A stretch of DNA of 64,000 bases from Scytolyngbya sp. HA4215-MV1 (GTDB taxonomy: Bacteria; Cyanobacteriota; Cyanobacteriia; Leptolyngbyales; Leptolyngbyaceae). Below, one piece after another: positions 1-64,000 of the stretch. The notes beneath the pieces were generated by a model. The model saw nothing but the letters and a program-made list of their open reading frames with translations, searched no databases and had not been told where the DNA came from. Where the stretch lies: NCBI GenBank assembly GCA_019359045.1, contig JAHHIA010000011.1, forward strand, positions 1-64,000. Direction: 5' to 3'. The translations under genes were made by a program, and so were the position numbers. The stretch's first letter is position 1; each line of letters opens with the position of its first letter.

Positions 1-27
1 GTGTTGAAGGTGGTTTAAAGATTTGAA

Positions 28-52
28 CCCGTCAGCGAATGATGCTGACGGG
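28..52. other. Perfect 9-bp stem-loop near the window edge
   Basis: CCCGTCAGC (28-36) and GCTGACGGG (44-52) are perfectly complementary around a 7-nt loop. No T-run follows on either strand, so this is not a clear intrinsic terminator. It may belong to the 3' end of a gene lying outside the window. The rest of 1-253 holds nothing I recognise. Confidence 0.5.
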
Positions 53-253
53 CGTGAAAACCATGAGCAGACCACAAGCTCTTTAGCTAGGCAATATCAG
101 TCCGTGTTCATTAGTTAGCATGGAATAATCTTAAGATACTTTTCCATCCAAAGTGAGGGGGTCTGTCAATTAAGCATGATTAATAGGCAAAAATAACTAT
201 TTGATTTACTTATATAGGTTAAGAGTTCAGCGGATTGTTTCGAAGCAAAGCCG

Positions 254-2554
254 TTAATTCAGTAACTCAATCACCTTATCTACCAACTGTTCTGGCTGAA
301 TCGGCTTTGCCAAATAGCCATGAGCACCTGCTTGCAGACACTCGTCCTGATCTTCAGGAAGAGCCTTGGCAGTAAGCGCCAAAATTTTTACGCTGTGGGT
401 AAGGGGGTGTTGGCGCAGATGGTTAATGATTTCTAGCCCATTGATACCAGGTAATTGGATATCTGTAATCACCAAAGCAGGCAACAAAATCTCAATCTGT
501 TTGACCGCGGTCATCCCCTCTATCATCCAAATCACTTGATAACCCGCAGTTGTCAGCAGATCACAAATGAGCGTGGCACTATCTTCGTGATCTTCAATCA
601 CAACAATGCGCTTTTTAACTGCAGCTGGCTGAATTAGCGGTTTGGACTGGATGTGCAGGGTCTCAGCAGCCGGCGCAGAAGGCGGGGGAAGCGGTAAAGC
701 GGGCAAGCGAACAGTAAAGGTCGAACCCATGCCGACCTTCGATTGCACCCCGATCCAACCTCCATGGAGTTCGACCAGTTGTTTGGTTAAGGCTAAACCT
801 AAGCCTGTCCCCTCATATTTTCGTTGGTAGGAAGTATCTAATTGCTGAAATTTTTGAAATAGCAGGGGAAGATGCTGTTCCGCAATGCCGATCCCGGTAT
901 CTTTAACTGCAATCAGAGCAATATTATTTTCAATCATGAGGCGTAGTGTTACTTGCCCACCCTCAGAGGTAAATTTAATCGCGTTGCTCAGTAGGTTATA
1001 TAGAATTTGTTTCACCCGACGGCTATCGGCAGTAAAAAGATCTTGTTCCGGTGAAATTTGTAGCTCAAGTTTGAGGGCAATCTGGTTAAGGCGTGCTTTT
1101 TCTTTAAAGGTTTGCAGGGTTTGGTGTGCCACTTGAGACAATGAAAACTGGCTGATGTTGAGCACAGTTTTGCCTGCTTCCACCTGAGAGAGGTCAAGAA
1201 TGTCATTGATTAGTTCTAGGAGATGTTCCCCGCTGCTCTGAATCATGGCAAGGTAATCCCGTTGTTTCTGGCTCAATTCGCCAAATGACCAACGTAGTAA
1301 AGTGGCGGACATGCCGATGACGCAGGTGAGGGGGGTACGGAGTTCGTGACTCATAGCGGAAAGAAATTCGCTCTTCGCCAAACTCGCAGTTTGGGCAGCA
1401 ATCAGAGCATCGTGAAGTTCTTGAGTGCGCTCAATAACTCGTTGTTCCAGGGTTTGTTTTTGCTGCTGTACCTGGTTGTAGAGCTTAACCTGATAGATAG
1501 CGATCGCTAAGTGCTCTGCCACTTGTTGCAAAAAGTTTTTCTCATTGTCTTTCCAGATGCGAGGTTCCCAACACTGGTGGGCAATGAGTAACCCCCACAA
1601 TTCTTCTTGCACAATGATGGGGATAATCAGCTTGGCTCTGACTTGTACCGATCGTAAGAGTGTGATCAGGCAGGGAGAGAGATGGTAAGTTTCTTCGACA
1701 TCCGAGACCGCCAGAACCGCCCCTTTGCTGTACTTCTCGCGATAGTTGGGTACATCGACCAAACAGGACGCCCCTTCTGCCAGGTTTAAAACAGACAAAA
1801 CCTGATCGGTGGAGCGGGACTCGTACGTAATTTGTCCACCAAAGGTGGAGGTGGATGCACTTTTTGAGGAGTGAGAAGAAAGTGGGCTAGGCAGCTGAGG
1901 GAAAACTGGCTCGCACTGAAGGATCACGAGCCGATCGGACTGCAGAAATCGCCGTACTTCACAGATTGCGGTTTCCAAAATTTCGGGCAGTTCAAAGCTA
2001 CGACGAATCTGGAGGATGACTTGATAGAGTAATCGTTCTTGCTCAACTTGTTGCCAGAGGGCTGCTTCTACGGGCGCGCAGACTGGATGGGGGCTAAATT
2101 CGGATTCCACCAGCAAGGGCGGTGGCAGGGATTCCGTATCTAGAATTTCGAGCAATTGCAGCGTAAATTCACTTTGCAGGATAGGGTCGTTGGGTTGAAT
2201 CGTGGGCGAATGAGTGACGATTTGAGAAGCAATTGCCACATCCCTCCAGGCAGCAGCAGGCACTTCCTTTAGAAACTGGGCGATCGTTGCGGCATCAAAT
2301 GTCAGTGTTACCTGACGCTGCCAGCCTGGCAGTGTTTTCGCCAACAACAATACCTGAAACTGTGGCGATACAATGCACGAAAACTGCTCCTCCTGCGAAT
2401 CTGGCGGCAGGTGGTCTTTCTGTACCATCACCTCAGTTAGATACAAGGGATTAGAGGACAGCGCTTGCACAAACGCCGCCAAAGCTCTCCGCAGTTGTTG
2501 AAAGGTCTTTTGCGAAAGAATTCGCTGTAGAGTGGAGGTTTGCGCTCTCAACAT
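254..2554 (-). CDS. GAF-domain hybrid histidine kinase with C-terminal receiver
   Basis: This is a cytoplasmic hybrid sensor kinase of 766 residues. Residues 1-150 form an N-terminal region I cannot assign. A GAF domain (about 175-360) follows, then a short coiled coil. The HisKA helix has its phospho-accepting His at 403 (MSHELRTPL). An HATPase_c domain carries NLLSNAIKFT, DTGIGI and GTGLGL boxes, and a C-terminal receiver (about 648-766) has its phosphoacceptor Asp at 698 (ITDIQLPG). The GAF type resembles cyanobacterial kinases that bind bilins or small molecules; I see no firm ligand cysteine, so the signal is unknown. No response regulator lies next to it. The gene is divergent from the DUF928 gene. 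Confidence 0.9.
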   Translation of the reverse strand: MLRAQTSTLQRILSQKTFQQLRRALAAFVQALSSNPLYLTEVMVQKDHLPPDSQEEQFSCIVSPQFQVLLLAKTLPGWQRQVTLTFDAATIAQFLKEVPAAAWRDVAIASQIVTHSPTIQPNDPILQSEFTLQLLEILDTESLPPPLLVESEFSPHPVCAPVEAALWQQVEQERLLYQVILQIRRSFELPEILETAICEVRRFLQSDRLVILQCEPVFPQLPSPLSSHSSKSASTSTFGGQITYESRSTDQVLSVLNLAEGASCLVDVPNYREKYSKGAVLAVSDVEETYHLSPCLITLLRSVQVRAKLIIPIIVQEELWGLLIAHQCWEPRIWKDNEKNFLQQVAEHLAIAIYQVKLYNQVQQQKQTLEQRVIERTQELHDALIAAQTASLAKSEFLSAMSHELRTPLTCVIGMSATLLRWSFGELSQKQRDYLAMIQSSGEHLLELINDILDLSQVEAGKTVLNISQFSLSQVAHQTLQTFKEKARLNQIALKLELQISPEQDLFTADSRRVKQILYNLLSNAIKFTSEGGQVTLRLMIENNIALIAVKDTGIGIAEQHLPLLFQKFQQLDTSYQRKYEGTGLGLALTKQLVELHGGWIGVQSKVGMGSTFTVRLPALPLPPPSAPAAETLHIQSKPLIQPAAVKKRIVVIEDHEDSATLICDLLTTAGYQVIWMIEGMTAVKQIEILLPALVITDIQLPGINGLEIINHLRQHPLTHSVKILALTAKALPEDQDECLQAGAHGYLAKPIQPEQLVDKVIELLN

Positions 2555-2985
2555 CTTTGGACTCGATCAATAATGACCGGAAACTTGGATATAACCAGAA
2601 ACTTCAACCCGTATTATCTCGATGCCCCAGATCGAATGCAATTGAGCAATTAGGATTTCTTTGCAACCAACGAATCTTCAAACTGGGTTGTGGCTGAGTA
2701 TTATGTTGCTGGCTATCTTGTGCATCGCGACAAATTTTATCCTATCCCTTTTTGGGCGTTTCTCACGCCCTGGCAATTCCGTGGAAAGCGGCAGATAGCT
2801 TAATAGAAGCGGGGATGCAGCCATAAAGAATAAAATCTTAAGATCAACAAAATCCTTATGAAGTTATCCGGAGAATCTAGCCGATCTTCTGTAAAGATTC
2901 AATGAAAATGCCTGAAAGTAACCGCTAACTGGAACTCTTGCCCGTCTTTGAACCTACTGCTTTGTCCAGTCATCAGAGGTGACAT
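2555..2985. other. Divergent intergenic region, kinase / DUF928
   Basis: These 431 bp separate divergently transcribed genes and must hold both promoters. The only structure I noticed is a short inverted repeat (GGGCG/CGCCC around 2755). I found no convincing operator or RNA gene. Confidence 0.4.
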
Positions 2986-3708
2986 ATGTATCAGTCAAAA
3001 TCTTTTGCGACTTCTGTCATTGGCTACTTTCCGCTTTTGGTGTGTCTGCTAACCATGAGTTTGCCATCCTCAGTGCTGGCAACTTCCGTGATTCCTCCAG
3101 TTGATGGTGCGCCGGGTGGGCGATCGCCGGGTGGGTCTCGTGATCCAGACTGTCTCAGTCAAAAAAGCTCGATTGTTGCCCTGGTGCCTGCATCCGCAGT
3201 GGGTGGATTGACCACCAAGGCATCTCCAACTTTTTTTGTTTACGTGCCCACAACCCATGCCAGAACTGCCGAGTTTGCGCTGCGAAATGAAAATAAAAAA
3301 ACGATCTACAAGTCGATCGTCAAACTCAGTGGCAAATCTGAAGTGATTGGGATTCGTTTACCTGCTACCTCTGTTGCGCCCAAACTGGAAATGGGCAAGC
3401 GCTATCGTTGGTTTTTCTCTGTTGTGTGTGATGCCAATGCTCCTGACAAGTCAGGCAATCCCTTTGTGCAAGGTTGGATTCAACGCGCTCAACCCAGTGT
3501 TTCTCTGTCTGGTCAATTAAGCCAAGCTTCTTCGCGCGATCGTGCCCAACTCTACAAACAAGCTGGATTCTGGTACGAAGCGGTTGGCACTTTGGCAGAG
3601 TTGCGGCGCTCCAGACCCAGTGACCCAGCACTGAAAGCGGATTGGAGCAATTTATTGAGATCGGTAGGGTTAGATCAAGCAGCCGCAGAGCCGATCGCCC
3701 AGTACTAA
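2986..3708 (+). CDS. DUF928 family exported protein
   Basis: The protein has 240 residues and a typical Sec signal peptide, with a hydrophobic stretch at about 11-31 and probable cleavage after VLA around residue 32. The body matches the cyanobacterial DUF928 family: FVYVPTT, a middle part resembling KTIYKS.V.L, GKRYRWFFSVVCD, and a C-terminal helix-rich segment with the pattern LYKQAGFWYEAVGTLAELR. Function in the family is unknown, and location is presumably periplasmic. The ATG has a good Shine-Dalgarno (GAGGTGACAT before ATG). A strong intrinsic terminator follows at 3741-3795, so it is likely monocistronic. Confidence 0.85.
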   Translation: MYQSKSFATSVIGYFPLLVCLLTMSLPSSVLATSVIPPVDGAPGGRSPGGSRDPDCLSQKSSIVALVPASAVGGLTTKASPTFFVYVPTTHARTAEFALRNENKKTIYKSIVKLSGKSEVIGIRLPATSVAPKLEMGKRYRWFFSVVCDANAPDKSGNPFVQGWIQRAQPSVSLSGQLSQASSRDRAQLYKQAGFWYEAVGTLAELRRSRPSDPALKADWSNLLRSVGLDQAAAEPIAQY

Positions 3709-3740
3709 TCTCTTACTAACCAAATTCATATCGGTTCGGG

Positions 3741-3795
3741 AAAAAGGGGATATAGAGGAGGAGAAAAATCTCCCTCTCTATATCCCCTTCTTTTT
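3741..3795 (+). terminator. Intrinsic terminator of the DUF928 gene
   Basis: GGGGATATAGAG (3746-3757) pairs perfectly with CTCTATATCCCC (3776-3787). The stem continues imperfectly inward and is followed by TTCTTTTT. The A-rich left flank makes it usable in both directions. Confidence 0.85.
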
Positions 3796-3919
3796 AGGGT
3801 TGCAATCTTGAGTCCGGGGTTGAAGTTATACCGATTTCAACGATTTTCAAGTTAAATGTTGAGCTGGTAGGGGCGGATTAAGCAAATAGATGAACGGCTT
3901 TGTTTCAACTATTCAACGA

Positions 3920-5737
3920 CTACGCCAGCAACTCCCCCGTCTCTTGTAGCGAGTGCAGACGGCGATAAATGCCGGGTCGCTTCAAGAGTTCATGATGGCT
4001 ACCTACTTCTACAATCTGGCCTTTTTCTAGTACCACAATTTTGTCAGCCTCTCGCACAGTACTCAAACGGTGAGCGATGATGATCAGGGTGCGAGTTCCC
4101 AAAATCGATTTCATTGCCAGTTGAATTGCCCGTTCTGACTCGTAATCTAGACTGGAGGTGGCTTCGTCAAAGATCAACACATCCGGCTCCATCACCAGAG
4201 CACGGGCGATACCGATCCGTTGCCGCTGTCCTCCCGAAAGCCGGACACCGCGCTCACCGACTACTGTGGCATAGCCTCTGGACATATTGCAGATAAAGTC
4301 ATCTGCCTGGGCAATACGACAGGCATTTCGTACCTGTTCGAAACTGGCATGAGGGTTGCCATAGGTGAGGTTTTCCAGTAAGGTGCCGTTGAAAATATCC
4401 ACTTCCTGGTGGACGATCGCCAACCGCTTACGGTATGCAGTCACATCTAATCGGCGAATATCTTGTCCATCGATTAAAATGCAACCTTGATTGGGTTCAA
4501 AGTAGCGGAACAACAGTTTGACTAGGGTTGATTTACCTGATCCCGATCGACCCACTAGCGCGATCGTCTGATAAGGCTGAACCAGCAAGTTGATATCCTT
4601 GAGCACAGGATTTTGTGGCTGATAGCCAAAGGTCAAGTGCGAAAGCTCAACCTTGCCCGTAAATCGATAGTTTGGAGCTGTTGCGGGATCGACCACCAAA
4701 TTCCCCGCATCTTGACCGGGCGGCAGTTGCATAAATTCGTGAAACCGAATCATCGAGGCATAGCGACGTGCAAACACCTCTGCCAGTTGGCTGATGGGTT
4801 CCACTTCGGCATATGCCATGCTAGAAATCGTCAGTGTGGTGATGAAGTGCCCCAGAGAGATTTTGCCCTGTACCGTCGCCAGAACGGTGAAAAACAGCAC
4901 CAGAAAGACACAACTCTGGACAATCGTCCGTTCCCAGGTACCCAAAATTACGTATCCTCGGTGGATGCGGTAGTCTAAGACTTTGAACTCGCGATCTAGG
5001 CGCTGTTGATGCCGGATCAACTCCTCTGACTCCGTCGCAAACGCCTTCACCGTTTTAATATTGGTGATAATTTCCGAAGTCCGGCTTTCCGTATTCTCCA
5101 TGTACTTATCCAGCTTTTCTTCCTGGTCTGCCAGTTTTTTTAGTCCAGAAAGGCTAAAGCTAATAATGAAGACGAACGAAACCAGGAGCAGCAAGGCAAT
5201 TCGCCACTCAATCAGCCAGATGATAGTAAAAATTCCAACCACCCGCAACAGCTTAGGAATCAATTGTCCCGCCACTTCAGGATAGGTCCAGGTATGGTTT
5301 GCCAACCCCTTCGCCACCCGGGAGGCAATCCGTCCTGGGTTATTTTCATCGTAAAATTCCAACGGCAGTGTCAGGATTTTTTCCAGTGCTTTCCGGGCAT
5401 AGTCGCGCCGCGCCCGAAAGGCAGTGTCCCAGTTAAACCAGGGGCCCACCCAGGGTTGAATCGGAGCACGCCCGACCGAAACCACAAAGACCAAGAACAG
5501 TAATAATCCCAAAGACAACATTTTGCCATCTGGAAGCTGAGTCACTGTCGCAATGCTTGTGATTAGTTTTTGCAATAGGGCATCCAGTGGTTGACCAGAG
5601 AGCACATTGAGAATTTGACCGATCGCATACGGAATGAACAAATCGATAATCTCAAATAAGCTCATCGCAGCAATGCTGAGATAAGTCACCAGCCAATACC
5701 TCTGGTAGTAATCAATGATGTCTCTAAATTTAGCCAT
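3920..5737 (-). CDS. ABC exporter, fused membrane and ATPase domains
   Basis: This is a half-size ABC exporter of the lipid A/drug/peptide type. An N-terminal six-helix membrane domain (about 20-320) is followed by a nucleotide-binding domain. That domain has a Walker A GRSGSGKST near residue 396, the signature LSGGQRQR near 500, Walker B VLIFDEATSS, and the H-loop IIIAHRLSTV. It would work as a dimer in the plasma membrane; the substrate cannot be read from the sequence. I chose the ATG at 5737 (MAKFRDIIDY) over a start 17 codons upstream because GGGGGAG lies just before it and the family usually begins there. That gives 605 residues. Confidence 0.9.
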   Translation of the reverse strand: MAKFRDIIDYYQRYWLVTYLSIAAMSLFEIIDLFIPYAIGQILNVLSGQPLDALLQKLITSIATVTQLPDGKMLSLGLLLFLVFVVSVGRAPIQPWVGPWFNWDTAFRARRDYARKALEKILTLPLEFYDENNPGRIASRVAKGLANHTWTYPEVAGQLIPKLLRVVGIFTIIWLIEWRIALLLLVSFVFIISFSLSGLKKLADQEEKLDKYMENTESRTSEIITNIKTVKAFATESEELIRHQQRLDREFKVLDYRIHRGYVILGTWERTIVQSCVFLVLFFTVLATVQGKISLGHFITTLTISSMAYAEVEPISQLAEVFARRYASMIRFHEFMQLPPGQDAGNLVVDPATAPNYRFTGKVELSHLTFGYQPQNPVLKDINLLVQPYQTIALVGRSGSGKSTLVKLLFRYFEPNQGCILIDGQDIRRLDVTAYRKRLAIVHQEVDIFNGTLLENLTYGNPHASFEQVRNACRIAQADDFICNMSRGYATVVGERGVRLSGGQRQRIGIARALVMEPDVLIFDEATSSLDYESERAIQLAMKSILGTRTLIIIAHRLSTVREADKIVVLEKGQIVEVGSHHELLKRPGIYRRLHSLQETGELLA

Positions 5738-6078
5738 AGCTCCCCCTGAAAAGCGTCTTGTGCAGCCCCATCCAGAATCGGACAGCAAACTTCACTGGCT
5801 GTACTATGTATATTACAAGATACTACAGACGCTTTACGGATTTTTTGAATGGTGGACTCCTCACCTTGCGTCAACGCCACCCTGCTTTACTATTCTTAGC
5901 TTTTGTAACCCCAGAACGCCAATGGTGAAAAGAAGAAAAATTGATTAGAAGCTGACTTTCATCATTTTTTAGCCAAGATTTGAAGAGCTGACGACATAAT
6001 TGACGGACGCCTCAAAAATAGTACAATCGTACCTATTGTGCGATGCAAATTTTTGGGATCTGCGACTGAGGAGGCAGC
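5738..6078. other. Divergent intergenic region
   Basis: These 341 bp lie between the divergent ABC exporter and DUF2721-like genes. The region is AT-rich in 5930-6060 and has no recognisable RNA or operator. A GAGGAGG Shine-Dalgarno sits just before 6079. Confidence 0.4.
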
Positions 6079-6693
6079 ATGGATGTAGAACAGACGACGC
6101 AGTTGATCCAACTGATCCTGAATTCAGTATTGATGATTAATGTCTGCGTATTTCTGCTAATTGGGCTATTACCCCGGCAAACGGGTCTCAACCAACGATT
6201 GCAAACGATCGGGCGAGAGTATGCCGAACGGTTGCATAACCTCCCCCTTGCCCGCAGTGTCGATGCCTCGCTGGGGCGCGAACCTCATCAACTTCACCTG
6301 AAAAAACAATTACGCCAACTGCAACAGCGATATAAAACCGCGCAGAGTGGCGTTTTGCTCACTTGTAGTGCCCTGCTATTTTTTATTACAAGTACGTTTT
6401 TGCTGGCATTGAGAACGCTCGTCAGTGGGTTGTGGCTGATTCCTGCTTCGCTGGGTCTGTTTTGCGCGGGTATCGCGCTCTTGCTGTTGAGTGTTGTGGT
6501 GACCCTGATTGACCTCCATGCTACAGAGCGATCGCTCTGGCAAGAACTGAGAGAATGGCTGGGGATCGGCACTGACGTGAAACATCGTTTTCGCCTGCCC
6601 CGTGCGACACTCCCCCAAAATGCTCCAGTCAATGCACTGTCCCATACTGCGGTAAAACGGACTATACCTCGTGCTAAAGCAAAGGTAGGCTAA
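6079..6693 (+). CDS. DUF2721-like membrane protein
   Basis: The protein has 204 residues and three predicted membrane helices (about 12-30, 94-116 and 118-148). A basic, coiled segment (QLHLKKQLRQLQQRYKT) lies between the first and second helices. This layout, with the NQRLQTIGREY pattern after helix 1 and a terminal L.DLHATERSL pattern, resembles the DUF2721 family, whose function is unknown. The start is supported by a strong GAGGAGG. The C-terminal about 50 residues are basic and probably cytoplasmic. Assignment to DUF2721 is from pattern memory only. Confidence 0.7.
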   Translation: MDVEQTTQLIQLILNSVLMINVCVFLLIGLLPRQTGLNQRLQTIGREYAERLHNLPLARSVDASLGREPHQLHLKKQLRQLQQRYKTAQSGVLLTCSALLFFITSTFLLALRTLVSGLWLIPASLGLFCAGIALLLLSVVVTLIDLHATERSLWQELREWLGIGTDVKHRFRLPRATLPQNAPVNALSHTAVKRTIPRAKAKVG

Positions 6694-6841
6694 AAGCAAA
6701 GGGAACCCGATCAGGAATTTTTTCGCAAACTCACCCTTTTCTGTGTCCCTGTGTTCCCTTCTGCGCGCCAATTCTGGCAATCCTAATAGTCCCTCAGGAT
6801 AGACTTGAGGGGGCACCCAAATCTAAAAAACATTTTTGAGA

Positions 6842-6871
6842 GGTTATGAGAGTTTTCAACCTCTCATAACC
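6842..6871. terminator. Bidirectional terminator between convergent genes
   Basis: GGTTATGAGAG (6842-6852) pairs perfectly with CTCTCATAACC (6861-6871). It lies between a plus-strand gene ending at 6693 and a minus-strand gene ending at 6886. On the minus strand the hairpin is followed by CAAAAATG, so the T-run is weak. Confidence 0.6.
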
Positions 6872-6885
6872 GTCTTGAGAGACCA

Positions 6886-7161
6886 CTAGGGCTGAGGCAG
6901 AAGAATATGAGTTTGCTGGGTTGCGGCATCCCAAACAATCCAGCCCATAGTGCTGTCTAAGTCTTCCCGAGGGGTCGTTACATTGAAATAAACCTTATTG
7001 CGCTGATATTCGATCGCAAAATCAGCCCCTTGTGCATAAACCACCTTAAAGCCTCGATCTCTCAAGCAGTAAGTTGCCCACGCCTTAAGGGAATGTCTTT
7101 GCGGTTCGTAGGGAATGGCGGGTTGAGCAAAAACCTCTTCTATCACTTGGCGTAAATTCAC
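6886..7161 (-). CDS. Conserved cyanobacterial hypothetical protein (91 aa)
   Basis: This is a small soluble alpha/beta protein that starts MNLRQVIEEVF and contains RDRGFKVVYAQGADFAIEYQRNKV split over two strands, then GWIVWDAATQ. I recognise no motif with a known function. Codon use fits its neighbours and the ORF runs cleanly. It is flanked by a hairpin downstream and a divergent promoter region upstream. Function unknown. Confidence 0.65.
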   Translation of the reverse strand: MNLRQVIEEVFAQPAIPYEPQRHSLKAWATYCLRDRGFKVVYAQGADFAIEYQRNKVYFNVTTPREDLDSTMGWIVWDAATQQTHILLPQP

Positions 7162-7396
7162 GAATTTCTCACCTTCATCATTAGTCTTGACCTATTATCC
7201 TGTTCCCAAGCGAAGAACAAACGCTTAATATAACGATCAATCAATTAATATATAGAAAAGGTCGAAGGGCGAACGAATGACTTTAGACACTAGACTTTAG
7301 ATGGCTTCAGCCTATTTCTCAAGGTTCGGCCGTCTTTCAGATTACTGTCCTGTATTGAGAGTCTAGCGTCCATTTCATTTTTCAAGTTAGGTTTTC

Positions 7397-8668
7397 ATGG
7401 CTTCGATCGCCCGAAAGAATTTATTTGAGGACATTCCTCGTTTTTTGGTCGCCCAAGCTGGGATCGTTTTTGCAGTCAGTTTGGTGACAATCCAGGTGGG
7501 CATTTTGCGTGGCTTTACCCGTGGCACTGCTCTACTCATCGACCAATCGAAGGCAGATATTTGGGTCGGTTCTGCGGATATGGTGCAGATGGAACTCACT
7601 TCCCCCTTGCCATTGGAGCAGTTATTGCAAGCTCGTAAGGTTCCTGGAGTCGCCCTTGCAGAGGCTTTAGTCGTTTCTTCGTCCCGCTGGCGTACCCCAG
7701 ACAAAACCGTGCCTCCCACGAAGCGCATTACCCCCGTTCGGATTTTTGGCTTTAACCCTAAAGGACAACTGTTTGCCCCAGAACCCATTACTCAAGGGAG
7801 TTTGAGTGCTCTCACTGAGCCTTATACCGTGATAGTGGATGAGTCCAATCAGCAGTCACTGAATCTGAAACAACTGGGTGCAGTTGGGACAATCGCCAGC
7901 CTGAAAGCCAAGTTAGTCGGTACGACCCAGGGAACCCAGTCGATCGCCTCCAGCACCTATATCTTCACTTCACTGGAGAGTGCCAAAGCCTATGCCCAAT
8001 CAGGCATTAGCCCAGAGGTCAACTGTCGATTGCAAGATGGCAATATCCGCTGTAATAGCAATTACGACATAACTTCAACCGCGATCGGAGTGGACAATCT
8101 CACACCTCCCGTTCCGGAAAAATTAAGCGCTACCGATCCCATTTCCTACATTCTGGTCAAGGCAACTCCTAATCAAAACCTCAAAACCCTCAAACAAGCG
8201 TTAGAGAAAGCTCTACCAGGCACCCGTGCCTTCACTCGGTTAGAAATGGCACAACAAACCCGCGACTTTTGGCAAAAGCGGACTGGGGTGGGGTTTGTCT
8301 TAGGGTTAGGCGCTACGGTGGGGGTAATTGTTGGGATGGTGATTGTCAGTCAAATTCTCTACTCCTCGGTATCTGACCACCTCAAAGAATTTGGCACGTT
8401 GAAGGCAATGGGAGCATCCGATTGGGTCATTTACGGCGTAATTCTAGAACAAGCATTATGGATGGCAGTGCTGGGATATATTCCGGGTATCCTACTTTGT
8501 CTGGGTCTAGGTTCCTGGACATTGGCAACTCAAGGCATCATCATTCTGATTACTCCGCTGACTGCAGGTGGCGTGCTTTTGGTGACCGTGTCAATGTGTA
8601 TCGGGTCGGCGCTCTTTGCAATTCAAAAAGTGACTCACGTTGATCCAGCAATTGTTTTCAAAGCCTGA
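7397..8668 (+). CDS. ABC transporter permease, FtsX/MacB (DevC-like) type
   Basis: The protein has 423 residues. The first membrane helix (about 16-40) is followed by a large periplasmic domain (about 45-290), then three C-terminal helices (about 298-322, 345-370 and 380-412), the FtsX/MacB permease topology. The N-terminal pattern LVAQAGIVFAVSLVTIQVG and the cytoplasmic HLKEFGTLKAMGAS loop match the DevC branch found in cyanobacteria. The cognate ATPase starts 190 bp downstream on the same strand. No DevB/HlyD-type adaptor gene is adjacent, which is unusual for DevBCA exporters. Substrate unknown; glycolipid or lipoprotein export is typical of the family. Confidence 0.85.
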   Translation: MASIARKNLFEDIPRFLVAQAGIVFAVSLVTIQVGILRGFTRGTALLIDQSKADIWVGSADMVQMELTSPLPLEQLLQARKVPGVALAEALVVSSSRWRTPDKTVPPTKRITPVRIFGFNPKGQLFAPEPITQGSLSALTEPYTVIVDESNQQSLNLKQLGAVGTIASLKAKLVGTTQGTQSIASSTYIFTSLESAKAYAQSGISPEVNCRLQDGNIRCNSNYDITSTAIGVDNLTPPVPEKLSATDPISYILVKATPNQNLKTLKQALEKALPGTRAFTRLEMAQQTRDFWQKRTGVGFVLGLGATVGVIVGMVIVSQILYSSVSDHLKEFGTLKAMGASDWVIYGVILEQALWMAVLGYIPGILLCLGLGSWTLATQGIIILITPLTAGGVLLVTVSMCIGSALFAIQKVTHVDPAIVFKA

Positions 8669-8857
8669 CTTAAAAATTAAAGCTTTTATGTGTCTGCATC
8701 AGGACATTTCTGGGCTAGGTACACTAGAAAAGTAGGGTTTTCTACATAAAAGTCGGTCGTTCTCCTGAAAAGTGATAATTCCGACCTGTATTTGTAGATA
8801 GTAGCTGTTCTCTCCTCTCACGTCTGTTTAAGGTACGCATGATAAGAACTTATTAGA

Positions 8858-9634
8858 ATGACTGCTTCATCACTTGACTTGACTCGATTGTCTGAGCATC
8901 TACCAACAGAGGCTCCCCTGCTGGCTGAACGCACTTTTCCACTGGATATTGGTCGGTATCACACAGATGCCATTGTAACCAGAGGGGTGGAAATGGTGTT
9001 CCAGAACGGCTCTGAGCAGTTTCAGGCACTTAAGGGGATTGATTTAGATGTCCATATTGGGGACATCCAGCTACTCATGGGACCTTCTGGTTCTGGAAAA
9101 ACAACTTTGCTTTCTATCCTGGCAGGGATTTTGACCCCAACAGCAGGCAGTGTCAACCTACTAGGGCGAGAAATTACATCCATGTCTCGCGAGCAGTTAG
9201 CAAAGTTTCGCCTAAAAAATATTGGCTTTATTTTTCAGGGGTTTAACCTATTCCCTGCTTTAACTGCCCAAGAAAATGTTGAATTGGCACTGCGAGTGAA
9301 AGGAATGCCAGCCAAGGCAGTTCGCCAAGAAGCAAGATTTTTGCTAGACCAGGTTGGTTTATCTGCCCAAGCCAAGCAATTGCCTCGGGATCTCTCTGGC
9401 GGGCAAAAACAACGCGTTGCGATCGCCCGCGCCTTGGCAGGCAATCCCCGATTGATCATGGCGGATGAACCTACTGCGGCTTTAGATTCCCAAAATGGTC
9501 ATGCAGTGATTGAACTTTTGCGCCGATTGGCAAAAGAAAGTGGACGAACTGTACTGATGGTGACCCACGATCCACGGATTATGGATGTTGCCGATCGGGT
9601 CGTTTATCTAGAAGATGGCATGTTGAAAGCCTGA
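8858..9634 (+). CDS. ABC transporter ATPase, LolD/DevA type
   Basis: The protein has 258 residues. Walker A is GPSGSGKT (75-82), the Q-loop Gln is at 127, the signature is LSGGQ (179-183), Walker B is LIMADEP (199-205), and the H-loop is VTHDPRIM. The LolD/MacB/DevA group is indicated by FIFQGFNLFPALTAQENV. It energises the FtsX-type permease encoded just upstream. About 45 residues precede the usual family start (VEMVFQNGSEQFQALKGI), so translation could begin internally; no strong ribosome site decides this. A perfect hairpin terminator follows at 9661. Confidence 0.9.
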   Translation: MTASSLDLTRLSEHLPTEAPLLAERTFPLDIGRYHTDAIVTRGVEMVFQNGSEQFQALKGIDLDVHIGDIQLLMGPSGSGKTTLLSILAGILTPTAGSVNLLGREITSMSREQLAKFRLKNIGFIFQGFNLFPALTAQENVELALRVKGMPAKAVRQEARFLLDQVGLSAQAKQLPRDLSGGQKQRVAIARALAGNPRLIMADEPTAALDSQNGHAVIELLRRLAKESGRTVLMVTHDPRIMDVADRVVYLEDGMLKA

Positions 9635-9660
9635 CATTTTTCTCGAATAACCCAGGCTAC

Positions 9661-9693
9661 AGAGACGACCCAATGGGTCGTCTCTGCGTTTTG
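9661..9693 (+). terminator. Intrinsic terminator after the ABC ATPase
   Basis: AGAGACGACCC (9661-9671) and GGGTCGTCTCT (9675-9685) form a perfect 11-bp stem with a 3-nt loop, followed by GCGTTTTG. Confidence 0.85.
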
Positions 9694-9758
9694 TACTAGC
9701 TTGAGCCATGCCTTGTTTAAAATTTGCTGATTCTAACTCAATTTGTGTTGAGCCGGCA

Positions 9759-9827
9759 TAGGGGCGCGACATTGGGTGCAAAATCCTTGCTTCGCCTGAA
9801 AATTGTTGTCCCAATGCCACGCCCCTA
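9759..9827. repeat. 69-bp palindromic dispersed repeat, copy 1
   Basis: The ends are near-perfect inverted repeats: TAGGGGCGCGACATTGGG at 9759 and CCCAATGCCACGCCCCTA ending at 9827 (16 of 18 complementary). A second element of exactly the same length with the same ends lies at 45418-45486. The middle parts differ. It looks like a MITE or REP-type unit. Confidence 0.7.
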
Positions 9828-9874
9828 CAGGATTTGACAGCTCCAACACAAAATTCATCATAAGTAGAAAATTC

Positions 9875-9951
9875 GGTGTTGCTGAATCAAGTTTTGATTT
9901 TAGGGTTGTATGAATTAAACCCTCGTCCCAATTCATCCGACTGTTCAGCCC
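9875..9951. repeat. Degenerate MITE-like element (GTTGCTGAATC family)
   Basis: The left end is GGTGTTGCTGAATC at 9875; the interior holds TAGGGTTGTATGAATT and CCCAATTCAT, and the right end has GTTCAGCCC. This order matches the reverse complement of the element at 36000-36075 between nrtC and nrtD, so I take it as a diverged copy. It lies immediately downstream of ilvH, whose stop is at 9957. Boundaries are approximate. Confidence 0.5.
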
Positions 9952-9956
9952 TCGGC

Positions 9957-10481
9957 TTAAACCTTAGCTTCCAACAATTTGAGAAATTCTGTGTTGACTC
10001 CTGATTCGCGAGTTAGCGCAATCTTGCCCGTGCGGGCGATTTCTCGAATTCCGAATTTGTTCAGCACCTGAACGATCGCAACCATTTTGCCAGGATCGCC
10101 GACCACTTCCAGCGTCAACGAATCCTCCGCCACGTCCACCACTCTGGCACGAAAGATCTGTGCCAGTTCGAGCAACTCAGACCGATTAGAACTGGTGGCA
10201 TTAACCTTGAGCAACATCAACTCTCGCTCCACGCAAGGCGTTTCGGTAATGTCGTGGACTTTAAGCACATTAATCAACTTGTAAAGCTGCTTGGTCAGTT
10301 GTTCGATTGCTTGATCGTCCCCTGGAACTACCATCGTGATGCGCGAAACGCCCATCTGTTCCGCTGGACCCACTGCCAAACTTTCGATATTGAAACCGCG
10401 GCGGGCAAACAAGCCAGCAATCCGGGTGAGAACCCCGGCTTCATCTTCAACCAAAACCGAGAGAGTATGTTTTATTGCCAT
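9957..10481 (-). CDS. ilvH: Acetolactate synthase small (regulatory) subunit
   Basis: This is the regulatory subunit of acetohydroxyacid synthase in branched-chain amino acid synthesis. It binds valine and activates the catalytic IlvB subunit. The N-terminal ACT domain (about 3-75) begins [20 protein letters not shown] and contains [14 protein letters not shown] second ACT-like half follows ([31 protein letters not shown] pattern). The ATG at 10481 gives 174 residues, the normal length for cyanobacteria; an upstream in-frame start at 10517 would add 12 residues that do not fit the family. No ilvB lies nearby, as is usual in cyanobacteria. Confidence 0.95.
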
Positions 10482-10785
10482 AGGTCTATAGGGATCAGGA
10501 CTGGCAAGGAATACCAATTCACTTCAGGCTGCAAAAATCAAAAATAGATTTTGGGACGCAAAAAAAGAAGCCCCTGATTTTGCACTGCCTAATTTAGAAA
10601 CGGTGTAGGCGCCAACTCCACGTTTGCCAGAAATTTGGAGAAGCGATTGAACCTGCGCACTGAGAATTCAGTCTGATTTCCGATTTTACCGTTTTCATCG
10701 CACCAACGAGTCTTTAAAGGACACTAATTTCAAACTCGTTTTCAGCCGCTGCGTATCATTAAACAATTTACGTCCGCATAAAAAC
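10482..10785. other. Intergenic region upstream of ilvH
   Basis: These 304 bp separate ilvH from the gene upstream of it on the same strand. I looked for a leader peptide rich in Leu/Val/Ile and for an attenuator hairpin and saw neither. Nothing else is recognisable. Confidence 0.35.
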
Positions 10786-12066
10786 CTAAGGCCTGGGCAC
10801 CAGTACCGTAAGTCCATTCGGAATACATTCTACTTCGATCGGGGTTGTGCCAATAATTTCGCCATCTAACACCACTTTTTGAGGAGGATCGGTGGTAATT
10901 TTAAGTTGCCTGCCGTAAAAATGAACCACATTCTGATCATTGGTGTTGGTTTTAATCAACGCAGCGCCCAGCATTTTGAGCATCACACTCACCCCTTGAA
11001 GTTTAGTCTCTGCCGTTGCGATCGTCACATCCAATTGCCCATCATCCAAAATGACCTGTCCGGCTCCCTGCGCCAGTACAGAGGTGGGGGGTGCCGCATT
11101 GGCAACTGTAATCGCGTTTGCCTGAAATTCGTAGACCGTTCCTTCCGCCTCAATGATGGTCTCAAACAAACTCTGTCCCTCAAAAGCCTGCCAACCTGCC
11201 ATCAGGTAGGCTAGTGCACCCCATTGATCCTTCAACTCACGACTCGCCAGTTCAATGGTTGCTGCTTCGTAGCCAATGCCTGCCAGCAAAATCATCGGTA
11301 AGCCATTACAACGAGCCGCATCGATCGTGCGCGTATAGTTTGCCAGAATCACCTGACAGGCATTTCTAATCGGCAAAACTCTGGGAATGCCTAGCGATAC
11401 TGCAAAAGCGTTAGCAGTGCCTCTCGGAATAATGCCCAGCGGAATACCTGTACTAATCAAGGCACCAGCAACCTCAGAAATGGTCCCATCTCCGCCGGAG
11501 GCGATGATCAGATCGGCTTCGTCAGCGATCGCCAGTTGTACCAATTGCTCTACTTCGATCCCTGGCTCAGTCTGGTGGACTTTCAGATTGAGATAGGGAC
11601 TAAGCAATTGCTGGATTAATGTCAGGTCTTGTTCAGGATTGCCTTGACCAGAAACGGGATTGAAAATTAAATGCGCGATCGGGACTTTTGCCAGTGCTGT
11701 AATGATGGCAGTGGCAGTTGCTAGATTAGTTGCCAGGGGTACATTATGGACATTACAAACACGCAAGAGTGCCTGAATATTCGGCTCATGCAGTTGAGCA
11801 TACAGCGGATCGACCAGAAAGATGACCGCAGCCACTTCGCCACTGCAGACCTGAGCAGCGATCTGCGTGTCTCCGCCCATAGCACCCGGCAATACGGCTT
11901 CAATGAGTAAGGTCGTTGCCGATCGAATCCGTTCTGCCGTTGTACCCGTCGCAATTAAGCGATACCGCGCTAACAGCGGAATATGCTGACGGGCAAAGTT
12001 GACAATTTCATCTTTCTTGGAATCATGGGCAATGAGCGCGATCGTTGCAGGCACGGTGATACCCAA
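10786..12066 (-). CDS. Methylglyoxal synthase fused to a diacylglycerol/lipid kinase domain
   Basis: Two enzymes are joined in one 426-residue chain. Residues 5-125 align with methylglyoxal synthase (E. coli MgsA): IALIAHDS with His14, ATGTTAERI, PGAMGGDTQ with catalytic Asp66, and DPLYAQLHEPN with His93. It would convert dihydroxyacetone phosphate to methylglyoxal and phosphate. Residues 130-426 are a YegS/DgkB-type lipid kinase, with NPVSGQGN (136-143), GGDGT (191-195) and PRGTANAFA (214-222). All key residues of both halves are present, so both may be active. The linker is only about 5 residues, and no second start lies between the domains. Confidence 0.88.
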   Translation of the reverse strand: MGITVPATIALIAHDSKKDEIVNFARQHIPLLARYRLIATGTTAERIRSATTLLIEAVLPGAMGGDTQIAAQVCSGEVAAVIFLVDPLYAQLHEPNIQALLRVCNVHNVPLATNLATATAIITALAKVPIAHLIFNPVSGQGNPEQDLTLIQQLLSPYLNLKVHQTEPGIEVEQLVQLAIADEADLIIASGGDGTISEVAGALISTGIPLGIIPRGTANAFAVSLGIPRVLPIRNACQVILANYTRTIDAARCNGLPMILLAGIGYEAATIELASRELKDQWGALAYLMAGWQAFEGQSLFETIIEAEGTVYEFQANAITVANAAPPTSVLAQGAGQVILDDGQLDVTIATAETKLQGVSVMLKMLGAALIKTNTNDQNVVHFYGRQLKITTDPPQKVVLDGEIIGTTPIEVECIPNGLTVLVPRP

Positions 12067-12115
12067 TAACCTAAAGGAGTGAATCTCTTTACTCTACACG
12101 ATTCTCAAGCGTTCT

Positions 12116-12511
12116 CTAGAGTAAGTCATCGCGAGTGAGGGCAGTTGTGGTCCGCGCAAGGCGGGAACGCGTCTCACGCATATAAGGTCCCCGCAATTTG
12201 CGAGTCCCGATCACCAGACAAACCGCCCCAAACAGCAAGTCCAGCCCTGCCACGGTCAACGCCGATGCCAACCACGATAGGTCAAACACAAAATGGATCA
12301 GTAGTACGCCTGCCGCCTGCAGGAGTACCGAACCCAGAGCAACCAGAATCGCGCCTATGGCGATCGCTGCCATTCCAACCACCAACCGTTGCTGTTCGCG
12401 CGAGGCTTCTTGACGGGCAATGTCCATATGCATATCTGCTAGCATCGCCATCACCCGCCAAAACCGTCTAAGATAAATATCGATCGCATCGAGCAAATCA
12501 CTCACGACCAC
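12116..12511 (-). CDS. Phage-holin-like (DUF1469-type) membrane protein
   Basis: The protein has 131 residues and two strong membrane helices (about 48-72 and 78-102) separated by a short loop, with charged ends. This fits the 'putative actinobacterial holin-X/holin superfamily III' (DUF1469) fold found in ordinary bacterial genomes; the name does not imply a phage here. It overlaps the preceding gene by 14 bp (12498-12511), so the two are translationally coupled. Function is unknown; such pairs are often envelope-stress proteins. Confidence 0.7.
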   Translation of the reverse strand: MVVSDLLDAIDIYLRRFWRVMAMLADMHMDIARQEASREQQRLVVGMAAIAIGAILVALGSVLLQAAGVLLIHFVFDLSWLASALTVAGLDLLFGAVCLVIGTRKLRGPYMRETRSRLARTTTALTRDDLL

Positions 12512-12968
12512 GGTCGAAGCCTCCCACGACTAGGCCGAGGATGAAGCCAATTCCCAACGTCGTAAATAAGCTGGTGCCAATGTTCTTACGGACCTTGGCA
12601 TTCACTTCGGGCAGCACTTCTTTCTCAAACTGGTTGAGTAACCGCTCAGTACGTTGCTCAATACGTTCGAGCAAACTCTCCAAGTTGGATGAAACCTGCT
12701 CCTGTGCCTTGGCGAGTCCGTTCTCGACTTTGCTCTGACTGAGATCCGCTAAATTGTAGAGTTCTTCCAATTGCCGACGCACCAAAGTGCGGGTCCGTTC
12801 GGTCTGGGTAGAAATGTAATCAATCACTTTTTCCAAATCACCATGGGTTTCCGCCAGTGCATCAGGCTTCACTTGTTTCCATTCTTCTAAAATCAACGAT
12901 CGCAGAGTATTGAAGTGCTCTTTGAACTTTTCGGATGAGAGTTTCTTAGTCTTGATTTCAACCAGCAT
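12498..12968 (-). CDS. ElaB/YqjD-like (DUF883-type) coiled-coil membrane protein
   Basis: The protein has 156 residues: a long charged helical region (about 10-125) with many Glu/Gln/Arg heptads, then one C-terminal membrane helix (IGTSLFTTLGIGFILGLVVGG) and a basic tail. This layout resembles DUF883/ElaB proteins that anchor to the inner membrane by the C terminus. The downstream DUF1469-like gene overlaps it by 14 bp. Together they look like the two-gene membrane cassette often seen in stress regulons. Assignment rests on architecture, not on specific motifs. Confidence 0.65.
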   Translation of the reverse strand: MLVEIKTKKLSSEKFKEHFNTLRSLILEEWKQVKPDALAETHGDLEKVIDYISTQTERTRTLVRRQLEELYNLADLSQSKVENGLAKAQEQVSSNLESLLERIEQRTERLLNQFEKEVLPEVNAKVRKNIGTSLFTTLGIGFILGLVVGGFDRGRE

Positions 12969-13367
12969 CGGTTACGCTCTCCACTCAGCTTTATCAATTA
13001 TTCTAGAGAGCAAAACATTTTTTTCGTATCTATACAGCGAGAGAGATAAACCTTGACTTCTACCTCTAAAGGCTGAATAAATTGGCATTTCATGTCATTA
13101 CCTAAGTCGCTTGGGCTGGAAACTGAGACGATTAACCCAGCAGCCTTTATTCATAACGATTTGGCACTGACAACCTGATCGCGTAGTGTGTGCTCGGTAA
13201 TGCCGGATTGCATGGAAATTTTGAGATAATTAAAAATCTAATGTTTAAAATTCACGATTCAATGCTCTAGTACTTTGGGGCGTAAGTTAGGCAACCATTC
13301 TGAGGGAGTTAGAAGTCAGGAGCCAGGAGTCAAAATGGTAGGCAGATTTCCGCCAAGTTCAACTAGA
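12969..13367. other. Intergenic region with a short heptamer repeat
   Basis: These 399 bp lie between two minus-strand genes and hold the promoter of the ElaB-like gene. Positions 13307-13334 contain four degenerate heptamers (AGTTAGA, AGTCAGG, AGCCAGG, AGTCAAA), the kind of short tandem repeat common in filamentous cyanobacteria. No gene is visible. Confidence 0.5.
13307..13334. repeat. Heptanucleotide tandem repeat (STRR-like)
   Basis: Four consecutive 7-bp units follow the pattern AGTCAGG with 1-3 changes each. Arrays of this kind are typical non-coding repeats of filamentous cyanobacteria. Confidence 0.55.
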
Positions 13368-14642
13368 TTAATATCGAACCCATCGCATTAGGATAAATAG
13401 GGTCAATGATGCAAGCAATGCCCCTGCCACAATGCTAAGAATCGCAATATCAAAACTGCCCGTCATTGCCACGATCGTTCCTGGAATCAACGATCCCCCA
13501 ACCCCCCCTAACAGTACAGAAAGTCCGTTATACAATCCAGTGCCTGCCCCGACTCGATCAGCTGGCAATAAATGTTGCACAATTGCATATTCCTGGGCAC
13601 CATAAGCGCTTTGAAAAAAGACCGCGATCGCAAAAAAGAGCACCAGCAGTCCTACGGTATTCACACTCGAAGCCACATAAACCATGATCCCTGCTACCAG
13701 GAAGCCAATTCCCGCCAGTCTAATTCGATGTTGAAGCTTATCCCCCCAGTATGACATCACCAGCATTCCGGCAATCCCAGCGACAAAAATGAGTGCCAGC
13801 GGCCAACCCAACTGCTCAAAGTCGATCCCTTTAGCACGATTGAAGTAGGTCGGTAACCAGTTCAGAGTGCCAAAAGCGCAGAAGGAGTTCAGAGTACCGC
13901 CTAAAACAGTCAGCCAGAATCGCCGATCTCGCCTATAGCGCAACTGCGGAGTTTGGATTAATGCCTGAGCGACTTGACCTTGTCCTGCGTGAATGTATGC
14001 CAGTTCGGTTTCGCTCACCCCATACTTGCGATCAGGAGCATCTTCAACCCATAACCAGACCAGAGGAATGGAGCACAACATCCCCACTGTCCCTAAAACA
14101 GCAAACATGGGACGCCACCCCAGGGCTTGAATCAAGGGAATCAGGAGCAGAGGGGCAACCGCAGTTGCCAGGGTAATCCCAACGCCCCAAATGGCATTGG
14201 CACGCGATCGCTCATTCACTGGGAACCAACGGCTAGTAATAGCACTGAGCATCGGGATATGCACTCCTTCTCCCAATCCCAATAGCAATCGCAAGATCAC
14301 CAAGGCAATTAATGATTGTCCCAATGGTGCACTCAAAAATGTAAACACAGAGAATGCAGCAATTGCCACTATGACACTACGCTTAGGACCAAACCGTTCT
14401 GCTAACGGACTAAGCAACATATTAGACAATGCATATGACAGAAAAAACGCTGCTAATAAGACTTCGCCATGAGATCCTATTTCGCGATCGCTCCAGCTAA
14501 AATCCTGCGCGATCTTAGGGAGCGCCAGTGCCAAATTATTTCGGTCTAAAAAGTTGACAAACACAGTCACTGCCAGAATGATTGGGACCCGCCAACGGGT
14601 TCCCCAGGTAACGGCAATCAGGGACATAACAATTCTCGGCAA
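13368..14642 (-). CDS. MFS transporter, ACS/hexuronate-like family
   Basis: The protein has 424 residues and about 12 membrane helices. The Asp-Arg-Asn signature after helix 1 (FLDRNNLALALPKI) and LAERFGPKRSV between helices 2 and 3 place it in the major facilitator superfamily. RLLLGLGEGVHIPM and the GWRPMFAVLGTVGML region resemble the anion:cation symporter (ACS) branch that moves organic acids and sugar acids. The substrate cannot be read. It is divergent from the glycosyltransferase gene, sharing a promoter region of about 265 bp. No regulator is adjacent. The first residues (MPRIVMSLIAV) allow a start five codons later. Confidence 0.85.
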   Translation of the reverse strand: MPRIVMSLIAVTWGTRWRVPIILAVTVFVNFLDRNNLALALPKIAQDFSWSDREIGSHGEVLLAAFFLSYALSNMLLSPLAERFGPKRSVIVAIAAFSVFTFLSAPLGQSLIALVILRLLLGLGEGVHIPMLSAITSRWFPVNERSRANAIWGVGITLATAVAPLLLIPLIQALGWRPMFAVLGTVGMLCSIPLVWLWVEDAPDRKYGVSETELAYIHAGQGQVAQALIQTPQLRYRRDRRFWLTVLGGTLNSFCAFGTLNWLPTYFNRAKGIDFEQLGWPLALIFVAGIAGMLVMSYWGDKLQHRIRLAGIGFLVAGIMVYVASSVNTVGLLVLFFAIAVFFQSAYGAQEYAIVQHLLPADRVGAGTGLYNGLSVLLGGVGGSLIPGTIVAMTGSFDIAILSIVAGALLASLTLFILMRWVRY

Positions 14643-14908
14643 GGGATCATCGGCAAGGGATCAATGGATAGCGCTATCACTAATCCGAACTGAAAAGCAA
14701 ACTCAGTAGCGGCTAACGCACTTTAGCAAGACCGAGGACTAGAAAGCAACGATCCTGCCCAATGCCCTGCTCTAAACCATTTGCAATTCTGAAATGATGC
14801 GATTGTCAGCTTGAAAATGCATATTTTCGTGATGCTAGGTCAACGAATATTCCTTTGTAGAAAATCTGGGGAATCTTGAAAGAAGAGAAACGAGCGTAGG
14901 TGCAATCT

Positions 14909-15958
14909 ATGAAGGTTTTATTGGGCTGGGAAATTGGCGGTGGACAGGGACATATTCAGCGTCTGGTTGCCCTGGCTCAACATCTACAAATCTGTGGCTA
15001 TACTCCTATTTTTGCTCTCAAACATTACAACTTGAGAGGACTAGATTTTCCTTGGCAAAAGCTTGACGTGCCCCCCTTACCCTTCTCTGGTCGAGAAATG
15101 TCCCACACGTTTGCAGACATTTTGGCAACGTTTGGGTTTGATGATGTCAGATTACTCACCGCCCATTTACAGGCGTGGCAGGATATTCTAGTCGCGGTTC
15201 AACCTAAACTGGTCATCACCGACCACGCACCAGGTTTGGTTTTAGCAGCCCAAGGGCGAGTTCCAACCCTCGTGGTAGGTAGCCATTTTGCCGTTCCTCC
15301 ACCCGTCGCTGTGTTTCCTCCGCTGCGACTACCAACACCGGCAGAATCCGACCAACGACAAATCCAAGTGATTGAAACCATTCAACAGGTCATAAAAGTG
15401 ACTGCACCCTTAGGGAAACTTTTGAATGGCGATCGCCGGTTTATTTTTAGCCTTCCCGAACTCGATTGCTATCGCTTCTGGCGGAAAGATCCTGACTACG
15501 CCCAGTATGCTGGGATTCATATTGCTCCCCTTCCCGATCGTCACATATCTCCCGATGGCACTGCCTGGGCTTATCTCGCAACCGACTACCCTGCGCGTGA
15601 TTTAGTTTACAATACGCTCAGGCCTCAACATGAGTTTAAACCCTTACACGAAGCGTTGAGCGATAAATCGTTAGCGATTCACCATGGTGGTTTAACGACA
15701 ACCATTGGCTGCTTATTAATGGGTATCCCTCAGCTCATTCTGCCTCGTTATTTGGAACAGCAACTCACCGCTTTTGCGTTGCTCAGATTAGGTGTTATTC
15801 AAACGATTAGCAATCCTACTTGGGAAAACTTGCTCATTACACAAGCTCAAACTTATTCCCTTCAAGAAAATGCAAAACTCTTGGCAATCGAGCTTCAGCA
15901 ATGGAATCAAAACTTTATTGAAAAAATTATGAATTCCTGCTTTGAATTAATAGATTGA
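14909..15958 (+). CDS. GT1/MurG-like glycosyltransferase family protein
   Basis: This is a soluble 349-residue GT-B fold protein. The N terminus MKVLLGWEIGGGQGHIQRL has the glycine-rich loop of UDP-glycosyltransferases. The C-terminal half has HHGGLTTTIGCLLMGIPQ followed by ILPRYLEQQLTA, the donor-binding pattern of GT1 enzymes (HGG...G.P....P...EQ). Acceptor and sugar are unknown. I prefer the ATG at 14909, which has AGG 8 nt upstream, to a GTG three codons earlier. AT content rises at the 3' end and in the region beyond it. Confidence 0.75.
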   Translation: MKVLLGWEIGGGQGHIQRLVALAQHLQICGYTPIFALKHYNLRGLDFPWQKLDVPPLPFSGREMSHTFADILATFGFDDVRLLTAHLQAWQDILVAVQPKLVITDHAPGLVLAAQGRVPTLVVGSHFAVPPPVAVFPPLRLPTPAESDQRQIQVIETIQQVIKVTAPLGKLLNGDRRFIFSLPELDCYRFWRKDPDYAQYAGIHIAPLPDRHISPDGTAWAYLATDYPARDLVYNTLRPQHEFKPLHEALSDKSLAIHHGGLTTTIGCLLMGIPQLILPRYLEQQLTAFALLRLGVIQTISNPTWENLLITQAQTYSLQENAKLLAIELQQWNQNFIEKIMNSCFELID

Positions 15959-16275
15959 CTCAAAAATCAGTTAATCAAAATATTTCAATGTCGAATTAGA
16001 ATTTTTTGTAAAAACTTGATTTTGATAGAAGATCCAATCAAATCACAATTTTAATTAGGAAAGTCTTAGATCAAAATTTTGTTATCCTAAAAAAACTGTC
16101 TTATAGATGGCTCATTTTTTTACACTATTTTAATACGATTGATCGTCATTCTATAGATTTATGAGCCAGGATTCTTGTAAGATCTTGGCTCATAAATCTC
16201 CTTCGTTTTACTAATGATTTAAGCTAACTGAAACCTGCGATCGAAGTGCAATTGATGGGTTCCTGGGCGAAGGAT
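15959..16275. other. AT-rich convergent intergenic region
   Basis: These 317 bp lie between two convergent genes. GGATTCTTGTAAGATCTTGG and the two flanking copies of TCATAAATCT/ATTTATGAGC (16156-16200) form an imperfect inverted repeat, so a terminator here is plausible. No ORF is supported. Confidence 0.4.
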
Positions 16276-16773
16276 TTACAACCCAATTTTAGAGAGAAGC
16301 TTGGGTATCCATTTTTCACCCGGAGTGCGTCCTGTTTCATCATTGCTACCGCCATGAGGCTGAGAACGCCCTGGATCGGCACCTTCCATCCCATTGCCAA
16401 TTCCCTGATTAGCATGACAGGTTGGAGTAACTGAACCCCCATACCCCGAAGACGTGACTGAACCTCCATAACCAGAGGCAGTCACCGAACCCCCATAGCC
16501 AGAGGCATCAAGACTATATTGCGATACAAAAGCATTGACTTGCTGTACCCAGCCCGAATTTAAGCCATTATTAGAAGCGCCGGAGTTGTTACAACCAATC
16601 TGAGCATTTCCTGTGACAGGATTGCTTGAAGATTTAGAATTATTGTTGCAAAAGGGAATAGATAAATCTGACTGAATACCCACATATCGAGCGGCATCAG
16701 ATTGGAGCAATGCTGTATTTTGAGTATTGTGATTGGTGCAATCTAAAGGGGATGAACCTAATTTGCCTGGCAT
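16276..16773 (-). CDS. Small Gly/Ser/Asn-rich protein with three SGYGGSVT repeats
   Basis: This 165-residue protein resembles no family I know. Residues 91-117 are three perfect octapeptides SGYGGSVT, each followed by one variable residue (A, S, P). The stretch before them is rich in Asn and Ser with cysteines at 12, 42 and 61; a fourth Cys (119) follows the repeats. There is no signal peptide or membrane helix. The start is strongly supported: GGAG lies 7 nt before the ATG. All nucleotide differences within the octapeptides are synonymous, which argues that the peptide is translated and selected. It is alone between two unrelated genes, and no maturation enzyme or transporter is adjacent. 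A peptide precursor, a surface protein or a disordered protein are all possible. Confidence 0.7.
   Translation of the reverse strand: MPGKLGSSPLDCTNHNTQNTALLQSDAARYVGIQSDLSIPFCNNNSKSSSNPVTGNAQIGCNNSGASNNGLNSGWVQQVNAFVSQYSLDASGYGGSVTASGYGGSVTSSGYGGSVTPTCHANQGIGNGMEGADPGRSQPHGGSNDETGRTPGEKWIPKLLSKIGL
16423..16503 (-). repeat. Three 27-bp coding tandem repeats
   Basis: The units are 16477-16503, 16450-16476 and 16423-16449, encoding SGYGGSVTA, SGYGGSVTS and SGYGGSVTP. Units 1 and 2 differ at five synonymous sites within the octapeptide, and units 1 and 3 at four. No nonsynonymous change occurs except at the ninth codon. Confidence 0.85.
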
Positions 16774-17265
16774 TTCTGTTCTCCTGCTATTTATTCAATA
16801 AACCCATTAAAACTAGCTTTTCAATGAGATGCCTGAGTGAAAATTTGGAAAAGCAAAAAAGTGAAATTTAATTTATTTGAAAAGGATCTACGTCGATTAC
16901 TTAGATTTCTTGATAATTCAAAATTCGATTTTTGATTTTCTACTTGATGCCAACTAAATTGACATCGCTCATACGATTCAATTCTGAAGTAACTAAAAAA
17001 CTCGGTATTTTTTCGGGGTCAGAAATGCTTAAGAGTCCGGAGAACTACTGAAGAGCAATTCTAGAAAGCAGGCAAGCACACAAAGTGATCGTAAATTTCG
17101 GTGCTCATATTTATCGCCCACCAGCCAGATTGGCAATTTACCAGATGGGGCTACGATGGAAGCTTGCTGACATCACTCAACCTTTCGTTTGTCTTTCAGA
17201 TGCACTAGCGGACAATAAAGAAGCCCAAGGTGAATTTGCGCGATGAGCGATCACGGTTAAAAGCT
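16774..17265. other. Intergenic region upstream of the repeat protein
   Basis: These 492 bp contain the promoter of the minus-strand repeat-protein gene and then lead into the 81-bp palindromic element. The first 200 bp are AT-rich (about 16790-16990). No gene or RNA is recognised. Confidence 0.35.
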
Positions 17266-17346
17266 GGCGTTGCTCAACAACGGGATGAAAATGATGCTGA
17301 ATGATTTGAAACTTCGTTCCAAATCATCCTGCTTTTCAGCAACGCC
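17266..17346. repeat. 81-bp palindromic MITE-like element, copy A
   Basis: The ends are GGCGTTGCT and AGCAACGCC, perfect 9-bp inverted repeats. An inner hairpin is formed by ATGATTTG and CAAATCAT around AAACTTCGTTC. The element at 36076-36156 is the same length, in the opposite orientation, and differs at only about four positions. The flanks (TAAAAGCT and TAAAAACT) may be an eroded target duplication. Confidence 0.8.
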
Positions 17347-17422
17347 TAAAAACTCGTACGTGAAAAGTTGAGTGAGTCGTGGTTTAATCCAAATGATTGA
17401 TTGCTGACTCCCCCTTATTTTT

Positions 17423-21591
<4,169 letters not shown>

Positions 21592-21609
21592 TCCCCATGC
21601 CTGGGGGAT

Positions 21610-21645
21610 GTATTTTTGAAGGCGCCACCGCGCCTTCAAAAATAC
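21610..21645. terminator. Bidirectional terminator, eno / 98-residue-repeat protein
   Basis: GTATTTTTGAAGGCGC (21610-21625) pairs perfectly with GCGCCTTCAAAAATAC (21630-21645) around a CACC loop. The A/T run inside the stem can serve both convergent genes. Confidence 0.85.
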
Positions 21646-21662
21646 TGGTTCGACTCTAAGTG

Positions 21663-24600
21663 TTAGCTTGCCGCCAGCGCACCGCCACCTGCCGCCGCGA
21701 TCGCTGAAACCAGGGCTGTGGCAAATAGCCACCAGGCAGCAGTCGCAGCAGCTTTTCGAGTTTCCTCCATTTGATGTTGTGCTTGCAGTTTCACAGCTTC
21801 CAGGCGGCGTTGAGCTTCCGTTTGGATGCGCTCAGCCCGTTGTAAAACGTTACTGCGGACAGACTCAATCTGATCAATCACTCGATTGACATCGGCTGCC
21901 GAGATATCTTCGCGAGAACTGAGAATGGCAACAAGGGTCTGACGATCGAACTGGCTCAACCGGTCTCGTAGCGCCTCAAACCCTGCCTGGGGATCATCAA
22001 ACAAGGTGCGAATGTCTTGTTTCAGACTGTCGTAATTGAGTTCAGGGCGATTGAGAGAATTGAGATAGTTGCGAATGTTGGCAAAGATGCGGTCAATGAT
22101 AGCTTGAATCTTGGATTGTACCTGTTGCATTTGCCCCAGAATTTGATCCCGTACTGATTCGACTTGAGCCACAATGTGTTCGGCTTCAGCTTCTGTCATG
22201 TCTTCTCGCTGAGACAGCAAGGCAATGATGGTAGAGCGATCGAACTGCGAGAGCCGATCGCCTAGATTTTTCAACCCATAGCGGGGGGAATGGATCAGTA
22301 AATTGAGATCTCGTTTGATGCCCTCTGGATTGAGTTCTTCTTTGTCTGTATTGCGCAAATAGTCTTCCAAGGTTGATTCAAAGTCCACGACAGATTGCTG
22401 CGTCCGCAATGCTAGTCGGCGGGGTGCCCGCACAATTTGATGGATGGCTGACTGCACCTGGTCGATCGCCCGATTCACTTGTGCTTCACTCAGATCCTGA
22501 CGCTGGCTCAATAAACGCACCAACGTTTCTCGGTCGATTTTAGATATCCGTCGTTGCAATGCTGCCGATCCCTCTTGAGGATCTTCTAACAGCTTACTTA
22601 GGTCGCGCTGAATCCCCTCTGGGTTCAGTTCTTCCAGATTGGTCTGACGTAGATAATCTGCAAGTGTTGTAAGCGTTTGATCGTATTTATCTTTTGCAGC
22701 ACTAACGAGAATACGCGGTGAATTTACAAATGTGCTCCAGCTGGATTCTACTTCATCCACAATTTGATTGGCTTCTGCTTCACTGATGTCGTCCCGTTGA
22801 CGCAGCAGTTGTACAACCGTATCGCGATCGAAGTGAGAAACCCGATATCGAAAGGCTTCTAAACCCAGCTTGGGATCATCCAGCAGCAATTTCATATCCC
22901 GCTTAATGCCGTCAGGATTCAATTCTGCTTTGCCCGTATTGCGCAGATAGGACTGCAAATTATTTTGGAACTCTGTCAACTTCTGGTTGACTTGCTCAGC
23001 CGCAGTCTTGGACTCAAACAACACCCGATCGCGGGTTGTCTCCAGCGTATTGAGGATTTGTGCGGTCTCTTCTGGAGTCAAGTCGGTGCGTTGCGCCAAG
23101 ATCTCTTGCAAGGCAAATCGATTGTAAGATGACAATCGCTGACTGAGCGTTGCTTCATCCGCTGTTTCATCCCCTAGCAGATCTTTGAAGGCGGGAAGAC
23201 TGTCATCTGAGAAAAGTTCATTCTTAGGAGTCAGGGTTAAATAGCGCTCAACTCGCTGCCTCAAATCCGTCTGACGCTCAATTTCGTGCGCGGCGATCGC
23301 ACCTGCCAATACCTCCTGCCGAATAGATTCCAGTTGATCGGCAAGTTGCTGAATTTTTGCCTGGGTAAAGACTCCGCGATCAGCCAGTATCTTGACAAAA
23401 TAAGAGCGATTCAACTGAGACAACTGCTCAGCAATAGAACCTGGATCAGCTTTTGGATCGTACAGAAGTTCGCGAAACTCGCGATTGACTACTGCTGGAC
23501 TCATTTGCCAGGAGTATTTATTCAACAAATAGTTCTCAACATCCGTGCGAATGGGATGATAGGCATCTGTCTCAGAACGCTCACCTTTCAGTTGCGCAAC
23601 GACCTTATTGGCTTTCTCTGAAACCTGTCCGGGAGCAGATTTTAATCGATCCAGAACTTGCTCAACATCCAAGTCAGACAGATCCGTACGCCCCACAATC
23701 AATCCGAGCACGGTATTCATGCCAAATTGCAGGGTTTGCTGCAACAGTCCAGTCGGCTCCTCTGATTTTGCACCTGTTTGCTGCGATCGCTCTGCCAGCA
23801 ATCGATCGAGTTTGGTGTTCAGTTCTTGAATTTGTAACTTGCCAGGTTCAGTGGACTGTAGATATTCAATGAACTCTGCGGTCGAATTGCGCCGCGATCT
23901 CTGACCCAAAGTTTGTCGCCAGATGCCTTCCAGCAAATCTGCAAACCGCTCTACTTCAGATCGGGTGAAGTCAGTGCGCTTACTCACCAGATCAATAAAG
24001 GTATTGCGATCGATGTGTCGTAGGTGGTCGGTGTCTGCCAGCGCCGCAATTTCGGGATCATTCAGTAATCCTTCAAAATCCCGACGAATTTGCGTCATAT
24101 CAAAGCTGGGCAACTGGAGTCGTTGTACGTAACTTTCCACGGACTCACGGATGCTAGTGGGATCGACCGCCGAACCCAACTCGTTTCGTACCGCTGCGGT
24201 TATGGCTTCAGCAGTGGAGACAATTTGTTTCTTGGCATTTTGGCTTCCAATGACGGCTGTTGCCGTACCGAAGACGGCTTGAAAGCCAGAGGTGGCAGTA
24301 TTAATCACAGAACCGACCAGAGATCCAACGGCACTGGACCCAAACCAAACTAAAAGAGAAAAATACGCTGCCCAAATTACCAGTCCAACGATTGCGCCTA
24401 ATCCCATACTGTTCAACAAACTGAGTTGAACTGCGAGATAACAAGCAAAAAACAGTGCGATCGTCACACTGATCAACGTCCAAGTTCCTAGACCTGCCCC
24501 AATCTTGCGAATGGAAATGCCGGAATCTTCATCACTGGAATCATCGTCGGAGGAAGAAGAATGCCCTAGATAAGAAATGCCAGCGGCAAAGGAAAAGTTA

Positions 24601-24794
24601 GTTAGTAAAAGTTGAATCGCAAACGCTAATAAAACCCCTGAAATGAGAGCAATAAAAAATTTGGGACTCGATATTAGAACGGACGTAGTCTCTGGTGTGA
24701 TGGGTTCTGCACCTCCTTGAAACTGAGCAAGCCCCCATCGATGCATCAGGGAGTAAAGGGATGCCAGTGTAGATTGTAATGTCATGTGCAGCAT
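21663..24794 (-). CDS. Large membrane protein with a 98-residue helical repeat
   Basis: The protein has 1043 residues. Three or four membrane helices near the N terminus (about 46-66, 104-126 and 131-153) enclose an Asp/Ser-rich acidic loop (80-91). A very long helical region (about 200-1000) and one C-terminal helix (about 1020-1040) follow. The helical region is periodic: units starting at residues 526, 624, 722, 820 and 918 are exactly 98 residues apart, with older units at about 230, 330 (partial) and 430. The unit consensus is ELNPEGIKRDL..LL.DP, then R(L/I)S.FDR.T(L/I)V.LLSQR.D(L/I)SEAE, then (I/V)DQVES. I recognise no catalytic motif. A scaffold or adhesion role is a guess. It could start three codons later (MTLQSTL). 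Confidence 0.85.
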   Translation of the reverse strand: MLHMTLQSTLASLYSLMHRWGLAQFQGGAEPITPETTSVLISSPKFFIALISGVLLAFAIQLLLTNFSFAAGISYLGHSSSSDDDSSDEDSGISIRKIGAGLGTWTLISVTIALFFACYLAVQLSLLNSMGLGAIVGLVIWAAYFSLLVWFGSSAVGSLVGSVINTATSGFQAVFGTATAVIGSQNAKKQIVSTAEAITAAVRNELGSAVDPTSIRESVESYVQRLQLPSFDMTQIRRDFEGLLNDPEIAALADTDHLRHIDRNTFIDLVSKRTDFTRSEVERFADLLEGIWRQTLGQRSRRNSTAEFIEYLQSTEPGKLQIQELNTKLDRLLAERSQQTGAKSEEPTGLLQQTLQFGMNTVLGLIVGRTDLSDLDVEQVLDRLKSAPGQVSEKANKVVAQLKGERSETDAYHPIRTDVENYLLNKYSWQMSPAVVNREFRELLYDPKADPGSIAEQLSQLNRSYFVKILADRGVFTQAKIQQLADQLESIRQEVLAGAIAAHEIERQTDLRQRVERYLTLTPKNELFSDDSLPAFKDLLGDETADEATLSQRLSSYNRFALQEILAQRTDLTPEETAQILNTLETTRDRVLFESKTAAEQVNQKLTEFQNNLQSYLRNTGKAELNPDGIKRDMKLLLDDPKLGLEAFRYRVSHFDRDTVVQLLRQRDDISEAEANQIVDEVESSWSTFVNSPRILVSAAKDKYDQTLTTLADYLRQTNLEELNPEGIQRDLSKLLEDPQEGSAALQRRISKIDRETLVRLLSQRQDLSEAQVNRAIDQVQSAIHQIVRAPRRLALRTQQSVVDFESTLEDYLRNTDKEELNPEGIKRDLNLLIHSPRYGLKNLGDRLSQFDRSTIIALLSQREDMTEAEAEHIVAQVESVRDQILGQMQQVQSKIQAIIDRIFANIRNYLNSLNRPELNYDSLKQDIRTLFDDPQAGFEALRDRLSQFDRQTLVAILSSREDISAADVNRVIDQIESVRSNVLQRAERIQTEAQRRLEAVKLQAQHQMEETRKAAATAAWWLFATALVSAIAAAGGGALAAS
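21752..24107 (-). repeat. 294-bp coding repeat region (98-residue period)
   Basis: About eight diverged units encode the helical region of the large membrane protein. Spacing is exactly 98 codons for the last five units. The last four share the ELN(P/Y)-type opening; the first units are recognisable only from the FDR/LSQR pattern. Confidence 0.75.
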
Positions 24795-25482
24795 GGTTCT
24801 CCTATCAGAACAATGAAGGGTGAGGCAACATTGAGTTAAGTCAACGATCGTTTTAGCGTGAGAACATACGATACTTTCAGCCGCTTAGAGATTGCTTAAG
24901 CGGCTGAAAGACCAGTTTTCTGCTGGGTATCCAATTCAAATGGATGTTTGATTGAAAAGAGTCTTGTTCGGATTCTGCTCGGTTTAGAGCTTATGTAAGC
25001 CAGATCTACCCCTTGAACAAACCAACCGGCTCTCAGGAGAGGGCGATTGGGTGTCCTGATCAGCGATCGATACTACCCAGAACTTTCGTTACAGCCAAAA
25101 TTGGCCTGTTTTAGCTAATGCAGCGCCAGTTCTGCGGGTTGCTTGCGATGCAAGTCCTAACGTCATATTTAGATGAACCCAGAACCATCCTGTTGAACCT
25201 TACGATCGATGAGCAGTTTTCTCATAAGAAAAAAACTTTAATGTCGTGACTTCTGAATTAACCCTAGTGATTTAATGGCAAAGTTGCATCTTTCTTAAGA
25301 CTTACGCAACTCAGCAATTTCACAATCAGGGGTTAAAATATTCCTCTTGTGATAGGGTTTAGCCAGACGCACGCGATATGCCAGGGTGAAAGATCGCTCT
25401 AGCTCAGCTTTGTTTTGGGCAGAAGGGATTCCAATTTTACTTTGTGCTCAGGTCTTATGCATATTCAACTAGAGACAAGCTG
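24795..25482. other. Long intergenic region with a 14-bp perfect hairpin
   Basis: These 688 bp hold the promoter of the large repeat-protein gene. The one clear structure is the hairpin at 24874-24910. The rest shows no ORF, no tRNA and no RNA motif I recognise. Confidence 0.45.
24874..24910. promoter_or_regulatory. Perfect 14-bp stem-loop upstream of the repeat-protein gene
   Basis: CTTTCAGCCGCTTA (24874-24887) pairs perfectly with TAAGCGGCTGAAAG (24897-24910) around a 9-nt loop. It lies 80 bp upstream of the start at 24794, so it is either a leader hairpin, an operator or a terminator of something upstream. No T-run follows on the minus strand. Confidence 0.55.
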
Positions 25483-25800
25483 ATGGCTAGAAAACTCGTC
25501 ATTTAACTCACCGATGAATTAGAAGAAAAGCTGATTGCTCAGGCAGAGCAGCTTAATTAATCTCCAGAAGCGTTGGCTTTACAGGCTCTCTCACAACAGT
25601 TAGCGACACAGCCATCCTCAGAATTCACATTTCCAACCGCAGAAGATCCCCTTCTCAAGCTCATCGGTTCGATCGATGTGGATATTCCCGATCTGGCAGA
25701 GAACCACGACGACTACATCGGACAAGCCTTATATCAGGAGTTAAGGGGTGGCGAAAGCTGGCTTTGTTCGCCTACTTCAATGAAAATGCTCCACCGATAA
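25483..25800 (+). pseudogene. Decayed antitoxin-like gene with two in-frame stops
   Basis: From the ATG at 25483 the frame reads MARKLVI-stop-LTDELEEKLIAQAEQLN-stop-SPEALALQALSQQL, then runs open to about 25740 (LLKLIGSIDVDIPDLAENHDDYIGQ split by two stops early on). The opening resembles ribbon-helix-helix antitoxins (a strand followed by LTDELEEKL) that pair with PIN or RelE toxins. Stops TAA fall at 25507 and 25558. No toxin gene follows; the 3' end runs into the opposite-strand Uma2-like gene. Likely a dead toxin-antitoxin remnant. Confidence 0.65.
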
Positions 25801-26418
25801 TCCCGTCACCTGAGCCACTTGCTCCACCGTCATCCCTTGCTGCAACAAATTCAGCGCCACCTGCCGCAGTTGTGCCTCCGCCTGCATCGCCCGTTCCCCA
25901 TCCGTTGGTATCCAGGTTTCCGAGTCGTCATACCAGCGCAACCAGTGGCGCGTTACCCCCTCAAACCCCCCCTGCCACAGTCCTAACCTCACCCCCAACT
26001 CCGGAATCCAGATACGCGGTTGAGTTGGGTCAAGCGCCTGTTCTTGATACCGTCCCCCTGTCAATTGGAAAAAACGCACCCGATTTGTATAGCGGCTAAA
26101 CACGATGTAATAGGGAACCCGCAGAATTCGCTCATAGATCTCCCACTTGCGCGGTGGCATGTTTCTGATTGCCGAACCATTTCCCACTGGCACGGCATCC
26201 GTGTAAAGGTTGAGATCTGTCCCGGTAAACATTTGATCGCGCGCATAACTGCTAAGGCGCAGCGTCGCACTCAACAACTGGGGTTGCAAATCATGAAATT
26301 CATCCGGCAAGCCCAACTCCTCAGGATCTTCACTGGGCAGATCATACATCGTTGGCAGAGTTTCCCTGGGTGAAAGGGGTGGCTCCATTTGCGGAACCGG
26401 GTAAGAACGCTGGTTCAT
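25777..26418 (-). pseudogene. Uma2-like (DUF820) gene with its nuclease core deleted
   Basis: The 213 residues match the cyanobacterial Uma2 subfamily that begins MYDLPSEDPEELGLPDEFH. The expected central part, with the PD-(D/E)xK-like nuclease residues, is missing: the sequence jumps from the TDLNLYTD strand through a short GNGSAIRNMPPRK bridge to KWEIYERILRVPYY. The C-terminal half (LGLWQG, Trp-rich part, and the helical tail EAQLRQVALNLLQQGMTVEQV) is intact. The reading frame stays open, so a truncated protein could be made, but it should lack nuclease activity. About 80 residues appear to be lost, judged from memory of full-length relatives. Confidence 0.6.
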
Positions 26419-26700
26419 GGCACGAGATAGGGGGTGCTTTTAGACTCACCTTTCATTGTGCCTTATAGGCAAAGTAGGCAGAATAGATGCATTGCCAATT
26501 CGCATTCTTCTCCACCCAGCGCCGCCAAAGCCCACGGACGCGGCATTGGCATTGATGCTGTTGTGGGAGAGTTGGGCAGTCGCTTCAGCCGCAAATCCTG
26601 CAAATCTCAAGCTGCCTCTTAACATGAATTCGATAGAGTTTAAAGCCCCTCTCCTGCGGGAGAGGGGCTGGGGCTGGAGTTGCAGTCTACACTCCATCGT

Positions 26701-27450
26701 TCAGAGATGCTGTTTCACCACACGATAGAACGTCGTTTTGCCAGGATGTTGCTCAAACGCCCCATCAAAGTTTGCATCCGATAACCAGGCAAATCGGCTG
26801 GTAAAAGGCGAATTTGAGAGCACCAAAGTACAGCGATCGGTGACACAAATACCAATATGCCACAGTCCTTTTGCATAGTCGGTGCCGTTGGCAATTGCGA
26901 TATCACCGCGTCTGGTCTGCCCCTGCTCAATGCGTCGCCCCACTCCACCCTCCAGCGCTTGCACCACTGAGGGAACATAGAGTGGATTTTGACCGATTTG
27001 ATAATTGAATGCTTTCTGCACCACCCGATTCACCATGCGGGCACAGGCGAGTTTACCATGACTTGTATTTGGTTCGTATCGGCTACTTCTGCCTAACAAG
27101 TCGCGTGAGATTGCAGTCTGGAAGATCTGCTCTGGAATTGCCAATGCTGCGGGCACCGATCGACTCAAAGTTTGCCCAGGTTGCTGCGCCTGGATGAGCT
27201 TCAGCAGACGGCGATATCGAGTGTCTGATGCGGTTAAAATCGCATGGTCGGCTTGATAAGCATCGTAGGTTGCCTCCGTCCATTGAGCTATGGGTTTTCC
27301 CACGATCGATAGGAGAAAGAGAACGCAAATCGTGACTAAAAATGGAGGACTGGGATGGCGATCGGTCAATGAGTTTGCGACGCCAAAATGACAATTTTGT
27401 AATTGATCGCTCCCTGGACCCGACTTAAATCTTTTATCAGGAAGACTCAT
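26701..27450 (-). CDS. NlpC/P60- or CHAP-like cysteine hydrolase, membrane-anchored
   Basis: The protein has 249 residues, with one N-terminal membrane helix (about 38-55) and then a presumably periplasmic region. GKLACARMVNRVV supplies the candidate nucleophile Cys136. RRGDIAIANG and WHIGICV supply the strand and His198 in the order C...GD...H of NlpC/P60 and CHAP peptidases. It may cut peptidoglycan peptides, but overall similarity to known enzymes is weak. The first 30 residues may be spurious. Between it and the Uma2-like gene lie only about 280 bp without a supported gene. Copy A of a ~100-bp dispersed repeat lies just upstream. Confidence 0.65.
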   Translation of the reverse strand: MSLPDKRFKSGPGSDQLQNCHFGVANSLTDRHPSPPFLVTICVLFLLSIVGKPIAQWTEATYDAYQADHAILTASDTRYRRLLKLIQAQQPGQTLSRSVPAALAIPEQIFQTAISRDLLGRSSRYEPNTSHGKLACARMVNRVVQKAFNYQIGQNPLYVPSVVQALEGGVGRRIEQGQTRRGDIAIANGTDYAKGLWHIGICVTDRCTLVLSNSPFTSRFAWLSDANFDGAFEQHPGKTTFYRVVKQHL

Positions 27451-27459
27451 AGAAGTAGG

Positions 27460-27565
27460 TAGCTAATTAATTGTAAGAAAGGGGTTTGGGGGCTGTGCCC
27501 CCAGGTAGGGAGGGTACCCCCTCCACCCCCAAAAACATCTTCAATTGAATTTAGCCCAGTTACTT
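27460..27565. repeat. ~100-bp dispersed repeat, copy A
   Basis: It contains AGCTAATTAATTGTAAGAAA at one end and CAATTGAATTTAGCCCAGTT at the other, with a G/C-rich centre including the hairpin GGGGGCTGTGCCCCC. The reverse complement matches 45522-45620: both carry AATTGAAGATGTTTTTGGG and CCTTTCTT.CAATTAATTA; the centres differ. Confidence 0.65.
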
Positions 27566-27587
27566 ATCAGTTCTGGACTGCCCTTGT

Positions 27588-28319
27588 TCATAAACGGCTG
27601 GAAACCTGTTGAATTTCTGCGTGCACACTCATGCCAATTTGCAAGGCAGCATTTAATAACTGTCCATATTCATTAGCACGATTGTTGATTTCAATGGTTT
27701 GTAGCGCAGACAGATTGTTTTCAATGTTTGTAACTAAGTCATGACGACGCGCCAGTAGCCCCCGACTTTCTCGCAAGATTTTTTCGGTCATCAGTGCCGA
27801 CACTAAACTATTGCGGGTAAGGCTCAGCGCTGCTAAAGCATCCTGCCGATTGGCTAAATTGACCTGCGAATCGACCGCTTCTAACTGGTCGAGCAGATCG
27901 ATCGCCGCTAATACTTGATGATAGCGATCAATCTCATCCAGCAAATGCATCAGTCCCTTAAACCGCTTCCCCCGCCAGCCCATATAAATATTCCAAAGCA
28001 GCAGCACTAGTAGAGCGATGCCTACAGTCGTTTGCAGAAACTGTAGGGTCGTGGAAACATCTTTGATGCTGTTGTTGACATTGCCAGGCAAGGTGGACAA
28101 GCCGATCGGCACCGTAAATGTAAAGATCAACGCAAACACCAGCACTTCGGTCAAGCAAAACCAGAGGAAGCGTTGGGGATTGCGAAAAACGGACGATCGA
28201 TAGACGCCCCCAAAGATACCACCAATGAAAATGGGACCTGCCTCGAATCCACTGAGGTTTTCCAGTTCCCTTTCAGTAATCTTCAAATCTTCCAAATCCG
28301 GCTTCATACGGGTATCCAC
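27588..28319 (-). CDS. Membrane protein of unknown function, second gene of a pair
   Basis: The protein has 243 residues and two membrane helices (about 52-75 and 92-112). A long, mostly helical cytoplasmic C-terminal domain (about 120-243) is rich in Leu, Asn, Asp and Gln. I recognise no family. Translation could start at the GTG at 28319 or, more likely, at the ATG at 28307 (MKPDLEDLK), which has GAGG 11 nt upstream. The upstream gene ends 34 bp before it, so the two should be co-transcribed. Confidence 0.7.
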   Translation of the reverse strand: MDTRMKPDLEDLKITERELENLSGFEAGPIFIGGIFGGVYRSSVFRNPQRFLWFCLTEVLVFALIFTFTVPIGLSTLPGNVNNSIKDVSTTLQFLQTTVGIALLVLLLWNIYMGWRGKRFKGLMHLLDEIDRYHQVLAAIDLLDQLEAVDSQVNLANRQDALAALSLTRNSLVSALMTEKILRESRGLLARRHDLVTNIENNLSALQTIEINNRANEYGQLLNAALQIGMSVHAEIQQVSSRL

Positions 28320-28353
28320 CTCGCCAATAAAAAAGCCACCTCCATGTCACCTT

Positions 28354-29157
28354 TCAATTGAGTAGATTGGTGAAAGCCGTCCAAACACCCGTAATGATAT
28401 TGCCACCTTTGGCACGAAATAGGGCAAATCCATCCCCAGGCGAGCCGAAAAAGGGTCGCAATACCCAGCCAAGTTGGCTTCCCACAAAGCCATATAGCAC
28501 CAGCCAAAACCGCAAGATATTGGTTCGCACTTGCAGATTATTTTTGAATTCACTTTTTTCCGGTTTCCCGGATGCCTCAACCTGGAAATCCGGTTTGAAA
28601 TCTGTCAGGTCGGGAGCTTTGGCTGGAAGTGCTGTCGCCTTTTCAGCTTGCACGCTCTCATCATTGGGATCTGCGATCGGACGCATAATTTGGTAGAGAA
28701 AAGACACCCCAATAATTCCAGTGAGCGCAAAGATGCTGACGTTCAGCAGCATAAAAAAGTAGTAATCCTTGAAGGAATTATTGATCGTAATCAGAAAGAA
28801 TAATGTTACGGGAGCAAAGCCACACAATAAGATAGCAATGACCGAAACCGCCGAGAGCAAATAGGTAAAATGCTGAGCAATATTTTGCTTAGAGCCAAAC
28901 AGGACATTAAAGATATAAAGGGTGGGCAAACAAACGACTAAAGTAATGAGATATAAAGCCGGAAGTTTGATTGCAGAAGAGAGCGCCTGTGCCCAGCCAT
29001 CAAAGGAACCAATGATTGCGCCATACAGGGCAAAAAAACAAAAACTGGAAATCATCAGGGAAGAAATTTTGCTCTTGAGCCTCACCCCTTGATGGATTTC
29101 TTCTAGAAAATCCTGACGATCGCGCAATAAGAAAATAATCGTTGAAAAATAATTCAT
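28354..29157 (-). CDS. Polytopic membrane protein of unknown function, first gene of a pair
   Basis: The protein has 267 residues. It begins with an amphipathic segment (MNYFSTIIFLLRDRQDFLEEI) and then has about five membrane helices (about 35-55, 67-90, 100-122, 126-145 and 150-165). A charged cytoplasmic linker (170-215) and a final weakly hydrophobic segment (218-240) follow. The layout resembles Yip1-type or TRAP-adjacent scaffolding proteins, but I cannot name a family. The second gene of the pair starts 34 bp downstream. Confidence 0.7.
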   Translation of the reverse strand: MNYFSTIIFLLRDRQDFLEEIHQGVRLKSKISSLMISSFCFFALYGAIIGSFDGWAQALSSAIKLPALYLITLVVCLPTLYIFNVLFGSKQNIAQHFTYLLSAVSVIAILLCGFAPVTLFFLITINNSFKDYYFFMLLNVSIFALTGIIGVSFLYQIMRPIADPNDESVQAEKATALPAKAPDLTDFKPDFQVEASGKPEKSEFKNNLQVRTNILRFWLVLYGFVGSQLGWVLRPFFGSPGDGFALFRAKGGNIITGVWTAFTNLLN

Positions 29158-29554
29158 CCTCGTCCCCCTAGATGTGTGAATTACCGTGAATCAAACCATG
29201 CAGCCAGGAAATTTCAAGGCGACAAACAAAAAGTGCTGATGGATACATCATTGCTAGGGAACATTACGGAAAATGTCATTAAGAACTATTACAGGCACAT
29301 CAAACCTTTTTTTCAATACCGATTTTGCAGAGTGTTTCATTTCCATCCGTCTGAAATAGACTGGCTGGATTTTACCTGTGCCTCCCCTTGGCAAATTGAT
29401 TGCAATACTTAAGTCGAGTGTCTTAGGATTAATTGTCCAAACAGACCTGGAGTACGGGTATTTGTCGGCAATTGTTCACTAAAACGAAAATTAAAATTCT
29501 GGTAAATTGAAGGGGGTAATGTGACAATGTTTCTCGCTCTCCAGAGAGCCAATT
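29158..29554. other. Divergent intergenic region, membrane pair / large kinase
   Basis: These 397 bp carry the promoters of both flanking units. A plus-strand open stretch (29176-29412) has no ribosome site and unusual composition, so I do not call it a gene. Confidence 0.4.
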
Positions 29555-32500
29555 ATGAATCGAATTGCACGCACGCTCTTAATTGTTGACGACTCTCCCG
29601 AAGATCGAGAAATCTATCAGCGCTATTTGCTGCGCGATCAAGCCTGTTCTTACACAATTTTGGAAGCAGAACTGGGGCAACAAGGGCTAGACCTGTGGCA
29701 TCAACATCAACCCGATGCTGTATTGGTCGATTATCGCCTACCCGACATGGATGGGCTGGAGTTTCTGAGTCATCTACAGCCAACCACCCCAGAACGGTGT
29801 CTGCCGGTGATTTTGATGACTGGACAGGGCAATGAGACGATCGCCGTGCAGGCAATGAAAGCAGGTGCGCAAGATTATTTAGTTAAGGGACAAATCACCC
29901 CGGAAGGGTTGTACCTGGCAATTAATGGGACGATTGAAACTGTGCAGCTCCGGATTCAACTGCAACAGCGGATTGAACGGGAGCGGCTCAGCTCAAAAAT
30001 TATTCAAAAGATTCAGCAAATGCTGGAGCTGGAGGACATTCTACAAACCGCCGTAGACGAAGTGCGCCAATTTTTGCACACCGATCGCGTTCTGTTTTTT
30101 CGATTAGAACCCGATGGTAACGGCACAGTGGTGGCAGAATCCGTAGGGGCAGGGTGGCGATCGCTGCGCTCTTCTAGAATTTATGATCCCTGCCTTGCTA
30201 AAAACTACCTTAGATTCAGTCGTTCCCAATCTGTAACCTATGATCACGCCTTTGTTGAAGATTACTTCAAACGCTATCGTCAGGGACAGGTTACCGCAAT
30301 TGCAGATATCCAGAATAGTGAGATCGATCGCTGTCATATTGACTTGTTGACCCAGTTTCAAGTCAGAGCGAATTTGGTAGTACCGATTCTGCATGGTAAC
30401 CAGTTTTGGGGATTGCTGATTGCCCATCACTGTACTGCCCCGCGATCGTGGCAACCCTTAGAAATCGATTTACTCCAAGAGCTAGTCCCTCCGGTCAGCA
30501 TTGCCCTCCGACAGGCAGAACTTTATCAGCAAGCTCAGCGCGAATTGATCGAACGCCAGCAGGTAGAAGTGGAACTGCGAGAGAGCGAAGAGCGTTTACG
30601 GGTAGCGCTGGAAGCTTCGCGCATGGGCTTGTGGGACTGGAATATTCAGACTGGACACATCTCTTGGTCGAAAAACCTGGAAGCTTTATTTGGACTGGAA
30701 TCCGGAGAATTTGATGGCTCTTTTGAGATGTTTGCTAATCGACTGCATCCAGACGATCGCGAACGGGTCCTAGCCGCTGTCGATGATGCCGTTACCACGG
30801 GAGCAGACTATGTCATTGAATTTCGGATTGTGTACCCTGATGGCACGATTCGCTGGGCACTCACGCAGGGCAAAGTGTTTTATGACTTGGATGGTCGCCC
30901 GATTCGGATGGCAGGCATTGACATCGACATCACCGATCGCAAACAGTCAGAAGCCGCGCTGCGTGACAGTGAAGAACGCTTTCGTCAGCTTGCTGAAAAT
31001 ATTGATGTGGTGTTCTGGATAAAAGACACATTTGAAGACCGGGTTTCCTATATCAGCCCTGCCTACGAACGCCTGTGGGGATGGAACCCGCAGGAATTGT
31101 ATGAAAACCAACAAGCCTGGGGTGAACATATCCATCCCGATGATCGGGCCTGGTCTGCTAAAGCGTTTCAGGAAAAGGCGGCGGCGGGTCAATTTGATGA
31201 AGAGTACCGGATTATTTTAGCCGATGGTCGTGTCCGCTGGATTCGCGATCGTTGCTTTCCCTTGCGCGATCAAGCCGGAATCCTCTATCGGTTTGCTGGG
31301 ATTGCTGAAGATATTACCGATCGTAAACAGTCAGAAGCTGCGCTGCGAGACAGTGAAGAGCGCTTTCGGACCTCGGTTGAAAATATGCTGGATTGCTTTG
31401 GCATTTACCGGGCAATCCGAGATGAGCGGGGGCAAATTATCGATTTTCGGATTGAATACGTCAATAATGCAGCCTGTATTGCTAACCAAATGCAGCGAGA
31501 GCAACAGATCGGTCGGGGGTTGTGTGAGATCCTACCGGGGCATCGTGATAGCGGTTTGTTTGATGAATACTGTCAGGTCATTGAAACGGGGCAAGCACTT
31601 GTAAAAGATAGCCTGGTCTATGAGGATGAGTATGGGCAACAACGCTTAACCCGAGCGTTTGATATCCGCATTGCGAAATGGGGGGATGGTTTCGTTGCTA
31701 CCTGGCGAGATATTACCGATCGCAAACAAACCGAAGTCGAACTTCAGAAAAGTCAGGCACAATTGCAACAGCAATTGGCTGAAATTGAAGCCATTTACCA
31801 AAATGCCCCCATCGGGTTAAGTATCTTAGATACAGATCTGCGGTTTATCCGCATTAACCAGCGGCTGGCAGAGATCAATGGATATTCTGTTGAGGCGCAT
31901 TTGGGTTGCACGGTGCGTGAATTGTTGCCAAATATCGCCGATAGCGCCGAGCAAATCCTGTATTCCATTCTTGAGACGGGAGAACCTCGACTCAATGTAG
32001 AAATTCGGGGTGAAACTCCGGCGCAGCAGGGGATGCAGCGTATTTGGTTAGAAAGTTTTTTGCCTCTTAAGCATAACGATCGTGTGATTGGTATCAGCAT
32101 CGTCTGCGAAGAAATCACTGAGCGGATTCAAGTAGAAACCGCTCTACGCCAAAGTGAAGCACAATTTCGTGAGATGGCAGACAATGCACCGATGATGATT
32201 TGGGTGACTGATGCCACTGGATATTGCACTTATCTCAGCAAAAACTGGTACGACTTTACGGGACAAACTGAAGCAACGGGGCTGGGGTTCGGTTGGCTAG
32301 ATGCCATCCATGTAGAAGAGTATGAATTGTCTAAAGATATCTTCTTAAGAGCAAGTGCGCGTCATGAAGTCTTTCGACTCGAATATCGTCTGCGTCGTCA
32401 GGATGGGGTCTATCGATGGGTGATCAATGCCGCAAATCCTTGGTTTGGGGCAGCGGGTGAGTTCAAAGGATACATTGGCTCAGTGATTGATATTAGCGAT

Positions 32501-34102
32501 CGCAAACAAGTCGAAGAAGCGCTGATGCGATCGGAAGAACGCTACCGAACCCTGTTTGAGTCGATGGAAGATGGCTTTTGTGTTGTCGAACTCGTGTTTG
32601 ATGAAAACAACACAGCGATCGATTATCACTTCCTAGAAATTAATCCTGCCTTTGAGCAACAAACCGGACTCAAACAGGCAGAAGGCAAAACGGCACGCCA
32701 GCTACTGCCTAACCTCGAAGAGCACTGGTTTGAGACTTACGGTAAAGTCGCTTTGACGGGTGAACCCATTCGTTTTGAGAACCGATCTAGTGCACTGAAT
32801 CGCTGGTTTGACGTGTATGCGTTTCGTATTGGACAGCCAGAGCAGCGAAAAGTTGCTATCCTTTTCAAGGATATTAGCCATCAAAAAGCGATCACAGAAC
32901 AACGAGAACAACTGCTTCAGCAAGAGCAATCTGCGAGAGCTGAAGCCGAACGCGCCAATCGCATTAAAGATGAGTTTCTCGCTGTGCTTTCCCATGAATT
33001 GCGATCGCCCCTCAACCCAATTCTCGGTTGGACAAAATTATTGCAATCCCGCAAATTTGATCAAACCAAAACCAAAGAAGCCCTAGCCACGATTGAGCGC
33101 AACGCCAAACTACAAACTCAATTAATTGATGATCTGCTGGATGTCGCCAAAATTCTGCGAGGCAAACTCAGTATGGATACTGCCCCCGTTGATCCGGTAT
33201 TTGTGATTGAGTCGGCGATCGACACTGTCCGAACGGCAGCAATTGCCAAATCGATCAGGCTGCATCCTGTGCTATCCCAGATTGGGCGGGTCTCGGGCGA
33301 CTCGACCCGACTCCAGCAAGTGGTTTGGAACTTGCTGTCCAACGCAATCAAGTTCACCCCCCCGGGTGGCCAGGTTACCATCTGGCTAGAGCGCGTTGAC
33401 CATCAAGCACAAATTACCGTCAGCGATACGGGCAAAGGCATCAACCCTGACTTTTTGCCGCATCTGTTTGAGTCATTTCGGCAAGAAGATGCTTCCACCA
33501 CGCGCCAGTTTGGTGGATTGGGGCTAGGGTTAGCGATCGTCCGTTCGCTCGTCGAAGCCCATGGTGGGAGCATCTCTGCACAGAGTTCTGGTGAAGGGCA
33601 GGGAGCGACCTTTATCGTCAAATTGCCCTTGCTAGATACTGTCCTAGAGCATCCACAATCTGACACATCTCCCGTGTCAGATCTTGACCTGACAGGGATG
33701 CGAGTCCTCGCCGTTGACGATGAACCGGATGCCCGTGAGTTATTAATTGTGTTACTGACGCTCTATGGCGCAGAAGTCCTGGCTGTTACTTCTGCGGCAG
33801 AAGTATTAGCCAATCTAGAGTCCTTCCATCCCGACATTCTTGTCAGTGACATTGGTATGCCAGAAATAGATGGTTATACCTTAATCCAACGAATTCGAGC
33901 ACTCCCGCCCGACCAAGGAGGAAAAATTCCCGCGATCGCGCTGACTGCCTATGCCAGAGAAGAAGACCACCAGAAGGCAATCAACAGTGGCTATCAGCAA
34001 CATGTAACAAAACCGCTCGATCCTGACCAATTGGTTCAAGCTTTGATCACACTCGTGCGCAATCCATCGTTGATCCCCTTTAGCTCACTCGGTCTCTCCT
34101 AA
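29555..34102 (+). CDS. Multi-sensor hybrid histidine kinase (REC-GAF-PAS x6-HisKA-HATPase-REC)
   Basis: This is a soluble 1515-residue kinase. The N-terminal receiver (1-125) has Asp59 (LVDYRLPD). A GAF domain covers about 145-325. Six PAS/PAC units follow, each starting near a SEERxR or SExQFR motif and ending with ITDRKQ or a close variant (about 346-470, 470-600, 600-730, 730-860, 860-990 and 990-1115). The HisKA helix has His1147 (VLSHELRSPLNP). The HATPase_c domain (NLLSNAIKFT, DTGKGI, GGLGLGLAIV) is followed by a second receiver with Asp1432 (VSDIGMPEIDG). With both ends receivers, it can accept and pass phosphate. No membrane helix and no adjacent regulator are seen. It converges on the nitrate operon. 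Confidence 0.93.
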   Translation: MNRIARTLLIVDDSPEDREIYQRYLLRDQACSYTILEAELGQQGLDLWHQHQPDAVLVDYRLPDMDGLEFLSHLQPTTPERCLPVILMTGQGNETIAVQAMKAGAQDYLVKGQITPEGLYLAINGTIETVQLRIQLQQRIERERLSSKIIQKIQQMLELEDILQTAVDEVRQFLHTDRVLFFRLEPDGNGTVVAESVGAGWRSLRSSRIYDPCLAKNYLRFSRSQSVTYDHAFVEDYFKRYRQGQVTAIADIQNSEIDRCHIDLLTQFQVRANLVVPILHGNQFWGLLIAHHCTAPRSWQPLEIDLLQELVPPVSIALRQAELYQQAQRELIERQQVEVELRESEERLRVALEASRMGLWDWNIQTGHISWSKNLEALFGLESGEFDGSFEMFANRLHPDDRERVLAAVDDAVTTGADYVIEFRIVYPDGTIRWALTQGKVFYDLDGRPIRMAGIDIDITDRKQSEAALRDSEERFRQLAENIDVVFWIKDTFEDRVSYISPAYERLWGWNPQELYENQQAWGEHIHPDDRAWSAKAFQEKAAAGQFDEEYRIILADGRVRWIRDRCFPLRDQAGILYRFAGIAEDITDRKQSEAALRDSEERFRTSVENMLDCFGIYRAIRDERGQIIDFRIEYVNNAACIANQMQREQQIGRGLCEILPGHRDSGLFDEYCQVIETGQALVKDSLVYEDEYGQQRLTRAFDIRIAKWGDGFVATWRDITDRKQTEVELQKSQAQLQQQLAEIEAIYQNAPIGLSILDTDLRFIRINQRLAEINGYSVEAHLGCTVRELLPNIADSAEQILYSILETGEPRLNVEIRGETPAQQGMQRIWLESFLPLKHNDRVIGISIVCEEITERIQVETALRQSEAQFREMADNAPMMIWVTDATGYCTYLSKNWYDFTGQTEATGLGFGWLDAIHVEEYELSKDIFLRASARHEVFRLEYRLRRQDGVYRWVINAANPWFGAAGEFKGYIGSVIDISDRKQVEEALMRSEERYRTLFESMEDGFCVVELVFDENNTAIDYHFLEINPAFEQQTGLKQAEGKTARQLLPNLEEHWFETYGKVALTGEPIRFENRSSALNRWFDVYAFRIGQPEQRKVAILFKDISHQKAITEQREQLLQQEQSARAEAERANRIKDEFLAVLSHELRSPLNPILGWTKLLQSRKFDQTKTKEALATIERNAKLQTQLIDDLLDVAKILRGKLSMDTAPVDPVFVIESAIDTVRTAAIAKSIRLHPVLSQIGRVSGDSTRLQQVVWNLLSNAIKFTPPGGQVTIWLERVDHQAQITVSDTGKGINPDFLPHLFESFRQEDASTTRQFGGLGLGLAIVRSLVEAHGGSISAQSSGEGQGATFIVKLPLLDTVLEHPQSDTSPVSDLDLTGMRVLAVDDEPDARELLIVLLTLYGAEVLAVTSAAEVLANLESFHPDILVSDIGMPEIDGYTLIQRIRALPPDQGGKIPAIALTAYAREEDHQKAINSGYQQHVTKPLDPDQLVQALITLVRNPSLIPFSSLGLS

Positions 34103-34209
34103 AGGCAAGCGCAGTACTGTCGTTTTCATCGGAATGAGCCACACCCATCCCCCCATCCCTACGGTTGACTCATCCCCAACTAACTACTAGTAGATAGCAC
34201 CTCCTGACC

Positions 34210-35061
34210 TTAGGGATTACAAAAGTCGCATTGGGCAGGATCTGCGACTTCTATGCCGTTTGGGAAACGCATTTCCTGAGTCAATTGGCATTTCTGACAT
34301 TGATAAATTTCCGCCAGAATTCCAGCAGTGGGCTGGCGACAGAAGGCGCAAGGTAACCCGTGCTGATAGCTGAACACAGCAAATCCGGGTGTTTGGCAGC
34401 GCGGACAAACCCGACTGGCTTTGGCAATCAAGGCTTGGGTTGCCTGCGCGATCGCTTTCATGCGAGTAGGGTTGTAGAGGGCACGCATGTCAGTTTCTAG
34501 ATGCACACGATCGTACCGCTGCAGCCTTTGCAACACCACTTCGGTCAACCGAGCTTCGCTGGTAATGCCTTTGATCATTGGGTCAGAAGGGAGGGCAGTG
34601 GCATCTGCCATCACCACTAACCCATGTTCGGGAAACCCCTGTTTTTGGGCAAAAATCAAAGCGTCTTCCAGGGTAGACACGGTGATATGGCTGAAGTTGG
34701 TTTCGATCGCCAAGACCTCCCCCACAATCTCCAAATCATGTTGTTGATCGATCAGGACAACGATTTCTCGATCGCAAGGCAAAAAAGGCAGCGCTGGATG
34801 CGGACCAAAGCTGCCTTCACTAGCGATCGCCAGGGAGGCTCCAGTCCGTTCCAGGGCTGCTCTGGCTTTGAGGCGAGCCGTATCGAGTTGGTCAGCGGGA
34901 CGCGTCACATCGCGGGTAAAAGTGCCAAACAAATCCGTATCGAATTCATCGGGCACCACCACGCTGACTCCGAGTGCTTGTTCCAACAACGGCGCCATCA
35001 CTTGTTCCTTGCGATGCATGGTGGCAAGCACTGCCACCCGATCGCGAAACCATTCAGACAT
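34210..35061 (-). CDS. DUF6671 family protein, coupled to nrtD
   Basis: The protein has 283 residues. An N-terminal alpha/beta domain begins RVAVLATMHRKEQVMAPLLEQALG. The C-terminal half has three zinc-binding pairs: CPRCQTPGF, CAFCRQ and CQKCQL, plus a last CDFC. It matches the DUF6671 proteins of unknown function. The stop codon of nrtD and this ATG overlap in TAATG, so it is translationally coupled to the nitrate transporter and is the last gene of the operon. The family assignment is from memory; a nucleotide- or metal-dependent role in nitrogen control would be a guess. Confidence 0.75.
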   Translation of the reverse strand: MSEWFRDRVAVLATMHRKEQVMAPLLEQALGVSVVVPDEFDTDLFGTFTRDVTRPADQLDTARLKARAALERTGASLAIASEGSFGPHPALPFLPCDREIVVLIDQQHDLEIVGEVLAIETNFSHITVSTLEDALIFAQKQGFPEHGLVVMADATALPSDPMIKGITSEARLTEVVLQRLQRYDRVHLETDMRALYNPTRMKAIAQATQALIAKASRVCPRCQTPGFAVFSYQHGLPCAFCRQPTAGILAEIYQCQKCQLTQEMRFPNGIEVADPAQCDFCNP

Positions 35062-35918
35062 TAATCCACATCATGAGCGAAACGATTATAGAGATAGTCT
35101 AGAATATAGTTTCGCAAATTGTAGAATTCGGGATCTTCCATGATGCGGGCACGATCGCGAGGTCTGGGAAAAGGAATGTCAATTACTTCACCGATCGTTG
35201 CCGCTGGACCATTGGTCATCATCACCAATCGATCTGCCAAAAACATGGCTTCATCAATGTCATGGGTAATCATTAACACCGTGCATCGATGATCCGTCCA
35301 GATCTTAAGTAACTCCTCTTGTAACTCTTCCTTGGTAATGGCATCCAGCGCACCAAAGGGTTCATCCAAAATCAACACTTCGGGACGAATTGCCAGAGCG
35401 CGGGCGATCGCCACCCGTTGCCGCATCCCTCCTGACAATTGAGGTGGCTTTTTGTTAGCTGCCTCGGCTAATCCCACCATTGCCAGATGTTCTCGGACAA
35501 TCTGTCGCTTCTCGGCTTCCGACTTTTTCGGATAGACCGAGTCCACCCCCAGATAAATGTTCTCAAATGCCGTCAGCCACGGTAGTAACGCATATCCCTG
35601 AAAGACCACCATGCGATCGGGGCCCGGTTGCGTGATTTGGTTGCCGTGCAAGGTCACAGTTCCGATCGTCGGTTGAGAAAACCCTGCCACCATATTCAGC
35701 AGCGTCGTTTTACCACAGCCAGAATGACCAATGATGCAAACAAATTCGCCTGCATTCACTGTCAGATTGATATTTTCCAGAACCGGATAAACCCCTTTGG
35801 GCGTAGGGTAGCGTTTAGCAACCTCCTCAATCACTAAAAAAGGGGCAGCGGTTGGAGGAGCCGAAGTCAACGTGGGTTGATCGATCGTCGTTTTCAAAGA
35901 CTGCATATTAGTCGCCAT
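35061..35918 (-). CDS. nrtD: Nitrate/nitrite ABC transporter ATPase NrtD
   Basis: This is the single-domain ATPase of the nitrate importer (285 residues). Walker A is GHSGCGKTT, the signature is LSGGMRQR, Walker B is VLILDEPFGALD, and the H-loop is MITHDIDEA. The C terminus carries the NrtD-type ending with R.RARIMEDP.FY.LRNYILDYLY. It acts with NrtC on the cytoplasmic side of NrtB. Its upstream neighbour nrtC is separated by 361 bp of repeat-rich DNA, which is atypical for this operon. The downstream DUF6671 gene overlaps its stop by 1 bp. Confidence 0.92.
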   Translation of the reverse strand: MATNMQSLKTTIDQPTLTSAPPTAAPFLVIEEVAKRYPTPKGVYPVLENINLTVNAGEFVCIIGHSGCGKTTLLNMVAGFSQPTIGTVTLHGNQITQPGPDRMVVFQGYALLPWLTAFENIYLGVDSVYPKKSEAEKRQIVREHLAMVGLAEAANKKPPQLSGGMRQRVAIARALAIRPEVLILDEPFGALDAITKEELQEELLKIWTDHRCTVLMITHDIDEAMFLADRLVMMTNGPAATIGEVIDIPFPRPRDRARIMEDPEFYNLRNYILDYLYNRFAHDVD

Positions 35919-35999
35919 AAAAATGAGAGTTAACGCAAGGGCGCAAGGGATTGCACCCGATCACAAGGCATTGCCGTTGCAGATTGATTTCCAAAAAGG

Positions 36000-36170
36000 G
36001 GGTTGCTGAATCGCAGTATGAATTGGAACGAAGTTTCAATTCATACAACTCTAAATTCATACCTTGATTCAGCAAGGCGTTGCTGAAAGTCAGGATGATT
36101 TGGAACGAAGTTTCGAATCATTCAGCATCATTTTCATCTCGTTGTTGAGCAATGCCTGATTCAACAATGC
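36000..36170. mobile_element. Nested MITE-like insertion between nrtC and nrtD
   Basis: The element is bounded by the direct repeat CCAAAAAGG (35991-35999 and 36171-36179). Its ends are inverted: GGGTTGCTGAATC on the left and GATTCAACAATGC on the right (10 of 13 complementary). A second element, 36076-36156, sits inside it. The 9-bp duplication and ends of the G..TTGTTGAAT type resemble IS5-family IS903-group elements. No transposase is present, so it must have been moved in trans. Confidence 0.7.
36076..36156. mobile_element. 81-bp palindromic MITE-like element, copy B
   Basis: It starts GGCGTTGCTGAAAG and ends TTGAGCAATGCC. Its reverse complement matches the 81-bp element at 17266-17346 with about four differences. 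It lies within the outer element; TGATTCAGCAA (36065-36075) and TGATTCAACAA (36157-36167) directly abut it on each side and look like an 11-bp imperfect duplication. Confidence 0.8.
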
Positions 36171-36279
36171 CCAAAAAGGTGAAGTCACGTTGGGGCGCAA
36201 GGCATTGTGCCCAATCGCAGGCATTGCGTCCAATCACAAAGTATTGCACCCCGATCGCAGAGCATGGTTGAGCATCCCA

Positions 36280-38283
36280 TTACACAGCCTTAGGCAATGC
36301 TGTATCCAGATGGATATCCGCCATATAGACATCGTGCTTGATCGCCAAATCATTGAGATAAGCGATCGGATCATCTGTATTAAACGTCACCCCATCAAAT
36401 AGTTGAATTGCGCCCCGACTGTAAGTGATCTCAGAAAGTCCCAATTCACGTGCCGCTGTACTGAACACACTCACTCGGCAAACCCGCTCCAAAATCTCTA
36501 CCCAGTTGCGAGGAAACGGTGTATCGCCCCAGCGTGCCATCTGCGTCATCATCCACAAATGCTCCGTGCGGCTAGGACGGTTAACCCCCTGTCCATAGAA
36601 CAAGTGGTGAGCATATTCCTTCGGTGCCTCCTGCACATCACACACCATGGGATTGGGATCTCCCAAATAGATATAGTTGATATCTACCCCCAGATATTCC
36701 TTACGAGAAAGGATCGCGCGAATTTCCTCATGGTTGGCTTCATCCATACAATAGCGGCAGGCTTCTAGCAATGCTTTGACCAGCGCCACATGGGTATTGG
36801 GATAGGCTTGTGCCCAGTCTTCCCGTACCCCCAACACCTTGCCTGGATGCCCCGGAAAAATCTCCAGATCGGTCGCGATCGTGTAGCCGATCCCTTCTAC
36901 CGCTGCCCGGACATTCCAGGGTTCACCCACGCAATAGCCATCGATGCTATCAGCTTGCAAATTTGAGATCATCTGCGCCGGAGGAATGGTAGTAACTTGC
37001 ACATCCTGATCTGGGACAATGCCTCCCGCAGCTAGCCAGTAACGCAACAATAGATTATGCATAGAGGCGGGATGCACCACGCCAAATGTATGGCGCTTAT
37101 CAGCCGTTTCTAGCAATACCCGTTTTAGGTCACTGAGGGTGTGCACACCCTGGGTTAAAAAGCGTTCGTCTAGGGTAATGGCATTGCCATTGCGAGTGAG
37201 TGTGAGCGCGGTGACGATCGGCAAGGATTTGCCATCCATGCCCCCCAGCGTCAACCAGACGGGCATACCAGAGGGCATTTGTGCTGCATCTAGATAGCTA
37301 CCGGCAATGCCATCCTGAATCCCGCGCCAGCTCGACTCGCGCACCAGCGACACTTCATCCAAGCCATGATGGGTAAAGAAGCCTTTCTCCTGAGCAACTG
37401 CCAGCGGCGCGCAGGCAGTGAGTGGCACAAAGCCAATTTCCAGGTTGACTTTTTCTAAACCATGACGTGCGATCGCCCCTTTTTTTCGGGCGCGCAATTG
37501 CTTGATCCGTTTTTGTTGGTTCAAGAAATAGATGATTTCGCTACGCATGGAGTAGTAGCTGGGATGGTTGATTACCTCCAATCGCTTACGGGGACGAGGA
37601 ATATCTACCTCCAGAATCTGCCCGATTTTCGATTCGGGCCCATTCGTCAGCATCACCACCCGATCGCTCAGCAACAGCGCTTCATCCACGTCATGGGTCA
37701 CCATCACTGCCGTCACATGGCTTTCTTCGCAAATCTGCATTAATTGTTCTTGTAAATTGCCCCGGGTGAGGGCATCCAATGCCCCAAAGGGTTCATCGAG
37801 CAACAACAACTTGGGGCGGATGGAGAGAGCACGAGCGATCGAAACCCGTTGTTTCATCCCTCCGGACAACTGACCAGGTGGCTTATCGGCAGCATGGCGT
37901 AGCCCAACCAGATCAATATTGCGCTCAATAATTTCATAGCGCTCTGCTTTGGAGAGATGGGCCAACACCTCATCCACTGCCAGCGCAATGTTTTCACGCA
38001 CTGTTAACCAGGGCAGCAGTGAGTAGTTTTGAAACACCACCATGCGATCAGGGCCTGGACGACTGATACGATCGCCCTCCAACATCACCACGCCATCACT
38101 CGGCAAATCTAACCCCGCAATCATATTCAACAGCGTAGATTTGCCACAACCGGAGTGTCCAATCAGAGAAACAAACTCCCCTTTCCGAATCTCTAAATCG
38201 ATTCCTTTCAGTGCGATGTAGCGCTCGCCACTGCCTAACGCAAACTCTTTTCCAACTTGCTCAATGGCAACAAAAGGACTCAT
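36280..38283 (-). CDS. nrtC: Nitrate/nitrite ABC transporter NrtC (ATPase + binding-protein-like domain)
   Basis: The protein has 667 residues in two parts. The ATPase domain (1-255) has Walker A GHSGCGKST (42-50), LSGGMKQR, and LLLDEPFGALD. The C-terminal domain (about 280-660) resembles NrtA, with LTACAPLAVAQEKGFF and CVGEPWN, and is known to sense intracellular nitrate/ammonium in this family. The two-domain form is specific to NrtC/CmpC. The stop is followed by the repeat-rich 361-bp region before nrtD; nrtB ends 37 bp upstream. Confidence 0.93.
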   Translation of the reverse strand: MSPFVAIEQVGKEFALGSGERYIALKGIDLEIRKGEFVSLIGHSGCGKSTLLNMIAGLDLPSDGVVMLEGDRISRPGPDRMVVFQNYSLLPWLTVRENIALAVDEVLAHLSKAERYEIIERNIDLVGLRHAADKPPGQLSGGMKQRVSIARALSIRPKLLLLDEPFGALDALTRGNLQEQLMQICEESHVTAVMVTHDVDEALLLSDRVVMLTNGPESKIGQILEVDIPRPRKRLEVINHPSYYSMRSEIIYFLNQQKRIKQLRARKKGAIARHGLEKVNLEIGFVPLTACAPLAVAQEKGFFTHHGLDEVSLVRESSWRGIQDGIAGSYLDAAQMPSGMPVWLTLGGMDGKSLPIVTALTLTRNGNAITLDERFLTQGVHTLSDLKRVLLETADKRHTFGVVHPASMHNLLLRYWLAAGGIVPDQDVQVTTIPPAQMISNLQADSIDGYCVGEPWNVRAAVEGIGYTIATDLEIFPGHPGKVLGVREDWAQAYPNTHVALVKALLEACRYCMDEANHEEIRAILSRKEYLGVDINYIYLGDPNPMVCDVQEAPKEYAHHLFYGQGVNRPSRTEHLWMMTQMARWGDTPFPRNWVEILERVCRVSVFSTAARELGLSEITYSRGAIQLFDGVTFNTDDPIAYLNDLAIKHDVYMADIHLDTALPKAV

Positions 38284-38320
38284 GCTGGGTTCCTCAAGAT
38301 AGATCGAATTGACTGGTCAT

Positions 38321-39163
38321 CTATTGGTTTGGCAAAATCAACCGTTGCAGAAGTGCCATCAGCCGATCGAGCATCAGCCCCACCGCGCCGATGTAAATCA
38401 CTGCCAAAATCACTTCGCTGACGTAGTTTTGCTGATAGGCGTCCCAGATAAAGAAGCCAATCCCCACCACACCCGACATAACAATTTCAGCCGCAATAAT
38501 TGCCAACCATGCCAAGCCGATCGCAATCCGGAGTCCGGTAAAGATATAAGGCAAAGCTGAAGGAATCAAAATCTTGAGGAAATACTTGCGAGGCGAAATC
38601 TTCAACACTCTGGCAACATTTTTGTAGTCCTGGGGAATTTGCTGCACGCCTACGGTAGTGTTAATCAAAATCGGCCACACCGCCGTGATGAAGATGACGA
38701 AGATTGCTGCCAGTTGCACATTCGGTAAGGCGATCAGGGTAATGGGAACCCATGCCAGGGGCGCAATCATTCGCAAAAACTGGAAGATTGGATCGAGTGC
38801 CTGGTTCACTTTGGGTTTGGTGCCCACCAAAATTCCCAAACCAATGCCGACGATCGCGGCTGCGGTATAGCCTTGTGCTACCCGCGTCAAACTTGCCAAG
38901 GTTTGCCAAAATAAGCCTTTGTCCAATCCGCCTCGATCCAGGAAGGGGTAGAACAGCAACTCCCGTGTCCGCTTCTCTGTAAAGATGGAACTGGGTGCGG
39001 GCAGGCGGGTAATGCCCGTTGAGGATAGAAACTGCCAAATGACTAAAAAACTAATGATGCCGATCGCAGGCAATAAGATGCCTTGTCCATTCTTTTTCCA
39101 GAACGATCGCATCGATTCCGAAAAAGTATTCCCGCTACTCCGGGTTCCTGCTTTTGCAACCAT
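38321..39163 (-). CDS. nrtB: Nitrate/nitrite ABC transporter permease NrtB
   Basis: This is the membrane subunit of the importer. The 280 residues have about six helices and the EAA-type cytoplasmic loop of binding-protein-dependent permeases (PQDYKNVARVLKISPRKYF then ILIPSALPYIFTGLRI). I chose the ATG at 39163 (MVAKAGTRSSG), which has GAGGA 7 nt before it; the 56 extra residues of an upstream start are basic and not family-like. A short hairpin lies in the nrtA-nrtB gap. NrtC follows after 37 bp. Confidence 0.92.
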   Translation of the reverse strand: MVAKAGTRSSGNTFSESMRSFWKKNGQGILLPAIGIISFLVIWQFLSSTGITRLPAPSSIFTEKRTRELLFYPFLDRGGLDKGLFWQTLASLTRVAQGYTAAAIVGIGLGILVGTKPKVNQALDPIFQFLRMIAPLAWVPITLIALPNVQLAAIFVIFITAVWPILINTTVGVQQIPQDYKNVARVLKISPRKYFLKILIPSALPYIFTGLRIAIGLAWLAIIAAEIVMSGVVGIGFFIWDAYQQNYVSEVILAVIYIGAVGLMLDRLMALLQRLILPNQ

Positions 39164-39274
39164 GATGATTCCTCTTAATGTCAAGAAATGCAAGAATTGT
39201 TGTATTCGGTATCGGGTTGCAATCGCCCTCTTCCCAAAAGTCAGGGTCGATCCGCACTGAGCCGATCTGCGTTT

Positions 39275-39294
39275 GGGTGCGCTGCAACGCACCC
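39275..39294 (-). promoter_or_regulatory. Hairpin in the nrtA-nrtB intergenic region
   Basis: GGGTGCG (39275-39281) pairs with CGCACCC (39288-39294) around CTGCAA. Within an operon such a stem can stabilise nrtA mRNA or lower transcription of the downstream genes. No T-run follows. Confidence 0.5.
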
Positions 39295-39354
39295 TGCGCT
39301 TTTTCAGGATTCCAAACCTTCCTTTCCTCACCGTTGAGCAAGGATGCCAAATGA

Positions 39355-40716
39355 CTAAGCCCGCTTAATCTTGAGGCTTGCCAGATAGGCGTCCGGTTTC
39401 TCCGGATCAAACTTCACCCCATCAAAAAAGGTTTCAATGCCACGAGAGGTTGCTGTAGGAATATCGGCGGCGGCAACTCCCGCTTCCTTCGCCGCTTCGC
39501 GCCACAGATCCTCTCGATTCACGCGATCGATCAGCTTTTTCGCAGCGTCCACATCTTTGATTGCCCCACTGTGAAAATTCCAGCGGAGAGTCTCGGTTAA
39601 AAACCATAAATCATGACTCTTGTAGGGATAAGACACACTGCCGCGATCGTCTTGCCAGTACAATGGACCCTTCTTAAAGTCATCTACATTCGGTTTTCCG
39701 TCACCCAAGATGTACTTGCCCTCATAAGGAGGCGTAATGACCTTCTCTGGCACGTTGAAATAGCTACGACCTGAGACGATCGTGATTAGCTCTTTACGAT
39801 TGGCTGGATTATCGCACCACTGCTGCGCCTCCATCACCGCTTTCAGGACGGCTTTTGCAGCTTTGGGATACTTGTCTACCCAATCTGCCCGAATTGCCAG
39901 ATACTCTTCCGGGTGACATTTCCAGATTTGCTCCGTCAATGCAGACATGAATCCAATATTGTCTGACACAATGCGATAGGGCCAAGGGTCGCCCGTACTA
40001 AACGCATCCATCGTGCCGTTTCTCATCCCTTGCACTGTTTCTGCGGGGGGAACGGCTAACAAGTCGATGTCCTTATCCGGATCAATGCCACTCGCAGCAA
40101 ACCAATAACGAATCCAAAAGTCCTGGTTTACATTGGGAAAAGTATGGGCTGCTTTAAACTTCCGCCCTTCGGTCTTTTCAAAAGCCTTGATGTAATCGGG
40201 ATCTTTGATATTTAAGCCAATGCCCTTACCGGTATTTTTACCTGAAATCGCAATCCCATTTCCCTGGGTCACCAACTGCGCCAACAAATACATCGGCACC
40301 TTTTTGCCATTGGTGATAATCCCTTCGGTGATTAAGTGAGGCATAGGCATTTGCCACTGTCCACCATCAATGCCACCCGCATCAGCCCCAATCACCACAT
40401 TATCTCGTGCCGAAGCCCAGTTTGCTTGCTTAGAAACTTCTGCCCCCGTCATTCCATACTTGGCAAAAAAGCCCTTTTCTTTGGCAACAATCAGCGGAGC
40501 TGATTCAACGATCGGAATAAAGCCCAGTCGAATTTTGGTGATCTCTGGCGTATCTCCTCCAGATACATTCACCGCTGGAGCAGACGAGGGACTTTGCTGT
40601 GTAGTGGTATCAGATGGAGGATTGCCCATACAGCCTTTTAAAAAAACTGCCGTCGTTGCGGAAGCCCCCACAGTGGTCAGAAACTTGCGTCGAGAAAACC
40701 TGGACAAATCTGGCAT
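39355..40716 (-). CDS. nrtA: Nitrate/nitrite-binding lipoprotein NrtA
   Basis: This is the periplasmic substrate-binding lipoprotein (453 residues). The N terminus has [10 protein letters not shown] (twin-arginine-like) and then the lipobox LKGC near residue 28. The body carries the NrtA pattern [28 protein letters not shown] and, in the C-terminal part, GPLYWQD followed by [18 protein letters not shown]. That segment is closer to NrtA than to the bicarbonate-binding CmpA, which I recall as having a different, shorter text there. The ATG at 40716 has AGGAGG just upstream and is preferred to one 20 codons earlier. Confidence 0.93.
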
Positions 40717-41683
40717 AAGCCCTCCTAAAAACTGCTTTATTCGATCAAAAATTGCCAGCGAAACTGTCTCGGTCACAGATAAATTGCGACTGCGAAATTG
40801 CCAGCATGCTCAGTTGAAAACTAAGCTCTCTGCTGGGATTCGATCATTTAAAAGAAGAACTTGGCAACTCGTGTTGAGAATGTTTGTTTCTCAACTTAGT
40901 GATTTAGTTTATCGGTTTTTTTGCTCGAAAAAACATCACGATCGATCAATTAAGAAATGAATCTTAAATGGAAACGATAAGGGAATAACGTACTCTGGAA
41001 CAGACCTCGGAAATCTATTTGTGAGGCTCTATGCAAAACATAGAAATCGATAGAATAAATAGAAAAGGTTGGGTTTTTATCAATTCAAACGATTGGGTTC
41101 ATTGATGATCAGAAGTAGGCAGTCCAAAGGGCTTTGGTCGTGCAATTAGGGGGAAAGGGGAAATCGCATCCAGCCCTTTCTAGGAGGATGTTTGAAAAGC
41201 TGTTAGCTGTGATGTTGAGCAACTCAGAGATCCTAGCCCCCTTAAAAAGGTGGGAAGGTGCCCTAAAGTCCCCCTTGTATCTAAGAGGAGTGGTGCGTAT
41301 AGCCTGTCGGCATGGCTTTGCTAAAGCACGGGGAGTGAAGGGGATCGGATCTGTTTTTACTTACGAAAGGACTTTTAAAACATCTTCTTAGACTGAGGCC
41401 ATCCTTTTCTCAATCCCAGGTTCGCCCTAATCTCACCCAGACTACCTTAGCTTTTGGAATCTAAAATTTCTCAAAAAAATTATAAGCCTCATATCGGCAG
41501 TCTGCGGCGACTTGATCGGTGTGCAGCAGGGGAGGTTTAAAACAAGGTAGTTATCTTTGGGCAATCTGGCTGCCAAGTCTAACAGCTCGTCATTTGACGC
41601 CAATCCTTGACTGATTCACAATACAGACTAAATTCACATACAATAGAATACTGTGCTTGTTGTGTTGAGATTTGAGAGGAGAA
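40717..41683. other. Long intergenic region between nrtA and petJ
   Basis: These 967 bp hold the promoters of the divergent nrtA and petJ. One inverted repeat (40873-40895) lies about 160 bp upstream of nrtA. The stretch 41130-41395 is C/G-tract-rich (CCCCCTTAAAAAGG and CCCTAAAGTCCCCC) and looks like a decayed dispersed repeat. I did not find a perfect GTA-N8-TAC NtcA site. Confidence 0.5.
40873..40895. promoter_or_regulatory. 8-bp inverted repeat upstream of nrtA
   Basis: GTTGAGAA (40873-40880) and TTCTCAAC (40888-40895) are perfect inverted repeats with a 7-nt spacer, about 157 bp upstream of the nrtA start. A candidate operator; the binding protein is unknown. Confidence 0.45.
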
Positions 41684-42025
41684 ATGGGTTTGAAGAAGAT
41701 TCTAGCTGCGATCGTCCTGACTATCGCTCTTTGCGTCGTATCCTTTGCCCGCCCAGCTGAAGCGGCTGATGTTGCAGTCGGTGCAAAAGTATTCAGCGCC
41801 AACTGCGCTGCTTGCCACCTGAAGGGCAATAACATCGTCATGGCAAATAAAAATTTGAAGAAAGAAGCATTATCCCAATACGGAATGAATTCGCCTGAGG
41901 CAATTATTACCCAGGTAACTAATGGCAAGGGAGCAATGCCTTCTTTCAAAGGAAAACTTAACTCGGATGAGATCGAGTCTGTGGCTGCCTATGTGTTAGC
42001 TCAATCAGAAAAGGGCTGGAAATAG
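41684..42025 (+). CDS. petJ: Cytochrome c6 (soluble electron carrier)
   Basis: Cytochrome c6 carries electrons from cytochrome b6f to photosystem I in the thylakoid lumen. The 113-residue precursor has a signal peptide with AEA-A cleavage near residue 27. The haem-binding CAACH and the axial Met ligand (GAMPSF) follow. The ATG at 41684 has GAGAGGAG upstream; a TTG four codons earlier is unlikely. It is monocistronic with a terminator at 42166. Confidence 0.95.
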
Positions 42026-42335
42026 GTGCCCTGAATGTTGCCTATTTTTTAAGCTGTTCAGTTGAAGGTCAGTAGTTGCACAATATCAGTTGAGCAAAAA
42101 CTGCCGGAGATTTCAAAAATATTGACTGCAATAATATCCGTAGCAAAAATATTTGCCTACAGAGATAGAGAGATCCAGTTTTATTCTGCATCTCTCTATT
42201 TTTTTAGAATGAATCGAGAACATATCGACTAAACGAGCGGAAACAAAAATGGGACTTGATCAGGAACGTTATGTGAGTTCAGTTGGGTGGCGAAACTCAA
42301 CAAACCACTCGTGTTACAGTCTCACCATTTCCCGT
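42026..42335. other. Intergenic region with the petJ terminator
   Basis: These 310 bp lie between petJ and the convergent DCC gene. The terminator at 42166-42205 is the only structure recognised. Confidence 0.45.
42166..42205 (+). terminator. Intrinsic terminator of petJ
   Basis: TAGAGAGAT (42166-42174) pairs perfectly with ATCTCTCTA (42190-42198), followed directly by TTTTTTT. It lies 140 bp after the petJ stop. Confidence 0.8.
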
Positions 42336-42767
42336 TTATCGTTGACATGCTCCTGACTCACATTCTGGATATACAGAACGATAGGTCGAGTCACGATTGC
42401 CAAATAAACTGTAGCGATGATCGCGAATGTGCTCGTACACACGATCGCCCATACCCTTGAGACCGGGCAGCGATCGATAAGCCGAAACAAACACTGCTCC
42501 TGCTGGCAACAATCGCCCAATTTCTTCAGCCGCATTGCTGCCTTGCCAGCGCTGCTCCGGTTGCGCCTGGTTAATCAAAATCATGCCCTGTTCACAATCT
42601 TGTGGACTAATCTGAAACTGTTGTAAACGGGCTTGATCTTGCATTGGCACATAGCGAAACAACGCTCCCCGATCCAATCGTTCCAATAGTTGCACCAACG
42701 TGACGCAGAGATTGCAGTTGCCATCATAAATTACGGTATAGGTCATAGCCATTTCGGATGCGAACAT
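42336..42767 (-). CDS. DCC family (DUF393) thiol-disulfide oxidoreductase-like protein
   Basis: This is a small soluble thioredoxin-fold protein. The family signature DGNCNLC (two Cys of a CxxC) lies near the N terminus, followed by the long helix and RYVPMQDQARL. It probably has a redox role; substrate unknown. The family normally begins just before YTVIYDG, so translation may start at the ATG at 42752 or 42746 rather than at the first ATG; no strong ribosome site decides. It converges on petJ. Confidence 0.85.
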   Translation of the reverse strand: MFASEMAMTYTVIYDGNCNLCVTLVQLLERLDRGALFRYVPMQDQARLQQFQISPQDCEQGMILINQAQPEQRWQGSNAAEEIGRLLPAGAVFVSAYRSLPGLKGMGDRVYEHIRDHRYSLFGNRDSTYRSVYPECESGACQR

Positions 42768-42976
42768 GGTTTAGATGTGAGCTTTGATGCAGATGCCGCT
42801 TTTTCCAGCATAACCGACTCTCTATTATGACTATCCAATTAGGATGTAACCAAGTGGTCAGAATGTGGAGTAAGGTTTCAACATTACCAACATTCTGAAT
42901 AGAACCTGAACCAGGATTTTGTTAGTACGTTCAAGACACACGGTATGATCAAGCTGAATGAAGGAATAAGACAGAC

Positions 42977-43528
42977 ATGCGCGGTTTCGCCTTACTGAAA
43001 TGGATAGCGGTGGGATGCTTAGGATTCGGTTGGGTCGTCCCGCTCCAAGCTGTGCAACTTCAGGATGGTAAAACTTATTTTGTCCAACCGCCTCGACTGG
43101 TCAGCACCTCCGCCAATTTTTTGACTGCAACCCTATCTGGCGTGACTTACGCTTTCACTTTGGATTTACCTGCCAATGCAGGAGAACCTTTGCAGCGGGT
43201 GACGATCGTCCAAGCCAGCGGTAGCGATCGCCCCGACTTTAGTCACCTGAACCAGAGCCAACTATTGATCCGCTCCCCTCAAAAAGCAGGTACTCCCGTC
43301 GCATTGAAGGCAATCACTGCCAATGCTAAAACTGGCAGCCTTTCTATCTGGTTTGATCCTCCTATCCTGCCGGGTCAAACCATTACTCTGGAACTTGCTC
43401 CCATTTGCAATCCAAGCGTTCAGGGTACGTATTTATTTGGGGTAACCGCCTTTCCCGTCGGAGCCAATGCCCATGGGCAATTTTTAGGCTTTGGACGGTT
43501 CCAGATTCGACGAACAAGAGGGGTTTAA
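42977..43528 (+). CDS. DUF2808 family exported protein
   Basis: The protein has 183 residues and a signal peptide (hydrophobic about 5-24, cleavage near LQAV). The body is beta-rich: FTLDLPANAGEPLQRVTI, then DPPILPGQTITLEL and TYLFGVTAFPVGANAHGQFLGFGRF. This is the DUF2808 pattern of cyanobacteria; function unknown, likely periplasmic or outer-surface. The CRR6 gene begins 6 bp after its stop, so the two are an operon. Confidence 0.8.
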   Translation: MRGFALLKWIAVGCLGFGWVVPLQAVQLQDGKTYFVQPPRLVSTSANFLTATLSGVTYAFTLDLPANAGEPLQRVTIVQASGSDRPDFSHLNQSQLLIRSPQKAGTPVALKAITANAKTGSLSIWFDPPILPGQTITLELAPICNPSVQGTYLFGVTAFPVGANAHGQFLGFGRFQIRRTRGV

Positions 43529-43534
43529 ACCAGG

Positions 43535-44011
43535 ATGGCTACAACGATCGCCCTAACAACTGAACAGATTCACCAATTAGATTTTTCTCATATTCACCAA
43601 GTTATACAGCCCTGGGTGCAAGCGCGATCGCTTCTTACCCACGAACAACAACTGAGCTTCCAGATTGACTATGTACTAGAACCGGGTGACCCCAGAGAGT
43701 TGCCAGAAATCCCCGAAATTCGTCTCTGGTTTGTGGGCTTAGATGCCTACTATCCCTGGCTCCCTTTTTTGTTGGACTGGAAAGCTGGGGAACTCGTTCG
43801 CTATACTGCGATGCTAGTGCCCCACCAGTTTCATGCCAAAGATGGTATCCAATTTAACCCAGAAGCGCTGGAAATCTTTGTCATGCACAAAATTTTTACG
43901 CTCACTGCCTGGATGGCAGCCCAGCAAATTGAGGGACGTTCCCGGTTGAAATCGATGGCACAAATGTTTGGCTATGAGCTGGAAGATGAACTGTTTGATT
44001 TAATTCAGTAA
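43535..44011 (+). CDS. CRR6-like NDH-1 assembly factor
   Basis: This 158-residue soluble protein resembles plant/cyanobacterial CRR6, which is needed to mature NdhI for the NDH-1 complex. The pattern PEIRLWFVGLDAYYPWLPFLLDWKAGELVRY, the HQFHAKDGIQFNPEALEIFVMHK segment split around it, and the short acidic end are family features. It sits 6 bp downstream of the DUF2808 gene with CCAGG before its ATG. Confidence 0.85.
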   Translation: MATTIALTTEQIHQLDFSHIHQVIQPWVQARSLLTHEQQLSFQIDYVLEPGDPRELPEIPEIRLWFVGLDAYYPWLPFLLDWKAGELVRYTAMLVPHQFHAKDGIQFNPEALEIFVMHKIFTLTAWMAAQQIEGRSRLKSMAQMFGYELEDELFDLIQ

Positions 44012-44045
44012 ATTGTATTCGGATCAGCTAGATCTAAGCTGTGAT

Positions 44046-45146
44046 TTAGACTTTGACGATAGTCTTTTTGTTAAAGGAAAGGGAACGTAGACTTCTAGAA
44101 ATGTGACGCGCCAAGAGATGGCTGGGGCGCTCCACCACTAAATAGAACAAATAACAAGTTGCTAGGACAAAGCTACACAGAAGTATCCAGTGCAGCCAAC
44201 CATGTAGCATTGTAGGAAAAATACGATCACAGAACGCTCCTGCGGCAGGATGCAATAAATAAAGCGAATAGCTCCAATTGCCTGCCCATTCTAACCAGGC
44301 TGTAGGAGAAGTTATTCTTCTAAAAGAAATTTCGCGCAGCAGCCAGGCAGCAACGACAAGCGCAAACAGATTCAGGGTCCAGGGATAACCGATCGGGGAG
44401 TGCAACTGGAGCGATCGACTTCCCCAGGCAAGACCGAGAATGCCAACCCGCCACAGCCAAAGCGCACCCTGCGATATCGTTGGCAGAGCTTGGCGACGGA
44501 CAGATTCCGCCAAGGCGCAACCAAGCAACCAGCAAGGAAGCCCCAGTAACCAATTGAGCGCCGCTCCATAAGAAGGGTAATTGCCAGCGGTGGGGTTGGT
44601 CAGGACGACTGCAAGGGAGGCGGCGTAAGCAACAACAATGATGGGCGCCCAGGAGCGACAACGCAAGTGGATGACGCGCAGTCCCGGATAGAGGAGGTAA
44701 TAGATCAGTTCTGCCAGTAAACTCCAGAGAATACTTTCTTGAAAGAGATCTAACTTGATCCCGATCGCGCTGCTTAAAGGAATCGCAACGGCAACTGGGA
44801 GCAACAGTCGAAGCATGCGTCGTGAATAGAACTCAGCCAGGTGGAGCGATTTCAGCGTTCCTGTATGAGGATAGTGAATGCAAAATCCTGAGATCACAAA
44901 AAAAATGATCACCGCCGCCGGACCATTCCAGAAGTTGTTATACAGCACTCGCGCCATGAGTCCGATCGGGGAATCTGGGTTGAGCGCATCGACTAAAGGC
45001 GGATCGGCACCATGGCTAAAGAAGACCCACATGGCACAGACAAAGCGGAGCGAATCCAGTCCACTCACTCGATCAGTGACGCTTCGAGTCGATCGCTTTT
45101 CGTCCAAATTCGCCAAGTGGCACTTCGGATGCCTCTTCAATCGCAC
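44046..45146 (-). CDS. Acyltransferase 3 family membrane protein
   Basis: The protein has 366 residues and about ten membrane helices. GLDSLRFVCAMWVFFSHG holds the family His early on, and PAAVIIFFVISGFCIHY carries the second conserved segment. Such enzymes transfer acyl groups to sugars or peptides of the cell surface. The start is a GTG with AAGAGGAA before it; the first about 25 residues are not conserved. It converges on crr6 with only 35 bp between. Confidence 0.82.
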   Translation of the reverse strand: MRLKRHPKCHLANLDEKRSTRSVTDRVSGLDSLRFVCAMWVFFSHGADPPLVDALNPDSPIGLMARVLYNNFWNGPAAVIIFFVISGFCIHYPHTGTLKSLHLAEFYSRRMLRLLLPVAVAIPLSSAIGIKLDLFQESILWSLLAELIYYLLYPGLRVIHLRCRSWAPIIVVAYAASLAVVLTNPTAGNYPSYGAALNWLLGLPCWLLGCALAESVRRQALPTISQGALWLWRVGILGLAWGSRSLQLHSPIGYPWTLNLFALVVAAWLLREISFRRITSPTAWLEWAGNWSYSLYLLHPAAGAFCDRIFPTMLHGWLHWILLCSFVLATCYLFYLVVERPSHLLARHISRSLRSLSFNKKTIVKV

Positions 45147-45417
45147 TTCCTCTTCTCATCAAAGTGCCTACTAAGCTACCAAAGCATCCGTGAGGAATAC
45201 ATCTCGTTTTAGGCAGATGTTTCGCTGGTAATGCCCAACTTGCTGCCGATTTCATGATCGCTCTTTTTTTGCCAGCCTGGATGGCTGATGTGTAAACGCA
45301 ATATCTTGCTTGGCATTCTCATGAATTTTTCGCTTGAGAATACTCAATGGCCCACTACCCAAACCTGCAATTAATCTAAGTAAGGAATATGGATTCAATA
45401 ACACCGAATTTCTACTG

Positions 45418-45486
45418 TAGGGGCGCGGCATTTGGCTGAGGTTTCTAGGGCAATGCGAGAACGTTTTACCGAATGCCACGCCCCTA
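45418..45486. repeat. 69-bp palindromic dispersed repeat, copy 2
   Basis: It begins TAGGGGCGCGGCATT and ends GAATGCCACGCCCCTA, and is exactly as long as the element at 9759-9827. Their ends are near-identical, their centres different. Confidence 0.7.
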
Positions 45487-45521
45487 TGTCGAGAATTACA
45501 CCTTAATTAATCTGCGATCCT

Positions 45522-45620
45522 AAGTAGCTGGACTAAATTGAATTGAAGATGTTTTTGGGCGGAGCGGACGAAACCCGCTGCCTGGAGGCGAAGTTTCCCT
45601 TTCTTCCAATTAATTAGCTA
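45522..45620. repeat. ~100-bp dispersed repeat, copy B
   Basis: It starts AAGTAGCTGGACTAAATTG and ends TTCCAATTAATTAGCTA. It matches the reverse complement of 27460-27565 at both ends with a different centre. It lies 35 bp beyond the 69-bp palindrome. Confidence 0.65.
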
Positions 45621-45765
45621 TCACTTAGTGACAACTTTAGTGATGTTAGAAGTGGTGTTTGAGATTGCCCAAGATGCATTGCGTAAACTGATTGGCAGGT
45701 TAAAAAAACAGTGTTTTGCCAAGTAGCTATCTATCAAGTAGCTATTTATGATCCATATAGATGGG

Positions 45766-47040
45766 TTAAGCGATCGCTAACGCTGCTTCAATCTCGCGGG
45801 GATAAATTAGCCAGACTCTTCGGTAAGGTTGAATCAGGGTTTGGACTAAGGGAGAGAGGTCGCTGATTTCTTTCAGCCCAGTGGCAGTTTGCAGTTTAAT
45901 CCCACGCTGGTAAAGGGTATAGCCTTTGCTTAAGGAGATACGCAATCCGGTGTAGTAATCGGGGGAGAAGCCCACTGCGCTAAGCGATCGCTGAGCCGTT
46001 GCCAACAAAGCTTGCTGCTCATCCTCTTTGAGATGGGTGATATCCTGCGCTTTCAGCAAATCGCGATCGACAAACCGACGACAGAGATCTGCCAGGATGG
46101 GGTCTGCGTGTTGCTGCCAGCGTTGCAGATGATAGAGGAAAGTCCCATCATCGGCTGCAAGATACTGCGAGAGCGGTAGACGATCGCACTCATCCTCTAA
46201 CCAGGCAGTCACCACGTCATCGGCTACCAAAGCGCCCTCCTGAAGCATCTGGCGGGCACGAACAAATGCCTGCTGCAAAACCCAGGTAGCAGCTAGATTT
46301 TTGGGATGGTTGTAGACCTGGGCATACATAAAATAGCGAACGATCAGATAGTGCTCGATCGCTGCCATCCCCTTCCGCACAACTACCAATTGCTGACTCA
46401 CCGGGTCATAGCGCAGCGCCATCAAAATGCGTTCCAGGTCAATCTTGCCGTAGGAGGTGCCGGTAAAGTGGCTATCGCGCATTAAATAGTCGAGGCGATC
46501 GCAATCCAACTGACTGGAGACCAGTTGCCACACCAACGGAATCGGATGACTTTTTTGATAAACCTGCCTGATCTGCCTGCGCAAATCGGGTGAGAACCGA
46601 TCCAGCAATTGCCGAATGGGGCTAAACTCTTGCACAATGCGCTGTGTCCAATGTTCATGGTGGCAGCCAAAAATCTCTTCGCAAGTATGGCTAAACGGAC
46701 CATGCCCAATGTCATGCAGCAGCGCCGCACAGAGAACAACTACCCGGTAAGCAGCCAGTTGGGGATAGTGAGAGGCAATACGATCGAAGGCACGACGCGC
46801 GATCGCCATTACGCCCAGAGAGTGCGTAAACCGAGAACTTTCAGCGCCATGGAAGGTGAGACTGGCAGGCCCTAATTGCCGAATCCGGCGTAACCGCTGA
46901 AAAGCAGGCGTATCGATCAGTTGGATGAGTAGCGCTTCAGTAGGGTCAGTGCGATTGAGCGTAATCGCTCCATGTAGTGGATCGTGATAAGTACGCTCCA
47001 AGCAAACACTCCCTCCCACGGGGTCGATTGAATAGGGCAC
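45766..47040 (-). CDS. HD-domain metal-dependent phosphohydrolase (SAMHD1/dGTPase-like)
   Basis: The protein has 424 residues. The HD motif is HDIGHGPFSH preceded by the FTHSLGV histidine and followed by DCDRLDYLMRDS with the metal-binding Asp. RTYHDPLHGAI near the start and the overall plan match HD proteins of the SAMHD1/dGTPase group; the substrate is probably a nucleotide but is not proven. Its GTG start overlaps the stop of the protease gene in TAGTG. A second possible start, TTG at 47001, has a better ribosome site (GGAGGGAG, 7 nt away) and gives the usual family N terminus. Confidence 0.87.
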   Translation of the reverse strand: MPYSIDPVGGSVCLERTYHDPLHGAITLNRTDPTEALLIQLIDTPAFQRLRRIRQLGPASLTFHGAESSRFTHSLGVMAIARRAFDRIASHYPQLAAYRVVVLCAALLHDIGHGPFSHTCEEIFGCHHEHWTQRIVQEFSPIRQLLDRFSPDLRRQIRQVYQKSHPIPLVWQLVSSQLDCDRLDYLMRDSHFTGTSYGKIDLERILMALRYDPVSQQLVVVRKGMAAIEHYLIVRYFMYAQVYNHPKNLAATWVLQQAFVRARQMLQEGALVADDVVTAWLEDECDRLPLSQYLAADDGTFLYHLQRWQQHADPILADLCRRFVDRDLLKAQDITHLKEDEQQALLATAQRSLSAVGFSPDYYTGLRISLSKGYTLYQRGIKLQTATGLKEISDLSPLVQTLIQPYRRVWLIYPREIEAALAIA

Positions 47041-48299
47041 TAAGGTGCCCCTGCCACCACAGAATCCAAATTCAGGAGTTCCACAGCCGCCTGATATTGC
47101 CGATCTGCGTCTGTACCAATTTCATCACTCGTGAGGGGTGGCTGAGGCACGACACGATCGGGGGTAATGCCCAAACGATGGATATCTTGATGGCTAGGAG
47201 TTTCGTACTTTGCCACTGTGACGGCTAATCCCGCTCCATCCGAGAGGTCAAATAAGGATTGGATCAAGCCCTTACCAAAGGTCTTTTCACCTAAGATCGT
47301 GGCTCGACTGTTGTCTTTTAATGCCCCTGCCAAAATTTCACTGGCACTGGCAGTACCCTGATTGACTAAGACTACGAGTGGATCGCGCGTCAATGCTTCA
47401 CCCGTCGCTTCAAAGCTACCTTGGACTCCCTGACGGTTGACGGTATAGACGATCGTTCCTTCATCTAATAACGATCGGGCGATTTCGATGCCTGCCTGTA
47501 ACAACCCGCCCGGATTATTTCTCAAATCCAAAATATAAGCATTGGCTCCTTGCTGCTCTAACCGATTGACCGCTTTGGCAAACTCGGTCGTCGCATTGGC
47601 ATTAAACTGGCTCAGTCGAATATAGCCAACTTTAGTGGAGGGGTGCTGGGGATCATTGACAGGAGTGGTTTTCAAAGTAGCATAAATGGGATTGAGCGCA
47701 ATGCGATCGCGCGTCAAAATCATCTCCGTTGCCGATTCTCCCGTTCGATCCACCCTCAGCGTAACCTGTGTGCCGATCGCACCTCGCATCCGCTCAGCCG
47801 CCTCGTCCAAACTCAACCCCGTTGTGGCAATGCCATCAATTTCCAGAATGCGATCGGCAGCCCGAATGCCTGCACGCTCAGCCGGGGAACCCTCGATCGG
47901 GGCAATTACACGTAAAAAGCCGGTTTTAGCATCCAGCGCGATTTGTAAACCCACCCCAGTCAGTTCTCCAGACGTGCTGGTCTGAAGACTGCGATATTGT
48001 TCTGGCTGAAGCAAGCGGGTAAAGGGGTCATCCAGCGTTGCCAGCATTTTTTGAATCGCAGAATATGCCTCTTCACGATTGTTAAGGGGGGCGCGTAGTG
48101 CTTTCTGCCGAACCGACCACCAGTTTTGATGATTGAAGGTGTCATCAACATAGGAGCGATCGACGATGCGCCACACTTCTGCCAATAACCGCTGCTCATC
48201 AGTCAAAGCATTGGCGATGGGCGGTTGCCAACCCCAGGCAAGGACGATCGGGAACAGCAGAAGAATCAGTAAACCAAACCAGGAAATTCGCTTTTGCAT
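47040..48299 (-). CDS. Carboxyl-terminal processing protease (S41)
   Basis: This is a periplasmic or lumenal tail-cutting protease of 419 residues. It has an N-terminal signal/anchor (about 5-30), a PDZ domain (about 95-180; GVGLQIALDAKTGFLRV) and the S41 core with catalytic Ser in GTASASEILAGALKDN and Lys in GEKTFGKGLIQ. The CtpA homologue of cyanobacteria matures photosystem II D1, but CtpB/CtpC paralogues exist, so I leave the symbol open. The ATG at 48299 (MQKRISW) is preferred to a start 17 codons upstream. The HD gene overlaps its stop. Confidence 0.88.
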   Translation of the reverse strand: MQKRISWFGLLILLLFPIVLAWGWQPPIANALTDEQRLLAEVWRIVDRSYVDDTFNHQNWWSVRQKALRAPLNNREEAYSAIQKMLATLDDPFTRLLQPEQYRSLQTSTSGELTGVGLQIALDAKTGFLRVIAPIEGSPAERAGIRAADRILEIDGIATTGLSLDEAAERMRGAIGTQVTLRVDRTGESATEMILTRDRIALNPIYATLKTTPVNDPQHPSTKVGYIRLSQFNANATTEFAKAVNRLEQQGANAYILDLRNNPGGLLQAGIEIARSLLDEGTIVYTVNRQGVQGSFEATGEALTRDPLVVLVNQGTASASEILAGALKDNSRATILGEKTFGKGLIQSLFDLSDGAGLAVTVAKYETPSHQDIHRLGITPDRVVPQPPLTSDEIGTDADRQYQAAVELLNLDSVVAGAP

Positions 48300-48586
48300 G
48301 GAACAAATTCTAGCTTTACCAACGAGATCAAGGCTACCCAGACCCGCCAAAGCGCAAGTCTTATTTTGAAATAGCCAACTTGAAATAAAATTTAGATTTT
48401 TAAGTTTTTTAACTTATCCCAAATATTATTCTTGACCTTTTGTAACAAAAAAAGCAAGTTGCAGAAGTTCAGTTCATCAAGCCTGAGGGATTATCCTTAT
48501 CATCCCGTTCAATGAGCGTTAAATCCGCCCCGGGACTGTGTTACATTTTTTATGGACTGCAATCATTTTTTAGGAATTCTTGCTTC

Positions 48587-49255
48587 ATGTTCAATAAGCA
48601 GGTAGCCGACTCGAAAGCCTTTCAGTGGTTTGAAGAGCGGCTGGAAATCCAGGCACTTGCCGACGACATTACGAGCAAGTACGTCCCTCCCCACGTCAAC
48701 ATCTTCTATTGCCTGGGAGGGGTTACCCTCGTATGCTTCTTGATCCAGTTTGCGACTGGATTTGCCATGACTTTTTACTATAAGCCAACTGTAACTGAAG
48801 CATTTGCCTCAGTTCGGTACTTAATGACAGACGTTAACTTTGGCTGGCTCATTCGCTCCATTCATCGCTGGTCTGCCAGTATGATGGTGTTGATGATGAT
48901 CCTGCACGTTTTCCGGGTTTATCTAACGGGTGGGTTTAAGAAGCCTCGTGAACTCACCTGGATTACAGGTGTTATTTTGGCAGTGATTACGGTCTCCTTT
49001 GGGGTAACCGGTTATTCTCTTCCTTGGGATCAATTGGGCTATTGGGCTGTGAAGATTGTTTCAGGTGTCCCTGAAGCGATTCCTTTGGTAGGTCCCCTGA
49101 TGGTTGAACTGATTCGGGGTGGTGTAAGTGTGAGTCAGGCGACTCTGACTCGCTTCTATAGCCTGCACACTTTTGTGTTGCCCTGGTTGATTGCGGTATT
49201 CATGCTGCTGCACTTTTTGATGATCCGCAAGCAAGGGATTTCGGGTCCCCTGTAA
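48587..49255 (+). CDS. petB: Cytochrome b6 of the b6f complex
   Basis: This is the four-helix haem subunit of the photosynthetic cytochrome b6f complex (222 residues). SIHRW with His93 and [21 protein letters not shown], split by the helix end, with His107 are haem ligands; Cys42 (IFYCLGG) binds the extra haem. The N terminus [15 protein letters not shown] is the longer cyanobacterial form. It is followed after 123 bp by petD. The start at 48587 is set by family length; an upstream in-frame extension (from 48512) is not cytochrome-like. Confidence 0.97.
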
Positions 49256-49378
49256 CTTTCGGAGGTTTCCATAAAAGGAAACTGAAGCGGGGAGCTAGAT
49301 TTTCTTGCGAAAGCGAATCAATTTCTTACTCGTTTCCCCCTGCCAAACTTCAGAGATTAAGGAGCGCATTTCTAAACC

Positions 49379-49861
49379 ATGGCAATTGTCAAAAAGCCTG
49401 ATCTCAGTAATCCAGAGCTGCGTGCAAAGCTGGCTAAAGGGATGGGTCACAACTATTATGGTGAACCTGCTTGGCCCAACGATTTGCTCTATGTTTTTCC
49501 GGTTGTCATTTTAGGCACGATTGGGTTGTGCGTTGGGTTAGCCGTTCTTGATCCGGCAATGATTGGAGAACCTGCAAATCCTTTTGCCACACCTCTGGAA
49601 ATTTTACCCGAGTGGTATTTATTTCCTGCCTTCCAAATTTTGCGTATCGTGCCGAACAAGCTTTTAGGGATTGCAATGCAAATGGCAATTCCCTTGGGCT
49701 TGATGTTGATTCCGTTTATTGAAAGCGTTAATAAGTTTCAGAATCCTTTCCGCCGTCCAGTGGCTATGATGGTTTTCCTTTTTGGTACAGCCGCAACGAT
49801 CTGGTTAGGAGTCGGCGCAACTTTCCCGATCGACAAGTCACTGACTTGGGGTTTGTTCTAA
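49379..49861 (+). CDS. petD: Subunit IV of the cytochrome b6f complex
   Basis: The protein has 160 residues and three membrane helices. [39 protein letters not shown] and [13 protein letters not shown] (the plastoquinol-site PEWY) are subunit IV hallmarks. It forms an operon with petB. An imperfect stem (ATACCTGCC with GGCAGGTAT, 49887-49937) downstream may end transcription. Confidence 0.97.
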
Positions 49862-49886
49862 ACCATTTTTCGTTTTCACATTTTTT

Positions 49887-49945
49887 ATACCTGCCTGTTA
49901 TTGGAGCTTGACTCAAGTTCTGAAGATGGGCAGGTATTTGTTCTT
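49887..49945 (+). terminator. Possible petBD terminator
   Basis: ATACCTGCC (49887-49895) and GGCAGGTAT (49929-49937) can pair over a 33-nt loop, followed by TTGTTCTTT. Weak because of the long loop. Confidence 0.4.
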
Positions 49946-50126
49946 TAAAGGAATGGTTCGATTGACTGCAACTCTAGACTGTTGAACTTGGACAAGCAAT
50001 CAACGCATTCGAGTCTCAAATGAGTCTGAGTAAAATGCTAAGGATTATTCTAAAGAGATGATGTAGATGCTGGGTATTCTCGACGTCGCACAAGATTAAG
50101 TTTAGGCTGATGAAGATGAAGATGCG

Positions 50127-51281
50127 ATGCAAAAAATGCAGTCAGTGAAAAAAATAGAAGAGTCTATCGTTTTCGTCTTTCTGGAAGTCTTTGAGCATGA
50201 AGGAGGTATCCAGTCTTATTACAAGAATTTTCTAACCGCTTATTTGTCTTTGGAGGAGGTGCCAAATGCGGATGTTTTTATCTTGCGGGACAGTTCCAAA
50301 CATCAAAAAACATTTGGCTCCGATCGTTTTAGATTTCACTGCTTCAAAACAGCCTTTCACTCGTTGGGACGACTGCGACTCCTCTTGGCTTTAATCTGTC
50401 ACTTCTGCTTTGTCAGACCCAAACGGGTTTACTGTGGTCACATTAATCTCGCCCTTTTGATTCAGATATTATGTCAATTGTTCCGCATTCCCTATACCGT
50501 GTTGACCCATGGCAAAGAAGTTTGGGTTCCTTTGCCAGTTAGTACGCAGAAAGCGTTGAGCAACGCTGAGTGGATTTGGACTGTGAGTCGCTATACGCGC
50601 GATCGCGCGTGTACTGTCAATGGTCTTCAGCCTGAAAAGGTGAAACTTTTACCCTGTATGGTCGATTCAACCCACTTCACGCCTGGATTGAAATCGCCCA
50701 AACTCTTAGAAAAATATGACCTGGCAGAATCCAGGGTATTAATGACCGTCACACGGTTGTGGCGAGGAGATGAATACAAGGGTGTCGATGTCACCATCAA
50801 GGCGTTACCTGCTATCGCCAAAGTCTTTCCTAATGTGAAATATTTGGTGATTGGACGGGGAGATGATCAACCCCGCCTCATGCAATTAGCAGAAGATTTA
50901 GGGATGAGAGATCGGGTTATCTTTGCAGGATTTGTGCCTACCGAAGAATTAGTAGAACATTATCGTCTAGCCGATGCTTATGTTATGCCTTCGCAAGAAG
51001 GATTTGGCATTGTCTACCTGGAGGCATTAGCTTGTGGGATTCCCGTGCTCGCAGGGAATGCCGATGGCTCAGCTGATCCCTTGCAGGATGGAAAACTTGG
51101 CTGGCAAGTCCCTTCCCGTGATTCGGAAGCGGTCGCCGATGCTTGCATTGAGATTCTTCAGGGTTCTGATCCACGCTGCGATCGCAACTGGCTGCGAGAA
51201 ACTGCACTGGCAGCTTTTGATCAAGCTGCTTTTACGCGACGATTGGATCAATTGATACGTGCAGAATTATCGATAAAGTAG
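50127..51281 (+). CDS. Family 4 glycosyltransferase
   Basis: This is a soluble 384-residue GT-B enzyme. VSRYTRDRA lies between the two domains; VTRLWRGDEYKGVDVTIKA begins the donor domain; EGFGIVYLEALACGIPVLAG is the GT4 donor-site pattern (E.FG...EA.A.G.PV). It likely adds a sugar to a polysaccharide or lipid; substrate unknown. No neighbouring sugar genes. The start is ambiguous: ATG at 50127 or at 50136. Confidence 0.85.
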   Translation: MQKMQSVKKIEESIVFVFLEVFEHEGGIQSYYKNFLTAYLSLEEVPNADVFILRDSSKHQKTFGSDRFRFHCFKTAFHSLGRLRLLLALICHFCFVRPKRVYCGHINLALLIQILCQLFRIPYTVLTHGKEVWVPLPVSTQKALSNAEWIWTVSRYTRDRACTVNGLQPEKVKLLPCMVDSTHFTPGLKSPKLLEKYDLAESRVLMTVTRLWRGDEYKGVDVTIKALPAIAKVFPNVKYLVIGRGDDQPRLMQLAEDLGMRDRVIFAGFVPTEELVEHYRLADAYVMPSQEGFGIVYLEALACGIPVLAGNADGSADPLQDGKLGWQVPSRDSEAVADACIEILQGSDPRCDRNWLRETALAAFDQAAFTRRLDQLIRAELSIK

Positions 51282-51498
51282 CGTCTTCGGTACAATTTGT
51301 CGAGATGAGATTTTACAACTTCAATGAGATTGCTATAGTCATTAGGATAGAGAAAGGCGCGATAGGAATTTCTTCGCAGAGTCGCCCATGGCAGTTGCGA
51401 TTGATCTAGATTTAAGGTAGATGCCAGACATCAGAGAGATTTCAGCACGATCGAGCGCCGCTATAGTCAAAATATCGGGCAGAGCTTAGGAGAAGGTT

Positions 51499-51879
51499 GT
51501 GAACCAGGACAGTTTTAGAAATTTTCAACAGGGTCTCTCAGAGGTGAGCCGTTGGTTGTTTCCGCTGGCGGTGATCTGGTTGCTAGGCGCGATCGGCTTG
51601 GGGTGGCTCGTCAAAGTCTCTCTGATTATGCTGGGGCTACTACTGGTTACACCTATTGTGCTAGTGCTGGGGGTCAGTTGGTGGTTACGGCGAAACCTGG
51701 TACAAGATCAATGTCCAGTCTGTGGGTACGAGTTTGTCGGATTGGAAAGGTCTGAGTTTCGTTGTCCCAGCTGTAGTGAAGTATTGCAAGCAGAAAATCG
51801 GCATTTTGTGCGATCCTCACCACCCGGCACAATCGACGTCAATGCGGTAGAGGTCACTGCGCAAGCGATCGAAGATTAA
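51499..51879 (+). CDS. Zinc-ribbon membrane protein
   Basis: The protein has 126 residues: two membrane helices (about 20-40 and 45-65), then a cytoplasmic zinc ribbon CPVCGYEF...CPSCSE (about 73-93). I recognise no family with a known function. A GTG start with AGGAGAAG upstream is well supported. A perfect 14-bp hairpin terminator follows. Confidence 0.75.
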   Translation: MNQDSFRNFQQGLSEVSRWLFPLAVIWLLGAIGLGWLVKVSLIMLGLLLVTPIVLVLGVSWWLRRNLVQDQCPVCGYEFVGLERSEFRCPSCSEVLQAENRHFVRSSPPGTIDVNAVEVTAQAIED

Positions 51880-51965
51880 TCTTTCTCTAACATCTAAGTT
51901 GGTATCGGTCACTCGCTGAATTTACAGATCCCAATCCAAATCGCGGCGATCGCTTGATTTTCCCC

Positions 51966-52008
51966 AAAAAGTTCAATGGATGGGAATCCCATTGAACTTT
52001 TTATTTGT
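51966..52008 (+). terminator. Intrinsic terminator after the zinc-ribbon gene
   Basis: AAAAAGTTCAATGG (51966-51979) pairs perfectly with CCATTGAACTTTTT (51989-52002), followed by ATTTGTTT. Confidence 0.85.
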
Positions 52009-52394
52009 TTAAATCCTGATTCAAATCCTGACTCAGTCAGTCTCCATACGCTCCCCTTAATCCAAATCTGCATCCAGTATTGCGCCTCCCCCTCACAATT
52101 GAAACCAGCGCAGGAGACCCCTACAGCTCTGCCAAATTGTTTGTGCGATGAGCGGAGCTTTGCAAGTCCAGTAGAGATATCAGCGTCTTTGTCATCCTGA
52201 AAGCAGCGAAATCTCGAATTGACGTATTCTAATAAACTCCCCAAAAGGTATTCGTTGAATTGCTACAAGTCAGTAGAAACAAAAAAAGTATCACTTTTAA
52301 GAAAAGGGAATATGATATTGCTCAAAGTTGCCCAATTTCGAGGATTGAGTTTTTTACGCTTCGGACACCATCCCTCCAACAGAATGGTAAGGAG

Positions 52395-52733
52395 ATGGAT
52401 GAATCGGAACATGACGAACTCAATCTCAGAAGTGAAGCAAGCAGAAACTTTAATGTCCTTAGCAAGGAAATCCTTTCAGGTGGTGATTTAAAAAAAGTGA
52501 GCAGTTTGTGGAAGATGGGTTATGGTGGGCTAAAAAAAATTGTTCAATTCCCAAAAGATTTGTGCTCAATTTCATTAGTTGTGTGTAATATCCTGTTATG
52601 CGCAATCTGCTGGAAAGCATTCGCTCTATTTTTAGAAGGATCGCTGGATATTTTGGGAAACACCTCTCAAAATTTCTGGAGGTTCGGTCGGATATTTCCG
52701 GAAAAATCACTGATTGATCGTAGGAGAGAGTAG
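52395..52733 (+). CDS. Possible small single-span membrane protein
   Basis: From ATG 52395 the frame gives 112 residues with a charged start (MDESEHDEL), a helical stretch and one good membrane helix (LCSISLVVCNILLCAICWKA) near residue 65-85, then a basic tail. AAGGAG directly abuts the ATG, which is too close for a normal ribosome site. I recognise no family. Composition does not clearly distinguish it from non-coding DNA. Confidence 0.35.
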   Translation: MDESEHDELNLRSEASRNFNVLSKEILSGGDLKKVSSLWKMGYGGLKKIVQFPKDLCSISLVVCNILLCAICWKAFALFLEGSLDILGNTSQNFWRFGRIFPEKSLIDRRRE

Positions 52734-53057
52734 TCAAATCGATGACCAGACTGAGTCAGGGCTGAGATCAATTCATTCCTTACCCTTCAATTCATAACCT
52801 GTTTTCTGATGTATTTGGTTTGGCTGAGGTTCTTTCCTGAAAGAAGTTTTAGCCTTCCATTATCTGTTTTTACTCTTTTCATCCCTTGTCCAGGAAATCC
52901 GGGAGAGATGGGTAATTACGGTTTAAAGTTTGTATCTTTTTCTCAAGCTTGCTCATCCTGAACTAAACTTGAGTACCATATATATTTCTGATTCTAAAAT
53001 TGCTGATTTTCATTGCTCCTAATTCCGTCTTTCAACATTAGTACTGAGAACAAAGCT

Positions 53058-54170
53058 GTGGTTAATTCTCTCAGGGGTCTATTTGCAAAAAAAAATAAGG
53101 GTGTTGGCATAGAATTAGCTCCCGATCGCGTCAACATCGTCCAATTGCGGAAGCAAGGTCAGGGCTTTAAATTGGCGGCTTTTTCAAGCATTCCTGTCCC
53201 AGAAGGGGTGTTTCAGGAAGGGCAAATTTTAGATTCGGCAACGATGGCGGAGTTAATTCAAACTGGACTGGCAGAAAGCAAAATCAAGGTCAAACAAGCT
53301 GCCACTGCTGTTCCGGGCGGACGGGATACCGTTACACGAATTATTCCAGTCCCAGCAGAATTGGACGATCGCGAGCTGCGCGAAATGGTACTGAACCAGG
53401 AGGCGGGTCTTTACCTACCGTTTCCCCGAGAAGAAGCGGATGTTGACTATCAGAAACTAGGCCTCTTTATCGACGAAGATGGGATCGAAAAAGTCCAGGT
53501 TTTGCTAGTGGCAACTCGCAAAGAAATTACTGATGTCTACATGCAAACTTTTCAGCAGGCAGGGTTAACGGTTGATGTGCTGGAAATTAGTAGTTTTTCT
53601 CTGATTCGGACAATTCGAGAGCAACTCAGGCAATTTGCCCCCCAAGAAGCCGTTGCTATCGTGGATATCGAGTTTGAAAATACTGAAATTTCGATCGCGG
53701 TGGATGGGGTTCCTCAGTTTTCTCGAACCGTCCCCATTGGCACTTATCAGATCCAAAGTGCGCTTTCTCGCGCCATGAATCTTCCCCCTTCTCGTAATAT
53801 TGATTTGCTTCAGGGGATGACAATCCCCACTGCCCCTGTAGACAGTATGGGGGGAGGCAAAATGGGAGGTACGAATCCAGGACACGCTGCCATGCTTAGG
53901 GTATTGGGCGAGTTGGCAGACGAATTGCGCCGATCGATCGATTTTTATCTGAATCAAGGAGAAAATCTGGAAGTCGCGCAATTATTGTTGGCAGGACCAG
54001 GAGGCGCGATCGGGCAATTGGACGAATTTTTTACCCAGCGCTTGAGCTTGCCTGCTAGCCAGGTCGATCCGGTTGCAGCACTGTCTCTGGAAACGCAACA
54101 AGAAATTCCTCCAACCCAACGTCCGGGGATGGGAGTGGTGTTGGGCTTAGGCTTACGGGAGGCTTGGTAG
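53058..54170 (+). CDS. pilM: Type IV pilus assembly ATPase-like protein PilM
   Basis: This is an actin-like protein of the pilus inner-membrane platform (370 residues). VNSLRGLFAKKNKGVGIELAPDR begins the family; AVVDIEFENTEISIAVDG-type text (here AIVDIEFENTEISIAVDG) is the second phosphate loop. The GTG at 53058 (MVNSLRG) fits other cyanobacterial PilM N termini better than the TTG at 53013. It is the first gene of pilM-pilN-pilO, with pilN starting directly after its stop. It binds the cytoplasmic tail of PilN. Confidence 0.9.
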   Translation: MVNSLRGLFAKKNKGVGIELAPDRVNIVQLRKQGQGFKLAAFSSIPVPEGVFQEGQILDSATMAELIQTGLAESKIKVKQAATAVPGGRDTVTRIIPVPAELDDRELREMVLNQEAGLYLPFPREEADVDYQKLGLFIDEDGIEKVQVLLVATRKEITDVYMQTFQQAGLTVDVLEISSFSLIRTIREQLRQFAPQEAVAIVDIEFENTEISIAVDGVPQFSRTVPIGTYQIQSALSRAMNLPPSRNIDLLQGMTIPTAPVDSMGGGKMGGTNPGHAAMLRVLGELADELRRSIDFYLNQGENLEVAQLLLAGPGGAIGQLDEFFTQRLSLPASQVDPVAALSLETQQEIPPTQRPGMGVVLGLGLREAW

Positions 54171-55055
54171 ATGTATAGTCTTGACATTAATTTCCTCAAC
54201 GATCGCCAGATTCGGCAGGAGGCAGCAACACCAGGGCGGGTAAATGTCTCTCCGGACAACAAAACACCTCTCTATATCGGAGCCGCTGTTGCCGTTCTAG
54301 CGCCCCTAATTGCCGGGCTGGCCTGGTTTTTGCTCAATAATTCCAATGCGTCTCTCACGCAAAAGCAAGCTGAGTTGGATACCAAGCTGACTGAGATCAA
54401 AGCAAAGCTGGGCGAAATTGATGTGCTACGCAAACAGATCAAAGACACCACAGATGAAACCGCAGCACTAGCCTCTGTCTTTACTCGGATTAAGCCGTGG
54501 TCGGCAATGGCGCAAGATATTCGCGATCGGATTCCCGCAGGAATTCAGATCGCGACGATTGAACAGATCCCACCCCCTGCGACATCGACTCCCGTTCCAA
54601 GTGCAAGCCCTAGTCCTGGTGCACAACCCCCGCCTGCTCCACCCCCTATCGTTGTACTGAAACTGGCTGGCATCGCCAACAATTTCGATGCCGTCAATGA
54701 CTTTCTATTGGTGTTGCAAAAGTCGAGTTTCTTTAAGCCTGAAGAAACTAAATTGGTTAAAGCCACCCTGGGTAAACCCCGCACCTTACAAAGCCTGTCG
54801 CTTGAAGGTTCATCTGGAGGCGATTCTAGTAAAACTCCCAAGTTGCCTCCTGTGGTTGAATTTGAAATTCAAACAAGCCTCACGGAAGTTTCCACGTCTG
54901 ATCTGATCCGTGAGGTAGAGCGAAAAGGAGCTGTCGGGTTAGTCACCCGCATTGAATATTTACAGCAGAAAGGAGTGATTCCGCCCACTCAAGGAACGAC
55001 CGCTCCAACTCAGGGAACCGCCACTCCACCAGCACAGGGGAAAACCAAGCCATGA
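54171..55055 (+). CDS. pilN: Type IV pilus alignment protein PilN
   Basis: The protein has 294 residues: a short cytoplasmic start with the PilM-binding NFLNDRQ (from YSLDINFLND), one membrane helix (about 34-56), a coiled coil and a periplasmic ferredoxin-like domain. A Pro-rich linker (PPPATSTPVPSASPSPG and beyond) and a Pro/Thr-rich tail are unusual in length. The ATG immediately follows the pilM stop (TAG-ATG). Confidence 0.88.
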   Translation: MYSLDINFLNDRQIRQEAATPGRVNVSPDNKTPLYIGAAVAVLAPLIAGLAWFLLNNSNASLTQKQAELDTKLTEIKAKLGEIDVLRKQIKDTTDETAALASVFTRIKPWSAMAQDIRDRIPAGIQIATIEQIPPPATSTPVPSASPSPGAQPPPAPPPIVVLKLAGIANNFDAVNDFLLVLQKSSFFKPEETKLVKATLGKPRTLQSLSLEGSSGGDSSKTPKLPPVVEFEIQTSLTEVSTSDLIREVERKGAVGLVTRIEYLQQKGVIPPTQGTTAPTQGTATPPAQGKTKP

Positions 55056-55945
55056 CAAGAGACTTTATTCCTGATCCGGAATTTGAATCCCCACCCGAAT
55101 ATCCCACCGTGTTTGGCATTACCCTAACTCCAATGGTCAGTGGTGTGCTGCTTGCTTTGGTCGGGATTGGTGGCGCCGTTTGGTTGGTTCTCAACGCAGT
55201 TTTGCCTGCTTTGGAAACCAATCAACAGTTGAGTGCATCGGTCGCTAGCAAAGAATCTGAAATTGCGAATCAGGCAGAAAATATCAAGAAGATCGAACAA
55301 GTCAAAAAAGACTTAAGTGCAGCGAAACAGCGCAAGCAGGAGGTTTTATCTTTATTTTCAGATGAAAAAACCTTGGATACGCTGTTGCTCGACCTCAATC
55401 AATTAATCAAAAAGCGGAATGCAGGAGTTGTTGCAGCAACCCGTTCCAAATTAAATACCTGTCCTGCCTGGGTAAAGGCACAATTTGTTAATCTCAAAAC
55501 CTCACAAGATTTTGAGGAAAAGGTCGGTCCATTAATCGCTAAAGCTGATCTGCAAAAATACGAGCCAGATGAAAAAACTTCAGGCAATATCGTCGATGGT
55601 TCCCTCGGTTCTAGCCTCAACAATAAGTTGAAGCGGAAAGTCGTAAATGTAGAGTTTCAGGGGAATTTTAGTCAGACACAAGCGATTTTGAGAGATATCG
55701 AGCGACTACAACCTCTGCTGATTATTAGTGACTTGAAAGGCACCCTAGGCCAAAAACAGTCGGGCAGTGGGAGTAGTTCTATCGGTGGGCTATACCAGAT
55801 TGAGCCAGGAGGACAAGTCCGTTTTTTAACCAATTGTCAACCGGAACCGTTGATTACTACTAGCTTTAAGCTACAAGCACTACTACCGCTGAGCGAAGCG
55901 GAGGCGGCAGCAGCAGCGCCAACGCCAGCGCCTTCTCCAAAATAG
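55052..55945 (+). CDS. pilO: Type IV pilus alignment protein PilO
   Basis: The protein has 297 residues, overlapping pilN by 4 bp (ATGA). It has one membrane helix (about 30-52), a coiled coil (to about 110) and a periplasmic domain. It pairs with PilN in the alignment complex. A Pro/Ala-rich C-terminal tail (EAEAAAAAPTPAPSPK) matches cyanobacterial PilO. The pilQ gene follows after 196 bp. Confidence 0.85.
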   Translation: MTRDFIPDPEFESPPEYPTVFGITLTPMVSGVLLALVGIGGAVWLVLNAVLPALETNQQLSASVASKESEIANQAENIKKIEQVKKDLSAAKQRKQEVLSLFSDEKTLDTLLLDLNQLIKKRNAGVVAATRSKLNTCPAWVKAQFVNLKTSQDFEEKVGPLIAKADLQKYEPDEKTSGNIVDGSLGSSLNNKLKRKVVNVEFQGNFSQTQAILRDIERLQPLLIISDLKGTLGQKQSGSGSSSIGGLYQIEPGGQVRFLTNCQPEPLITTSFKLQALLPLSEAEAAAAAPTPAPSPK

Positions 55946-56141
55946 TGGCAGAGGCTAATGTTTCCATCAAGGATTTTATTTGCGGATTTTCAATTTTCGT
56001 TGAAAAAATTGCCCCCATCCGCTGCTCTATCCATCAATGCAAAATTGACTAACCGCCAGTGGGGCTTTACTTGCCAAAGAGAAAAAGTATGCCAAACATT
56101 TACCTTTCAGCGACACAACTACATTCTGTGAGGAGGGAACT

Positions 56142-58322
56142 GTGAGACCGTTTCAAGGATTGAGTGGAATTTTAATCGGGGGAGCTGCTGCGCTAATGGT
56201 GGCTCAGCCTGGTTGGGCTGCTCCCACTCAGGTCACAGGGGTAAGGGTAACTGCAACTGCGGCAGGTGTTGATGTTGCCTTGGAAACGCAATTGGGCGAT
56301 CGTCCTCAAGTATTTGCAGTGAAGCGAACTAGTAGTTGGACTGCAGATATTATCAATACGCAACTGCGTCTTCCCCAGGGTGGAGTGTTTCGGCAAGATA
56401 ATCCAGCACCTGGAATTGCCTCAGTCACAGTTACACCTCTAGATGCCAATAGCATCCGAGTGACTGTAGTAGGGACTGGGGGAGCACCTTCTGGGCAGGT
56501 AAGTAGTCGGACGAACAGTGGGTTAGTGTTGAGTGTCGCTCAGGCGAGTGGAAATACTGCGACTCCCGCTCCAGGCGTTCCTCCTACGGCTGGCACTCCG
56601 TCGACTCAGCCACCAATCGCTCAAACCCCACTACCAGGGCAAGCTCCACCTCCACTGGTACCCAACCCTCAAATTGAGATTACCGGGGGAACACCCCCGG
56701 TAGTGAATCCCGCGCCACCGCTTTTGCCCCGTGCTGTACCGCCTCCAGTGGGTGATATTGCGGTTTCTCAGGCAGATGCTTCGGCATCCGCGATCGATCT
56801 GGGGACAGGTGAGCGCATTTCTCGGCTTGTTTTGCGAGAAGCATCGGCAAGAGAAGTCCTCTCCTTGCTCGCACGGGCGGCGAATCTCAACATTGCCTAT
56901 GTCGATGCGCCGAGCAGCACATCTGGAGGGCAACAGCAACAGGCCAGTCCGCAGGCTGGTGCTGCTTCAACCTCTTTGGATGCTGGTCCAAAAGTCTCGC
57001 TCGATATCGAAAACGAGTCTGTACAAGATGTCTTTAACTATGTCATCCGCATTACAGGGCTAGAGGCGAATCGGGTTGGGCGTACTATCTTCGTGGGTCC
57101 TCGCTTACCTGATGACGCCCGCAACGTCATTAGCCGATCGCTCCGGATGAACCAGGTTACGGCTACAGTTGCAGCTAACTTTCTGGTTGCTCAAGGGGCA
57201 GAATTCCAGTTACCGATTAACCGCGTCACCTTTGTTCCCATCACAGGCGGGACAAACCCTGTATTGAGCCGGGTGGAAGAACCAGACATTAAAGTGATTC
57301 GTGCCGAACGGGGTGAAGCCCCCCTGCCATTGTCGGGTTTGGCAGTCAGCAGCAACGATCGCGTCAACATAGTGACCTTAACCGGTACTCCTCGCAAAGT
57401 AGAATTTGCCACGGCTCTGCTCTCGCAACTGGATGCCCGCAAGCGCCAGGTTGCCATTAATGTACGGGTGGTCGATATCAATCTGTTAGCAACTCAACGG
57501 TTTGGCTCTAGCTTTTCGTTTGGAATTGGCAATACGCGCGTTGTTAATACTGGTGGTACAGGAGTCATCAATTTTGGCTCCAGTGCTCCTTCATCGACTG
57601 GTATCTCTGATCCAACGGTTGTGGGATCTACACCCATTGGAGTCGGGAATGGATCTATTTTTAACTTCACCAAAGCCTTTTTGTTGCAGTTGCAGGGATT
57701 GATCACTTCAGGTGATGCCAAGATCCTCACCGATCCTACGTTAGTAGTTCAGGAAGGTCAGCAGGCAAGCGTTAAATTGATTCAGGAGGTCGTAACAAAT
57801 TTCAAGGTGGAAACCCAGGCAGGCACTCCTCCGACAGTCACCGTTACCATTGAGAAAGCAGAAGCTGGATTACAACTCGACATCGCGCTCGATCGCATTG
57901 ATGACAATGGATTTATTACTTTACAAGTAAATCCCAAAATCAGTTCACCTTTTGACACAGCGAATGTGAACATTCCGTCAGGAGGTGCAGTCGCTACACA
58001 GCAAGTAACACTGTTGCAGAGACGTGAGGTTTCCTCGGGTCAGGTCAGGGTTAGGGACAACCAGACGCTTATCTTGACAGGGATTATCCAGGACTCAGAG
58101 CGTTCTACGGTTAACAAGGTGCCCATCTTAGGTGATATTCCGCTCTTGGGTGCACTTTTTAGAAGAAGCCAAAACCAACACCAACGGCAGGAAGTGATTG
58201 TGGTTCTGACACCGCAGATTATTGACGATTCCGATCGTGCCAACTTTGGGTATAACTACACACCTGGACCAGAAGTACAACGAATTCTCAATCAACGCGA
58301 TCCAGGTGCACCCAAACGATAA
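56142..58322 (+). CDS. pilQ: Type IV pilus secretin PilQ
   Basis: This is the outer-membrane secretin (726 residues) through which the pilus leaves the cell. A signal peptide (about 1-27) is followed by an AMIN domain (about 30-125) that binds peptidoglycan. A Pro/Gln-rich linker (140-210), STN/N0 and N1 domains (about 225-420) and the secretin core (about 530-710) with VPILGDIPLLGALFRR complete it. GTG start with GAGGAGG upstream. It is likely transcribed with pilMNO, though the 196-bp gap could carry its own promoter. No pilP is present, as is usual in cyanobacteria. Confidence 0.92.
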   Translation: MRPFQGLSGILIGGAAALMVAQPGWAAPTQVTGVRVTATAAGVDVALETQLGDRPQVFAVKRTSSWTADIINTQLRLPQGGVFRQDNPAPGIASVTVTPLDANSIRVTVVGTGGAPSGQVSSRTNSGLVLSVAQASGNTATPAPGVPPTAGTPSTQPPIAQTPLPGQAPPPLVPNPQIEITGGTPPVVNPAPPLLPRAVPPPVGDIAVSQADASASAIDLGTGERISRLVLREASAREVLSLLARAANLNIAYVDAPSSTSGGQQQQASPQAGAASTSLDAGPKVSLDIENESVQDVFNYVIRITGLEANRVGRTIFVGPRLPDDARNVISRSLRMNQVTATVAANFLVAQGAEFQLPINRVTFVPITGGTNPVLSRVEEPDIKVIRAERGEAPLPLSGLAVSSNDRVNIVTLTGTPRKVEFATALLSQLDARKRQVAINVRVVDINLLATQRFGSSFSFGIGNTRVVNTGGTGVINFGSSAPSSTGISDPTVVGSTPIGVGNGSIFNFTKAFLLQLQGLITSGDAKILTDPTLVVQEGQQASVKLIQEVVTNFKVETQAGTPPTVTVTIEKAEAGLQLDIALDRIDDNGFITLQVNPKISSPFDTANVNIPSGGAVATQQVTLLQRREVSSGQVRVRDNQTLILTGIIQDSERSTVNKVPILGDIPLLGALFRRSQNQHQRQEVIVVLTPQIIDDSDRANFGYNYTPGPEVQRILNQRDPGAPKR

Positions 58323-58478
58323 ATTGACGGTAACATCAAAATCAGTCATTTAGTGACTTTGTCAGGGTGGAAGCTTCCACCCTTATTTTTTGGGATTCGG
58401 TCGGTCTACAGAAGGATTCAGCCGCAGTTCCGCATTTGTCAAAATATCAGTGACATTCGACGCGGAGTCTTGGGGGCA

Positions 58479-59855
58479 ATGTTTCAAACCAGTTGGGCTA
58501 GCACTTTCTCTCTGTGTGTGTTGTTGGGCATAGTGAGTGGCACGATCGCCTGTCAAAGCCAAGCCCCCCTCAACGCCTCTGCAACTTCTTCTGTCTCTCC
58601 ATCATCCACCCCAGCCGAGCAACCTGCGGCGATCGCTCAAGCCGTTCCCTCCTCAGCCACCCAGATCCGGACAACCCCTTTAAAGCCGCAATCTATCCGG
58701 ATTACGTTGGCAAATCTACCCGCCCCCTATACCAGCAATAGCGTTGCCAAACCCCCCAAAGTCGTTGCGATTCCTCAACAGCCAGTGTTGCAGGTTCCAG
58801 CTGGATTTCAAGTCAATGTCTTTGCCGAAGGTCTCGATCGTCCCCGCTGGCTCGCGCTCACCCCAACAGGCGATGTTCTCGTGACCGAAACCCAACGAAA
58901 CCAGATTCGATTGTTGCGTGATACTAATGCCGATGGCGTTGCTGATCAGCGTCAGACTTTTGCCACTGCCAGCAACGGATTAGATATCCCCTTTGGTATG
59001 GCATTTGCTGGAGGATACTTCTTCTTGGGTAACAGTAATGCGGTCCTGCGCTTTCCCTACGCCCGGGGGCAAACCCAACTGAGCGGTAAAGGGCAAAAAA
59101 TTGCTGACTTACCTGAGGGAGGCTACCGACAGCACTGGACACGCAATGTTGTCGCTGCGCCCGATGGCAAAAAGCTATATGTCTCGATCGGCTCTCGCTC
59201 CAATGCCGATGCAGAAAATCTGCCCCGTGCCTCGGTGCAGGTGATGAACCTGGATGGCTCTGCCAAAACGACTTTTGCTTCAGGTCTACGGAACCCCGTG
59301 GGTTTAGATTTTCATCCCATTACCAGCGAACTCTATACCACCGTCAATGAACGTGATGAACTAGGCGACAACTTGGTCCCCGATTACCTGACTCGCATCC
59401 GTCAGAACGAATTCTATGGCTGGCCCTATGCTTATCTCGCACCCGATCGCCTTGATCCGCGCTATCTTCACAACAATCGTAGCACCCACCCAGAATTGGC
59501 AGTTCGCACCCGCACCCCAGATGTTTTGTTTCAGGCGCACTCGGCCGCCCTGGGGTTGCAATTTTATGATGGCAAAACTTTCCCGAAAAAGTACCAAAAT
59601 GGCGCATTTGTCGCCTTTCGTGGTTCCTGGAATCGTAACCAAGGAACAGGCTATAAAGTTGTCTTTGTCCCATTTGGCACAGACGATCGTCCCCAAGGCA
59701 GTTACGAAGACTTCCTTACTGGCTTTCTTGTTGACCCTCCCGTCCCAACTACTTGGGGGAGACCCGTAGGACTCCTCGTTCTCCCTGATGGCAGCTTACT
59801 CTTGACTGAAGAAGCAAATAATCGCATCTATCGGATTCAATACTCCGATCGGTAA
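58479..59855 (+). CDS. Sorbosone/glucose dehydrogenase-like (PQQ-type) beta-propeller lipoprotein
   Basis: The protein has 458 residues. A signal sequence ends TIACQS near residue 25, a possible lipobox, followed by a Ser/Thr/Pro-rich spacer. The six-bladed propeller carries RPRWLALTPTGDVLVTET, then AAPDGKKLYVSIGSRSN, ASGLRNPVGLDFHP and GRPVGLLVLPDGSLLLTEE. This matches the GSDH/sorbosone dehydrogenase group. PQQ binding is not certain: cyanobacteria often lack PQQ synthesis, so it may have another sugar-related role. ATG 58479 is preferred to a GTG at 58353 because the signal peptide starts there. Confidence 0.82.
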   Translation: MFQTSWASTFSLCVLLGIVSGTIACQSQAPLNASATSSVSPSSTPAEQPAAIAQAVPSSATQIRTTPLKPQSIRITLANLPAPYTSNSVAKPPKVVAIPQQPVLQVPAGFQVNVFAEGLDRPRWLALTPTGDVLVTETQRNQIRLLRDTNADGVADQRQTFATASNGLDIPFGMAFAGGYFFLGNSNAVLRFPYARGQTQLSGKGQKIADLPEGGYRQHWTRNVVAAPDGKKLYVSIGSRSNADAENLPRASVQVMNLDGSAKTTFASGLRNPVGLDFHPITSELYTTVNERDELGDNLVPDYLTRIRQNEFYGWPYAYLAPDRLDPRYLHNNRSTHPELAVRTRTPDVLFQAHSAALGLQFYDGKTFPKKYQNGAFVAFRGSWNRNQGTGYKVVFVPFGTDDRPQGSYEDFLTGFLVDPPVPTTWGRPVGLLVLPDGSLLLTEEANNRIYRIQYSDR

Positions 59856-59916
59856 CCATCAAACTTAATAAAAAGACCGACTATCCTGATTGCTCTCAAG
59901 GCAGTTTAAGGATAGA

Positions 59917-59945
59917 TAAAAGCCCAAGAAGCTCTTTCTTGGGCT
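59917..59945 (-). terminator. Intrinsic terminator of trxA
   Basis: AGCCCAAGAA (59921-59930) pairs with TTCTTGGGCT (59936-59945). On the minus strand the hairpin is followed by TTTTAT. Confidence 0.75.
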
Positions 59946-59967
59946 AAGTGTCATAAAAATTGAGCAT

Positions 59968-60291
59968 CTAGAGATGTTTTTCGATGGCATTCGATAGTGT
60001 TGTCTTAGGAACAGCACCCACCACCATATCAACCCGTTGTCCTCCCTTGAAAATCATCAAGGTAGGAATACTGCGAATGCCATATTGACTGGCAACGCTG
60101 GGATTTTCGTCAGTGTTGACTTTCACGACCTTGACCTGACCCTCATACTGCGCCGCGATTTCATCCACAACCGGCGCAACCATGCGACAAGGACCACACC
60201 AGGGAGCCCAGAAATCAACCAAAACAGGCACTTCGCTCTCAAGCACCTCTTGCTTAAAAGTGGAATCTGTAACTTGTGCGGCGACTGACAT
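59968..60291 (-). CDS. trxA: Thioredoxin
   Basis: This 107-residue cytosolic thioredoxin has the active site WCGPC at about 31-35 ([12 protein letters not shown]), the cis-Pro loop [11 protein letters not shown] and the typical [12 protein letters not shown] end. It reduces protein disulfides, with ferredoxin- or NADPH-dependent recycling. It lies downstream of yfr1 and guaB3, a conserved cyanobacterial order. Confidence 0.96.
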
Positions 60292-60520
60292 GCTTGGAAA
60301 TCCTTAGCCTATAATTATTTCTCCGAATTCTACCATAGCGAAAACAGACGGCTTTAGTAGCAGCATGTAGATATTTGAACACAATTTGAAGTGATGTAAG
60401 GAACACATCTCGCTAATCCAAAAGATGAGAGCAATATGAGAAAGTTTCTGCCAGAAATTGACAACTTTGATAGGGAAAAATCTGAATTGAAAAGGGTTGA
60501 ATCGAAATACCCTACTAATA

Positions 60521-60592
60521 AAGAGGAACCGCCCAGACGAAACGTCTAGGCGGAGTGTGGTGTGAGGAGTGAACGGAAACATGCGTCTCCGC
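60521..60592 (-). ncRNA. yfr1: Small regulatory RNA Yfr1
   Basis: On the minus strand the core ACTCCTCACACC (complement of 60559-60570) contains the ultra-conserved Yfr1 motif ACUCCUCACAC. It is unpaired and flanked by two hairpins: a 5' stem of GCGGAGAC/GTTTCCGT with a GCAT loop, and a 3' terminator stem (60529-60553, CCGCCTAGACG/CGTCTGGGCGG, one mismatch) followed by TTCCTCTTT. The position between guaB3 and trxA is the conserved Yfr1 location in cyanobacteria. Yfr1 binds porin mRNAs at their start regions. Ends are approximate. Confidence 0.93.
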
Positions 60593-60599
60593 TTTTTCC

Positions 60600-60605
60600 A
60601 TTCTA
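60600..60605 (-). promoter_or_regulatory. Likely -10 element of yfr1
   Basis: On the minus strand TAGAAT lies about 7 bp before the proposed Yfr1 5' end. I see no clear -35 at the usual distance. Confidence 0.55.
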
Positions 60606-60695
60606 ATCGACAGTCTTTGCTTTTCCAGAAATTAATAGAAAGACTAAGAAAGTTTTAAGAGTCGTCGCAAAAGTTGTTGATACTTTGCAGTTGCC

Positions 60696-61859
60696 TTACT
60701 TACCCATCCCCAATTGTTGAGCTTTCTGATAAACCTTTCCTTCGGTCAACAATGAGGGCGCAATTACAACTTCGACCTGTTGCATTTCTGCGATATCTTT
60801 TGCCCCCAACGTGCCCATGCTGGTTTGTAAGGCACCCAAAAGATTATGAGTGCCATCATCTAGCTGAGCTGGGCCTCGCAAAATTTGCTCCAAAGTCCCG
60901 GTTGTACCTACCCGAATCCGGGTTCCTCGGGGAAGTACAGGGCTAGGAGTTGCCATGCCCCAATGATAACCACGCCCTGGAGCCTCTTGTGCTCTGGCAA
61001 AGGGTGAGCCAATCATAACGCCATCGGCACCACAGGCAATGCATTTACAGATATCTCCGCCTGTAATGAGTCCACCATCCGCAATCACAGGCACATAGTT
61101 CCCTGTTTCTCGATGGTAATCGTCCCGTGCCGCAGCACAATCAGCGATTGCAGTCGCTTGCGGAACACCGACACCCAGTACCCCTCGCGATGTGCAAGCC
61201 GCACCTGGCCCAATTCCCACCAAAATGCCCGCCGCGCCAGCCTTCATCAAATTCAGCGTCACCTCATACGTGACACAATTTCCCAACACTACTGGAATTG
61301 GCATTTCTTGACAAAAATGTGCCAGATCAAGCGGTGTCACGGTCTCTGGGGAAAGATGTGCAGTCGAAACCACAGTTGCCTGCACAAAGAAAAGGTCAGC
61401 CCCAGCCTTCACCACGCTTTTGCCATAGCGCAATGCACCTGCGGGAGTAGCACTAACTGCCGCAATTCCTCCTTGCTGCTTAATTTCGAGAATCCGTTGC
61501 TCTATCAGTTCGGGTTTCACTGGCTCAGCATAAAGCTCTTGCATCAACGAGACAAATTCCGTCACCCCAACCGATGCAATCCGATCCAAAATTGGGTTTG
61601 GGTCTGCATAGCGTGTCTGAATTCCCTCCAAATTGAGAACACCTAAGGCTCCCAATTGAGATAACTGCACAGCCATCCGCACATCTACCACTCCATCCAT
61701 TGCACTCGCAATAATGGGAATTTCCCGCTCAATTCCCCCAATCCGCCAACGCGTATCTGCCAGACTAGGGTCCAAGGTTCTTTGTCCTGGAACTAGAGCG
61801 ATTTCATCAATGCCATATGCCCTACGGGCGGTTTTGCCCCTGCCAATTTGAATATTCAC
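60696..61859 (-). CDS. GuaB3-type IMP dehydrogenase
   Basis: The protein has 387 residues and lacks the CBS domains of classical IMP dehydrogenase. It starts MNIQIGRGKTARRAYGIDEIALVPG; the substrate loop with the catalytic Cys is GPGAACTSRGV, and VIADGGLITGGDI and KCIACGADGVMIGSPFARA form the IMP site. This is the GuaB3 branch, reported to act as IMP dehydrogenase in cyanobacteria, oxidising IMP to XMP with NAD+ for GMP synthesis. GTG start; a small hairpin lies in its leader. Yfr1 and trxA follow downstream. Confidence 0.92.
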   Translation of the reverse strand: MNIQIGRGKTARRAYGIDEIALVPGQRTLDPSLADTRWRIGGIEREIPIIASAMDGVVDVRMAVQLSQLGALGVLNLEGIQTRYADPNPILDRIASVGVTEFVSLMQELYAEPVKPELIEQRILEIKQQGGIAAVSATPAGALRYGKSVVKAGADLFFVQATVVSTAHLSPETVTPLDLAHFCQEMPIPVVLGNCVTYEVTLNLMKAGAAGILVGIGPGAACTSRGVLGVGVPQATAIADCAAARDDYHRETGNYVPVIADGGLITGGDICKCIACGADGVMIGSPFARAQEAPGRGYHWGMATPSPVLPRGTRIRVGTTGTLEQILRGPAQLDDGTHNLLGALQTSMGTLGAKDIAEMQQVEVVIAPSLLTEGKVYQKAQQLGMGK

Positions 61860-62925
61860 GCTTCGCTCCCAAGATCATGCAACTTTCGCAGAAATTGAAG
61901 TTTTGCTGAGCAAAACTCGATTTCTTCAATTCAAATCCAGCACGTTCCAAAAGTAATACCGATTTAAACCACGATAGCGACCAAACAGGAGGAGATGGGA
62001 AAACGTGACTCCCTGCCAAAGAGGCACCACCTCAGCATCCTGCTCGATCGTCTTTCCACTTTAAACAAGTATGAGCTTGAGACATGCTGCACGAGCAGAA
62101 ACTTGAAGAATATAGAAGCACCCCCTGGTTGCTTACGTTACTCGTCAAACCTACTCAATGATGGGTGTCATCGCCATGAAGAACTGTTTTAGGTATGTAG
62201 GAGCGATTTACCTACAAATTCAGAGACAGAACGACATCGAGCACCACTAGATTATTTGAACCAGACTACCAAATTTACTTGAGAGATGAACTGTAGCCAA
62301 GTTTAAGAGTTGGATCTGAATAGGGTTGAGTGACCTTCCAGTATGAGGTAATTATTTATTTTTATAAAAAATATCTACTGACAGGAGCTTGCTAGCTGCC
62401 AGAGGGATTTTTTATTTTATGAATTAAATCGTTGACCACAAATATTCTGTGAACCCAGTCCAAGTTGAGCCTGCTGCACCGATATCCCATTTCAGGATTC
62501 TGATAAAAGCTGAGAATCATTCATCTAGATTAACATTCGTAAAAACTCTGTTGTCTTTTTACGTGAAAGTACAGGATACTTATGCATTAATAGAATGAAG
62601 TTTCAGAAAATTTTCGGATTAATTTTAGTAAAGAACTGAGGTGAGCTGATCCTAAGCTCCTAATTGGCTTGGGAAAACGGCAGGTATTTAGCTGGCTAAC
62701 CGTACAGGTTATGTGGGATTTAATACTTTTCCGCAAACGAATTACTTCAGTATTTCTCTTTGGTAAGATTCTTTCCTTAACGAGATTCTTGTTGAGTAAA
62801 GTTCAGTTGAGTCGCACTTTTCAGTTTAATTAGTTAGTTTGCTTGCTGACTGACCTGAAATTTATCTTTCCAGATTTTTTGGGTTGGCGGCAAAAAGGTT
62901 CCTTTGATGATTTTGGAATAAGACA
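61860..62925. other. Long divergent intergenic region
   Basis: These 1066 bp separate guaB3 from the last gene. Apart from the hairpin at 61899 it is mostly AT-rich and I found no ORF with a ribosome site, tRNA or recognised RNA. Something missed here is possible given the length. Confidence 0.4.
61899..61917 (-). promoter_or_regulatory. Hairpin in the guaB3 leader
   Basis: AGTTTTG (61899-61905) pairs with CAAAACT (61911-61917) around CTGAG, 40 bp upstream of the GTG start. It could affect translation of guaB3. Confidence 0.4.
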
Positions 62926-63984
62926 ATGACCTATACGGCAGCATCTCCCGCTTCTTCATCAGCTTTTGTCGGTGGTTTACACCAACCCGCGAAAAGCAAC
63001 CGCTCTGGGCACTCAAAGGTCTCTTCCCTCGCTGCACTTTGGGCAAGAAATTACTTTGTTTCGGTAACCACGCGGGATGACGCGGAGCAACTGAGAAAAA
63101 CGGCAAGTCTGGCTGAGATGACCTCGAAGCAAGGACGCAGTCGGACTGCGACTAAACTCAGCTCCAACTTGACGCTGGCGAGTGCTCAGGCATGGTCAAT
63201 GACAGAAAATCTTTTATCAGAAGAGGTTCGTCGGCATGGAATTGATCCGACTTTGATTAACCCATGGGAAATTGCAGCGGATTCGCACGAATTGTTTAAG
63301 AAAGCGTTGATTGCTTATGGAGATCGCGTTACTCCCCGTCGGCTTTCGGTATTGATTAGTTCAGACTTTGGGCAGGTTCGCCACAAGTACACTGCCCAAG
63401 ATCCTCGAGCGATCGGTTTTGTCAGTATGCAATTTCATTACACAGGACAAGTCTTATTGAGCGAGCTGTCAGCTAGTGAGCGAATTTTGTTGGAGCCATA
63501 TTTCAAGGTCATGGATGATCACCTCTATATGCCTCTACGTGCTGCCTACGAAGCAGCTGCCAGACATTCTTACCACTCGCCTACGCTCAAAGCGGTGCAA
63601 AATTTGTTGCCCATCAGTACCCGCATTGCCCATGCTGTGCATAAGCGCGTGAGTCGTCAACATGCGGGTTACATCAGCCATAACGGGACGTTAACTTCGC
63701 CAATGGTCAAAACCTCGAGCATTCGGGATATCGAAATGTTCCAGGTCTATCTCTGTCTGTGTGTGCTGGAGGATAGTATCCAGTCCGTACAGCGCGAACT
63801 GTTCCCTTTGTGTGTGATGCTTTATCCTCGTCTGCACGTTAAGTGGCAGTTAGTACAGGATATGTTGCAAGCGATCGGTTGGGAAATGCACGATCGCCTC
63901 CATCCCAACGAGGTTGCCGCTTTCCTGCCTTATCTTCGCAGTTTAACTGAAATGTTTTCTTGCGATGTCTTTCGTAGCGCTTAA
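62926..63984 (+). CDS. Conserved cyanobacterial protein of unknown function (352 aa)
   Basis: This is a soluble, largely helical protein. A Ser/Ala-rich disordered start (1-45) precedes an ordered region with NPWEIAADSHELFKKALIAYGDRVTPRRL, then ILLEPYFKVMDDHLYMPLRAAYEAAARH, and a last region with FQVYLCLCVLEDSIQSVQ and LFPLCVMLYPRLHVKW. I recognise no catalytic motif, signal or membrane helix. The helical pattern with paired Tyr/His/Arg suggests a regulatory or phycobilisome-related role, but that is a guess. It is preceded by more than 900 bp of non-coding DNA. Confidence 0.75.
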   Translation: MTYTAASPASSSAFVGGLHQPAKSNRSGHSKVSSLAALWARNYFVSVTTRDDAEQLRKTASLAEMTSKQGRSRTATKLSSNLTLASAQAWSMTENLLSEEVRRHGIDPTLINPWEIAADSHELFKKALIAYGDRVTPRRLSVLISSDFGQVRHKYTAQDPRAIGFVSMQFHYTGQVLLSELSASERILLEPYFKVMDDHLYMPLRAAYEAAARHSYHSPTLKAVQNLLPISTRIAHAVHKRVSRQHAGYISHNGTLTSPMVKTSSIRDIEMFQVYLCLCVLEDSIQSVQRELFPLCVMLYPRLHVKWQLVQDMLQAIGWEMHDRLHPNEVAAFLPYLRSLTEMFSCDVFRSA

Positions 63985-64000
63985 ATCTCAGTCTCAGTAG

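Follow-up and report, generated by a model that had tools for sequence, protein, structure and literature searches.

A yfr1 small RNA gene between guaB3 and trxA of Scytolyngbya sp. HA4215-MV1 and its candidate targets among outer-membrane porins

The window, which is the whole 64,000-nucleotide stretch of Scytolyngbya sp. HA4215-MV1 DNA that we analyzed, carries on its minus strand between guaB3 and trxA an element that, judged by its sequence, is an ordinary full-length yfr1 gene and a further copy of an already well-known family. We consider it very probable that this gene, the single ortholog found in the source genome, gives rise to a trans-acting sRNA of ~66-75 nt, transcribed from its own promoter and ended by a terminator, that represses porins and is titrated by Yfr2. 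The identity of the gene, its predicted structure, the promoter-like sequence, the synteny and the complementarity to porin leaders were established by computation and are described below, and the coordinates of all features are collected in Table 1.

Identity, fold and promoter of the gene

When the whole window was compared with 4227 Rfam families, the Yfr1 model RF01116 gave the only match above the gathering score (54 bits against 38, E = 6.6e-8), on minus strand 60592-60527, covering the full length of the model and spanning 66 nt. The initial annotation had proposed a Yfr1 sRNA gene on the minus strand between guaB3 and trxA and had named a covariance search as the way to check it; the match is clear, and the synteny holds as well. 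From 60605 to 60519 the minus strand reads TAGAAT, a short spacer, GCGGAGAC-GCAT-GTTTCCGT, TC, ACTCCTCACACC, ACACT, CCGCCTAGACG-TTT-CGTCTGGGCGG and a T-rich tail. The predicted fold of this sequence (-30.7 kcal/mol, z -5.68, with none of 200 shuffles folding as well) consists of two hairpins with 19 unpaired bases between them, and ACTCCTCACACC lies unpaired in that stretch, as had been claimed from the letters, with the perfect 11-nt motif ACUCCUCACAC at 60570-60560. Among the 51 yfr1 copies that we read, all of them chosen by their Rfam match, the 11-mer is present in every one and ACTCCTCACACC in 50.

Table 1. Positions of the yfr1 gene, its parts, its neighbors and a Yfr2-type match (window coordinates unless a contig is given)
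Feature	Position	Strand	Basis and remarks
Yfr1 sRNA	60527..60592	minus	extent of Rfam match (RF01116, 54 bits, model 1-59/59)
-10-like box TAGAAT of the yfr1 promoter	60600..60605	minus	sequence and consensus scan
Weak -35-like hexamer TGGAAA	60622..60627	minus	inside conserved CTGG.AAA block
5' stem-loop	60573..60592	minus	8 bp, two G-U pairs, 4-nt loop GCAU; fold and consensus structure
Single-stranded core ACUCCUCACACC	60559..60570	minus	11-nt ultraconserved motif plus C
3' terminator-like hairpin	60529..60553	minus	11 bp (8 G-C), 3-nt loop
T-rich tail TTCCTCTTTA	60519..60528	minus	T-run interrupted; GGTTCCTT in many relatives
guaB3, upstream neighbor	60696..61859	minus	ORF; NCBIfam TIGR01304, 555.7 bits vs cut-off 342.1
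trxA (thioredoxin), downstream neighbor	59968..60291	minus	ORF; TIGR01068, 141.8 bits vs cut-off 96.8; PF00085
Yfr2-type match L054	C14:155293-155369		RF01701

The published description of Yfr1, in the passages of PMC2190773 that we drew on, lists 16-20 unpaired nt that contain the 11-nt motif ACUCCUCACAC without any change, a 5' stem-loop of 6-10 bp and, ahead of a U-tail, a GC-rich 3' hairpin of 6-9 bp, and our copy agrees with it in the core, the two hairpins, the -10-like box and the synteny. The 5' stem-loop, with 8 bp in the single-sequence fold and 9 bp in the consensus fold, lies within the published range. The GC-rich 3' hairpin has 9 bp in the consensus fold, which is also within the range, and 11 bp in the single-sequence fold. 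The T-tail is broken by CC, a tail also found in many relatives. In nothing of substance does the window copy differ from the family, with which it shares the core, the two hairpins, the 19-nt unpaired stretch, the guaB-yfr1-trxA order and a score above gathering. Changes on both sides that keep the pair were found at three of the nine consensus pairs of the 3' helix and at three of 18 pairs overall. Yfr1 is described as an abundant transcript of 54-69 nt (PMC2190773, same passages); here its probable 5' end is 60593 or 60592, and it would end in the T-rich stretch down to ~60519.

The TAGAAT box had been reported initially just upstream of the element, and it is indeed found there. In 39 of the 51 copies the hexamer most like a -10 box has its end 7 nt upstream of the 5' stem; over all 51 copies this hexamer is TACAAT 33 times and TAGAAT 12 times. 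One promoter-like site was found against 0.8 expected in shuffles, which is approximately chance level, and one terminator-like site against 0.4. Further upstream, at least 80% of 31 copies from the same family, compared in a fixed register with no alignment, retain the blocks CTGG.AAA and GTCGT, and the window has CTGGAAAA and GTCGA as its own versions of them. The count of CACCACACTCCGCC among the 51 copies was left out of our results.

The same annotation had described this copy as somewhat diverged, with one G-U pair in the 5' stem and one mismatch in the 3' stem, and these details need correction. There are two G-U pairs in the 5' stem (60592-60573 and 60587-60578), and the 3' stem has no mismatch, all 11 of its pairs being formed, one of them as a U-G wobble. 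In 30 aligned copies, a selection out of the 51 read, the two G-U pairs of the 5' stem never vary, and where the 3' stem has its wobble U-G is found in 15 of the 30, more often than any other state, so that the copy is ordinary rather than diverged. A diverged or decaying yfr1 was therefore rejected, since its score of 54 bits also falls inside the range of 39.2-61.7 bits observed across the 56 genomes with a match and its stem features are common to its relatives.

Core complements at the starts of porin genes

The mechanism that we consider likely is the one already published: the two hairpins of Yfr1 would hold the core ACUCCUCACACC unpaired, the core would pair with GGTGTGAGGA(G) in ribosome-binding sites, chiefly those of SLH/OprB-type (SomB-like) outer-membrane porins, this pairing would block porin translation, and RNAs of the Yfr2 family, in which a sequence almost fully complementary to the core lies close to the 5' end, would titrate Yfr1. 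For transcription, repression and titration this reading draws on published work on other cyanobacteria. In reporter experiments Yfr1 represses ten Nostoc leaders, including alr0834 and the OprB-like alr4550, and activates one, in each case via the core, and the OprB-like all4499 is also predicted as a target (Brenes-Alvarez et al. 2020, PMC6974561). In E. coli, a porin leader repressed by Yfr1 is released from this repression by Yfr2 (Lambrecht et al. 2019, PMC6778093), and sbtA is another reported target of Yfr1 (review PMC6202907; PMC11782454); all of these sources are cited from the passages available to us.

The source genome has 18 matches to SLH/OprB-type porins, and the leaders of 11 of them were read, including one whose start codon is uncertain (L162). 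An exact complement of 8-12 nt to the core lies near the start in nine of these 11 leaders, and the remaining two have complements of 7 nt and 6 nt only. The porin at C16:353914 (L058/L171), with OprB and SLH domains by Pfam, has a 12-nt perfect complement at C16:353936 abutting its ATG, and in the porin at C22:3477 (L092/L132/L172; NCBIfam por_somb, 416.3 bits against a cut-off of 100) the 11-nt complement GGTGTGAGGAG ends 11 nt before the ATG. We then considered 30 porin loci taken from a search of 29 genomes. Our first rule for the start codon found a start in 28 of them, and in 24 of these 28 the real core bound better than all but at most 10 of 200 shuffled ones; the rule picked a wrong start in L136, L146, L152 and L156, none of which passed the shuffle test, and found no start in L141 and L160. 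When these six loci were re-read, GTGTGAGGA was seen near a start in five, which brings the loci with a complement of at least 8 nt to 29 of 30, five of them after the start had been re-picked by hand with the result already seen. The exception is L160, in which no core complement was found near the start even on re-reading. As a control, 39 trxA leaders from yfr1 loci, with starts set by a simple rule that was not individually checked (the last Met before the active-site motif), gave a longest complement of 4.3 nt on average and 6 nt at most.

The main alternative is that GGTGTGAGGA before porin starts is a strong inherited ribosome-binding site and no target site of Yfr1, a reading that we find unlikely but to which we allow an appreciable share of the probability. 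GAGGA looks like a Shine-Dalgarno sequence, the raw counts of core complements exceed those of the matched control by little, and the porin sites are not independent of each other because the loci are related and the sites inherited. On the other hand, nearly all porin leaders read retain the GGTGTG half of the site in full or for the most part, and this half is not expected in the Shine-Dalgarno pairing that GAGGA makes with the 16S 3' end; the trxA leaders reach only the short complements given above. Porin leaders of Nostoc and Prochlorococcus are also repressed by Yfr1 in reporters (PMC6974561, PMC6778093, in part).

The size of the excess can be judged from counts across genomes. The complement of the Yfr1 core is GGTGTGAGGAGT. 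In 58 genomes GTGTGAGGAG stands before an ATG at 222 sites, against 157 for the composition-matched TGTGGAGGAG with the same GAGGAG, while the reversed controls of the two patterns give 35 and 53 sites, respectively, and at least 29 of the 222 sites are the antisense of yfr1 itself. A shorter pattern occurs at 36 sites in the source genome against 21 for its reversed control; 29 listed sites were read (L069-L097, some of them naming one site twice) and 6 more have no locus. Many of the 29 lead into very short ORFs, and therefore most of them are probably no targets. The general excess of core complements before ATG is small, and the argument for Yfr1 targets therefore rests on the porin leaders. 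The full ACTCCTCACACC occurs five times in the source genome and its reversed control pattern not at all; one of the five sites is yfr1, two are antisense to a Yfr2-type match and to the porin leader at C16:353936, respectively, and the other two (L059 and L060) are described below.

Gene neighborhood and distribution

The gene order guaB3, yfr1, trxA, which had been called the conserved one, was recovered with all three genes on the minus strand and both neighbors supported by profile matches. Of the 51 loci read, 41 have guaB3 on the same strand upstream and 39 have trxA downstream; 32 have both neighbors and 3 have neither, and these counts are lower bounds because some loci are cut by contig ends. 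In an earlier survey guaB was found at yfr1 in 25 of 31 genomes and trxA in 27 of 31 (Voss et al. 2007, PMC2190773, in the passages available). A yfr1 match over the cut-off is present in 56 of the 58 genomes searched, the source genome included, and the latter (6.6 Mb in 33 contigs, 99.99% complete) has one. Of the two genomes with no yfr1 over the cut-off, G031 has no full guaB3 match either, and the missing yfr1 is therefore probably a gap of the assembly; in G043 guaB3 is present and no core was found in the 4.1 kb around it (locus L099), so that a loss or move of yfr1 is possible.

This arrangement would also suit an element that belongs to the 3' end of the guaB3 mRNA or to the leader of trxA, with its core acting in cis, given that the spacer between guaB3 and trxA holds it in the orientation of both genes and that the order is kept in 32 of the 51 loci. 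We regard such a cis-element as very improbable and rejected it: the -10-like box keeps its 7-nt distance in most copies, the copy remains intact in those 19 loci, out of 51, whose stretch as read showed no guaB3, no trxA or neither (some of these stretches being cut by contig ends), and Northern blots have revealed Yfr1 in seven other cyanobacteria (PMC2190773, in part). That the RNA is dual-function, with the AUG of the 5' hairpin starting a small protein, was dismissed as extremely improbable, for although a 92-aa ORF (60304-60582) does start there in the window, the ATG is present in only 31 of the 51 copies (AAG in 17) and the reading frame that it opens is anywhere between 15 and 102 aa long.

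Two observations were made in the spacer beside the yfr1 gene. In genome G025 a second ACTCCTCACAC occurs around position 1672 of locus L023, 149 nt downstream of the yfr1 core and before trxA, in a different hairpin context. Another TAGAAT is found at 60332-60327 of the minus strand of the window, in TTCGCTATGGTAGAATTCG before trxA, and also in L023; the one in the window is perhaps the -10 box of trxA itself.

Related RNAs and the role of Yfr1

The source genome has four matches to RF01701 (L052, L053, L054 and L055), three of them over the cut-off, and we take this model, Cyano-1, to be the Yfr2 family. Yfr2 is a partner RNA with a complementary motif, matched elsewhere in the source genome, and it differs from Yfr1 in carrying a GGTGTGAGGAG-like sequence, which is the complement of the core, and in having several copies. 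The duplexes computed between the four matches and the core region of Yfr1 have energies of -19.3, -25.2, -29.2 and -21.6 kcal/mol, the best of them with 15 contiguous pairs. A CTGGAGTCGAAACA stretch shared by the RF01701 matches and the Yfr2c oligonucleotides given in the passages of PMC2662882 supports their identity as Yfr2.

Yfr10-type sRNAs have the Yfr1 core in common with Yfr1 and differ from it in that their sequence, structure and place are less conserved (PMC6778093, from the passages available). A further ACTCCTCACACC lies outside the window at C23:627929-627940 (L059) and is followed by a strong hairpin and a T-run; similar DNA was found in two of 58 genomes, the source genome included, and the locus gave no Rfam match over the gathering score. 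By its sequence it is possibly a Yfr10-like sRNA. At C31:183766-183777 (L060) the Yfr1 core, in sense orientation, directly precedes the ATG of what is presumably an NAD-binding epimerase ORF, and from this placement it is conceivable that the locus is a target of Yfr2.

We know of no homology between Yfr1 and the MicF-type porin-repressing sRNAs of enterobacteria. Yfr1 would act likewise, by an antisense block of porin translation (MicF is named in the part of PMC6202907 used here).

The Yfr1 family has been described since 2005-2007, and the gene in the window adds one copy to it; its use is in annotation, as protein-only annotation leaves yfr1 blank. By analogy with other cyanobacteria, Yfr1, which is found in nearly all of them, probably damps the synthesis of outer-membrane pore proteins. 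The sequences of the leaders further suggest, as a tentative idea that we find plausible and hold at slightly less than even confidence, that in this cyanobacterial family Yfr1 may be a porin-wide switch, in which most paralogues of the large SLH/OprB-type porin family carry a graded 8-12-nt complement at the start codon, and one sRNA, together with the Yfr2 RNAs that titrate it, would determine the porin composition of the entire outer membrane, with a separate strength of control for each paralogue. Such graded complements at many paralogues would go beyond the porin targets named in the published passages, in the same direction, the comparison being with those passages. The pattern would extend the targets predicted or tested in Prochlorococcus and Nostoc, and, if true, the graded porin series would offer a case in which the tuning of a paralogue family by one sRNA could be put to the test.
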